Source: Clostridia bacterium
Lineage (GTDB): Bacteria; Bacillota; DTU025
DNA length: 39,018 bases
Assembly: GCA_034926675.1 (NCBI GenBank)
Contig: JAYFQW010000066.1
Span: 1 to 39,018 of the forward strand
Direction of reading: 5' to 3'
Shown: piece after piece, positions 1 through 39,018 of the stretch
Layout of the letters: every line of letters begins with the position of its first letter
Numbering within the stretch: the stretch's first letter is position 1
Position numbers and translations under genes: made by a program
Notes under the pieces: generated by a model
What the model was told of the DNA's origin: nothing
What the model saw: the letters and a program-made list of their open reading frames with translations, nothing else
Databases searched by the model: none

Positions 1-1
1 T

Positions 2-319
2 AGGCCAATGCGGAGCGCCGCGGCCCGCGCAGACACATACGGGGGTATCTCATCGGGGGCCATCACAGACGGCAGTCCGCTGATCGGGCCTATGCCCTTC
101 AAGACGCAGATTGCCATGTGGGCGCTATTTGACGCTTACGACATTGACAGCCTGCGGGCCCGGAATCTTGAGAACCACGGAGCCGCGTCAGCGGCTGTAA
201 ACGACGTGCGAGACGTTGCCTTCCGCCATGCCAAGGCAATGTGCCCCAGGTGCAGAGTACCTAACGAGCTCAGGGCGGCAGCGAAAGCGGACGAGCCTTC
301 CTTCAGCAGTCTCGATTGA
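2..319 (+). CDS. Unrecognised coding fragment, open at the left window edge
   Basis: The reading frame is open from the first bases of the window and ends in TGA at 317-319, so it may be the 3' end of a longer gene. An ATG at 8 has no ribosome binding site, which fits a start lying outside the window. Most third codon positions are G or C, as in the real genes of this window, so it looks like true or recently true coding sequence. It has a Gly/Ser-rich start, an aromatic middle near residues 30-45 and a Cys-x-x-Cys near residues 79-82. I do not recognise the family. A second short frame with similar codon use (334-411, ending in TAG) follows and could be a further piece of a broken gene. Confidence 0.3.
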   Translation, partial: RPMRSAAARADTYGGISSGAITDGSPLIGPMPFKTQIAMWALFDAYDIDSLRARNLENHGAASAAVNDVRDVAFRHAKAMCPRCRVPNELRAAAKADEPSFSSLD

Positions 320-519
320 CTTGAGGGCAAACGGTTGAAGATCAAGGACGCTTACTTTGCTTCACCCGTTCAATTCCCTTTGAACCTCCGGTCGCTCAAT
401 ACCATGATCTCCGACCGGGCATTCCGATAGACGAGGCAGGAAAACAAGAGCCGCCAACGTCCCGCCGCATTTGGCTGTTCAGGACATGGCGGCAGTGTAT
501 GTGGCACATCTCGCCTCGG

Positions 520-1107
520 CTAACCGCCTGGCGACATGATGAGCACTTCCCTGATGTAATCGCCAGGCTCCACCCTGGACTCGAACGCGAAATGAATGTC
601 CTTATACTTGCAGTCAAGCCACAGTTTCAACTGGTCGTCGTAGTGCGGGCTTGTCGGATCCTCGGATTGCCCGCCAGGATACACAGCCCACGACTTCACC
701 GGGTCGGTCAAGCTCACTATCATTCGCCAGCTGGGGCCGTGAACAGCAGGCTCGGCTCCTCCAGCCACGTTGGGGCATCTTCCGCCTCCGCCTGATGAGT
801 ACGGGCCGCGCCCCAGCTCCTTCTTCTCCAGAAGAGACGGCACAGTTCTATGATGCACCTCTCCCGCAGATGCGTCCGGCGGAGTAGTGCTCGGTCTTTC
901 CAGAGTAGCTGCCATGGCGCCCTTCCAACCAGCTGATGAAAGCTGAATGCCGTCCAGAGAGAAGTGCTTGAGGTCCGACAAACCGGACCATGTCCACCAT
1001 GGCTCGAACAGGTTCTTGAAGCAGCATGCCTGGAAGGCATCCCAGATGGCCGGGGCGGCCTGGTCCTTACTCATCGCCTTAAGGTCTCTCACACTCCCTC
1101 CACGCAT
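520..1107 (-). pseudogene. Penicillin acylase-like C-terminal remnant
   Basis: The last 80 residues match the C-terminus of penicillin/cephalosporin acylases (Ntn-hydrolase family): a HGPSWRM segment, then a WAVYPGGQS segment, then SPHYDDQLKLWLD. The upstream half is only partly recognisable (an AAPAIWDAF motif near residue 17). The N-terminal nucleophile Ser region, the signal peptide and most of the beta chain are absent, against a usual length above 700 residues. No in-frame continuation is seen above position 1107. Intact relatives hydrolyse N-acyl amides in the periplasm or outside the cell, in keeping with the amide-hydrolase theme of the window. I read it as a decayed gene tail. The C-terminal identity is firm and its boundaries are not. 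Confidence 0.6.
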
Positions 1108-1844
1108 TTTCGGCGCCTCTGAGTCAGAAGTTGCACGCCGTCTCTGCGAAAATCAGCGTCTTCGTCCATCCCCGTCTGGTGGAGAATGCGCAGGAGTGAT
1201 ACATTTCTCTTGGCAGCTGCCACCGTGGTTACGCCCTCGGACTGTATTGCACTACACCCGGAGAAAACCACATAGCGGCTGTCCTTGTTAATACGTCCAG
1301 GATCCTTCCTCTGGATTTACATCACTACTTAAGAGACCAACTGGACACAAGGCCCCGCCAAACCGCCAGCATCTGCTGTTCGCCGCCTGGGAGGATCTCC
1401 GCTTTCTGAAAGCGCCTGTTGTGGAGCACGGGATGGAGCATGCGTCTCGGCACGATGCGCAGGCTTCAAGCACGTTCTTATGTGAGGCAACATGTGGATT
1501 GCAGGGCTGCACGACTCCTGGTGCTGAGCGTCAACACTGGATGTCCGAGGAGGAATCTGAGGGGCTTGTGGCAAAAGGCGCAGTGCTGATCGGAACGTAC
1601 TGACTGAGAGAATCATTCGCATATGAACATAGGGTTCATGGAGAGCAGCGCCATTTCGTGCACGCTTTGTGGGCAACAGCAAGCAATCGGAGGTGATCAA
1701 GCAGCTCACAAAGCTCCCACAGTACATTATGATAAGCAGCAGACATGGCAGAACATGGGCTGGCCACGGCAGAAGCTGTTCCTCGCGAATCTAGACCATG
1801 GGTGCAGATGCCCGCGGTTGGTCTCACGAAGGAGTGCCCGTTGA
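1108..1844. other. Non-coding or decayed stretch
   Basis: No open frame here has convincing codon bias, a family motif or a ribosome binding site. Short frames on both strands overlap one another and look like chance or heavily decayed sequence. The only functional signal is the AAGGAG at 1829-1834 belonging to the next gene. Confidence 0.4.
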
Positions 1845-3239
1845 ATGCTCGAGAAGCGAACAGCGCTCGCTGTGGCGCTTAGCGCTGCCCTAGTGTTGAT
1901 TCTTTGCCCGGCGTCGATGGCGTCATGCGCGCGGAGGAATTTGGATCACAGGAAAATCTCCCTATCCGAGCTAGTGGAATACTCGACTGTGGCCATGAGC
2001 CAGGCTGTGCTGACTCTCCGGAGGCAACTGGACGCGTACGAGAACCTGACGTTTCAGTTCGCGGTCAATCCAGACCTAAATGCGCTCCTCGCTGATTACG
2101 CAGGTGGCGGAGACGCGAACCAGCTAGCTATTGCCAACCGCACTTTCTCGAACTACCTGGAGAGCTGGACGTTCGGCGATCAAGCCGTGTATGACGCGCT
2201 TTTCTTGGGTGAAGCCAATCGAGCGCGCAAGGCTCTGACCATGAGCGAGACGCTGCCTGCCGAGTTCATAGGATCATTCCGGGATTCGCAGGTTCACGAT
2301 GCTATTGTCAAGGCCGACGGCAAGCCTGTCTGGTTCGCTAATGTACAGGTCACCTCCATGGGATCAAGCTTCGTCGTATTGGGCAGACGACTCAAGTATT
2401 TCTCGTCCGGCAGGCCCCTCGGCGTTTTCGCCATACTGATCAGGCCGGAGTGTATTTGTCGCCTGATTGCCGACTACCTGGCTGAGAACTACTACTTTTC
2501 CGTGGGAACGGTTAGGTCCAGTTACCTCCTGATTATGGACGGCAGAGGACGGCTCATCTCCATTCCGCCCAACGAGGCAGACGGGCCCACAACCGAAGCC
2601 AATGCTCGCTGGGCACTGGCATGTACGTCACAGCTCCGGAAGACACTGCCCGGTTGCGCGAACAGTGGTTATTTCACTACTACACTGGGCGATCACGATG
2701 TTGTGGTCATGTATTCGTCTGTCGAAGGCACCGACTGGCACGTGTTCGTGCCGATTTTGCCTCGTAGGCGACAATTCGCGCCGCCTTTAACGTACGTCGC
2801 GCACGACCCGTGGGCTGTGGCGACCGGGGCGGCCGCGGCAGGTTTGGTGCAGATCACCATCATCATCATCCAACGCACGCACAAACGCCGAGCAGGTGCG
2901 CCTGCTGGCTGTATAGCGGACGCACCTCTCACTTCTGGTGGGGGCACGTATGCGAAGCTGCCGGAGTCAACCGGCTCCGAGGCTCATGCTCCCAAAGCTC
3001 AGGCAAAGCCTGCCTGGCTCTACATGCTGACGCCAAGAGAGAAGGCGATACTGTTCCTGCTCTCTCAAGGTCATTCCAACCGCGAAATAGCTGAACGCAT
3101 GTGCCTTGCTGAACAGACTGTAAAGAACCACCTGAGCGTGATGTATGACAAGCTCGGAGTGCGCGACCGTACTCAGGCATCGCTAATGGCCGTTGGGGTC
3201 GTGCTCTCCGACGAAGAGATGGACTTGCCGGAGAAGTGA
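1845..3239 (+). CDS. Membrane-anchored LuxR-type regulator with extracytoplasmic sensor
   Basis: The 464-residue protein has a signal-anchor helix at residues 5-26, an extracytoplasmic region at about 30-315, a second membrane helix at about 322-343, and a C-terminal LuxR/FixJ helix-turn-helix at about 396-458. The HTH shows the family pattern LTPREKAILFLL then SNREIAERM and KNHLSVMYDKL. The outer region is mixed alpha/beta, with a long N-terminal helix and a late WHVFVPI strand. This is the general pattern of dCache-type sensors in YesM kinases and AraC-type sugar regulators of Bacillota; that assignment is inferred from layout, not from a search. The start is fixed by AAGGAG at 1829-1834, ten bases ahead of the ATG. 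There is no receiver or kinase domain, so it probably senses outside and binds DNA while membrane-bound. Its targets are unknown. Confidence 0.85.
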   Translation: MLEKRTALAVALSAALVLILCPASMASCARRNLDHRKISLSELVEYSTVAMSQAVLTLRRQLDAYENLTFQFAVNPDLNALLADYAGGGDANQLAIANRTFSNYLESWTFGDQAVYDALFLGEANRARKALTMSETLPAEFIGSFRDSQVHDAIVKADGKPVWFANVQVTSMGSSFVVLGRRLKYFSSGRPLGVFAILIRPECICRLIADYLAENYYFSVGTVRSSYLLIMDGRGRLISIPPNEADGPTTEANARWALACTSQLRKTLPGCANSGYFTTTLGDHDVVVMYSSVEGTDWHVFVPILPRRRQFAPPLTYVAHDPWAVATGAAAAGLVQITIIIIQRTHKRRAGAPAGCIADAPLTSGGGTYAKLPESTGSEAHAPKAQAKPAWLYMLTPREKAILFLLSQGHSNREIAERMCLAEQTVKNHLSVMYDKLGVRDRTQASLMAVGVVLSDEEMDLPEK

Positions 3240-3410
3240 GTCCGCCCCGACCACTCCCCTTCAACTCACAACTGCTAGCCCCCCGATGCCTCAAATGCAG
3301 GCAACGTACATTGGTACCAACCCGAAGAAGCGCACGTTGACGCCGCGGCTAGCGGGTCTCGCAGGCAGCCTGCCCTTGGTTCACAGTGAATTCAGACATC
3401 ACGCAAGGAT

Positions 3411-3436
3411 TATAGTACGGTTCTCCCAGTACTATA
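3411..3436. promoter_or_regulatory. 8-bp inverted repeat, possible operator
   Basis: TATAGTAC at 3411-3418 and GTACTATA at 3429-3436 are perfect inverted copies with a 10-bp spacer. The AT-rich arms and the lack of a following T-run argue for a protein-binding dyad rather than a terminator. The neighbouring LuxR-type protein is a possible ligand, by proximity only. Confidence 0.35.
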
Positions 3437-3467
3437 GTAATTATTTGTAGGGTTTTACGGGAAGCAC

Positions 3468-3494
3468 TAAATTAGCCAAGAGATGTGTCGATCT
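3468..3494 (+). promoter_or_regulatory. Candidate sigma-28 (SigD/FliA) promoter
   Basis: TAAA at 3468-3471, exactly 15 bases, then GTCGATCT at 3487-3494. The consensus is TAAA-N15-GCCGATAA, giving a full match in the first element and 5 of 8 in the second. It lies about 120 bases ahead of the chemoreceptor ATG, where motility-class promoters are expected. Confidence 0.4.
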
Positions 3495-3613
3495 CTCCGA
3501 CGGAGAGCCTTGAAGGGGGCAGGCTCGCTGATGGCGTTCTTGGCACAATGAGTTTGTAAGGGAGGGCAGCGTGTCGGCCGTGTTGGCTTTGCCGATGGCT
3601 GACGCCGGTTATC

Positions 3614-5494
3614 ATGAAGTGGTTGATGAATATCAAAATCAGGTCGAAGCTCATGTTGTTGATAGTGCTATTGCTGCTGGCCATGGGGGGGCTGGGTTGG
3701 TTCTCGATCACTCGAATCGACCTACTCACTCACGACATTGCAGCAATGGGCACAAATCTTCTTCCTAGGACTCAAGACGTCCTCAATGCCAAGTACTATG
3801 CAGCCAGCCTCAGGAGGAATACACTCCAACACATCCTGTCAGAGACTCGTGAAGAAATGGATACGTACCAATCCAGAATAGAAGACGACGCAAAGCGATA
3901 TGAAAGCAACATGGCAAGCCTAAGTCAGCTCCTTACTACCGAGGCCGGGAGGCAGACGTACTCTTCGCTTGAGAGTACATGGAGGGAGTACCACAATATC
4001 ACGAACGAGATTGTATCGCTTTCTGAGCGCGGCATAACCGGGGACGCGAAGTCTTTGGTGCGTGGCAGGGCCCGCGAACTTGGGGAATCCATAAAGCAGA
4101 CTCTCGATGAACTCATTGGGCTCATAAACGACAACTGCGATGCTGTTCTCGCCGCAGCCCAGGCCAACGCTGCCAGAAGTCGAACCACTGTGCTCATTGT
4201 CATACTGGCGCTGGCTGCAATAGGAACCCTTCTTGGACTCTACTTGGCCAGAATCATTACATCTCCTCTCCGAGGTCTGGTCGACGTGGCCGAGCGTGTT
4301 GCCCAGGGCGACCTCACCTCCAGCCCCGAGGTTCGTTCTCGTGATGAAGTAGGTCTTCTCGCCCACGCTCTGGGTCAGATGGTGGCCAACCTCAGGAACA
4401 TAATCGGAAACACCACTGCTACTGCTCGCGACGTTGCAGCCGCAAGTGAGCAGTTGGCGGCTGGGGCAGAGCAGGCAGCCAGTGCCGTCAATCAGATATC
4501 CACTACCGTTCAGCAACTGGCGGCGGGCGCCGGCGAGCAGTCTAGCAGCGCTGCCACCACGGCCGAGGCTGTGGAGCGCCTCAGCGCCAACATCGATCAT
4601 GTATCCAAGGGCACTGATTCTCAGAAGGTCGAGATCGGCAAAGCTGGAAGGCTAGTGCTCGAGACGAGCTCGTCGCTTGATGACACCATGGCTGTTCTCT
4701 CGAACATGAGGTCTGTGGCCCAGCAGAATGCAGACGTGTCCACAAAAGGCAAGGAGTCGGTTGGTTCTGTGATGGCGAATATACAGCGCATCAGTGAAAA
4801 GACTTCAGTCGCCACAGATCAGATACGCGAACTCGACAGCCACTCTCAGGAGATCAGCAAGATCGTTGAAGTCATAAACGACATTGCGGATGAAACGAAT
4901 CTGTTGGCTTTGAACGCCGCCATTGAGGCGGCGCGCGCAGGCGAACATGGCAGGGGTTTCGCAGTAGTCGCCGATGAGGTGCGCAAGCTGGCCGAGCGGT
5001 CGTCAAGCGAAACCAAGGCCATAGAAGAGCTTATCGAACGAGTGGGCAGGGCAACCGAGAGCACGGTGGCCACTATCGAATCGCAGCAAGAGGAAGTCAG
5101 GCAGGGCAGGGAATTATCCAGTCAGGCAGAGGCGATTCTGAACGAGATAAACTCAACGGCCCTCAGATCCGTGGAGGAGATAGCGCGATTGGTCCAGTCG
5201 TCGACTCAACTGCAGCAGGCCAGTGAAGAGGCCGAAGAAGCTATCCGCGATGTGACTTCCGTCGCTGAGGCCAACGCTGCCGCTGTAACAGACATGACCG
5301 AAAGAATGGGCGAAGTGAAACGAGCCAGCGAAAACGTGGCCGCCATATCCGGAGAGACGGCTGCCGCGGTTGAAGAGGTGTCGGCTTCGACGGAAGAAGT
5401 GAACGCTTCGGTGGAGGAGATATCCACTTCTGCAAAGGCACTTGCAGACACGGCGGCGCGGCTTCAGACCATTGCGGCCGGCTTCCGGCTTTGA
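3614..5494 (+). CDS. Methyl-accepting chemotaxis protein
   Basis: The 626-residue transmembrane chemoreceptor passes external signals to CheA/CheW. Residues 12-33 form membrane helix 1. Residues 35-190 are a helical ligand-binding region of the 4HB type. Residues 192-213 form helix 2, followed by HAMP (about 214-266) and a long cytoplasmic coiled coil. The conserved hairpin tip ([20 protein letters not shown] and the following residues) lies near 425-445. Ala/Glu/Gln-rich heptads on either side are potential methylation regions. It ends in AAGFRL with no CheR-docking pentapeptide. The ATG at 3614 gives a normal receptor N-terminus but lacks a good ribosome binding site, and the frame has no other start back to a TAA at 3557. 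A sigma-28-like promoter lies upstream. The ligand is unknown; a sugar or amino acid would fit the neighbourhood. Confidence 0.95.
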
Positions 5495-5691
5495 GCAATA
5501 CGGCATCAGTCGATGCATGACCATTGGTTGGGCTCAGAGGCTTTCCAAGGACAGCTTGGGAAGTGTTAGTGTTGAGACGAAGCATCAAGCCTTATCGGCG
5601 CCGAGGTACGCAGTTCGACCACGATCGGGTTGTAGCTTCTGTCGATGCTGAAGAGGCCCTGCGCCTTGGCTAGCCGACCTCTACGCAACAG

Positions 5692-5740
5692 GCGCCTGCC
5701 TGCACCGTGCGCGATATGAGCAGGGCACGAAGGCAGGCGC
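5692..5740 (+). terminator. Long hairpin, possible terminator of the chemoreceptor unit
   Basis: GCGCCTGCCT at 5692-5701 and AGGCAGGCGC at 5731-5740 are a perfect 10-bp inverted repeat. An inner pair CGTGC/GCACG (5706-5710 and 5725-5729) extends the stem. It is followed by TTTCCC, a short and impure T-run. It lies about 200 bases past the chemoreceptor stop, so a terminator is likely but a structured RNA is also possible. Confidence 0.45.
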
Positions 5741-5774
5741 TTTCCCTAGTTGCGGTTGGAGTCGGTCCCCTCTC

Positions 5775-5879
5775 GTTAGTGTCTTAGGTAGTGGTGTAAA
5801 TCCAGCGGGAGGAGATTAGCGAGGATCGACTCCGAGGGGAATCGCAGAAGCGATTTACACCACTTGACAAGACGTGACC
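5775..5879. mobile_element. IS256-type inverted-repeat pair without transposase (MITE-like)
   Basis: Two inverted 28-base ends face each other at 5775-5802 and 5852-5879. They share a perfect 13-bp core (AGTGGTGTAAATC) and an outer GTCTT block, 20 of 28 positions in all. The pattern resembles, from memory, Mutator-like (IS256 family) termini, in which a GTGTAAAT core follows an outer block. Only 49 bases lie between the ends, so no transposase is present. It could be a miniature element or an internal-deletion relic. No clear target duplication was seen. Confidence 0.45.
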
Positions 5880-6120
5880 TTCCCCCGCCGTGGACACACA
5901 GGGAACATAAGCAACGAGGACCTGTTGGCTGAGATCTCTGAGTATCTCAAGGCCAGGATGAGCGATGAGCGACTGCTGTTGCTGGACCTCAAGTAAGCGC
6001 AAGCAATCGCCCGCTTGGCATCGTCCCAGTCGCGTGAGGGCATTCCTCGCCCGGTCGGGACGGGCCTTCCCTGGTCTTCCTCCAGTCTCACCCTGTCGGC
6101 CATGGAAAGAACGACTGAAA

Positions 6121-6139
6121 CTGCCTGATGACTTGGCAG
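6121..6139 (-). terminator. Weak hairpin after the 11-gene operon
   Basis: CTGCC and GGCAG form a 5-bp stem with a 9-base loop, 12 bases past the FAD oxidoreductase stop. On the minus strand it is followed by TTTCAGTCGTTCTTT. The stem is short and the T-run interrupted, so this is a weak candidate. Confidence 0.25.
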
Positions 6140-6150
6140 CATCCTGCGAC

Positions 6151-7500
6151 TCAGATCACCGCGCCGCGTTCCTGAAGTCGCTGCTGGAGATGCACGATAT
6201 CGATGTCGTGCGCCGTTCGTGCGTTCGTAGCGCACAAGCCGGCCGCGGTCCCGACCGCTTCCCCAAGCGCCATGCACGTTGGGGTGACTCGTGTCGCGCC
6301 GAGGGCTTCGTGACTCACCGATATGGCCCTTCCTGTAACAAATAGGTTATCGAGTCTCTCGGCGATCAAGCAACGGAAGGGCACACTGTATCCTGCCGAG
6401 GGAATGCCGCCGTCAGTTGAGAGTCCAGATCCTGCGGGATCGTGAATATCTATAGGGTATCCTCCGCGGCATACACTGTCGGGAAACGCTCTCCCTGACA
6501 GCACGTCGTCTCTTGTAAGCGTGTAGCATCCCACAAGCCTTCTGGTCTCGCGCACGCCAATCTGCGCGGCGGTATTGAGCAGATGCGAATCGCTAAACCC
6601 GGGCACATGGCGCTGAAGGAAACGCGCGATCAGCTCGACCTGTCTGCGTCCTTCTGTTTCTGCCCGAGTCATGTCCCAGGGATCTGTGCCGCAGCGACCC
6701 AACACGCGTGAGGTGTTCACGTGAACCTCTCCGGGCCGAATGCCCGTAAAGAACAGCACTCTGTCGCGGGGGATCGTCTTGGGACCATATTCTCGCCACA
6801 ACGAGAAGAAACCTGATACTCCGGTCAAAGGCATCGCTGTCAACTCACCAATGAGACTGGTCTTGTGGAATTCTTCAGGGTTCGCCTGCATGTACTCTGC
6901 TATGTCACGTATCCGGACGCCTCCCATGCGGAAATTCATCGTCATCGGCTGCGTGAGGCCATCCACGTGCCTGCCCACCTCAAGCGGGACTCCCGCAAGG
7001 TACGCCAAGTCACCGTCCCCGCTGGCGTCCACGAACATCGCGCCTTCCACTGTCAGCCTCCTGCATCCAGAGAGCGCCTCCAGAGCGCCGATCCGCCCTT
7101 TGTGGACCAACGCGCCCATCACTGCTGAGTGCAACAGCGTATCAACATCGCTCTCCGCCAGCATTCGGTCGGCAAGAGCGCGCAGCGCCTCCGCGTCGAA
7201 CGGGGTCACTGAGTATGTCCATCCTGTCGTGTCGCGAAGATGACCCGGGCTAGCGCCCATCTCCACTAGACGGTCGACGATAGCCTGAGCCAGTCCCCGG
7301 ACACACTGATCACCTGAGGAGGTGTGAAACCCCTGCCACGGGTAAACCCCTGCCGCGGTAGACAGCCCCCCGAGAAAGCCGTAGCGTTCAATCAGAAGAG
7401 TCTTTGCTCCTTCGCGGGCGGCGGCCAACGCTGCGGCTATTCCAGACGGCCCGCCGCCCACGACCACTACATCGTATCTGCAGTCGCTGCCGCCGCCCAT
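6151..7500 (-). CDS. FAD-dependent oxidoreductase
   Basis: The 449-residue flavoprotein belongs to the FAD-dependent oxidoreductase group (PF12831-like). The N-terminal Rossmann motif GGGPSGIAAALAAAREG starts at about residue 14, with an acidic strand end (LLIERYG) and an FAD-contacting FLGGLSTAAG soon after. A DASGDGDLAYLAG segment lies mid-protein. The C-terminal block (LFVTGRAISVSHEA, then CMALGEAVGTAAGLC) is typical of the family. The chosen ATG has AAGGTGAG six bases upstream, overlapping the stop of the preceding gene. Earlier in-frame starts would run far back into that gene. It is the last gene of the operon. The substrate is unknown; oxidation of a sugar, hydroxy acid or amine intermediate would suit the context. 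Confidence 0.85.
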   Translation of the reverse strand: MGGGSDCRYDVVVVGGGPSGIAAALAAAREGAKTLLIERYGFLGGLSTAAGVYPWQGFHTSSGDQCVRGLAQAIVDRLVEMGASPGHLRDTTGWTYSVTPFDAEALRALADRMLAESDVDTLLHSAVMGALVHKGRIGALEALSGCRRLTVEGAMFVDASGDGDLAYLAGVPLEVGRHVDGLTQPMTMNFRMGGVRIRDIAEYMQANPEEFHKTSLIGELTAMPLTGVSGFFSLWREYGPKTIPRDRVLFFTGIRPGEVHVNTSRVLGRCGTDPWDMTRAETEGRRQVELIARFLQRHVPGFSDSHLLNTAAQIGVRETRRLVGCYTLTRDDVLSGRAFPDSVCRGGYPIDIHDPAGSGLSTDGGIPSAGYSVPFRCLIAERLDNLFVTGRAISVSHEALGATRVTPTCMALGEAVGTAAGLCATNARTAHDIDIVHLQQRLQERGAVI

Positions 7501-7508
7501 TTCGCGTC

Positions 7509-8216
7509 TCACCTTACCTCTAGTGCAGCTAGAGCATCGTCTATGGCCTTTCGGAATTGCATGGCGGCATCGCGTATCCCCTCGGTTGTGTATCCTGTTG
7601 CCACTACCCCAATCATGACGCCCTTCACTCCGCATTTGATCAGCGCTGGTATGTCGCCGGGCACAAGCAATCGCTGACTTGGCACTATGACAGGCTTGCG
7701 GGATGCCTTGGCTACCAGCTTGAGCGCGACCAGATCGTCAACTGACAGACGCTGACCGTACCCGTCATGCGGCACAATGTCCGCCTCTACGGCATCGAAG
7801 GGCAGCGACGAAAGCTCGGTGACGGCCTCCGCTGAGTGCATGCGTGTAACGGCGCACATCTTGCCAATTGACTCAACCCGCAGAATGTCCGTTGAGAAAT
7901 TGGACGCGAAGTTATCGATGAACAGGAAACCCAGTTCCTTCATCGTCCTGATCTCTTCAGAAGTCATATTCAGCCCAGCGCCCGGAACGATGCCGACAGG
8001 GATTCTGAGAGTGCCGATCATGGTGGAGAAGACGTCCCTGTAGTCGTCGAGAGGCCCAAAAGACCTCCCGCTGGCATCGTGAGTGACTGATGTGTGGACC
8101 TTAACGCAGTCGGCGCCGCCATCGCGGGCAGCCTCGGCATTCTCAATGGTGTTTTCAACTAGACTGACCATCAAGACAAACGACCGTTCTTGGAGCATCT
8201 TGGCGAATTGGTTCAT
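7509..8216 (-). CDS. Putative TIM-barrel protein of unknown substrate
   Basis: The 235-residue protein has alternating strands and helices of a small (beta/alpha)8 barrel: FVLMVSLVENT first, then ADCVKVH, IPVGIVPGAG, FLFIDNFASN, ADIVPHDG, KPVIVPSQRL, and a closing phosphate-loop-like GVKGVMIGVVATG. The final VMIGVVATG strand resembles the phosphate-binding end of NanE-, ThiG- and TrpC-type barrels, but no family-specific catalytic signature was recognised. The ATG at 8216 is preceded by GAGGAGG at about 11 bases. It starts 16 bases after the amidohydrolase stop and its own stop overlaps the next gene's ribosome binding site, so it is surely translated within the operon. A phosphosugar or keto-acid aldolase, isomerase or epimerase role is a guess. 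Confidence 0.75.
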   Translation of the reverse strand: MNQFAKMLQERSFVLMVSLVENTIENAEAARDGGADCVKVHTSVTHDASGRSFGPLDDYRDVFSTMIGTLRIPVGIVPGAGLNMTSEEIRTMKELGFLFIDNFASNFSTDILRVESIGKMCAVTRMHSAEAVTELSSLPFDAVEADIVPHDGYGQRLSVDDLVALKLVAKASRKPVIVPSQRLLVPGDIPALIKCGVKGVMIGVVATGYTTEGIRDAAMQFRKAIDDALAALEVR

Positions 8217-8232
8217 CTGGCGACAAACCTCC

Positions 8233-9462
8233 TCAATCGGCGTCCACACACTGCATGTCGGCGCCGTCCTTGCCCGACCGAGCAAAGGCCACCGCCCCAT
8301 TCTGAATCACGAGAAGAGGAGCACGCAGAGTCCGTATGTCCTCAAGCGGATTGCCCCTGACAGCTATCAGATCAGCAACCATGCCCGCGCGCACTTGCCC
8401 CAGCTCATCGCCGCGACCCATCCATCGAGCAACATTGACGGTCGCGGCCTGTACGGCCTCCGCCGGCGGAAGACCCATTTCGACAAGGCACTCGATCTCC
8501 TCGCTGACCTTGCCGTGGGGCATGAAGGGAATCCCGCTGTCGGTGCCAGCCAAAATCGTAACCCCTTCCCTTATCGCCCATCGCGTCACATCGCGTCTCC
8601 GATTCACTCGCTCGGCTAGATCCTCGGACACCTTGGATCCGAGCCTAGCTAGAGCGCGAGATGCAGGAGCTAAGGTGGGGACAAGCGCCACACCGCGATC
8701 CGCGAGCATGCTCACCTGTTCTTCAGTGGCATAACTGCCGTGCTCAATGCTATCCGCGCCACGCTCAATCGCCATGCCAATACCTTCCGTGGAATGCGTG
8801 TGGCACGCTACCTTCTTCCCTGATCCGTGAGCTGTCGAGACGGCACAACCCAGTTCATCCGAGGTGAACTGACAATCATGGGGTCTGCTTCCTTTCGTCA
8901 GACTGCCCCCCGACACCATCACCTTGACGAAATCCACTCCGTCTTGCAGTAGTGCTTGCACCGCTCTCTCGATCTCTGCATTGCCATCTGTTTCCACACC
9001 GATGTAGTGACCGTGTCCACCCTTTGTTGTGACAACTGAACCGCTGGTGAATATGCGGGGACCCATGATCAATCTACGCGCCTGCAGATCTCGAAGAAGA
9101 CCGCCGAGCGCTGTTGGGCAACCCGCGTCCCTTACGGTAGTCACTCCAAACACTAGAGAACGGGTCAGGCTGGCAAGGCATTTCCTGAACGTCGTCGATG
9201 GAGGGTCCGTCAGGTAGTCGTCCAGCGCACTCTGATCTCCAGTCATGCACACGTGAACGTGGGCATCGATCAGCCCGGGCATCACCGTAAGGCCGCCGAG
9301 ATCGATGGAGCGCGCATCTCGCGCAATGGTCGCCGCGGACGGGCCAACCTCCACAATAACACCTGATTCCATAGTCACACTGCAGCCATCGATGAGCCTG
9401 CCGACACAGACGTCCAGCACAGAGCAATTAACGACCTGCAGACGATCACGTCCAGCACCCAC
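8233..9462 (-). CDS. Metal-dependent amidohydrolase (imidazolonepropionase/prolidase-like)
   Basis: The 409-residue protein belongs to the amidohydrolase superfamily. Visible metal-site residues are HVH in MPGLIDAHVHV (about 65-75), a carboxylation-type Lys in DFVKVMVSGG, His in ACHTHS, His in SIEHGSY and Asp in LAGTDSG. The N- and C-terminal strands form the usual beta-sandwich cap, ending with a VADLIAVRGNPLEDI segment. Relatives act on Xaa-Pro dipeptides, imidazolones or N-acyl amino acids, so the substrate is open. The GTG start has AGGAGGAGG about 11 bases upstream. The gene lies 22 bases after the RraA-like gene. A decayed copy of its 3' end is found at 34603-34780, so a paralogue once existed in a neighbouring operon. 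Confidence 0.88.
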   Translation of the reverse strand: MGAGRDRLQVVNCSVLDVCVGRLIDGCSVTMESGVIVEVGPSAATIARDARSIDLGGLTVMPGLIDAHVHVCMTGDQSALDDYLTDPPSTTFRKCLASLTRSLVFGVTTVRDAGCPTALGGLLRDLQARRLIMGPRIFTSGSVVTTKGGHGHYIGVETDGNAEIERAVQALLQDGVDFVKVMVSGGSLTKGSRPHDCQFTSDELGCAVSTAHGSGKKVACHTHSTEGIGMAIERGADSIEHGSYATEEQVSMLADRGVALVPTLAPASRALARLGSKVSEDLAERVNRRRDVTRWAIREGVTILAGTDSGIPFMPHGKVSEEIECLVEMGLPPAEAVQAATVNVARWMGRGDELGQVRAGMVADLIAVRGNPLEDIRTLRAPLLVIQNGAVAFARSGKDGADMQCVDAD

Positions 9463-9484
9463 TGCTCATTGCCTCCTCCTGATA

Positions 9485-10144
9485 TCAAAAGCGTTCGTAT
9501 TCCATGTAGAGCCCCGCCACTGACTGGCCTTCTCTCACGCGCTGTCGTATCTCTTTCTCCGTGTTGACAATGGCCTCCGCTTCAAGAAGCACGTCTACGA
9601 CCAGCTCGCGAGGCACGACCACGATCCCATCGTCGTCGCCGACGATGAAATCGCCGGGCGTTATGAGAACGCCTCCCGCCTCAATAGGGCATTGATAATC
9701 GATCAGATTCCATCTGCCAGAAGCGTCGCGAGGAGAACGGAAACGATAGTAAATCGGGAATCCAAGCGCCCGAATCGATGCAGTGTCCCTGACGCCGCCG
9801 TCTACGACAGCGCCGCGGCATTTGCGGTACATCGCTGCATTTGTCAGCAGTTCTCCCCAGTGACCGGTTATGGGGTCTCCCGAAGTGCCCATGACCACCA
9901 CACTGAACGGCGCCAGTTGATCAACGGCTTGCGGCGACTTTCTGAGAGACTTGTCGGTGGTGCGGTTAGGGCCGCCGAACATGGTGAATGCGGGCCCGGC
10001 GAGCTTCGTACCGCAATTGAGCGGCTGAAGACCGCTGTCCAGCGCTTGATGCCAGTAACCTGCGGCATCAAGCGCATCAGAGACCGCGGCAACGTACACC
10101 TGTTCGTATCGTCTGCAGAGCTCCTCAACCCCTATCGCTTCCAT
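9485..10144 (-). CDS. RraA-like class II aldolase/decarboxylase
   Basis: The 219-residue protein is of the RraA/HMG-CHA aldolase family. It has the family's GELL motif (in GHWGELLTNAA) about 20 residues before the metal- and substrate-binding R-D pair in AVVDGGVRDT. Stand-alone catabolic members split 4-hydroxy-4-methyl-2-oxoglutarate-type acids or decarboxylate oxaloacetate with a divalent metal. The RNase E-inhibiting role of E. coli RraA is not expected here. The ATG at 10144 sits eight bases after AGGAG and is preferred to an in-frame GTG at 10153 that overlaps that site. It overlaps the 3' end of the upstream PLP-lyase gene by 20 bases, suggesting translational coupling. A role in cleaving a branched or oxo acid made by neighbouring enzymes is inferred. 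Confidence 0.88.
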   Translation of the reverse strand: MEAIGVEELCRRYEQVYVAAVSDALDAAGYWHQALDSGLQPLNCGTKLAGPAFTMFGGPNRTTDKSLRKSPQAVDQLAPFSVVVMGTSGDPITGHWGELLTNAAMYRKCRGAVVDGGVRDTASIRALGFPIYYRFRSPRDASGRWNLIDYQCPIEAGGVLITPGDFIVGDDDGIVVVPRELVVDVLLEAEAIVNTEKEIRQRVREGQSVAGLYMEYERF

Positions 10145-11162
10145 CAATCTCACTCCTGTCTAGCATGTTTCGAAACGCGTCTGCATGGCGGAACAGGTTA
10201 GGCGCGCCTCCGGTATGCACAAACAATACGTTAGCGCCGCGCTGAATCTCGCCTTTCCTGACAGCCGCCATCAGTGCAGCCATGGCTTTACCTGTGTATA
10301 TTGGGTCAAGGAAAATGCCTTCCGTTCGCGCGACCAGCTTCACTGCTTCCAACGATTCAGGGCTCGGGATTCCATGCCCGGCGCCGATGAATGAGTCGGT
10401 CACGCGCACACTCTCCCGGGGCACGCGCACTTCGAGATCGACGAGCTGTGCCGCCCTCTCAGTGAAATCGTAGATCCTGTCTGTAAGGTTGCTCGCCGGC
10501 TCGCAGACGCTGACCCCCGTTACAGTGCATGGCATTTGCGCGTCAGCGAAGGCCAATAGCATCCCCGCCATTGTCCCGCCCGAACCAACGGCCACAAACG
10601 CGTGGTCAAAGACGACTTGCTCAGATCTCGCCTGCGCGATCAGTTCTCGCGTTCCATCGATATACCCCACAGTCGCAAGCGGGCCTGAGAATGTTCCCAG
10701 GTGTATCAGGTAAGGTGTGTGTCCTCTGCGCTCTAGATCCGCGGCATACTCCGTCATCGCCTGGATCGTAGACTCCGAATACGGGTCGGCGGTGTTGACC
10801 GCATGGACCTCGGCTCCCGCCAGTTGATAGCAAAGAGCGTTCCCCGTCAGCTCCTCGTTCGCCTTCGCCCTCACGAAAAACACAGGGTTCAAGCCGAGCC
10901 GTCGGCATGCGGCAGCAGTAATCCGCAGAAAATTCGATTGCACGGCGGCCGTGGTTATTACGGTGTCGGCCCCACGCGATAGGGCGTCGCCCAACAGGTA
11001 CTCAAGCTTCCTGAGCTTATTGCCTCCAAAACCGACACCTGTCAAGTCGTCTCTCTTGAAAAACACCCTGGGGCCCCCCAGCGCTCTGCTCAGATGAGGC
11101 TCCTCCTCAAGCGGAGTCGTCGGTATCCCAAGGTCAACCCAGGGCTGTCCTAGATGATTCAT
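10125..11162 (-). CDS. PLP-dependent lyase, D-cysteine desulfhydrase/ACC deaminase family
   Basis: The 345-residue fold-type II PLP enzyme has its Schiff-base Lys in GGNKLRKLEYL (about residue 48). The phosphate-contacting Ser/Gly loops are AFVAVGSGGTMAGM and the late FVHTGGAPNLF. Relatives release ammonia (and sulfide or sulfite) from D-cysteine, L-cysteate or 1-aminocyclopropane-1-carboxylate. The substrate loop usually reads QSNH or QSNQ-T-R, but here it is QSNFLRIT, with Phe in place of a polar residue. The substrate may therefore differ, and a D-amino acid or 2-amino sugar acid is possible. The ATG has GGGAGG about 10 bases upstream. It starts 18 bases after the aldehyde dehydrogenase. 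Confidence 0.88.
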   Translation of the reverse strand: MNHLGQPWVDLGIPTTPLEEEPHLSRALGGPRVFFKRDDLTGVGFGGNKLRKLEYLLGDALSRGADTVITTAAVQSNFLRITAAACRRLGLNPVFFVRAKANEELTGNALCYQLAGAEVHAVNTADPYSESTIQAMTEYAADLERRGHTPYLIHLGTFSGPLATVGYIDGTRELIAQARSEQVVFDHAFVAVGSGGTMAGMLLAFADAQMPCTVTGVSVCEPASNLTDRIYDFTERAAQLVDLEVRVPRESVRVTDSFIGAGHGIPSPESLEAVKLVARTEGIFLDPIYTGKAMAALMAAVRKGEIQRGANVLFVHTGGAPNLFRHADAFRNMLDRSEIDGSDRG

Positions 11163-11180
11163 GCTCGGCTTCCTCCCGCT

Positions 11181-12644
11181 TCATACTTCAGCTCGGTCGC
11201 CCAAGTTGAACCACGCGGTCTTTGAGCGGCTGTATGTCCTGAGCATAGCCTCCATCCCGTTCTCTAGGCCAAGGCCGCTCATCTTGAAACCTCCGGCTGG
11301 AATCGCCGGATGGCTCAGGTTGATGCAGTTGACCCATACCAGCCCGGCTTCGAAGCCCCTGACAAAGAAGTGAGCTCGCTCGATGCCCTTCGTCCAGACC
11401 GATGCGCCAAGACCGTACCTGACATCGTTGGCTGTGCGCAGAACTTCGTCTTCGGACGAGAAGCGGAATATGCACAGCACAGGGCCGAAGATCTCGTCCT
11501 GTGCAAGCGATGAACTGTGATCGACATCAGTGAAGATAGTGGGCGTCATGTAGGCGCCGCGCGCAAGCGCAGGAGTTTCGGGGGGCCCGCCGCCGATCAG
11601 CAGCGTCGCGCCTTCCTTGCGGCCTTTGGCTATGTACTCCAGCACCGAGGCGCGCTGCCTGAGCGAGATCATCGGACCGATCTGCGTATTCATGTCGGTC
11701 GGGTCTCCTACCCTGAGCTCGCGGACATGGGCCAGGAGTAGGTCGATGAAGCGATCAGCTATCTTCTCGTGCAGGAATAGCCTGGCAGCAGCGGTGCATA
11801 TCTGTCCCTGTCTGCGGAATGCGCTGAACGACACGGCCTTGGCTGCCGCTTCGATATCGGCGTCTTCGAACACCACCACCGGCGTCTTGCCGCCCAATTC
11901 CATGTTGCATTCCTTCATGTTCTCAGCTGCGCACTGCAGTATCTGCTGCCCGGTCTCAACACTGCCAGTGAAGCAAAGTTTGTCCACCCCCGGATGGGAC
12001 GCAAGCTTCATGCCGACATCCGAACCCGGTCCCGGTATCACGTTGAGGACTCCCTCAGGGAGGCCTGCATCCGCGCAAACTTTGGCAAGCATCAGAGCCG
12101 ATAGAGGAGATTCGCTTGCGGGCTTGAGCACTACAGTGTTGCCGCACGCCAGCGCAGGCGCCACACTGATTACCGCATTGGCCAGCGGCGCATTCCACGG
12201 TGTGATTGCAGCGACTACGCCAAACGGTTCGCGAAAGGTAAGGCTCATGTATTTGGGATCGATCGGCACCGTGTTCCCGTACAGCTTGTCAATCACGCTG
12301 GCAGAGTATTCGAACAGAGCCGCGGAGCGCGCCACATCGTGCTGCTTGGTCTCAACATACGGAATGCCGGCATCCAGGGTGTCGAGCATGGCGAGCTCGT
12401 CGTTGTGGTTCCGCAGGGCCTGCGCGATGCCGCGGAGCACACTCGCCCTCTGTTCCGCTTTCATGAACCGCCATCGGGAGCAGGCGCTTCGGGCGGCTTC
12501 AACCGCGGCATCCACATCAGTTCCATCGCACTTCTCCACATCTGCAATGGCCTCGCCAGTCGATGGGTTAATTGTTGTGAAAGTATCGCCCGAATGCGCT
12601 CTTCGAAAACCGCCGCCGATGAATGGTCTGCTAAACTCAATCAT
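11181..12644 (-). CDS. NAD(P)-dependent aldehyde dehydrogenase
   Basis: The 487-residue length and motifs match the ALDH superfamily. The cofactor segment is ITPWNAPLANA with Lys in VVLKPASESP. The nucleotide-loop motif is CFTGSVETGQQI. The general-base Glu is in MELGGKTPVVV and the catalytic Cys in RRQGQICTAA. The C-terminal substrate-channel motif is EIFGPVLCI. It oxidises an aldehyde to its acid in the cytoplasm; the specific aldehyde cannot be read from sequence. Likely sources in this operon are the KdgA product or a product of the RraA-like aldolase. The ATG is preceded by GGAGG at seven bases. It follows the metallopeptidase gene by 25 bases. Confidence 0.93.
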   Translation of the reverse strand: MIEFSRPFIGGGFRRAHSGDTFTTINPSTGEAIADVEKCDGTDVDAAVEAARSACSRWRFMKAEQRASVLRGIAQALRNHNDELAMLDTLDAGIPYVETKQHDVARSAALFEYSASVIDKLYGNTVPIDPKYMSLTFREPFGVVAAITPWNAPLANAVISVAPALACGNTVVLKPASESPLSALMLAKVCADAGLPEGVLNVIPGPGSDVGMKLASHPGVDKLCFTGSVETGQQILQCAAENMKECNMELGGKTPVVVFEDADIEAAAKAVSFSAFRRQGQICTAAARLFLHEKIADRFIDLLLAHVRELRVGDPTDMNTQIGPMISLRQRASVLEYIAKGRKEGATLLIGGGPPETPALARGAYMTPTIFTDVDHSSSLAQDEIFGPVLCIFRFSSEDEVLRTANDVRYGLGASVWTKGIERAHFFVRGFEAGLVWVNCINLSHPAIPAGGFKMSGLGLENGMEAMLRTYSRSKTAWFNLGDRAEV

Positions 12645-12669
12645 ATGTCTGCCTCCATATGCCTGGCCC

Positions 12670-13269
12670 TCAATCGCCGATCGATCTGACCAGCTCTTCG
12701 CTGAACGAATCGGCGGCTATCTCTCGGAGGGCCGGAATCGTAACCTTTCGCCGGAAGGGCCCGACGATCACAGTGGCGTTAGCCCAACCTGAACAATCGA
12801 GCCAGCCCCCGGCATATAGATGGTGAAACAGCTCGTGCGCCAGAACATGCCCCATGCTAGTCGGCACTTCGCCCGGACCGGTCGATGGCTCCAGGTTTCC
12901 TGGGTACACTGTCACACACCCGCCGCCGCAACGACAGTCTGGCGGTTGTGCATCATAGTGGGCAACTACACGCTCCCCCGCAAGATACGGAAGCTCCGTC
13001 GACCGGCGAATGCCCAGGCCGAACAGCTCGTAGAGCCTGAAAATGGGGCATGGAATACCGCGCCGGCTCATCGACGACGACGCTCCGTCTGAAATCGACG
13101 CTTCTCCGCGATTCGAGTCGGGTTCACACGAGAGCCCTGCGACCCTTCTGGCACACAGCAACCCGGCGTCCTGCGCGTTTCTGATTGCTGACTCCCTTTC
13201 TTCATCTGTCAACAGGGCCCCCCACACATCCTTACCGATGAGCGTATTGGGATCCCGCAAGTAGGCCAC
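12670..13269 (-). CDS. Small putative zinc metallopeptidase (HExxH)
   Basis: The 199-residue protein has a zincin motif HELFHHLY (about residues 142-149). About 35 residues later a second helix, REIAADSFSEELV, offers a Glu as the likely third zinc ligand, an arrangement reminiscent of ImmA/IrrE-type and other compact gluzincins. The mid-region contains the Cys-rich run CRCGGGC, which could bind a second metal. There is no signal peptide or membrane helix, so it should be cytoplasmic. The GTG at 13269 has AGGGAGGG seven bases upstream and is preferred to a TTG 21 bases earlier that precedes this site. I do not recognise a named family. Its place among catabolic enzymes suggests peptide or regulator cleavage, but nothing in the sequence proves this. 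Confidence 0.7.
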   Translation of the reverse strand: MAYLRDPNTLIGKDVWGALLTDEERESAIRNAQDAGLLCARRVAGLSCEPDSNRGEASISDGASSSMSRRGIPCPIFRLYELFGLGIRRSTELPYLAGERVVAHYDAQPPDCRCGGGCVTVYPGNLEPSTGPGEVPTSMGHVLAHELFHHLYAGGWLDCSGWANATVIVGPFRRKVTIPALREIAADSFSEELVRSIGD

Positions 13270-13315
13270 CTGATTCCCTCCCTGGGGCAACGCCGACGCT
13301 ACTGTCGTGGGCTAA

Positions 13316-14596
13316 TCAGAAAAACATCAGTCCAGAGCATACCGCGCTTACAGCAGCCACTGCCCACAAGTACGGCAGCAGTTTCTTCGTGACTTGGTTC
13401 ACGTCGACGCCCACGAAGCTCGCAGTCCACACGTTCTGCGTGTTGGTGGGATCGCCTGCCACTTGCATGCGCTCCATCGCGAGAAACGCCCCCATCGTTG
13501 CCGTTGGGCTAAGCGAACCGGTCCCGATTATCACGGCTGCAAGGCCACTGCCCAGTCCGAATAGGTTAAGAGGGCCTCGGTACAGAGCAAGCGGCGCCAG
13601 TATTGCAAAGAAAAGAATGTAGCCCATCAGAGTGCTGGGTATGACAGCCTTGAGGAAACCCGCCAGCCCGGCAGTGACCACTGGATGCATCACTGTCTTG
13701 AGAAGTATGCCTATCACGATCAAGAGAAGCACAGCGGGCGCCGCATTCTCGACTCCTTCATACGCTGTGCGAACCAACACGTCAAGGGGCGCTTTGGGCC
13801 TGGTGGCAACGACCGCGTACACAATCCCTGTGAGCAAAGCGGGCGTGATAGGCCACTTGAACGCCATGACGAGAATGAGCGGCAAGATGGGAGTGAGCAC
13901 TGCGTAGAAGCGGACGCGCACTGGCGGCTTGCCGACGCTGGCTTCCGCTTGCGCAGGCGGCGTCGAGAAATAGGAACGGTTGCCGGTCTTGCGCAGTTCG
14001 ATCAGGATGAATAGCACCGTTGCGCAGGCCGTCAGGCCCACCAGCACGAATGCAAAACCCTTCACCTGATCCAGTGGCACTCCCGTGAGTGCCGAGAAGT
14101 AAGCCCAGTTCTGGATGTTGACTGGGAGGCCGGTCGCGCATCCCAGCAGGAGCACGCACCCTGACTCAAGCGGAGGGACACCCACTGAGGTAAGGATGGG
14201 AAGCACTATGCTCCCTATCAGTATCAGCGCGCCCAGGCCGCTCACTGACGTGGTTAGCAGCGCTGTTCCAGCTGCAAGAACCATCGAAAGCACGTACTTG
14301 TTGTCTCCGCCCAGTTCGGCCGCAAACCTGATGGTGCTCTCGGTGATCCCAGTCCGGTTCATGATCTGCCCAAGCCATCCCCCCATTATCAGGGCTATTA
14401 TGGCCGACGCCAGCCGCACAGCGCCGGCTTCGATCACCGAAGCAAGTATCCCGTCGGCTCCGCTCAGAGGGATTCCGGCCAGCACCGCTGTTGCCATGGC
14501 CAGAATGAACACAGCGACCATCGTGTGTATCTTCTGGGTCATCATCAGAATAGCCAGTATGGCGAACACGATAAGAATGGTCACCCCGAAAAACAC
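13316..14596 (-). CDS. Multi-pass membrane transporter (GntP/CitM-like)
   Basis: The 426-residue very hydrophobic protein has about 11-12 membrane helices, beginning VFFGVTILIVFAILAILMM. Gly-rich re-entrant-type segments (IMGGWLGQIMNRTGI and SGLGALILIGS in the first half, GLGSGLAAVIIGTGSLSPTA in the second) suggest the two-fold inverted organisation of ion-transporter superfamily members such as gluconate (GntP) and citrate (CitM) permeases. The exact family is not certain. The GTG at 14596 lies nine bases after AAGGAGG, while the longer open frame upstream runs into the hydantoinase gene and lacks hydrophobic character. It most likely imports an organic or sugar acid, which would fit KDG kinase and KDPG aldolase in the same operon. 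Confidence 0.8.
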   Translation of the reverse strand: MFFGVTILIVFAILAILMMTQKIHTMVAVFILAMATAVLAGIPLSGADGILASVIEAGAVRLASAIIALIMGGWLGQIMNRTGITESTIRFAAELGGDNKYVLSMVLAAGTALLTTSVSGLGALILIGSIVLPILTSVGVPPLESGCVLLLGCATGLPVNIQNWAYFSALTGVPLDQVKGFAFVLVGLTACATVLFILIELRKTGNRSYFSTPPAQAEASVGKPPVRVRFYAVLTPILPLILVMAFKWPITPALLTGIVYAVVATRPKAPLDVLVRTAYEGVENAAPAVLLLIVIGILLKTVMHPVVTAGLAGFLKAVIPSTLMGYILFFAILAPLALYRGPLNLFGLGSGLAAVIIGTGSLSPTATMGAFLAMERMQVAGDPTNTQNVWTASFVGVDVNQVTKKLLPYLWAVAAVSAVCSGLMFF

Positions 14597-14634
14597 TTTC
14601 CATGCCCTCCTTCTAGTGCGCGGTTTCTCAGCAT

Positions 14635-16791
14635 TCAGCGCTTGACTCCTATGACCATGATCGTCTGTTCGGGCTCCACCCCCTCCAACTCCACACCCAT
14701 GACCGCGGCAATCTGGTCCTCTGTGTGTAGCTTCGTCATGTTGACCACCCTGGTCCCGACAAGTACGTACATGCCAGGCATTATCTTTCCGCCTTCTGTG
14801 TAGCGGCATAGAGTGTTCATTACCCGTTCAATCAGCTGTTGGGCCTCCTTCGCCTGGGCCCAATCAACCTGCGCATTGGACTCTTTGAGTACTACAGCGC
14901 CATGAATGTCCACCACTCGGACTGCCTGCCTCGTGGACGAGATCAGCCCCATGAACCGACTGTCGCGCTGCACCGCCGCGAACACCGCCAGGCGCCCGTT
15001 GTCACACGCCAGATTCACGTCTTCAGACCTCGCATTGAGTGACGCGGCTGCAATCGCCCGCTGCTCGGCAGGCGACACACACGATTTAGTGACGTCCTGA
15101 GACACTAGTTCCATAGAACCGGTGGCCACAGCCCGCACCTTCGATGCCTGTTGGTCGATCTCTATGTACACCTCAATGGTGTTGGGCTTCGCGCCCATCG
15201 ACAACAGCGATTCTCGGGCTTCATTGCGCACGTTCAGGATGTCCTCGTTTGTGGGCGATGGGATAGTCCTCTCCACTACATCTCTGAGCAGTGCAAGAGC
15301 GACCCCAATCGCCGAGATCACTTCCGCCTTATGAGTGATCGTGTATTCCAAGCCCATTCGCGCTGCCACTGCAGGAACAAGAGCAGTGGCGCCTCCTCCG
15401 CCGCCTACCAGAGTCACGGTCCGCAGGTCCAGCTTGTAGTCGCGGACGACTTCCTCGACTGTGCCTCGGGCTTTCAGAACTGCGACTTCTACAACCTGTT
15501 TTGCAAGCTCCATGCCGTCAATCCCAAGCCCTCGGCCGGCTGCCTCGAAGGCGGCCCGGGCAGCGTCCGGGCTTCCGTACGCGTAGTCGCCCGGCTTCAC
15601 CAATCCAAGGGCATTTGAGGCATCTGTGAGCGTCAGGGCAATTCGACTCCCATTCTCCAGCTCCAAAGCCAAGTAGTCGGCCAAGTCTTCCGGCTTCGGC
15701 TTGACGCCGACGACTCGAGCTCTTGAAATGGCCGCAACGTCCGCCTTGGAAAACGCTGCATATGGAAATCCGGCTATGTGAGCGCTTCGCGGACCCACGT
15801 CAACGACTTTCCGCTCTCTCACCCTCACCATGGAACCCCCCGCAAGCCCAATTGTGCGCGTATCTACAGAGTGCACATAAGTGTGATGTCCTCCAACTTG
15901 TGCATACCGAGTTATCACCCGCCCATCCCTGATCACCGAGATGTCGGTACTCGTACCGCCGACCTCAAGGAAGACTCCGTCGGAGATACGCTCGTAAAGC
16001 AACGCGCCTGCAACGCTGGCGGCTGGGCCCGAAAGCAAGGTATTGATAGGACGCCTTTGGACCTCTCTGAGCGTCATTACGCCGCCGTCGCCTCGCATGA
16101 CCATCAGCGGCACGGCGATCCCCGCGCTGGCCACGGCTTTCTCGGTCATCTCAGCCGCTTCTATCATGCAAGGCAGTATCGACGCGTTGATGACGGCTGT
16201 GCGGGTGCGGGCCCGCAGACCGTAGAGCTTTGACACCTCGAAGGTTCCAACGGCCGGCAATCCGAGCTTGCGTGCGCTCTCAATCACAGCTAGTTCGTAC
16301 GAGGGATCATCCACACTGAACGCGGCCGCTCCGACCAGCACTTTCGCGCCCTGGTCAGCGAGTTGCTGGACAGCTTTGTCAACCTGAGGCTTCGACACCG
16401 CATCGCTAACCGCAACGTAACAATGGAGACACTGAAGACTGTGGCCCGGCGCCAGTTCAAGAGGGCCGACCTTTGAGTCGCGGCTCACCTTGGCCCCTTC
16501 GATGCCCCTCCCAAGGCTGATGATCCCTACCGGGACCACGTCTCCCTCCAGCAACGCATTGGTCGCCTGTGTCGTACTGTGCGCGATGAAGGTCACATCT
16601 TCGGGGTTGACATCACTCTCACTTAGGAGTCGCTGCAACGCGTCGACCACGCCTCGGGCTACGCCTTCTGGAGCATTGTGCGTAGTAAGTGTCTTGATAT
16701 CGTGCATCAACGTACAGGTGTCGGCGTCCAGGGCAATCGCGTGAGTGAAGGTGCCGCCTACATCTATGCCCACACGGACTCTCTGTGCCAT
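14635..16791 (-). CDS. Hydantoinase/oxoprolinase subunit A family protein
   Basis: The 718-residue protein has the Hydant_A_N domain at the N-terminus (RVGIDVGGTFTHA, an actin-like ATP-binding loop) and the hydantoinase A core after about residue 200, with VMRGDGGVMT, LLSGPAASVAGA and the second phosphate loop EVGGTSTDISVI. A third glycine-rich loop, TLVGGGGGATALVP, lies near residue 480. HyuA-type subunits carry out ATP-dependent opening of cyclic amides such as 5-oxoproline or N-methylhydantoin and usually pair with HyuB, but no hyuB is present in the window. The ATG at 16791 has GGGAGTG upstream; an earlier in-frame ATG at 16818 has no such site. A heavily deleted copy lies at 34782-34995. 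Substrate unknown. Confidence 0.9.
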   Translation of the reverse strand: MAQRVRVGIDVGGTFTHAIALDADTCTLMHDIKTLTTHNAPEGVARGVVDALQRLLSESDVNPEDVTFIAHSTTQATNALLEGDVVPVGIISLGRGIEGAKVSRDSKVGPLELAPGHSLQCLHCYVAVSDAVSKPQVDKAVQQLADQGAKVLVGAAAFSVDDPSYELAVIESARKLGLPAVGTFEVSKLYGLRARTRTAVINASILPCMIEAAEMTEKAVASAGIAVPLMVMRGDGGVMTLREVQRRPINTLLSGPAASVAGALLYERISDGVFLEVGGTSTDISVIRDGRVITRYAQVGGHHTYVHSVDTRTIGLAGGSMVRVRERKVVDVGPRSAHIAGFPYAAFSKADVAAISRARVVGVKPKPEDLADYLALELENGSRIALTLTDASNALGLVKPGDYAYGSPDAARAAFEAAGRGLGIDGMELAKQVVEVAVLKARGTVEEVVRDYKLDLRTVTLVGGGGGATALVPAVAARMGLEYTITHKAEVISAIGVALALLRDVVERTIPSPTNEDILNVRNEARESLLSMGAKPNTIEVYIEIDQQASKVRAVATGSMELVSQDVTKSCVSPAEQRAIAAASLNARSEDVNLACDNGRLAVFAAVQRDSRFMGLISSTRQAVRVVDIHGAVVLKESNAQVDWAQAKEAQQLIERVMNTLCRYTEGGKIMPGMYVLVGTRVVNMTKLHTEDQIAAVMGVELEGVEPEQTIMVIGVKR

Positions 16792-16839
16792 TTCGATCAC
16801 TCCCAGTTTCAGCGCCATCGTACTAGTCGATTCGGGCCG

Positions 16840-17865
16840 CTATCTTTGCACCCTTCCAGAACCATCGCCTAATGCCAGTGCTTCAACTTCGGACGTACTG
16901 ACCATGTTGAAGTCTCCGAACACGGAGTGCTTTAAGCAGGATGCAGCCGCCGCGAACTCCACGGCGTGTTTCCCCTTCATCCCAGTCAGAAGCGCATATA
17001 TCAGCCCGCCCGCGAACGAGTCGCCGCCGCCCACGCGATCCACAATGTGAACTCTGTATTTCCTCGATACGTAGAAGTCGTGTCCATCATAGAGCATGCC
17101 AGACCACATGTTGTCGGACGCCGAAATACTCTCTCTCAGCGTAATGGCCACATTCTCGAATCCGAACCGGCGTCTGAGCTCCTGAGCCACTTCCTGATAG
17201 GCTTCCTCGCATAGCTGTCCTTTCGTCACATCAGATGAATGAGCGCTGATCCCAAAGGTCTTTTCAGCATCCTCTTCGTTGCCAATTGCAATATCAACGT
17301 ACCTCATCAGCTCTGACATGACACGATTCGCCTTTTCCTGCGACCAGAGCTTCTTTCGGTAGTTGAGATCAGCGCTAACCCTAATGCCCATGGCCTTGGC
17401 CGTCCTGGCAGCCTGCAAAGTGGCAGCGGCGGCGCTATCACTGAGCGCCGGGGTGATCCCGGTGAAATGGAACCATTGTGCATCCTTGAGTATCTCGTCC
17501 CAGTCGAACTCGTCTGGAGCGATCTGCGCTACGGCGGAATTCGCCCTATCATAGATCACTCTTGACGCCCTCTGTGAGGCGCCCAGCTCGCAGAAGTAGA
17601 TGCCCAGACGATCGCCTCCACGGGCTATGTAATCCGTGTGCACTCCCATACTGCGCATTGCGTTTACAGCACACTGGCCTATCTCGTGATCCGGCACTTT
17701 CGTCACAAAGTAAGCATCGAGCCCGTAGTTGGCCAGCGACACCGCTACATTTGCCTCTCCGCCGCCGTACACTACATCAAACGATCTGGCCTGAACGAAC
17801 CTCTGATACCCTGGGGGAGATAACCTGAGCATGATCTCCCCGAAAGTCACCACTTTCGCACCCAC
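16840..17865 (-). CDS. kdgK: 2-keto-3-deoxygluconate kinase (PfkB family)
   Basis: The 341-residue PfkB/ribokinase-fold sugar kinase starts with the family strand VVTFGEIMLRLSPPG and has the N-terminal GGGEANVAVSLANYG motif. The C-terminal signature is DRVGGGDSFAGGLIYALL, in which the second Asp is the catalytic base and the Gly run forms the anion hole. The MLRLSPP start and a DLNYRKKLW segment are typical of KDG kinases. It phosphorylates 2-keto-3-deoxy-D-gluconate with ATP to give KDPG. The GTG at 17865 follows AGGAGGAG closely and is preferred to an upstream TTG that precedes this site. It lies 32 bases downstream of the KDPG aldolase gene, so the two steps are made together. Confidence 0.9.
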   Translation of the reverse strand: MGAKVVTFGEIMLRLSPPGYQRFVQARSFDVVYGGGEANVAVSLANYGLDAYFVTKVPDHEIGQCAVNAMRSMGVHTDYIARGGDRLGIYFCELGASQRASRVIYDRANSAVAQIAPDEFDWDEILKDAQWFHFTGITPALSDSAAAATLQAARTAKAMGIRVSADLNYRKKLWSQEKANRVMSELMRYVDIAIGNEEDAEKTFGISAHSSDVTKGQLCEEAYQEVAQELRRRFGFENVAITLRESISASDNMWSGMLYDGHDFYVSRKYRVHIVDRVGGGDSFAGGLIYALLTGMKGKHAVEFAAAASCLKHSVFGDFNMVSTSEVEALALGDGSGRVQR

Positions 17866-17897
17866 ACTGACTCCTCCTACGGCCAACTGATACCTCT

Positions 17898-18545
17898 CTA
17901 GCAGGCCCCTGCAACCCTAGCCGCCTCGACATACTGCTCTGCAACTCTTGTGAGTTCTGCCCAGTTCCCTTCAGCTACCAACCTCTTGTTGACCAGCGCG
18001 GTCCCTACTCCAACGAACACCGCCCCTGCCTTCAAGAACTCGCCCAGATTGTCCAGCGTGACTCCTCCAGTAGGAGTGAGCTTGACCTGGGGCAGCGGTC
18101 CCAGCACATCCCTTATGAAAGACGGGCCAAGCTTCGTCGCAGGAAATACCTTAACCACATCAGCGCCCGCTTCCCAAGCCTGGAGGATCTCTGTAGGAGT
18201 GAACGCGCCTGGGATCACTATCCTCCCGTATCGCTTGCACGTCTTGATTACCTCCAGATTGACTACTGGCCCTACGATGAAATCGGCGCCCGCAAGCATG
18301 GCGGCTCTGGCGGTTTCCGGATCGAGAACGGAGCCCGCGCCTATGATGGCTTTGCCCTTCAACACCTTGGAAGCTTCGTGTATGGCCTCGATCGCGCCTG
18401 GCGAGGTCATCGTGATCTCTACTCCCTTGATCCCTCCATCTACCATGGCTCGGCAGATATTCACGAGCTCCTCGGCGTTGTCGGTCCTGATCACCGCTAC
18501 TACCCCTGCATCGACTATCTCATTGAGCTGGCTTTCCTTCGTCAT
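17898..18545 (-). CDS. kdgA: KDPG/KHG aldolase
   Basis: The 215-residue class I aldolase splits 2-keto-3-deoxy-6-phosphogluconate into pyruvate and glyceraldehyde-3-phosphate. The Schiff-base Lys is in VVKVFPATKLG, the Glu proton shuttle in KGVEITMTSPG, and the phosphate-binding part in KLTPTGGV. GAGSVLDPETA is also typical of Eda/KdgA. The ATG at 18545 is eight bases after GGAGG; upstream in-frame residues to 18617 lack a better start. It is the first gene of the operon, with its promoter and the 17-bp operator-like dyad at 18630-18692, and the iclR regulator is transcribed the other way. This placement implies tight substrate-linked control. Confidence 0.95.
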   Translation of the reverse strand: MTKESQLNEIVDAGVVAVIRTDNAEELVNICRAMVDGGIKGVEITMTSPGAIEAIHEASKVLKGKAIIGAGSVLDPETARAAMLAGADFIVGPVVNLEVIKTCKRYGRIVIPGAFTPTEILQAWEAGADVVKVFPATKLGPSFIRDVLGPLPQVKLTPTGGVTLDNLGEFLKAGAVFVGVGTALVNKRLVAEGNWAELTRVAEQYVEAARVAGAC

Positions 18546-18629
18546 CAAGCGACCTCCGATCGTGCAGTTGCCCAATACCCTTGGATGCTTGGCAGCCTGA
18601 CTGCAGAAGCTGCGCACCCGTCGGGCTGC

Positions 18630-18692
18630 GTTGCGTATAACGCAACTATGTTGATATTATACGTATTCGTCCCCTGTTTCGAAATTCCTTCC
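18630..18692 (-). promoter_or_regulatory. Shared promoter/operator block, copy A (kdgA operon)
   Basis: A perfect dyad GTTGCGT-N3-ACGCAAC spans 18630-18646. On the minus strand a TATAAT box lies at 18661-18656, so the dyad sits about at the transcription start, where a bound repressor would block initiation. Further upstream (18673-18683) is a weaker version of the second dyad TCCG-N3-CGGA, overlapping the -35 region, followed by the conserved end of the block at 18687-18692. The same layout recurs at 25592, 30840 and 35079. The likely ligand is the divergent IclR protein (inference). Confidence 0.75.
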
Positions 18693-18880
18693 CACAGGCG
18701 AGAGATTTCCGCCGGCATCCTGCCCGCATAGCCGGGCGCTGATTGCATCCGGCAAGACCCAAGCTCATGGCGTGCATATAGCACCGCACATTCCGCAGTG
18801 TTGTTCCTCGGATTTAGCCAGAAGCGCCGGTCGAAGAGCCGTCGGCCCGTGATTGCCGGGTGCAGCGACACGAAACCCGG

Positions 18881-18908
18881 TTGCGTACAATATCGATACG
18901 TGTATACT
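18881..18908 (+). promoter_or_regulatory. iclR promoter with operator half-site
   Basis: TTGCGT at 18881-18886, a 16-base spacer and TATACT at 18903-18908 form a good sigma-A promoter 38 bases ahead of the iclR ATG. Its -35 region lies in GTTGCGTA (18880-18887), the same eight bases as the left half of the perfect dyad in copy A. This would fit autoregulation. Only a half-site is present. Confidence 0.55.
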
Positions 18909-18945
18909 ATTTGTGAGGATGGCTTTGCGCCGGGAGGAGAGTTGA

Positions 18946-19761
18946 ATGTATTCGGACCAAGTATCTACGTCTACCAGAGCCAGTGCGCCAGGCAAGAAAC
19001 GCCAATCAGTCCAGTCTGTGGTTCATGTCCTTGATGTGCTGGATTACCTGGATTCCTGCCGTGGCGAAGCCGGAGTGACAGAAGTCGGCGAAGCGCTCGG
19101 TGTGCACAAAAGCACAGCGTCGCGCATTTTGTCGACGATGGACGCAAGAGGATATGTGAGCAGGAACAGCATCACCGGGAAGTACTCGTTGGGCATGCGG
19201 CTTTTGGAGCTGTCCCGCACAAAGCTGGAGCAGCTTGACCTCCGGCCACGCGCTCGACCATTCCTTGAGGAATTGGTGCGCAGGACTGACGAAACGGCCC
19301 ACCTGGCCGTGCTCGACCAGGGCCGCGTGGTCTACATCGACAAGGTGGATACGCCCCAGACGCTCATGATGCGGTCACGGGTAGGTTATCGCATCGCCGC
19401 GCACTGCACAGCGCTGGGCAAGGCTATCTTGGCTGAGCTTCCTAGCAACACGGTGGATTCCATTCTCGCGGACAAAGGCATGACCAGGTACACTCCAAAC
19501 ACAATCACTGACCCCGCTGTTCTCAAGGAACACCTGCGCCGCGTGAAGGATCAGGGGTTCGCCATCGACGACGAGGAGCACGAGGAGGGCATACGCTGCG
19601 CTGCAGCAGCGGTTCTGGACCATGCCGGTCGCGTTGCCGGAGCTATCAGCGTGTCGGGCCCCACGATTCGTGTGTCGCGGCAGCGGGTCGAGGAGATCGG
19701 CAACCTCGTTAGGGACGCCGGTCGCAAGTTATCATCATCGTTAGGGTACAGCGGGCATTGA
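18946..19761 (+). CDS. IclR-family transcriptional regulator
   Basis: The 271-residue protein has an N-terminal winged helix-turn-helix at about 22-90 (VTEVGEALGVHKSTASRIL, then a wing ending in KYSLGMRLLEL). A C-terminal IclR effector domain spans about 105-265: TAHLAVLDQGRVVYIDKV, then AAHCTALGKAILA, then a GFAIDDEEHEEGIRCAAAAV loop. IclR proteins of this type (KdgR, AllR, GlcR) bind small acids or keto-sugars. The ATG has GGGAGGAG six bases upstream. It is divergent from kdgA, its promoter holds a copy-A half-site, and it ends in a 21-base convergent overlap with nagA. It is the best candidate regulator of the four shared operator blocks; the inducer may be KDG or KDPG by analogy with KdgR. 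Confidence 0.92.
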   Translation: MYSDQVSTSTRASAPGKKRQSVQSVVHVLDVLDYLDSCRGEAGVTEVGEALGVHKSTASRILSTMDARGYVSRNSITGKYSLGMRLLELSRTKLEQLDLRPRARPFLEELVRRTDETAHLAVLDQGRVVYIDKVDTPQTLMMRSRVGYRIAAHCTALGKAILAELPSNTVDSILADKGMTRYTPNTITDPAVLKEHLRRVKDQGFAIDDEEHEEGIRCAAAAVLDHAGRVAGAISVSGPTIRVSRQRVEEIGNLVRDAGRKLSSSLGYSGH

Positions 19762-20934
19762 ACTGTCCCACGAGTCGTAGATCAAGTTTCCTGCGACGTA
19801 CGTTCGCATTACCTCGAACCGTTTGTTCATGATTACAATATCCGCATCTTTGCCAATACAGAGACTCCCTTTGCGGTCGTCAACTCCAGCGCTCCTGGCC
19901 GGCGTCAGACTAGCCATCTCGACGGCTTCGGTCAATGGAGTGCCCAGTACCGTCACCAAGTTGCGGACGTTTAGGTTCATGGGAGATACGCTCCCGGCCA
20001 GCGTGCCATCGTCCAGCGTACAATGGGCATGATTCTTGAACATGTACCGCCCATCGGAAGAGCTGTATCTCCCGTCGGGAAGCCCTGCAGCGAACCCACT
20101 GTCCGTGATAAGCGCCACGGAATGCGGCCCTTTACAGCGAATCAGCACTTGTGCCGCTGCCGGCGATACGTGTACTAGATCGCCAATGAGCTCGCACGTA
20201 ACCGACTCATTGGTTAGCACAGCCCCAACCACACCCGGTTCGCGGTGGTGCAGACCACTCATGGCGTTGTAGGTGTGGGTAGAATGACTGATACCAGCAT
20301 TGATACCTGCAAGGGCGTCATCGTATTTCGCGTCCGAGTGCCCTACCGACACAACGATACCCCGGTCGGTCAAGTAGCCGATTACCTGCAGGGCACCGTC
20401 TATTTCGGGGGCCAGCGTCATTACCCGGATACTCCCCTTTGACAGCTTGATCGCTCTATCGGTCTCATCAATCGACGGAGGGCGAATGTGCTGGGCGTTG
20501 ATTGCCCCCCTTCTGTGTGCATTCACAAAAGGGCCCTCTAGGTGGATGCCCACAATCTCCGCGCTGTCGCCGCGGCTGCCAATAAGGTCCGCAATCACCG
20601 AGATGAACTCCTGTGTCTTCTCCAGCGGCCCCGCGCCTACGGTAGCCAGCAGGCTAGTAGTCCCGGTGCTTGCCAGGAACCTAGCGGCCCGGATGACTTC
20701 ATCCGGATCGCTAGTCGCGAAGTTGTTACCGCCTCCGCCATGCACGTGCATGTCCACGAAGCCGGGAGTAATCCAGAATCCGTTCGCGTCCACCATCGTC
20801 GCACCAGAAGGCGGGCGAACTGATCCATTTGCGCCAATATCCGCAATGATTCCCTTCCTAACCACGATGACGGCATCGTCGATTATCCCGTTTCGAGTGA
20901 CTGCCGATCCTCCGTGGATGACTAGCATCTCCAA
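19741..20934 (-). CDS. nagA: N-acetylglucosamine-6-phosphate deacetylase
   Basis: The 397-residue amidohydrolase-superfamily enzyme removes acetate from GlcNAc-6-P to give GlcN-6-P. Metal and catalytic residues are visible: HVH in GFVDMHVHGGG, Glu in GIHLEGPFV, His in VSVGHSDA, His in STHTYNAM (family form HLFNAM), and catalytic Asp in ALITDSGFAAG. The ending, with a KGSLCIGKDADIVIMN segment, is typical. The start is TTG at 20934, nine bases after GGAAGAG; an ATG at 20928 is the alternative. It follows the ADP-ribosylglycohydrolase gene by six bases and is the last gene of the importer operon. The usual partner nagB is not in the window. Confidence 0.92.
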   Translation of the reverse strand: MEMLVIHGGSAVTRNGIIDDAVIVVRKGIIADIGANGSVRPPSGATMVDANGFWITPGFVDMHVHGGGGNNFATSDPDEVIRAARFLASTGTTSLLATVGAGPLEKTQEFISVIADLIGSRGDSAEIVGIHLEGPFVNAHRRGAINAQHIRPPSIDETDRAIKLSKGSIRVMTLAPEIDGALQVIGYLTDRGIVVSVGHSDAKYDDALAGINAGISHSTHTYNAMSGLHHREPGVVGAVLTNESVTCELIGDLVHVSPAAAQVLIRCKGPHSVALITDSGFAAGLPDGRYSSSDGRYMFKNHAHCTLDDGTLAGSVSPMNLNVRNLVTVLGTPLTEAVEMASLTPARSAGVDDRKGSLCIGKDADIVIMNKRFEVMRTYVAGNLIYDSWDSSMPAVP

Positions 20935-20940
20935 GAGCCA

Positions 20941-21969
20941 TCACTCTTCCCATAGTACGGAGTCCTCATTGAGCAGGGCTTTGTCCTTATTGTGAATATC
21001 GACAATCGCCTCGCACATATCCAGGGCGAGCTGACGCGAATCACAGTCATTGGCGGCGTCCATTTGGCCCACTAGTTCGCCGTCAAGGCCTGCCCCGGCA
21101 TACAGAGCGCCTGCGAGAGCGCCGGCCATCCCGGCTATGGAGTCACTATCCCGTCCGAAATTGACTCCGGCCTCAATAGCGTTCATTGCGTCGCCGTCAG
21201 CAAGATAGCACATGGCGAAAGCCACCGCGACCTCTTCTAGACAGCGATCCCGATTCTCAGTTCCAGGATTTGAGCCGACAAACCTTCCATCCCAGCGAGT
21301 GGTTATCTCCCGAATCGGGACGATAGCTTCCCCGACCTGCATGTGCCGGCGAACCTCGTCATACACCTGCTGTAGCGCCTTCTTTGTTCCATCATGAGCC
21401 ACCAGGATTGCCGCCGCGAAAACGGAGTCTCGGTCAGCGCCGGGTCTCATGGCCTCTGCCACGCCCGCAGCCAGCACTGCAGCCCCTTCCAGTCCATAGC
21501 TGTGCGTGTTTATCGCGGCGACTGACGTGGCTTCCCTGTACGCCGCTGTAGGGTTGCACGCGTTGACTAGCCCTACAGGGGCAATGCCCATGGCACTCCC
21601 ACAGATGACCAAGTTGCCCTTACCGGCGAAAAACGGATCCATCCCGGCATGTGCCGCACACATGTAGGTGTACCTCTCCGGCAGCCAGAGCCTGACCGGA
21701 TCAACCTTGGCCCACATCTCTACCATATCCGCAGCAGTCAGGTGTTTCCGTTTGGACATGTAGTGACGACAGATCATGTTCTTCAGATAGGTGTCGTCCG
21801 TCCACTTGGCAAGCACGCCATTCTTGGGCAGAAAGCGTGATATCCAGCCATGTTCCTGCTGGATCCTTTCGTACTCCCAACCTTCCACCGGCGCGCCTAT
21901 GGCATCCCCCAGCGCCCCTGAGGTCAACGCGCCATAGACTTTCTTGTAGAGCAGTGTCTGCTTGAGCAT
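20941..21969 (-). CDS. ADP-ribosylglycohydrolase family protein
   Basis: The 342-residue all-helical protein is of the DraG/ARH family. Binuclear metal-site motifs are visible at both ends: an early GALGDAIGAPVEG, WTDDTYL (first Asp pair) and, late, FGRDSDSIAGMAGALAGALY (second Asp pair). Family members remove ADP-ribose from proteins or small molecules, but many Bacillota copies sit in sugar operons with unknown glycosidic substrates. The ATG at 21969 is supported by GGGGAGG about 13 bases upstream; a GTG directly before it is an equal alternative. It is separated from the binding-protein gene by about 180 bases and almost touches nagA. A role in splitting an N-glycosidic bond of the imported substrate is inferred. 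Confidence 0.87.
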   Translation of the reverse strand: MLKQTLLYKKVYGALTSGALGDAIGAPVEGWEYERIQQEHGWISRFLPKNGVLAKWTDDTYLKNMICRHYMSKRKHLTAADMVEMWAKVDPVRLWLPERYTYMCAAHAGMDPFFAGKGNLVICGSAMGIAPVGLVNACNPTAAYREATSVAAINTHSYGLEGAAVLAAGVAEAMRPGADRDSVFAAAILVAHDGTKKALQQVYDEVRRHMQVGEAIVPIREITTRWDGRFVGSNPGTENRDRCLEEVAVAFAMCYLADGDAMNAIEAGVNFGRDSDSIAGMAGALAGALYAGAGLDGELVGQMDAANDCDSRQLALDMCEAIVDIHNKDKALLNEDSVLWEE

Positions 21970-22149
21970 CACCGCATCTGCACCTCCCCACATCATCTCT
22001 ATCGGCCAATCCACAAAACCGTGCGGACAGGCGAAACCTCCGTGAAGAATCGGCAAGTGTCGCCTGCCCGGACAGGGTCGCGAAGCAACTCACACACGCG
22101 GATGATAGCTATTCATCAGGTCTTCATGACCTAGTGCTGTATCCAGTTC

Positions 22150-23646
22150 CTACTTGACCACGCCGGTTCTCCTCAGCTCTTGGGCGATTGAGTCGCGAAT
22201 CTCATAGGCGTGATACCTCTTGCGGGCTGTCTCGACGAGTTTACCCCAGTTCGACATAGGCTCTTCACCCGTGATGAATCTGCAGTACATCTCATTCACG
22301 TACGCCACGAGATCGGCATCGTACTTCTTGCTCGCTTCGGTCACCACACCATCTGCGACATCTGCAGTCACGGGCATGTTGAGCGCGAGGTTCTCGAGGA
22401 TCTTTCCATATGCGCCGTATTTCGACCTCCAGAAGTCAGAGTCGAATCCGATCTTGAGCATTGCGTAGTGCGAAACCCAGTCCTGCGTCCCTTCTTCGGT
22501 AAAGACAAGTTCTCCGTTGACGTAGTTGTAGTGCTTCTTCTCTATTCCGTAGTTGACAAGTTTCCTGCCCTCGTCGCTTGCGGTGTAGTCGAGGAACTTC
22601 AAAGGGATGCGAGGGTCCTTGCAGTTCGAAGAGACCATGATCACGGATACCAAACCCTGCTCCTTGCCTAGAGAGCGCGCTCCCCCGGGCCCGGCCGGCG
22701 GGGCGATCTCTATCCAGTGGGCCTCCGGATCCACTTCCTTCAGCTTATATCGCGTATCCAGGATATACGGCAGATTCCAGGCGGTTTGTATGCAACCTAT
22801 CCTTCCTTGAGTTATCTTCGTGAATATCCGGTCCGCCGTGTTCGCGACCCATTCCGGATCGAGTATCCCCTCGACGTGGAGACGATTGAGCCACTTGAGC
22901 GCCTCTGCATTGGCTGAACTGAGGTTCATGTTCGCAACCCCGGTTCCATTGCCGGCAAGTGCATATATGCTGCGCATCGACGAGAACATCGAACCGTGAG
23001 CTCCGAACAGCCACTGGAAACACATGCCGTCCACTCCGGTGGCCCGTCCGGTGAGTCCGTAGGTATCGCGGCGACCGTTTCCATCTGGGTCGTTCTCGGT
23101 GAATGCCTTCAGGGTCCTGTACATCTCGTCTGTGGTCTTTGGAATGGGTAACCCCAGCTTGTCCAGCCAATCCTTCCTTATGAACAGCCCCGCGAAGTTC
23201 CGGAAGCCGCCCACAGGCACGGCGTATACCTTGCCTTTGTAGGTTACCTTGTCCCAATCGGCCTTGGGGATCTCAGCCAGATTGGCGAATTCGGGCAGAT
23301 ACCGATCAAGCGGAATGATCGCCCCTTCATCGGCGAACTGTCTCCAATCGTTCTGCCACGGACAGATGAACATGTCGGGCATGTCCCTTGATGCTATCTG
23401 GATGTTAATCTTCTCCAGATAAGCCTCCAGCGGAGGGTTGGTGACCCGGAGAGTGATCCCCAGCCTGGACTCGAGTTCAGCTTTGATTGGATCATTCGCC
23501 GGAGGGAGAGCCCGCGGGGCCGGGTACATAATGGTGAGCGTTGGCCGTCCGCCTGCCGCAGCCTCAAGCTGCAAAGGGTACCCAACAGACACCACGATAG
23601 TCAGTAGAGCCGTGGCTACTAGCCCAGTAAGTATGGTCCTCCTCAA
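22150..23646 (-). CDS. Extracellular sugar-binding protein of an ABC importer
   Basis: The 498-residue family-1 solute-binding protein has an N-terminal signal (MRRTIL then a hydrophobic stretch to about residue 27). There is no clear lipobox Cys, which is odd for a Gram-positive-type cell and may suit a periplasm. Mature-part features include MYPAPRALPPANDPIKAELE, DMPDMFICPWQ and GKVYAVPVGG, all typical of the LplA/YtcQ-like group for oligosaccharides. The start is TTG after a G-rich ribosome binding site. It lies 55 bases after the second permease gene. With LplB- and LplC-like permeases it forms an importer; no ATPase gene is present, so a shared MsmX-type ATPase is expected. Ligand unknown, and an amino-sugar or acidic saccharide is likely from the neighbours. 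Confidence 0.9.
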   Translation of the reverse strand: MRRTILTGLVATALLTIVVSVGYPLQLEAAAGGRPTLTIMYPAPRALPPANDPIKAELESRLGITLRVTNPPLEAYLEKINIQIASRDMPDMFICPWQNDWRQFADEGAIIPLDRYLPEFANLAEIPKADWDKVTYKGKVYAVPVGGFRNFAGLFIRKDWLDKLGLPIPKTTDEMYRTLKAFTENDPDGNGRRDTYGLTGRATGVDGMCFQWLFGAHGSMFSSMRSIYALAGNGTGVANMNLSSANAEALKWLNRLHVEGILDPEWVANTADRIFTKITQGRIGCIQTAWNLPYILDTRYKLKEVDPEAHWIEIAPPAGPGGARSLGKEQGLVSVIMVSSNCKDPRIPLKFLDYTASDEGRKLVNYGIEKKHYNYVNGELVFTEEGTQDWVSHYAMLKIGFDSDFWRSKYGAYGKILENLALNMPVTADVADGVVTEASKKYDADLVAYVNEMYCRFITGEEPMSNWGKLVETARKRYHAYEIRDSIAQELRRTGVVK

Positions 23647-23701
23647 TTCGCTCTTCCCCCTTCTTCAATTCTGATACCAGCTGGACACTGTACTCCTCCC
23701 T

Positions 23702-24574
23702 TCAACCTTTGATGGCTCCAAGGGTTATGCCCTTGGCGAAGTGCCTCTGCACCAGCGGGTATATCACCAGAATGGGTATTGTCGTGATTGCTATCACCGC
23801 CATTTTCATGTTCTGCCCGAATATGAGCCTGTCTCCCATCACATCCTGTACGTTTCCCTGCACCACGATCTCTCTCAGCAGTACCTGCAACGGGTATTTC
23901 GAGCGGTCGTTGATGAAGATTATCGCGTTGAAGAATGCGTTCCAATGAGACACCGCATAGAATAACCCAAGAGTTGCCAGGATCGGCATGGACAGCGGGA
24001 GTATCACGCGAGTGAGAATTTGCAGTTCAGAAGCGCCTTCCACGCTCGCCGCTTCATAGAGCTCATCGGGCAGCCCCTCGAAGTAGTTCTTCATGATAAT
24101 CACGTAGTAGGGGTTGATCGCTGTGGGCAGGATCAAAGCCCAGACAGTGTCTATGAGCCTCAGTCTGGCCACCAGAAGGTAGGTGGGGATTATGCCGCCG
24201 CTGAAGAGCAGCGTAAAGACTATGAGAGTCAGAAACACGCTCCGCCCCGGAAGTGCCCTGCGAGATAGTGGAAAGGCGGTGAACGTAGTCAGCGTCAAGT
24301 TGACCGCGGTGCCGACCACAGTTCTGGTTACGCTCACGAAAAGCGCGCGCCTAATGGCTTCAGAACTGAGTACCTCACGATATGCCTCCAGAGTTATCTT
24401 GCGCGGCCACACTAGGCATGTGCCGCTCATCCCCACTACCTCAGGCGATGTGATCGACACGAGCAGCACGTGCAGAAACGGATACAGGCCCACCACTGCA
24501 ACGATGATCAAGGTCGTGTGGACGATTGCGTCAAAGGCCCTGTCGCCCGGGCTTAGGATCGTGCGAGTAGACAC
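23702..24574 (-). CDS. ABC sugar importer permease, LplC/YcjP type
   Basis: The 290-residue inner-membrane permease has six predicted helices, the first at about residues 18-40 (TTLIIVAVVGLYPFLHVLLVS). The EAA loop that docks the ATPase is LYEAASVEGASELQILTRVILPL at about residues 190-212. It ends in AKGITLGAIKG, the usual C-terminus of LplC-type proteins. It starts with GTG after GGGGTGAT, 27 bases past lplB. It pairs with the next-listed permease to form the membrane channel. Confidence 0.92.
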   Translation of the reverse strand: MSTRTILSPGDRAFDAIVHTTLIIVAVVGLYPFLHVLLVSITSPEVVGMSGTCLVWPRKITLEAYREVLSSEAIRRALFVSVTRTVVGTAVNLTLTTFTAFPLSRRALPGRSVFLTLIVFTLLFSGGIIPTYLLVARLRLIDTVWALILPTAINPYYVIIMKNYFEGLPDELYEAASVEGASELQILTRVILPLSMPILATLGLFYAVSHWNAFFNAIIFINDRSKYPLQVLLREIVVQGNVQDVMGDRLIFGQNMKMAVIAITTIPILVIYPLVQRHFAKGITLGAIKG

Positions 24575-24601
24575 GACATCACCCCAACGTTTCGAAGATA
24601 T

Positions 24602-25519
24602 TTACCATATTCCTCGTTCGCCGCTACGTCGGACAAGCCAATTGGACGTGGCTATGAGAACCATGCCGACAATGGACTTGAACAGGTTCACGGCCGTCGC
24701 CAAGCTGTACTGGTGATGAATGAGGCCGTTGCGGTACACCCAGGTGTCGACGATGTCTCCGACAGACATGACCAGTGGATTGATCAGGGTGAAAACCTGC
24801 TCAAACCCGGCGTTGAGTATATTCCCTACCCTCAATATGAAGAGCACTGCTATGGTCGCCCTTATGCACGGAAGGGTCACGCTGACCATCTGGCGATACT
24901 TACTTGCGCCGTCAACGCGAGCTGCTTCGTAAAGCTCTGGGTCTATTCCGGCCATGGCGGCGAGGTATATGATCGCGCTCCAGCCGCTTTCCTTCCATAT
25001 CTCGGACATGACAAGAAGAGGGCGAAACCACTGCCTTGATCCGAGGAAGAACACCGGTCGGAGACCGGCGAGTTTCAGCGCTTCGTTGACCGGACCGCTG
25101 GTTGGCGAGAGCATAGCCGTCATTATCCCCGCCATTACTACCCATGACACGAAATGCGGCACTGCGGATATGGTCTGGACTATGCTCTTCAACCGTTTGT
25201 TCGCTACCTCGTTGAGCATCAGCGCGAGAGCTATCGCCACGGGGAAGCCGAAAATGATCTTGTAGACGCTGATGAGGAAGGTGTTGCGCAGTAGCGGCCA
25301 GAACGACGGCGAACTAAAGAAGCTCGCAAAATGCTTGAACCCGCACCACGGGCTTCTCCAGATGCCGGTCAATAGGGAGTAGTCTTTGAAGGCAATCACA
25401 GCTCCATACATCGGGCCATAGCAGAAGACAGCGAAATAGACTAGACCAGGTATCAACATCATTAAAGACCCGCGACTCTTGGCCGCCCCTTTCAGTAGTC
25501 CACTACGTCCTGAATGCAT
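24602..25519 (-). CDS. ABC sugar importer permease, LplB/YteP type
   Basis: The 305-residue inner-membrane permease has the typical start of this group: a basic N-terminus, then LIPGLVYFAVFCYGPMYGAVIAFKDY. Its EAA loop is LYEAARVDGASKYRQMVSVTLPCI, and it ends in RRSGERGIW, the hallmark ending of LplB-type permeases. The ATG has GGAGG nine bases upstream. It is the first gene of the importer operon, about 70 bases downstream of regulatory copy B. Confidence 0.93.
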   Translation of the reverse strand: MHSGRSGLLKGAAKSRGSLMMLIPGLVYFAVFCYGPMYGAVIAFKDYSLLTGIWRSPWCGFKHFASFFSSPSFWPLLRNTFLISVYKIIFGFPVAIALALMLNEVANKRLKSIVQTISAVPHFVSWVVMAGIMTAMLSPTSGPVNEALKLAGLRPVFFLGSRQWFRPLLVMSEIWKESGWSAIIYLAAMAGIDPELYEAARVDGASKYRQMVSVTLPCIRATIAVLFILRVGNILNAGFEQVFTLINPLVMSVGDIVDTWVYRNGLIHHQYSLATAVNLFKSIVGMVLIATSNWLVRRSGERGIW

Positions 25520-25591
25520 TCCGTCAAACCTCCAGAGTTAGCTTAGCAGTCGCGTCGAGCGCACCTACAGCGTCGGGCCGGGATAGGGCTG

Positions 25592-25654
25592 GTTGCATGT
25601 GCAGCAACTGTGTTGTCAGTTATGCATATTCGCCCTCCGTTGCGGAAATCCTCC
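25592..25654 (-). promoter_or_regulatory. Shared promoter/operator block, copy B (importer operon)
   Basis: The 17-bp dyad GTTGC-N7-GCAAC lies at 25592-25608, 19 bases from the shared ATTCG word (25628-25632). A perfect second dyad TCCG-TTG-CGGA lies at 25636-25646 and the block ends in CCTCC. A CATAAC-like -10 lies on the minus strand between the dyads. It heads the permease, binding-protein, glycohydrolase and nagA operon. Confidence 0.7.
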
Positions 25655-25739
25655 ATGGCGCCAACAGTGTTTCACCAAAGCTGCCGACTCCGAGCCTTTG
25701 TGGTTACCCTCCCGAGAACCGGTGCGAATACAGCCCATG

Positions 25740-26912
25740 TCAGACCAGCTTGCCGCGGCCCTGAATGCGCCATTCTCCTATCACGAAGCCATCTCGGGTC
25801 ACGAAGAAGCGGTCAAACAGATTGCTCACCACGCAGGCGTGATTCGGGATCACCTGCACTTTGTCACCAATCCCCGGCGTAGCGTGATCGGCAATCCCAG
25901 TGCTATCGTCCTGCCATGCGGCCGTGACACCCGCCTTGATTCTGGCCATCGCGTGTTCCTCATTCAGGCGCTCTATCCAAATGTGGCCGTTGCCCTTGAC
26001 AATGCCGTGCCCGGGGATAGCGGGTCGGCCCGGCTTGTCGCCGGACAGTGCTTTCGTGCCAGCATCAAACACTATGCGATCCTCGGCGGGTCGGCTGACT
26101 ACAGAAGTGAGAACTGATAGGGCACAATCCTTGAGCCCGGCCACGCCGAGGGCGACCAAGTCCGTGTCGTTGAACACGTATGTGCCGGGGCGGATCTCAG
26201 TGACGCCGTCCAGTTCATCCATGACGCACACCGTGGGTGTCGACCCAATACTCACCTCGTCGATGGCTATGCCGCTTTCTCTGAGCATTCTGGCAGTGGA
26301 CGTCATCAGCTTGGCCTCTGAACAGGCGATCACCCGCAGTTCCTCTGGAGTGGCGGCGGAATGCGAGTGTCCCGCGTGGGTGAGGAGTCCCTTGATGCGG
26401 ATGCCCTTCAGATCCTTGATGCTTAGGGCGAACCTGACGACATCCTCTCCCGCAGGTAAACCCACTCGCTTGAGCCCCACGTCGACCTCGATGTACACGT
26501 CGAGTGGTTCAGCTGCTCGAGCACTCGCATTCAGCGCAGCATCTGAAAGCGCCTCTGCGCCCTCGATACTGTCAACAGTGCATGCGATCCGAGGCGTCCA
26601 ACTTCGAAGACTGAGAAGACGAGTCGCCTTCAATTCACCAATCACCGGGTAAGCGACCAGAATGTCCTCGATCCCCGCCTCTGCCATGACCTCCGCTTCG
26701 GAAACCTTGGCCACCGTCACTCCGGAAGCGCCGTGCCGCAACTGCAAATGAGCAATGATCGGAGACTTGTGCGTCTTAGTGTGCGGTCTGAGCTTGGCGC
26801 CACTGTCTACAGCACGCCTTGCCATGGTTCTCATGTTGTTCAGCATGATATCGTAGTCAATCAGTAGAGCCGGTGTATCCAGGCAGCTGATTGGCGTTCT
26901 CGAAGATCCCAT
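25740..26912 (-). CDS. D-serine dehydratase/D-threonine aldolase-like PLP enzyme
   Basis: The 390-residue fold-type III PLP enzyme has the Schiff-base Lys in LRPHTKTHKSP near residue 47. The barrel strands include IEVDVGLKRVGL and GLLTHAGHSH. The C-terminal Zn-binding pair is PNHACV near residue 360, the His-x-Cys typical of the eukaryotic-type D-serine dehydratase (DSD1) and metal-dependent D-threonine aldolase group. It acts on D-configured 2-amino acids with a 3-hydroxyl, by elimination or retro-aldol cleavage. D-glucosaminate has exactly this arrangement, so conversion to 2-keto-3-deoxygluconate and ammonia is an attractive but unproven role. The ATG has AGGAGG 11 bases upstream. It is the last gene of the operon, 52 bases after the D-aminoacylase. 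Confidence 0.9.
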   Translation of the reverse strand: MGSSRTPISCLDTPALLIDYDIMLNNMRTMARRAVDSGAKLRPHTKTHKSPIIAHLQLRHGASGVTVAKVSEAEVMAEAGIEDILVAYPVIGELKATRLLSLRSWTPRIACTVDSIEGAEALSDAALNASARAAEPLDVYIEVDVGLKRVGLPAGEDVVRFALSIKDLKGIRIKGLLTHAGHSHSAATPEELRVIACSEAKLMTSTARMLRESGIAIDEVSIGSTPTVCVMDELDGVTEIRPGTYVFNDTDLVALGVAGLKDCALSVLTSVVSRPAEDRIVFDAGTKALSGDKPGRPAIPGHGIVKGNGHIWIERLNEEHAMARIKAGVTAAWQDDSTGIADHATPGIGDKVQVIPNHACVVSNLFDRFFVTRDGFVIGEWRIQGRGKLV

Positions 26913-26964
26913 TGCAGCGTGCGCCTCCTAATGTCTCCTCTTGGACCCAGGTTGCAGCGTTGCG

Positions 26965-28572
26965 TCACGCGCTCGAGTGCGTCAGCGCCTTTCCGGGCCT
27001 CTGCCCGGTTAGTTGTCCGTCTTGGAGAACCAACTTCCCATTCACGATCACGTATGAGAAACCGGAAGCCAGTAGCCGGGGTTCGGCGAAAGTCGCCCGA
27101 TCTTGTACCTCCGTGGGTTCAAACACCGCAATGTCGGCCCGCATACCCGCTCTGAGCAGACCAGTGTCCATCAAACCGAGGCGCTGAGCCGGCATAGATG
27201 TCATCTTCCTGACGGCGTTTTCGAGAGTGAGAAATCGCTCCTCGCAAACGAACACCCGGATAACCCTTGCGAACGTGCCGGAATGCCTGGGATGGGGCGC
27301 GCCCTGTGAAGCCCACAGCCCGTCGGAGCACACCACGTGCAGACGGGACTTGTAGACCGTCTCTATGTCCTTGGGATCGAAAGAGAACATTATCCCCTTG
27401 GTGCATCCTTCGTTGGCACACACCAGATCGACCAGGACGTCAAATGGATCCCTGCCCTTCGCTTTCCCTAGCTGAGCCAGGCTCTTGCCTTCACAGTCCT
27501 TGAGATCCTGACTTGGAACGAAGGCAACCGAGATGTTCTCCCAGCCGATCAACGGTACCTTGGCCTCCCACAGCTTGCCGCCTTCGCCGAACACCGTCTC
27601 ATGGCGTATCCTTGCACGCATAACCGGATCTTTCAGGAGTTCACTCAGTCGACGCACGCCGTCCTGCTCCTGCGTCCAAGGCGGAAACAAGGTATTCAGC
27701 CCAGTGCTGCCGGCCGTATATGGGTACATGTCACACATGATATCGATACCTTGTTCTCGCGCCTCATCCATCAGTTGCAGTACGTCGTTGACCTTACCCC
27801 AATTGCCCCTCCCACCGGCCTGAAGGTGTGACAGCTGGCCTCTGGCGCCCGACCTTGCGAGTATTCCCACGAGTTCCTTGGCGGAATCGATTAGGTGTGT
27901 CTCGTACGTCCTCACGTGAGCTGCCAAAAGTCCGCCCATGGACGCAACCGCACGAGCCAGAGCTGTCAACTCATCGGCATCTGCGTAAGCATCCGGGACG
28001 TAGAGAAGTCCCAGCGAAAGCCCCAGCGCTCCCTGGTTCATCGCTTCAGCCGTCAGGCTCTGCATCGCCCTTAGCTCACCGACCGTGGGTTCGCGTTTGT
28101 CATAGCCCATGACTGCTACTCTGATCGACCCATGACCCACGAGACCGGCGACATTAACGAGGCTGCCGTTCCTGGAGATTCGGGCCTTGTAGTCGGCAAA
28201 CGATGAATCGAGGGTCTCTTCTGTCACATCCCCGCTCGCGGACGCAAGGCGCGCAAAGGAAAGCGCCCGTCCGCTGGTCGCCGCCGGGAAAGTGGAAAAA
28301 CCACAGTTGCCTGTAACGACCAATGTCACGCCCTGAAACGTCTTGGCCATTGTGGCCTCATCGCGCAGCTGAGTCAGGTCATCATGGCAGTGCATATCTA
28401 TCAGGCCAGGGCTAGCCACTCGCCCACCTGCATCGATGACGCAACGGGCATCGCCGTCGAGATGCGCCGCAACGCCCACTATTCTGTCTCTCACCACGCC
28501 AACATCACCGTAAAACCACGGGGCACCGGACCCATCAACGACCTTAGCGTTTCGTATGAGCACATCGAACAT
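26965..28572 (-). CDS. N-acyl-D-amino-acid deacylase (D-aminoacylase)
   Basis: The 535-residue amidohydrolase-superfamily protein has the D-aminoacylase pattern: an HCH pair in [10 protein letters not shown], the zinc-ligand Cys in TGNCGFS, His in AAHVRTYE, His in QLSHLQAGG, catalytic Asp in VCSDGLWAS, and the family tail motif [12 protein letters not shown]. The usual SHHK reads SHLQ here, so the active site is slightly changed. Family members cut N-acetyl from D-amino acids in the cytoplasm. N-acetyl-D-glucosaminate is such a substrate in configuration, which would place the enzyme just before the PLP enzyme encoded after it. The start at 28572 gives the standard [14 protein letters not shown]-terminus. 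It lies 55 bases after RidA. Confidence 0.92.
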
Positions 28573-28627
28573 GCGGATTTCACCTCGCTACGCGCATTGA
28601 GACATCGCCGAAGCCGATAGTCGGCTC

Positions 28628-29095
28628 TCAAGCGAATTCGACTATCAGCTCCACTTCTACCGGTGCTCCGAACGGGAGCTCCGCGACTCCCACAGCCGAC
28701 CTAGCGTGCCTACCGCGGTCCCCAAAGAGCTGCACGAGCAGGTCCGAAGCACCGTTCACTACCTTGGGCTGCTGATCAAAACCCGGTGCGGAAGCCACAA
28801 AGCCAGTGACCTTCACGATCCGCTTGATGCTCTCAAGGTCGCCCATTACTGCTTCAGCCTCGGCCAAGCAATTCAGCACGGCTATCTGGGCAGACCTGTA
28901 GCCATCTTCGATGGTTACTCCTGCTCCGAGTTTCCCTGAGTATACTAGCCTACCGTCAATCGTACCCGTTTGGCCCGATACGAAGCAGAGACTCCCGGCA
29001 ATCACACCGGGCACGTATGCGCCAGCCGGCGTGGGGGTCGGAGGCAGCTGGAATCCAAGGCTCTGGATTCTCTCATTTATGCCCATAGTCGACAC
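28628..29095 (-). CDS. RidA-family imine/enamine deaminase
   Basis: The 155-residue protein is of the RidA/YjgF/TdcF group, slightly longer than the usual 125-130 residues at its N-terminus. The core shows LCFVSGQTG, and the late [20 protein letters not shown] segment carries the conserved Arg and the Pro-rich turn around the ligand pocket. RidA proteins hydrolyse reactive 2-imino or enamine acids released by PLP lyases to 2-oxo acids and ammonia. A PLP lyase in the same operon fits well. The GTG start lies close to AGGAGG; an ATG nine bases later is possible. It follows DUF4127 by eight bases. Confidence 0.9.
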
Positions 29096-29103
29096 CCTTC
29101 CTC

Positions 29104-30690
29104 CTAATCCTCGTCAAGTTCAAGAGCAGCATCAACCTCGCATTCGAACAGGCGGTCCCAGGGCAGGCACACGTTGAGCTTGGCGAGCCTGCAGCGCTCC
29201 GGGCCGATCCGCGAGAAATGGTCCTCGAAAAGTGCCATAGCTTGACCCTGAAGGTCTGCGAGAGCAAGGCGCTCAGCCCTGTCGTGTTGGGCCAGTCCGA
29301 AGTTCCGGATATCCATCCCTTCCAACTGAAGCAGGCGCTTAGCTTCAGCCCGCGTGCATGATTGGTACAGATAGTCGTCCACTAGCCGCTCGAAAACGAA
29401 TCGGGCGCGAGGCATCCAGTTATCGGGGTTGGACCATGCCGCAATAGCTGTAGCCAGGGCTGTGCCGATTGTATTCGCAGCCGTGTTCCAGCCCGCATAG
29501 GCAGACAGCTTGTCAAGTGGGAACTCGTCCAGCGAGGCGCGAACAAACTGCGCGTCAGCTCCATTTAGGGTTCGCACATCGGCAAAGGCCACGGTCTTGC
29601 CGCTGTGGGCGCTATCGGCCAACCTCTCGAATACCCGACGATCTATGTGCTCACACTCGCCGCCCTGTGCACACGCACCCTGAGAGATGTGATCGGCCTG
29701 CGTGTGGCAGACGGGGTCGGGGGCGTGTACCAGGAGAACGATATCGGAGTCGGCGTCCGCATCGTGGACGGGTACGGCCCCAGCCGCGACTATCTGAGAC
29801 CTAACGCTCTCCTCCAGCGGTTCCTCTTCGAGCTTGGGCATCGCATGCCTGCCTTCGTCCGGCATGAAGACAGTGGAGATTCGCGGACACCGATCCGGCC
29901 TGCCGCTGACACCATGCAGTGTGGATATGTGCCGCGCGAGAAGCACTATGCCCAGCTCGTCAGTCCCGGGATGAACGCGCAGGAATTCCGGTGTGCCGTC
30001 CGCGATGCCCGCAAGGCGTCGGGCGTAATCGACAAGCGCCCGTCTCTCAGCCCTGTGCGGACCATACTCCCCAGCATCGTCCTGCCCCAATACGAGAAAG
30101 TCGAACACTCCCGTGGCTGCCAGCGCCACGGACATGAGATTGACTGCGTGGTCGCGACGACGCGCGGTCAAGTAGTCCTCGATGAGAGCCGCAGGGATCT
30201 GTCTCTCTAAGTCTGCCAGTTCGCGCAGTTCACCGGCTGTCGCAACCCCATCGGCAGATTTCGCCGATAGCGCAGAGAACCGGCGAAGCATCTCCCTGCG
30301 CTCTTCCAACGCAGAACTCACGCCTGTAGGGGAAGCCCGCATTATCACGCCGGATACAAGCATCTTCGATGTGGGGTTGCACGCTGCTATCCGCGCAAGC
30401 CGGCAGAGTCGCCTGCGGGCCTCGTCGAGGCTCGTCTCGCCCAAACGCGACGCCACGAGCCCGCCGTACAGCGCCATCTCAAGCGACACTACCATTGCCG
30501 ATACGGTCGGCGCAGTGGATTCCAGCCAGTCCAGCACAGCGTCGGGCAGGCCGGGCTCAAGGAAACGCCCGAGGACCTCCTTCGGCGGGGCAACAACGTC
30601 AACTCCGGCGATCTCGCCGATACGCGCGGGAAACACCGCCGTACACGGCCGATCGTCGAGCGGAACAAGGGCGATCGATTTCTGGGTCAT
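29104..30690 (-). CDS. DUF4127 family protein
   Basis: The 528-residue protein is recognised from its start (SIALVPLDDRPCTAVFP), the VVSLEMALYGGLVASR segment near residue 80, LVLGQDDAGEYGPH in the middle and AYAGWNTAANTIGTA near residue 400, all characteristic of DUF4127. No biochemical function is established to my knowledge. There is no signal peptide or membrane helix, so it is probably cytoplasmic. Conserved Asp, Glu, His and Asn residues in loops (DDRP, DDAGE, GWNTAAN) look like an enzyme active site. The ATG at 30690 has GGAGGAGG 10 bases upstream; the longer frame adds 11 residues before that site. It is the first gene of an operon with RidA, D-aminoacylase and a D-serine dehydratase-like enzyme, behind regulatory copy C. 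A role in amino-sugar acid catabolism is inferred. Confidence 0.9.
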   Translation of the reverse strand: MTQKSIALVPLDDRPCTAVFPARIGEIAGVDVVAPPKEVLGRFLEPGLPDAVLDWLESTAPTVSAMVVSLEMALYGGLVASRLGETSLDEARRRLCRLARIAACNPTSKMLVSGVIMRASPTGVSSALEERREMLRRFSALSAKSADGVATAGELRELADLERQIPAALIEDYLTARRRDHAVNLMSVALAATGVFDFLVLGQDDAGEYGPHRAERRALVDYARRLAGIADGTPEFLRVHPGTDELGIVLLARHISTLHGVSGRPDRCPRISTVFMPDEGRHAMPKLEEEPLEESVRSQIVAAGAVPVHDADADSDIVLLVHAPDPVCHTQADHISQGACAQGGECEHIDRRVFERLADSAHSGKTVAFADVRTLNGADAQFVRASLDEFPLDKLSAYAGWNTAANTIGTALATAIAAWSNPDNWMPRARFVFERLVDDYLYQSCTRAEAKRLLQLEGMDIRNFGLAQHDRAERLALADLQGQAMALFEDHFSRIGPERCRLAKLNVCLPWDRLFECEVDAALELDED

Positions 30691-30804
30691 TGAAGTTCTG
30701 CCTCCTCCATTCCCGTACAACACCGAACAACCCGTGCGCTATCATCTTGAGCAGCTCCGCCGGGCTGGCGAGATCTCCCTGGGAAACTGACAAGCGTAGC
30801 CTGC

Positions 30805-30821
30805 CCTAACGAGGCGTTAGG
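30805..30821. promoter_or_regulatory. Palindrome in the DUF4127 operon leader
   Basis: CCTAACG-AGG-CGTTAGG is a perfect 7+7 dyad lying between regulatory copy C and the DUF4127 start. Its 3-base spacing matches that of the perfect dyad in copy A (GTTGCGT-N3-ACGCAAC), though the arm sequences differ. It could be a second operator or a small leader hairpin. No T-run follows on the minus strand. Confidence 0.35.
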
Positions 30822-30839
30822 CGCACGTCAACCAGTTGA

Positions 30840-30903
30840 GTTGCATAGGTCGCAATCATGTTGCTGATCACGCATATTCGCTCTCCGTTCCAGAAATCCT
30901 TCC
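30840..30903 (-). promoter_or_regulatory. Shared promoter/operator block, copy C (DUF4127 operon)
   Basis: The dyad GTTGC-N7-GCAAT (one mismatch) lies at 30840-30856, 19 bases from ATTCG (30876-30880). A partial second dyad lies at 30884-30894 (TCCG-TTC-CAGA) and the block ends in CCTTCC. The -10 is poor (TGATCA-like), so this promoter may be weaker or activator-dependent. It heads the DUF4127-RidA-deacylase-PLP enzyme operon. Confidence 0.65.
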
Positions 30904-30904
30904 T

Positions 30905-31110
30905 TAGAGTATCAGTTGTTGACAACAAGATTGGGATACCCTGAAATGTGCACTCTCGCGGCATCCCATGGGAAGGCTGGTAGATGGCCGCAATGGTGTT
31001 GGGTGTGAATATGGGCGCGGCAGCTCGTGATGGAGTTCGTGCCGAAGGTAGTGGGCTTTGTCGACGATAACTACGGGGTCTGACCGTTTTGTGAACTCTG
31101 GTCGGAGATG
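30905..31110 (-). pseudogene. Remnant of an AAA ATPase of transposition type (ExeA/TniB-like)
   Basis: A short minus-strand frame reads DPVVIVDKAHYLRHELHHEL. This matches the Walker B region of ExeA/TniB-like helper ATPases of transposons (usual form VVIVDEAHYL, then a leucine-rich helix and a stretch about line-up with NF-MDS). The catalytic Glu after Asp is Lys here. The sequence then loses resemblance. I read it as a mobile-element relic lying between operons; identity rests on about 20 residues only. Confidence 0.35.
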
Positions 31111-31121
31111 TACTGCTGCAT

Positions 31122-31642
31122 CTAGCGATAGATGTCGACATTCCTGAACCGCGGCAACAGGCCGAGTCCTACTGCCAGATGGCGGTGGAAGTCGATTATG
31201 GTTACCGAATCCAGCGGCAGGCATACCGGCGAATACTGCTGCGGATTAAGAGAGTCGACTAAACTCCGCAATCTGTGGTTCTGCCTGCCCCAGACGGCAT
31301 TCGACCACTGGGCGCAGATGGATCCCGAGTATGGCGTCCACGCCCTCAACCGCACCGGCCTCTATCATCCTCTCGGCCCCAAGCCCAGTCTATTCAGCAG
31401 GCTGAAAAACCTGAGCATCGTGTCCGCATGAGCCGATCTCTTGCTCAGACCCAAGATCCGCCACGACCCCTGTCTGGGCCGAACCAGTGCCGACCCAAAA
31501 TCCGGCGTCCGCCAGGTGAGCTGCGATGAAGTCGACCGTCTCCGTCTCGGCAAACGGACCTTCAGGCATGGCATGAAGCTTTTCAGAAACCTTGCTCAAT
31601 ATCGTCCCGCATACTGCTTGCTGCGCGCAGCAACTCATTCAT
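31122..31642 (-). pseudogene. M20D-type amidohydrolase remnant
   Basis: The start overlaps the kinase stop (ATGAATGA), with a plausible N-terminus MNELLRAASSMRDDIEQ that shifts frame into LHAMPEGPFAETETVDFIAAHL. Then come VGTGSAQTGVVADLG, the metal-binding CGHDAQVF directly joined to QPAE, a TAG, and RMIEAGAVEGVDAILGIHL. These pieces follow the order of M20D deacylases (IAA-amino acid or N-acyl-aminobenzoyl hydrolases), but with a frameshift, an internal deletion between GVVADLG and CGHD, a stop, and loss of the dimerisation domain. A final YSP...IDFHRHLAVGLGLL segment resembles the family C-terminus. It was once the gene after the kinase and translationally coupled to it. Confidence 0.6.
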
Positions 31643-32642
31643 GCCGCCTTTCAACCTCCTTCCACGATTCGGCAAGTCGGCATCGGATAGTCCCGTCGCA
31701 CTCCACGCTCGCCCGCAGCAGGGCCAGGATGACCGCGCCCACAACCGGCGGATATGGCGCCTGCACGACCCGCGCCCCGGGGGCAAGCTTCGCCAATTCG
31801 CCCCGGAACGGACCCAGAATCACATTGCCTGCCTTGAACACACTGCCACACAGCGCCGCCGGAAACTCCCCGGCGTCCATACCCAGCACCCGCGCGGCCG
31901 CGTACGCCGTCACGGCCAGCTCTCGCCCGGCGTACTCCGTAATCCCCAGCGCGACCGAATCGCCCTCATGCGCGGCCGCCACCACGTCAAGGCAGAAGTC
32001 GACAATATCCCGGTTGTTCACCGGTTCCCTGTACGGCACACCCCTCAGGCCATCGAGAGTGTCAATCCCGTAACGGGCCAACGCCCTCCCCACTAAGCTG
32101 GTTGCTGGGCCACGTCCATCATGGGCTCGGGTGGCAGCGGCTAGGCCGAGGCGGCCTATGTCCTGACCGCTTCCCTCGTCACCCACGCGGTACCCCCATC
32201 CGCCCGACCGCGCGCGCCTGCCCTCCCTGTCCACCGCCATGGCAATGCTACCTGTGCCGGCCACGATCACCACACCGTAGAGTTCGCCCACAGCGGCCGC
32301 CAGCCCGGCGGCGGCATCGTTCTCAACACACACACACTCCGCATCCAGCACGGCCCGGGCGGCTTCGGTCATAGCCACATTGACCCCGTCAGTGCCGACC
32401 CCGCCCAACGCCAGTTGCGCGACGCGTATCCTGCAGCCAGGCGCCGATATGTCCAATCCGGCATCGCGCATAGCGGCCTCCACTCCGTGGCGCACCGCCT
32501 GCGCAGCCTCCCGAGCCCCCCCGGCTAGCCTCAGGTAATTGGATGGCCCGACGAACCCCAGGCCCAGGAGACTGCCTCCCATATCCGCCACTAGGCAAGC
32601 GGTCTTGGTACCGCCGCCGTCCACGCCCACTACAAGGTCCAT
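31635..32642 (-). CDS. BadF/BadG-type ATPase, N-acetylglucosamine kinase-like
   Basis: The 335-residue actin-fold kinase has the phosphate-1 loop GVDGGGTKTACLVAD at residues 6-20 and CVENDAAAGLAAAVG in the connecting region. The phosphate-2 loop is VIVAGTGSIAMAVD, followed by SGGWGYRVGDEGSGQDIG, the signature of GlcNAc kinase/BadF-type proteins. The adenosine motif is late (LCGSVFKAGN). It probably phosphorylates N-acetylglucosamine or a similar amino sugar with ATP, feeding NagA. The ATG at 32642 has only a G-run upstream. The frame continues upstream to 32984 through an RpiR-like HTH piece, so a fusion protein is an alternative. Its stop overlaps the start of the M20D remnant. Confidence 0.85.
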   Translation of the reverse strand: MDLVVGVDGGGTKTACLVADMGGSLLGLGFVGPSNYLRLAGGAREAAQAVRHGVEAAMRDAGLDISAPGCRIRVAQLALGGVGTDGVNVAMTEAARAVLDAECVCVENDAAAGLAAAVGELYGVVIVAGTGSIAMAVDREGRRARSGGWGYRVGDEGSGQDIGRLGLAAATRAHDGRGPATSLVGRALARYGIDTLDGLRGVPYREPVNNRDIVDFCLDVVAAAHEGDSVALGITEYAGRELAVTAYAAARVLGMDAGEFPAALCGSVFKAGNVILGPFRGELAKLAPGARVVQAPYPPVVGAVILALLRASVECDGTIRCRLAESWKEVERRHE

Positions 32643-32659
32643 TCTGTTGTCCCCCAATC

Positions 32660-33035
32660 GTCCCGCAGTCCCAGCCATCCATCCAACTACCGTCCGCTCA
32701 GCCGCCGTCTGCTCATCCACTTGTTCGCCAGAGTCTTGAGATGTCCCCCGTTGCTTCGCGTCCACCAAGGCATCCTTGACCGCCACCAGCAGAGTGTGGT
32801 CAGGCTCAATGTCATCGTGGATGCTCCTGTCCGGCGACGCCGACTCTCTGGCCAAAGCGATCTTCAGTTCCTGATACCCGCTGTACCCCGAAGTGTTGGC
32901 AAGACGGATTGCTGTCGCATCCGAAGTGCCTGTCGCATTGGCCAGTTCGGTTAGCGTCTTGTGGAGCTTATTCTCAACTAACAAAAGAAACGCGTGCGCG
33001 TGTTTCCGCGCGTTTACGCCTCGATCTCGAAGCTA
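32660..33035 (-). pseudogene. RpiR-type regulator remnant (HTH only)
   Basis: In frame with the kinase lies TLTELANATGTSDATAIRLA followed by GYSGYQELKIALARE and IHDDIEPDHTL. These are the helix-turn-helix and linker of RpiR regulators. The SIS sugar-phosphate domain that should follow is missing and is replaced by a short unlike linker. The frame is closed upstream by TAG at 33033-33035 with no good start and no ribosome binding site; the only candidate is a TTG at 32984. It is probably a deleted regulator gene left in frame ahead of the kinase. An expressed HTH-kinase fusion cannot be excluded. Confidence 0.55.
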
Positions 33036-33303
33036 CCGCTCTTCTCCCGGCAGCGGTCTGTCGGCTGCTCCTCTTCCTCTGCCCCGCAATACCAGATGTC
33101 CCTCATTCGCTAGGCCCTTAACGGGCCTCTCACGCGTAGCCCTGAGCGTGCGCGCAGCATACTGACTAGCATGGAGGATCGCTCCGGAGTCGTCGAAGGT
33201 GAGGATACTGTCGCCCACCGAACTTGCCACGGTATCGAGCTACCCCGCCAGGCTAGCTGCCTTTGCTGCCTGTTGCCTCTCGCCGAACGCCCGCTTCGAC
33301 ACT
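33033..33303 (-). pseudogene. Possible PAS-domain regulator remnant
   Basis: A minus-strand frame with an internal TAG reads ERQQAAKAASLAG, stop, LDTVASSVGDSILTFDDSGAILHASQYAARTL. The second part resembles the start of a PAS domain as found in AcoR/DhaR-like activators (a DGILTFD strand, then G-I-L-H-A-N-x-A-A). No DNA-binding or ATPase part follows. Identification is weak. Confidence 0.25.
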
Positions 33304-33350
33304 GTGGTCTGCCCCAAGGTGCGACCGATGCACCGTGCGTACGCTCCCGG

Positions 33351-34526
33351 TCATCTGTCGAGAGAGGAAGGGGGCTCTTGCTGGGCAAACCACAGTTGGG
33401 CAGTTCTGAGGTACACACCTACTGCAAGCGCAGCTTCGTGTAGGGGCAGTGTCTCATTCGCCTTGTGGGCAACCCTGATGTCGCCAGGGCCCAGGATGAC
33501 CGTAGGGATGCTAGCCCGATGAACAAGGTGAGACATGTCGCAGGTGGCCGGAAAGCCAGTGGGCTCCACAGGTCTACCCAGCGCCTCTGATGCCGCTCTG
33601 CACGCCGCGGACACTATTGGGTCACTCAGATCGGTTCTTGATGGCGGTATGAAACTGACCTTCTCCACTTCAGCACGTTCGCCGCGGGATGGGAGCAATG
33701 ATGCGTGCACTACATCGGTTATCTCCTTGGCAGCAGAGCATTCGCTTTCCCCGGTGATCACCCGGCGGTCTACAGAGATTTCGCAAGATTCTGGCACGAC
33801 ATTACGGGCGATGCCGCCTGATATGGTGGATACGACGAGACTCGCGCGCCCTGTGTATGTGTCCGCGCGATCTGCGATGCTATTCGCAAGACGATCAAGG
33901 TTGCCAACAACCCGGGCCATTGCTGTGACGGCGTTGACTCCCTCCTCGGGAGAACTCGCGTGAGCAGCCTTCCCAAAGGTCCGCACTCGCAGCCGCAGCA
34001 CCCCCTTGTGTGCAATCATCGGAACCAAGCCTGTCGGCTCCCCGACAATCGCAGCGTCAGCATGGAAATCGCCGTCTAGCTCGGCTTTCGTTCCTATTCC
34101 CCCACGCTCCTCGCCGCCCACAGCCATGAATACCACTCGTCCGCCCAGATACCGCTGCCTCCTGGCCAGCTCGGAGCAAGCGAGAGCCATGGCTGCGAGG
34201 CTTCCTTTGGCATCTGCCGCGCCGCGCCCTACAACCACACCTTCACTCTCTACTGGAGCGAAGGGATCGGTCGCCCACTGATCCATCTCGCCCGGAGGGA
34301 CCACGTCCATGTGAGTGTTGAGCACGAGTGTTCTGCCTCCGGATCCGATCTGAGCCACGATATTCATGGGAACACCGTCAACCGTAGTGATTCTGAATGG
34401 GATGCCCTGCATCCGAAACAAGCAGGCAAGATACTCAACTACACCGCATTCGCGATCGCCTAACGACGGAATCGCCACAAGATCCAAGAGAAGTGCCCTG
34501 AGTTCGGCCATGTTTACGTCCATCAT
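33351..34526 (-). CDS. M20 family deacylase/peptidase (ArgE/DapE-like)
   Basis: The 391-residue dinuclear zinc hydrolase shows the first metal His and Asp in LVLNTHMDVVPPG, the bridging Asp in VGRGAADAKGS, the catalytic Glu pair in VGGEERGGIGT, a further Asp/Glu ligand in AIVGEPTGL, and the final His in IRVAHKANE. A dimerisation lid occupies about 180-290 (KGVLRLRVRTFGKAAHASSPEEG). ArgE/DapE/ACY1 relatives remove acyl groups from N-acyl amino acids. The start is uncertain: ATGs at 34526 and 34523 or a GTG at 34541, the nearest AAGG being poorly placed for all. Only decayed genes lie between it and regulatory copy D, so that promoter may now drive it. The substrate may be another N-acylated amino acid or amino-sugar acid. 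Confidence 0.88.
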   Translation of the reverse strand: MMDVNMAELRALLLDLVAIPSLGDRECGVVEYLACLFRMQGIPFRITTVDGVPMNIVAQIGSGGRTLVLNTHMDVVPPGEMDQWATDPFAPVESEGVVVGRGAADAKGSLAAMALACSELARRQRYLGGRVVFMAVGGEERGGIGTKAELDGDFHADAAIVGEPTGLVPMIAHKGVLRLRVRTFGKAAHASSPEEGVNAVTAMARVVGNLDRLANSIADRADTYTGRASLVVSTISGGIARNVVPESCEISVDRRVITGESECSAAKEITDVVHASLLPSRGERAEVEKVSFIPPSRTDLSDPIVSAACRAASEALGRPVEPTGFPATCDMSHLVHRASIPTVILGPGDIRVAHKANETLPLHEAALAVGVYLRTAQLWFAQQEPPSSLDR

Positions 34527-34602
34527 GGCAGTCGCCGCCACCCTTCAACTGCGATTTGTCAGCAGGCTCGGCCCGGCGTATCCTCTCACGGGTGAGCAGA
34601 GA

Positions 34603-34780
34603 CCACAGCCCCATTCTGAATCACGAGAAGAAGAGCGCGCAGAGTTCGTATGTCCTTGAATGGATTGCCCTCGACAGCTACCAGATCGGCAATCATGCCT
34701 GCGCGCACTTGCCCATGCTCATGGCCGCGGTCCATTTCCCCCACGCTCCTCGCCGACCCTGACGTGAGGCATGAATGGGA
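34603..34780 (-). pseudogene. 3' remnant of an amidohydrolase paralogue
   Basis: The DNA at 34603-34733 aligns closely with 8286-8424, the 3' end of the intact amidohydrolase, including its CCCCATTCTGAATCACGAGA stretch. 34757-34780 matches 8508-8535, with the part between them missing. The reading frame is broken. It is the decayed tail of a second copy of that gene. Confidence 0.7.
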
Positions 34781-34781
34781 T

Positions 34782-34995
34782 CCCGGCGCAGGACTGCGAC
34801 CTCTATGATCTGTCTCGCAAGCTCCACTCAGTCAATGCCGAAACCCCGGCCAGCCGCCTCGAACGCAGCGGCTCCGACCAGCGCTTTCGCGCCCTGGTCG
34901 GCAAGCTGCCGGACCGCTTGGTCAACCTGAGGTTTCGATACCTCGTCACCAACCGCAGCATAACGATGGAGACACTCGAGCGTCATCGAGCAATC
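34782..34995 (-). pseudogene. Deleted remnant of a hydantoinase A paralogue
   Basis: Positions 34868-34995 match 16325-16450 of the intact hydantoinase A gene (protein piece EVSKPQVDQAVRQLADQGAK). They are joined directly to a second piece (34785-34866) matching 15480-15555 (FEAAGRGFGID). About 770 bases of the original gene are missing at the junction. The order on the minus strand (regulatory copy D, hydantoinase piece, amidohydrolase piece) mirrors the gene order of the 11-gene operon. This points to a decayed sister operon. Confidence 0.7.
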
Positions 34996-35078
34996 TCCCA
35001 TCGCGCAGTTCGGCAATGCCCCGGGATCGCTGATTGCCTGTTTGCTTGGCCACAGATGCAACTCTTCCGTTGGGCCGT

Positions 35079-35142
35079 GTTGCGACTGCTGCAACTATGT
35101 TGTTGTATACGTGTATTCGATCTCCGTTTCGGAATTCCTTCC
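35079..35142 (-). promoter_or_regulatory. Shared promoter/operator block, copy D (decayed operon)
   Basis: The dyad GTTGC-N7-GCAAC lies at 35079-35095, 19 bases from ATTCG (35115-35119). A perfect second dyad TCCG-TTT-CGGA lies at 35123-35133 and the block ends in CCTTCC. A TATACA -10 lies on the minus strand. All elements are well kept although the first genes behind it are ruined, so it may still serve the M20 gene about 550 bases further on. Confidence 0.7.
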
Positions 35143-35341
35143 TGCGGGCGTAACACTCTATGGATATCTCGTACACACATTCGCTTGCGGATGTCAATTG
35201 GCATCATCCGCGCTCCTGACGTTACGACGTAGCATCCCAGTTCTCTTCCAACGCCCCTTGGGCGATGAGTTCAGGCCCGGCGACCAGTTGCTGGCTATCG
35301 ATACCCTGTAAATTGTCAATCTATCCCAGAGGTACTGATCC

Positions 35342-35385
35342 CCTCCGTATGGAATACGCACGGCAGAACGCCGTTCCATCGGAGG
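35342..35385. repeat. Inverted repeat next to the transposase remnant
   Basis: CCTCCG-T-ATGGAA at 35342-35354 and TTCCATCGGAGG at 35374-35385 are inverted copies, with an inner CGGC...GCCG pair. The structure would form a strong hairpin just ahead of the IS1634-like frame. It could be an element-end or read-through-blocking hairpin. Confidence 0.4.
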
Positions 35386-36193
35386 TTGCGCCGCTATGCG
35401 CGAACCACGTGCTTGCAGACGTTCAATGATCTGCAAGATGTTTCAGTTCTGTTTGGAGCCGAAACTGTGGCAGAGGACTTCGACGACTCCGTGTTGAGCC
35501 GAACCCTGGATAAGGTGTTCGATGCCGGACCCAAGAAAGTGTTTGGGGTCGCTGCAATGAGAGCGGCTCTTCGGGAAGACGTGAAGGTCGATGTTGTACA
35601 CGCCGATACCACGTCGTGGTCAGTAAAGGGCCTGTTTGAAGCCAGCTCTCCTGAGGGCGAAGCATTGTACGTTACGTATGGATACAGCCGAGATCACAGG
35701 CTTGACCTTAAGCAGTTCAACTACGGCCTGGTGGTTAACGGCGAAGGCATACCACTGATGGGCGAAGCCATGGACGGCAATGAGTCGGATAAGGTTTGGA
35801 ACGGGCGAGTGATCGAGGAACTGGTAAGTCAACTCACCGACAATCTGACCGAACTGGTGTATGTGGCCGATTCGGCTGTGGTGACGAAGGATAGCCTCGA
35901 TGTTATTGCCGGCAAGGAAGGCCAACACGCTTGAGAAGAACCTGCTCAAACAGCGGGAAGAGCTTGAAACAAGCCTCAAGCAGCTCGGAACAGTGGAGTT
36001 CGCTTGTGAGTCGGACGCCAGGGCAGCCCTTGAGAAGATCAAGCACGAGAATCGCAGTGCGCTGTACGAAATCTCGGGAGATGTGCAGGCCGAAGAACAG
36101 GTTCTGAGAAGAGTCAGGCCTGGCAGGCCCCGCGCCCTGGGAGTATCGCCATCGGTATACATTACCATTCCTCAAGTGAATCGCGACTCCTGA
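35386..36193 (+). pseudogene. IS1634-type (IS4 superfamily) transposase remnant
   Basis: The first frame (to 35934) contains VHADTTSWSVKG and YGYSRDHRLDLKQFNYGLVV, which hold the first catalytic Asp and the hallmark region of IS1634-type transposases. It then has GEAMDGNESDKVWNG and the second-Asp region YVADSAVVTKD. After DVIAG the frame shifts and joins NTLEKNLLKQREELETSLKQ and EFACESDARAALEKIK, which in full-length enzymes lie about 90-100 residues further on. The N-terminal domain and the catalytic-Glu C-terminal part are missing. The element is therefore inactive through deletions and a frameshift. No terminal repeats were recognised. Confidence 0.8.
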
Positions 36194-36407
36194 GAATCGT
36201 GAGATCCAATACACAAAGGCGCTGAATGTGGGTTCCGACCTTCACGGTCGACAATTGCGCTTACCCTAATCCATTGAGTCTGAGCTACTCTCACAGGCTC
36301 CTAGCGCGCTTGAGGAATATGCGCTAGGTCTCTCCGCAGGCGGCTCAGCGAGATAGGATTCTGATGAAAACGTAAAGCAGTACGTGCACAGGCGCGGTTC
36401 AAGCCCA
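36194..36407. other. Intergenic region with one small hairpin
   Basis: No gene is supported. CTAGCGC at 36301-36307 and GCGCTAG at 36321-36327 form a perfect 7-bp stem with a 13-base loop. It lies downstream of the minus-strand secreted-protein gene but has no T-run on either side, so it is only a weak terminator candidate. Confidence 0.3.
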
Positions 36408-37772
36408 TCAAAAGCCAAGCATGAATTCCATGCTTGCCGCGAGAGCCTCCGCCGCGCTAAGGTTCAGCCTGTCAGCGCCAAGCGACACGCTCCACTTCCC
36501 GTCTTGATCTTCGAGCCGTGCATGCCACACGCACTTAATCGCAGGAGTGAGCCGGCACCCCAGTTCGAGCCAGGGCAAGCGCACGCTCCCACTATGCCAC
36601 GCCGTATTCGCGTCGGAGCGCATTGCATTTGGGTCAAGCGCAACCTTGGCCGACGGCAGGAGCCGCTGGCCATCGTAGTACAGCCGGGCAACGACGCGCG
36701 CGCCATTGCAGTTCGCCTCGAGCCCCGCCTCGAGCGCTCTGGGGAGAATCTGGCGCCAGTCCCCTAAGTGTTGGACTCCGGTCATGGTTGGGGCATATAC
36801 CAGATATCCATGTTCGTCCACGGTAACCGTGTCGGTGTTGACGATGCCCCGAACGAACAATGCATCCTTCCATGTGACCATGCCGACGGCATTCCGAAGG
36901 CACATGCCAACGGAAACGTGATCAGAGAGCGCAACCGCGCCCGCAATGTCGATGGCAAACCCCAGAGCCCCACCGCGCGATTCGTCCCACTCGATCTTCT
37001 CGAGCGTGCCTACCAGCTTTCCCTTGCCATCAGGCATCTCCTGGGCGACCCCGGCGAGATTGGCGTCGTATAGGCTCCTGCCCCGAATGACGCTAAGGCT
37101 CAGTCCAATAGCTCCTCGCCCACGTCCAGAGGACGCTGCAATCGGGGTGGATACACTGATTGTGCCCTTTTGCACAGTGGACGACTTAGCCCAGACGCCG
37201 ATTTCGTAATCACAATCGCGTTTCTGTGCGTGCTGTGCATCCGACCCCTGCCGAAGCTCTGCAAGCCATCTCACCGTGTCGCCGGACGCGACTCCCTCGG
37301 CGATAACCTCCTCGCCCAGCTCAAACCGGATAGCGCTTCCCCACGCCAGTGCAACCGAACTCGATCCTGAGATCTCTATCCTTGCGATGTCCTCCGCGAA
37401 GTCATCGGGCAGGTGTTTCGCGAGTCGTTTGAGCGCGCTCTTGCGCTGCGGCCTCCCGGTAAGGCTGAGGGCGGCTTCCCTGGCGACCGGGAGTGCACTG
37501 GTGAAATTGGACGACAGCCCGGCATCCAGGCTGAGGCCAGTATATGAGGGACGCGACAGCGCGAATGCAGAAGACGAGCCAACCGGCCCGCTCGCGGAAG
37601 TTTGCGCATCATGCCCAGCAACAGCCATAGACAGTACTTCCGGCAACAGTCCGCCGCCCCTGCCGCCCACACACAACGCGGCACTCGCCGGCTGAGCAGC
37701 GCCGCACAACACTGCCATAACAGACGCCAGCACAACTAAAGCCCTTCGCCAGTCCCGCCAGACCATCTCCAT
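36408..37772 (-). CDS. Secreted protein, possible outer-membrane beta-barrel
   Basis: The 454-residue protein has a clear signal peptide (basic start, then ALVVLASVMAVLCGAAQPASA, cleavage near residue 33). A Gly/Ser-rich segment follows, then alternating polar/hydrophobic strands over the second half. Candidate strands include GAIGLSLSVIRGRSLYD, GALGFAIDIAGAVALSDHVSVGMCLRNAVG, ARVVARLYYDG and the final AASMEFMLGF. Ending in Phe after an alternating strand is the known signal for outer-membrane barrel insertion. I do not recognise the family. The ATG at 37772 has GGGG seven bases upstream; a TTG at 37787 is less likely. It lies just 49 bases past the 3' end of the group II intron, so its original promoter region has been interrupted. 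If the barrel reading is right, the organism has two membranes. Confidence 0.7.
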   Translation of the reverse strand: MEMVWRDWRRALVVLASVMAVLCGAAQPASAALCVGGRGGGLLPEVLSMAVAGHDAQTSASGPVGSSSAFALSRPSYTGLSLDAGLSSNFTSALPVAREAALSLTGRPQRKSALKRLAKHLPDDFAEDIARIEISGSSSVALAWGSAIRFELGEEVIAEGVASGDTVRWLAELRQGSDAQHAQKRDCDYEIGVWAKSSTVQKGTISVSTPIAASSGRGRGAIGLSLSVIRGRSLYDANLAGVAQEMPDGKGKLVGTLEKIEWDESRGGALGFAIDIAGAVALSDHVSVGMCLRNAVGMVTWKDALFVRGIVNTDTVTVDEHGYLVYAPTMTGVQHLGDWRQILPRALEAGLEANCNGARVVARLYYDGQRLLPSAKVALDPNAMRSDANTAWHSGSVRLPWLELGCRLTPAIKCVWHARLEDQDGKWSVSLGADRLNLSAAEALAASMEFMLGF

Positions 37773-37820
37773 TTGACATCCCCGCAATCCTGTGCAGTGT
37801 TATTGCAGCCGTTAGCCTCA

Positions 37821-39018
37821 ATCGGGTAGGAGGGGGCGTCTAGCCCCCGTCCTCCCACACCACCGTACGTGCCGTTCGGCATACGGCGGTTCATGAAACC
37901 TTAGGAATTCTGCGCGTAGAGATCCGTCAAGCTCAGAAGCCCTTGGTTGCGCAAGTGGGCGATGCCGAGGGCTTTGTTCACCTGCGGAGTGTTAGCGAGT
38001 CGCCAGTATGCTTTACGCGACCCGCTGATCTTTTGTGCCCACTCATCGGGAATGCCCAGAGCGACAAGGTTTCGCCGCACCGTCTTGGGCCTCTTCCATT
38101 GTTTCAGCAGGCACATCCGCAGACGTCGTCGTATCCATTGATCCATCTCCTGGCATACGCTCGGGGTCCGTGCGATTCGGTAGTATCCCATCCAACCTCG
38201 CAGGTAGGAGTTGAGCTCGCGAATGCGGCTGGCCATACTCCGCCCATTGCTGCGGCTGGTGATCTCCCGAATTCGCTCTTCGAATCGCTCCCGGGTTTTG
38301 GTCGCAACCCGAATTCGAGGCTTTGAGCCTCCGATGAACGAGAAGCCCAGGAATTTGCGTTTTCCCGGCCTATCTACAGCGCTCTTTTCCTCGTTGACCT
38401 TGAGCTTCAGCTTGCCTTCTACAAAGCGTCGAACGCTTGCCATGACCCGTTCTCCCGCACGCCGACTCTTGACGTAGACGTTACAGTCATCGGCATAGCG
38501 AGCGAACCTATGGCCTCTCTTCTCGAGTTCCCAGTCAAGGTCGTTCAGCATGATGTTGGCAAGCAGGGGGCTTAACGGACCGCCTTGCGGCGTACCCTCC
38601 TCGCTTCTCACACACACGCCGTTTTCCATGACTCCGGCTTCGAGAAACGCACGGATCAGTTTGAGCACCCGCTTATCTCGAACCACCCTAGCCACTTTGG
38701 CCATCACGATGTCGTGATTGACGCGATCGAAGAATTTGGATAGGTCCATGTCTACTACGAACCCATAGCCTTCTTCGATGTAGCCGCGGGCGGCCTCAAC
38801 TGCTTGGTGCGCGCTCTTGCCCGGCCTGAAGCCGTAGCTGTGCTCAGAGAACGTGGGTTCAAACAGCGGCGTCAACACCTGTAGAACAGCTTGCTGAATG
38901 AAACGGTCCAATGCGGTGGGTATCCCCAGAAGTCTTACGCCTCCGCCCGGCTTCGGGATTTCGTGCCGGCGTACAGGGCTTGGCCTGTAGGTCCCACTGA
39001 GCAGCGATTGCTTGAGCT
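37821..39018 (-). mobile_element. Group II intron, class C-like, 3' part
   Basis: The window holds the maturase gene and the 3' end of the intron. Domain V is seen at about 37858-37892: on the minus strand a 34-base hairpin with CCGCCGTA pairing to TACGGTGG around an inner GCCGAACGGC. Domain VI follows as a G-rich/C-rich stem (about 37825-37857). The intron ends in CCTACCCGAT at 37821, a typical class C 3' end. The 5' part lies beyond the window. It is inserted in the spacer directly ahead of the secreted-protein gene. Confidence 0.75.
37901..39016 (-). CDS. ltrA: Group II intron reverse transcriptase/maturase, N-terminus outside the window
   Basis: The frame is open to the window edge, giving 371 residues without the first part of the RT domain. 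Visible are IPKPGGGVRLLGIPTALDRFIQQAV (RT block 1-2 region), DMDLSKFFDRVNHD with the first catalytic Asp, GTPQGGPLSPLLANI, and the catalytic YADD box in RFARYADDCNVYV. The maturase X domain follows with ELNSYLRGWMGYYRIA. No HNH endonuclease domain follows, as usual in class C introns. The protein splices the intron RNA and copies it during retrohoming. The gene appears intact within the window. Confidence 0.93.
   Translation of the reverse strand, partial: LKQSLLSGTYRPSPVRRHEIPKPGGGVRLLGIPTALDRFIQQAVLQVLTPLFEPTFSEHSYGFRPGKSAHQAVEAARGYIEEGYGFVVDMDLSKFFDRVNHDIVMAKVARVVRDKRVLKLIRAFLEAGVMENGVCVRSEEGTPQGGPLSPLLANIMLNDLDWELEKRGHRFARYADDCNVYVKSRRAGERVMASVRRFVEGKLKLKVNEEKSAVDRPGKRKFLGFSFIGGSKPRIRVATKTRERFEERIREITSRSNGRSMASRIRELNSYLRGWMGYYRIARTPSVCQEMDQWIRRRLRMCLLKQWKRPKTVRRNLVALGIPDEWAQKISGSRKAYWRLANTPQVNKALGIAHLRNQGLLSLTDLYAQNS

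Follow-up and report, generated by a model that had tools for sequence, protein, structure and literature searches.

The stretch of DNA analysed here (39,018 nucleotides; the window) carries a gene whose predicted product joins an outer sensor to a LuxR-type HTH across the membrane, and it raises the question of how such a protein would sense and what it would control. A sequence-only reading had described a signal anchor, about 285 outer residues, a second helix and then the HTH, and had proposed a sensor wired straight to a LuxR output. Our main reading, with a probability of about 0.6, is that the protein is a membrane-anchored one-component regulator, gated in its relatives probably by a solute-binding protein (SBP), and that the gene of a methyl-accepting chemotaxis protein (MCP) is most likely the target of the window copy. 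It is built on what was established computationally, namely the architecture, the predicted fold, the family, its SBP and importer linkage, the recurring dyads and the dyads upstream of the MCP gene. The gene and the parts of its product are as follows.

1845–3239, + strand: transmembrane (TM) double-Cache/LuxR-HTH one-component regulator, 464 amino acids (ORF, Pfam, hydropathy, model)
1866–1922, + strand: TM1 or signal anchor, residues 8–26 (hydropathy; model helix 2–34)
1962–2762, + strand: outer double-Cache sensor fold, residues 40–306 (sub-cut-off Pfam match, model, Foldseek, VIA-align)
2814–2870, + strand: TM2, residues 324–342 (hydropathy, model)
2883–3002, + strand: low-confidence linker, probably disordered, residues 347–386 (pLDDT < 50; poorly conserved in alignment A1)
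3027–3191, + strand: LuxR/NarL-type HTH, residues 395–449 (GerE, E 3e-18; recognition region EQTVKN)

The reading frame is open throughout, starts with ATG and is preceded by AGGAG. Two strong hydrophobic segments stand out in the Kyte-Doolittle profile (2.31 at residues 8–26 and 2.09 at residues 324–342), with about 297 residues between them, near the first estimate of the outer region. A third, weaker peak (1.52, residues 191–209) coincides in the model with one of the Cache strands. By hydropathy, all 12 family members have two predicted TM segments, six of them with some third peak as well, and the layout is the one first claimed for the signal anchor and second helix. From hydropathy and the model, the protein is predicted to be inserted in the membrane. 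The GerE HTH scores 65.6 bits in Pfam against a curated cut-off of 23.5, which places the protein among LuxR/NarL-type HTH proteins, and the profile matches of the HTH are to VraR, DevR and NarL. The hexapeptide EQTVKN is present in the HTH of 11 members and reads KQTVKN in the remaining one (G005). No kinase family is found in the protein by Pfam at E values up to 1 or among the best 25 of the 30 NCBIfam families listed, so it does not classify as a histidine kinase of the YesM/HptS type. Pfam also finds no receiver domain before the HTH, as had been claimed, and this separates the protein from NarL-type response regulators; the NCBIfam response-regulator models cover only residues 372–456, by their HTH ends.

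The structure of the window protein was modelled with AlphaFold2 from a seven-sequence alignment (mean pLDDT 74.2, pTM 0.56). Over residues 41–310, the ten-residue blocks average a pLDDT of 73–92, with one block at 57. The predicted double-Cache fold spans residues 33–311 approximately and consists of two PAS-like modules on a long N-terminal helix, situated between the two TM segments, which is the arrangement of the double-Cache superfamily. Foldseek matches the outer domain to the ectodomain of a sensor kinase (8w7p, E 8e-9), and the best match with VIA-align is Mlp24 (6ios, Z 19.2, 226 residues, 2.7 Å). Both chemoreceptors and histidine kinases contribute Cache ectodomains to the fold matches of the outer region. 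When the protein or profile A1 was searched against PDB sequences, HTH relatives were returned and no credible relative of the sensor; the sensor was assigned through the fold search. Pfam dCache_1 (PF02743) matches residues 53–302 with an E value of 2e-5, at 24.7 bits and under the 45-bit gathering cut-off; the protein is described here as a double-Cache fold and is not filed as a curated dCache_1 member. The dCache domain that the sequence-only reading had suggested looking for in residues 30–320 is supported by the model together with this match, and the original proposal stands in its two essentials, as two TM segments are predicted and the outer part resembles a known sensor fold.

A paralog is present in the same genome on contig C7 (44% identity, E 7e-109). 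Counting of the architecture, as the sequence-only reading had suggested, gave 12 distinct members (the window copy, C7, G059, G005, G001, G008, G011, G009, L022, L024, L026 and L028), with L023 counted as G001 and L025 as G009. The hosts are uncultured Bacillota, among them Firmicutes bacterium UBA5388 (L024), and two Spirochaetes MAGs (L026 and L028). Among 101 relatives, eight genomes match at 1e-20, G031 in the sensor only. With profile A1 at 1e-25, at least 18 of 398 genomes of the phylum match when the best four candidates per genome are scored, at full length in eight (nine places) and in the sensor or HTH only in ten. Because the regulator and SBP searches of the phylum scored the best four or five candidates per genome, their member counts are lower bounds. 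In a contig search, sensor and HTH were both matched in six of the best 80 of 465 relatives, and only residues 335–463 in the other 74. The phylum of one spirochaete match was also searched (296 genomes, 1e-40) and gave no match beyond that one genome, so the family seems to be rare and patchily distributed in this phylum.

Several of the sensor-only matches are stand-alone Cache-type proteins with two TM segments and no output domain.

5455–6546 in L133, 5705–6805 in L135, 5766–6953 in L136 and 6181–7272 in L137: stand-alone 2-TM Cache-type proteins

By eye, their operons look like a sugar importer, a periplasmic binding protein, a YesM-type kinase and a response regulator, and an output-less sensor beside a kinase is odd. 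A further stand-alone protein of this type in L021 scores 35.1 bits with dCache_1, under the cut-off.

What the HTH might bind was approached through the relatives. A Gibbs search of the regions upstream of the SBP genes of six loci yielded AGTAC-N4-GTAC. The importer promoter could be read in nine loci, and in every one of them it carries GTAC-N4-GTAC dyads, with 16 sites in total, two in seven of the loci and one in each of the two spirochaete loci. These nine loci represent about six independent lineages, and six of the nine had served to find the motif, so the count over the nine does not test it independently, as the window does. Close to the SBP start, over 5,400 bp of the nine loci, GTAC pairs occur 16 times with a gap of 4 and never with another gap between 0 and 12, compared with two gap-4 pairs in the remaining 132,848 bp of the same loci. 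With leave-group-out matrices, the sites take the top rank, or the top two ranks in loci with two sites, in eight of the nine loci, and the first and third ranks in L020. The dyads are predicted to be bound by this regulator on the basis of their co-occurrence with it.

The matrix used to scan the window was trained on the relatives and the C7 locus, with the window excluded. It identifies the following features.

3306–3317, unstranded: predicted operator GTAC-ATTG-GTAC, second-best matrix match of the window, 15.1 bits
3411–3440, unstranded: predicted operator cluster, in which a TATAGTAC-N10-GTACTATA dyad (3411–3436) overlaps the best matrix match

The best match is GTAC-TATA-GTAA at 3429–3440 (18.0 bits), and the third in the whole 39 kb reaches only 9.4 bits and lies elsewhere. 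Both top matches are situated inside the 374-bp gap between the regulator and the MCP gene, and none of 3,000 dinucleotide shuffles of this gap reaches either 15.1 or 18.0. Among 1,293,228 background positions, some of which had been fetched because they hold a dyad, two reach 15.1 and one reaches 18.0. When up to three mismatches are allowed, the strict dyad at 3411–3436 has an expectation of 0.00 in window shuffles; when up to two are allowed, the 3.38-Mb genome contains no second site of this kind. The window sites do deviate from those of the relatives: a GTAC half of one of them is mismatched, and the strict dyad has a gap of 10 bp, not 4. The place near 3411 where the sequence-only reading had suggested testing DNA binding coincides with this dyad, and both the site and the direct wiring of sensor to LuxR output now have family-wide evidence behind them. 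The genome contains 12 exact GTAC-N4-GTAC dyads, two before the C7 SBP gene, one in the window (3306–3317), seven inside ORFs and two between ORFs by our own ORF calls. A control pattern gives 74 sites against these 12, and GTAC is therefore rare in this genome. A promoter and terminator scan of 1600–3700 found nothing above chance.

The gene downstream of these sites is the likely target.

3614–5494, + strand: methyl-accepting chemotaxis protein, likely target gene, 626 amino acids (Pfam 4HB_MCP_1, HAMP and MCPsignal; predicted operators upstream)

Judged from the position of the predicted operators, the window copy would be an orphan paralog that most likely controls this gene. Seven related MCPs, at 23–34% identity in the sensor, were found in five of 13 other genomes searched. 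None has a good site nearby (best matrix score 8.0), so the link to the MCP is seen once. An inverted-arm repeat, TGGTGTAAATC / GATTTACACCA, is present at 5775–5880 and has 24 matches in its own genome including this copy, like the ends of mobile elements. A 39-bp repeat end with 85% identity lies at 1303–1341 in the opposite orientation. As two such repeat ends flank the regulator and the MCP gene, the pair may have come as one piece.

The same type of dyad is present at the window and C7 loci, and the two could form one regulon, in which either the window copy or its C7 paralog reads the dyads at both and the MCP is the chemotaxis arm. The HTHs of the two proteins are very similar and EQTVKN is present in both, which favors this arrangement. 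The proteins are, however, only 43–44% identical overall, and occupancy of the sites is not assigned to either protein. We regard a shared regulon as a genuine possibility that falls short of being probable, and keep to control of the MCP gene by the window copy.

The neighborhood of the gene in relatives bears on how the sensor might receive its signal. The SBP gene is the next gene on one side in nine of the 12 members (G059, G005, G001, G011, G009, L024, L026, L028 and G008, where it is cut by the contig end). The C7 paralog adjoins the last gene of the importer operon, with the SBP gene four genes away, and in L022 the regulator gene ends with the contig. The proposal of a sensor wired straight to its output is refined by this linkage, as an SBP gene or importer operon adjoins the regulator gene in 10 of 12 members and the regulator may not sense alone. 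For the window copy, the MCP gene lies downstream, 1.8 kb remain upstream to the contig end, and there is no SBP gene in view. The single close SBP of this genome is on C7, and no second SBP above 33% identity was found there. The SBPs of relatives are conserved, of AfuA class and 64–76% identical to that of C7. Their closest solved relatives are of AfuA type (4r72 and 8x1a), a putative AEP-binding protein (4r6y) and a pyridoxal-phosphate-binding protein (6wce). The importer genes follow the order SBP, ATPase, fused permease and second ATPase, and the names that they match best are phosphonate-, polyamine- or iron-type, each under its naming cut-off. AEP was considered as the substrate; the SBP, permease and ATPases score well under the NCBIfam AEP cut-offs, and no substrate is claimed.

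Among the 398 genomes, seven have an SBP of at least 64% identity, and all seven are within the eight that have a full-length regulator. The eighth is G365, where a contig end truncates the regulator and the genome search gave no close SBP. When 137 ORFs of at least 100 amino acids from 11 loci were compared, only the regulator, SBP, permease and ATPases recurred in two or more lineages. The loci of G001 and G005 are informative because the regulator and a dedicated SBP (64–67% identical to the C7 SBP) lie next to an importer with another SBP of its own. The SBP and permease of this importer are 89–90% identical to those of G004, and its first ATPase 71–77%, whereas its permease is only 55–59% identical to the importers of other regulator loci. 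In G004, neither a regulator match nor, in the stretch read, a dyad was found, whereas G001 and G005 have the regulator, the dedicated second SBP and dyads. The regulators and dedicated SBPs of G001, G005 and G008 are closer to each other than to the rest. This arrangement argues for the regulator and dedicated SBP being a functional pair, by analogy with CuaD and CuaSR, and is not proof of it. In G319 (L148, 3710–8585), a regulator-less importer of the same class is adjoined on the other strand by an apparent MCP gene and a gene for a 980-residue protein, and the link of this importer class with chemotaxis may be wider than the window case.

In the mechanism we propose, the outer double-Cache domain between the two TM helices would take in the signal and pass it via TM2 to the cytoplasmic LuxR-type HTHs, which on their flexible linker would change pairing or DNA reach. 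Because the linker is long, a rigid push seems less likely than such altered pairing or reach. The HTHs would bind GTAC-N4-GTAC dyads as a dimer. In relatives, where the dyads sit in the promoter of the AfuA-class SBP and ABC importer, the SBP would probably act as co-sensor by docking on the Cache domain, in the way HptA engages HptS. For the ligand we guess at an organic phosphate or phosphonate, from the kinship of the SBP, and for the sign of regulation at activation.

Alternatively, the Cache domain could bind a small ligand directly, so that the SBP would merely be a regulated neighbor and the protein an ordinary Cache one-component sensor of the importer substrate. The best fold matches include the amino-acid-binding Cache domains of Mlp24, Mlp37 and PctA, the dyads in the importer promoter allow the linkage to be read as regulator beside target, and the window copy itself lacks an SBP gene. 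However, R-x-W-Y, which is part of the ligand motif of amino-acid-binding dCache domains (dCache_1AA), is absent in all 12 members. The dedicated SBP of G001 and G005, kept beside an importer of another lineage with its own SBP, also does not fit a simple regulated neighbor, and docking of an SBP on a membrane sensor is reported for HptA, for CuaD and, as likely, for CBP. Direct binding is on balance unlikely, and we prefer gating by the SBP in relatives.

ChiS is a hybrid sensor kinase, and proteins of the ToxR/CadC type have an N-terminal winged HTH, a single TM helix and a C-terminal outer domain. The HptA-HptS-HptR system of Staphylococcus aureus, which controls hexose-phosphate uptake, is similar to the present family in that a membrane sensor is read via a ligand-binding protein encoded alongside; HptA is reported to touch different parts of HptS depending on whether it is ligand-free or ligand-bound (PMC8774646). 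HptS signals as a histidine kinase via HptR, in contrast to the window sensor, which carries its own LuxR HTH. HptS is not among the 50 matches listed by Foldseek or VIA-align, which is uninformative on fold kinship either way. ChiS of Vibrio cholerae is also a membrane-anchored direct DNA binder activated by a periplasmic binding protein, CBP, likely by direct contact (PMC11856585). ChiS has a variant HTH of its own family, whereas the window regulator has a LuxR-type HTH and neither kinase nor receiver. In CuaD-CuaS-CuaR of Ruminiclostridium cellulolyticum, a second SBP that is encoded beside the sensor genes and is separate from the importer SBP takes part in the signaling (PMC10384115). 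This parallel applies to the suggested role of the dedicated SBP in G001 and G005, although the output of CuaD-CuaS-CuaR is two-component. An SBP gene beside the sensor gene, the trait common to HptA-HptS, CuaD-CuaS and CBP-ChiS, is found in nine of the 12 members, with a neighboring operon in a tenth, and not at the window copy.

The comparison with ToxR made by the sequence-only reading holds as an analogy. The co-component regulators ToxR/CadC and VtrA/VtrC also combine an outer sensor and a cytoplasmic DNA-binding domain in one chain, and a partner protein can join in sensing (PMC9214523). The comparison does not extend to membership of the ToxR/CadC family: those regulators have other outer folds, whereas the window regulator has two TM segments, a double Cache and a C-terminal LuxR HTH. 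Fusions of dCache_1 to transcription factors, with HTH or LytTR output, account for 300 of 15,569 dCache_1 proteins in Table 1 of PMC4822843, a table that gives no LuxR-type share of the 300. Unlike the window family, these fusions come without a described SBP pairing or operator in the accessible part of that source. Cache-to-transcription-factor fusions, membrane-bound regulators and SBP-gated sensors are thus each already known. A literature search over titles and the opening lines of abstracts, largely outside subscription papers, found no LuxR-type, membrane-bound or SBP-gated one-component case with this combination.

The regulator and SBP pair occurs in two phyla and with importers of different lineages. 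We tentatively suggest, at somewhat less than even odds, that it is a portable kinase-free module in which an SBP gates a membrane double-Cache/LuxR factor acting on GTAC-N4-GTAC, and that the window orphan has been rewired to a chemoreceptor. If so, uptake of one nutrient and chemotaxis toward it would depend on a single type of membrane switch, and the chain of SBP, kinase and regulator would be cut to two parts. The family would offer a LuxR-type factor at the membrane for which operator, partner and target gene are all predicted, and a compact case for how a Cache domain might drive DNA binding without phosphotransfer.

It is improbable that the dyads belong to another factor and that the true target of the window regulator lies elsewhere. 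The sites were assigned by co-occurrence, and genomes without the regulator do hold dyads elsewhere (seven in G004, 14 in G319 and eight in G003); the best matrix match in G319 (12.5) lies inside an MCP ORF. Against this, the importers of G319 and G004, whose SBPs match at 54% and 42% without a regulator match in either genome, show no gap-4 GTAC pair in the stretches read. The G004 assembly is 84% complete, and a regulator could be missing from it. Among ORFs of at least 100 amino acids, no other candidate factor recurs across lineages, and the dyads recur beside the orphan window copy, so we retain this regulator as the predicted reader of the dyads.

The flanking charges of the window copy obey the positive-inside rule at TM2 (four K/R after it) and break it at TM1 (two K/R before, four after). 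That the N-terminus is instead a cleaved signal peptide or lipoprotein signal, leaving the protein held by TM2 only, is the least probable of the alternatives: the N-terminus reads ...SMASC and those four K/R follow TM1, but by eye no such motif is present in the first segments of relatives, and the model shows one helix from residue 2 to 34.

Elsewhere in the window, a penicillin-amidase-like C-terminal piece (520–1107, − strand; profile positions 489–669 of 675) is apparently a remnant. A long run of catabolic-type genes occupies 6151–30723, with genes for an FAD oxidoreductase, amidohydrolases, an RraA-like protein, a CuyA-like PLP enzyme, an aldehyde dehydrogenase, a hydantoinase, a PfkB kinase, a KDPG-type aldolase, an IclR regulator, an ABC importer, a D-serine dehydratase-like protein and a DUF4127 protein. 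At the contig end, 37901–39016 (− strand) encodes a group II intron reverse transcriptase/maturase.
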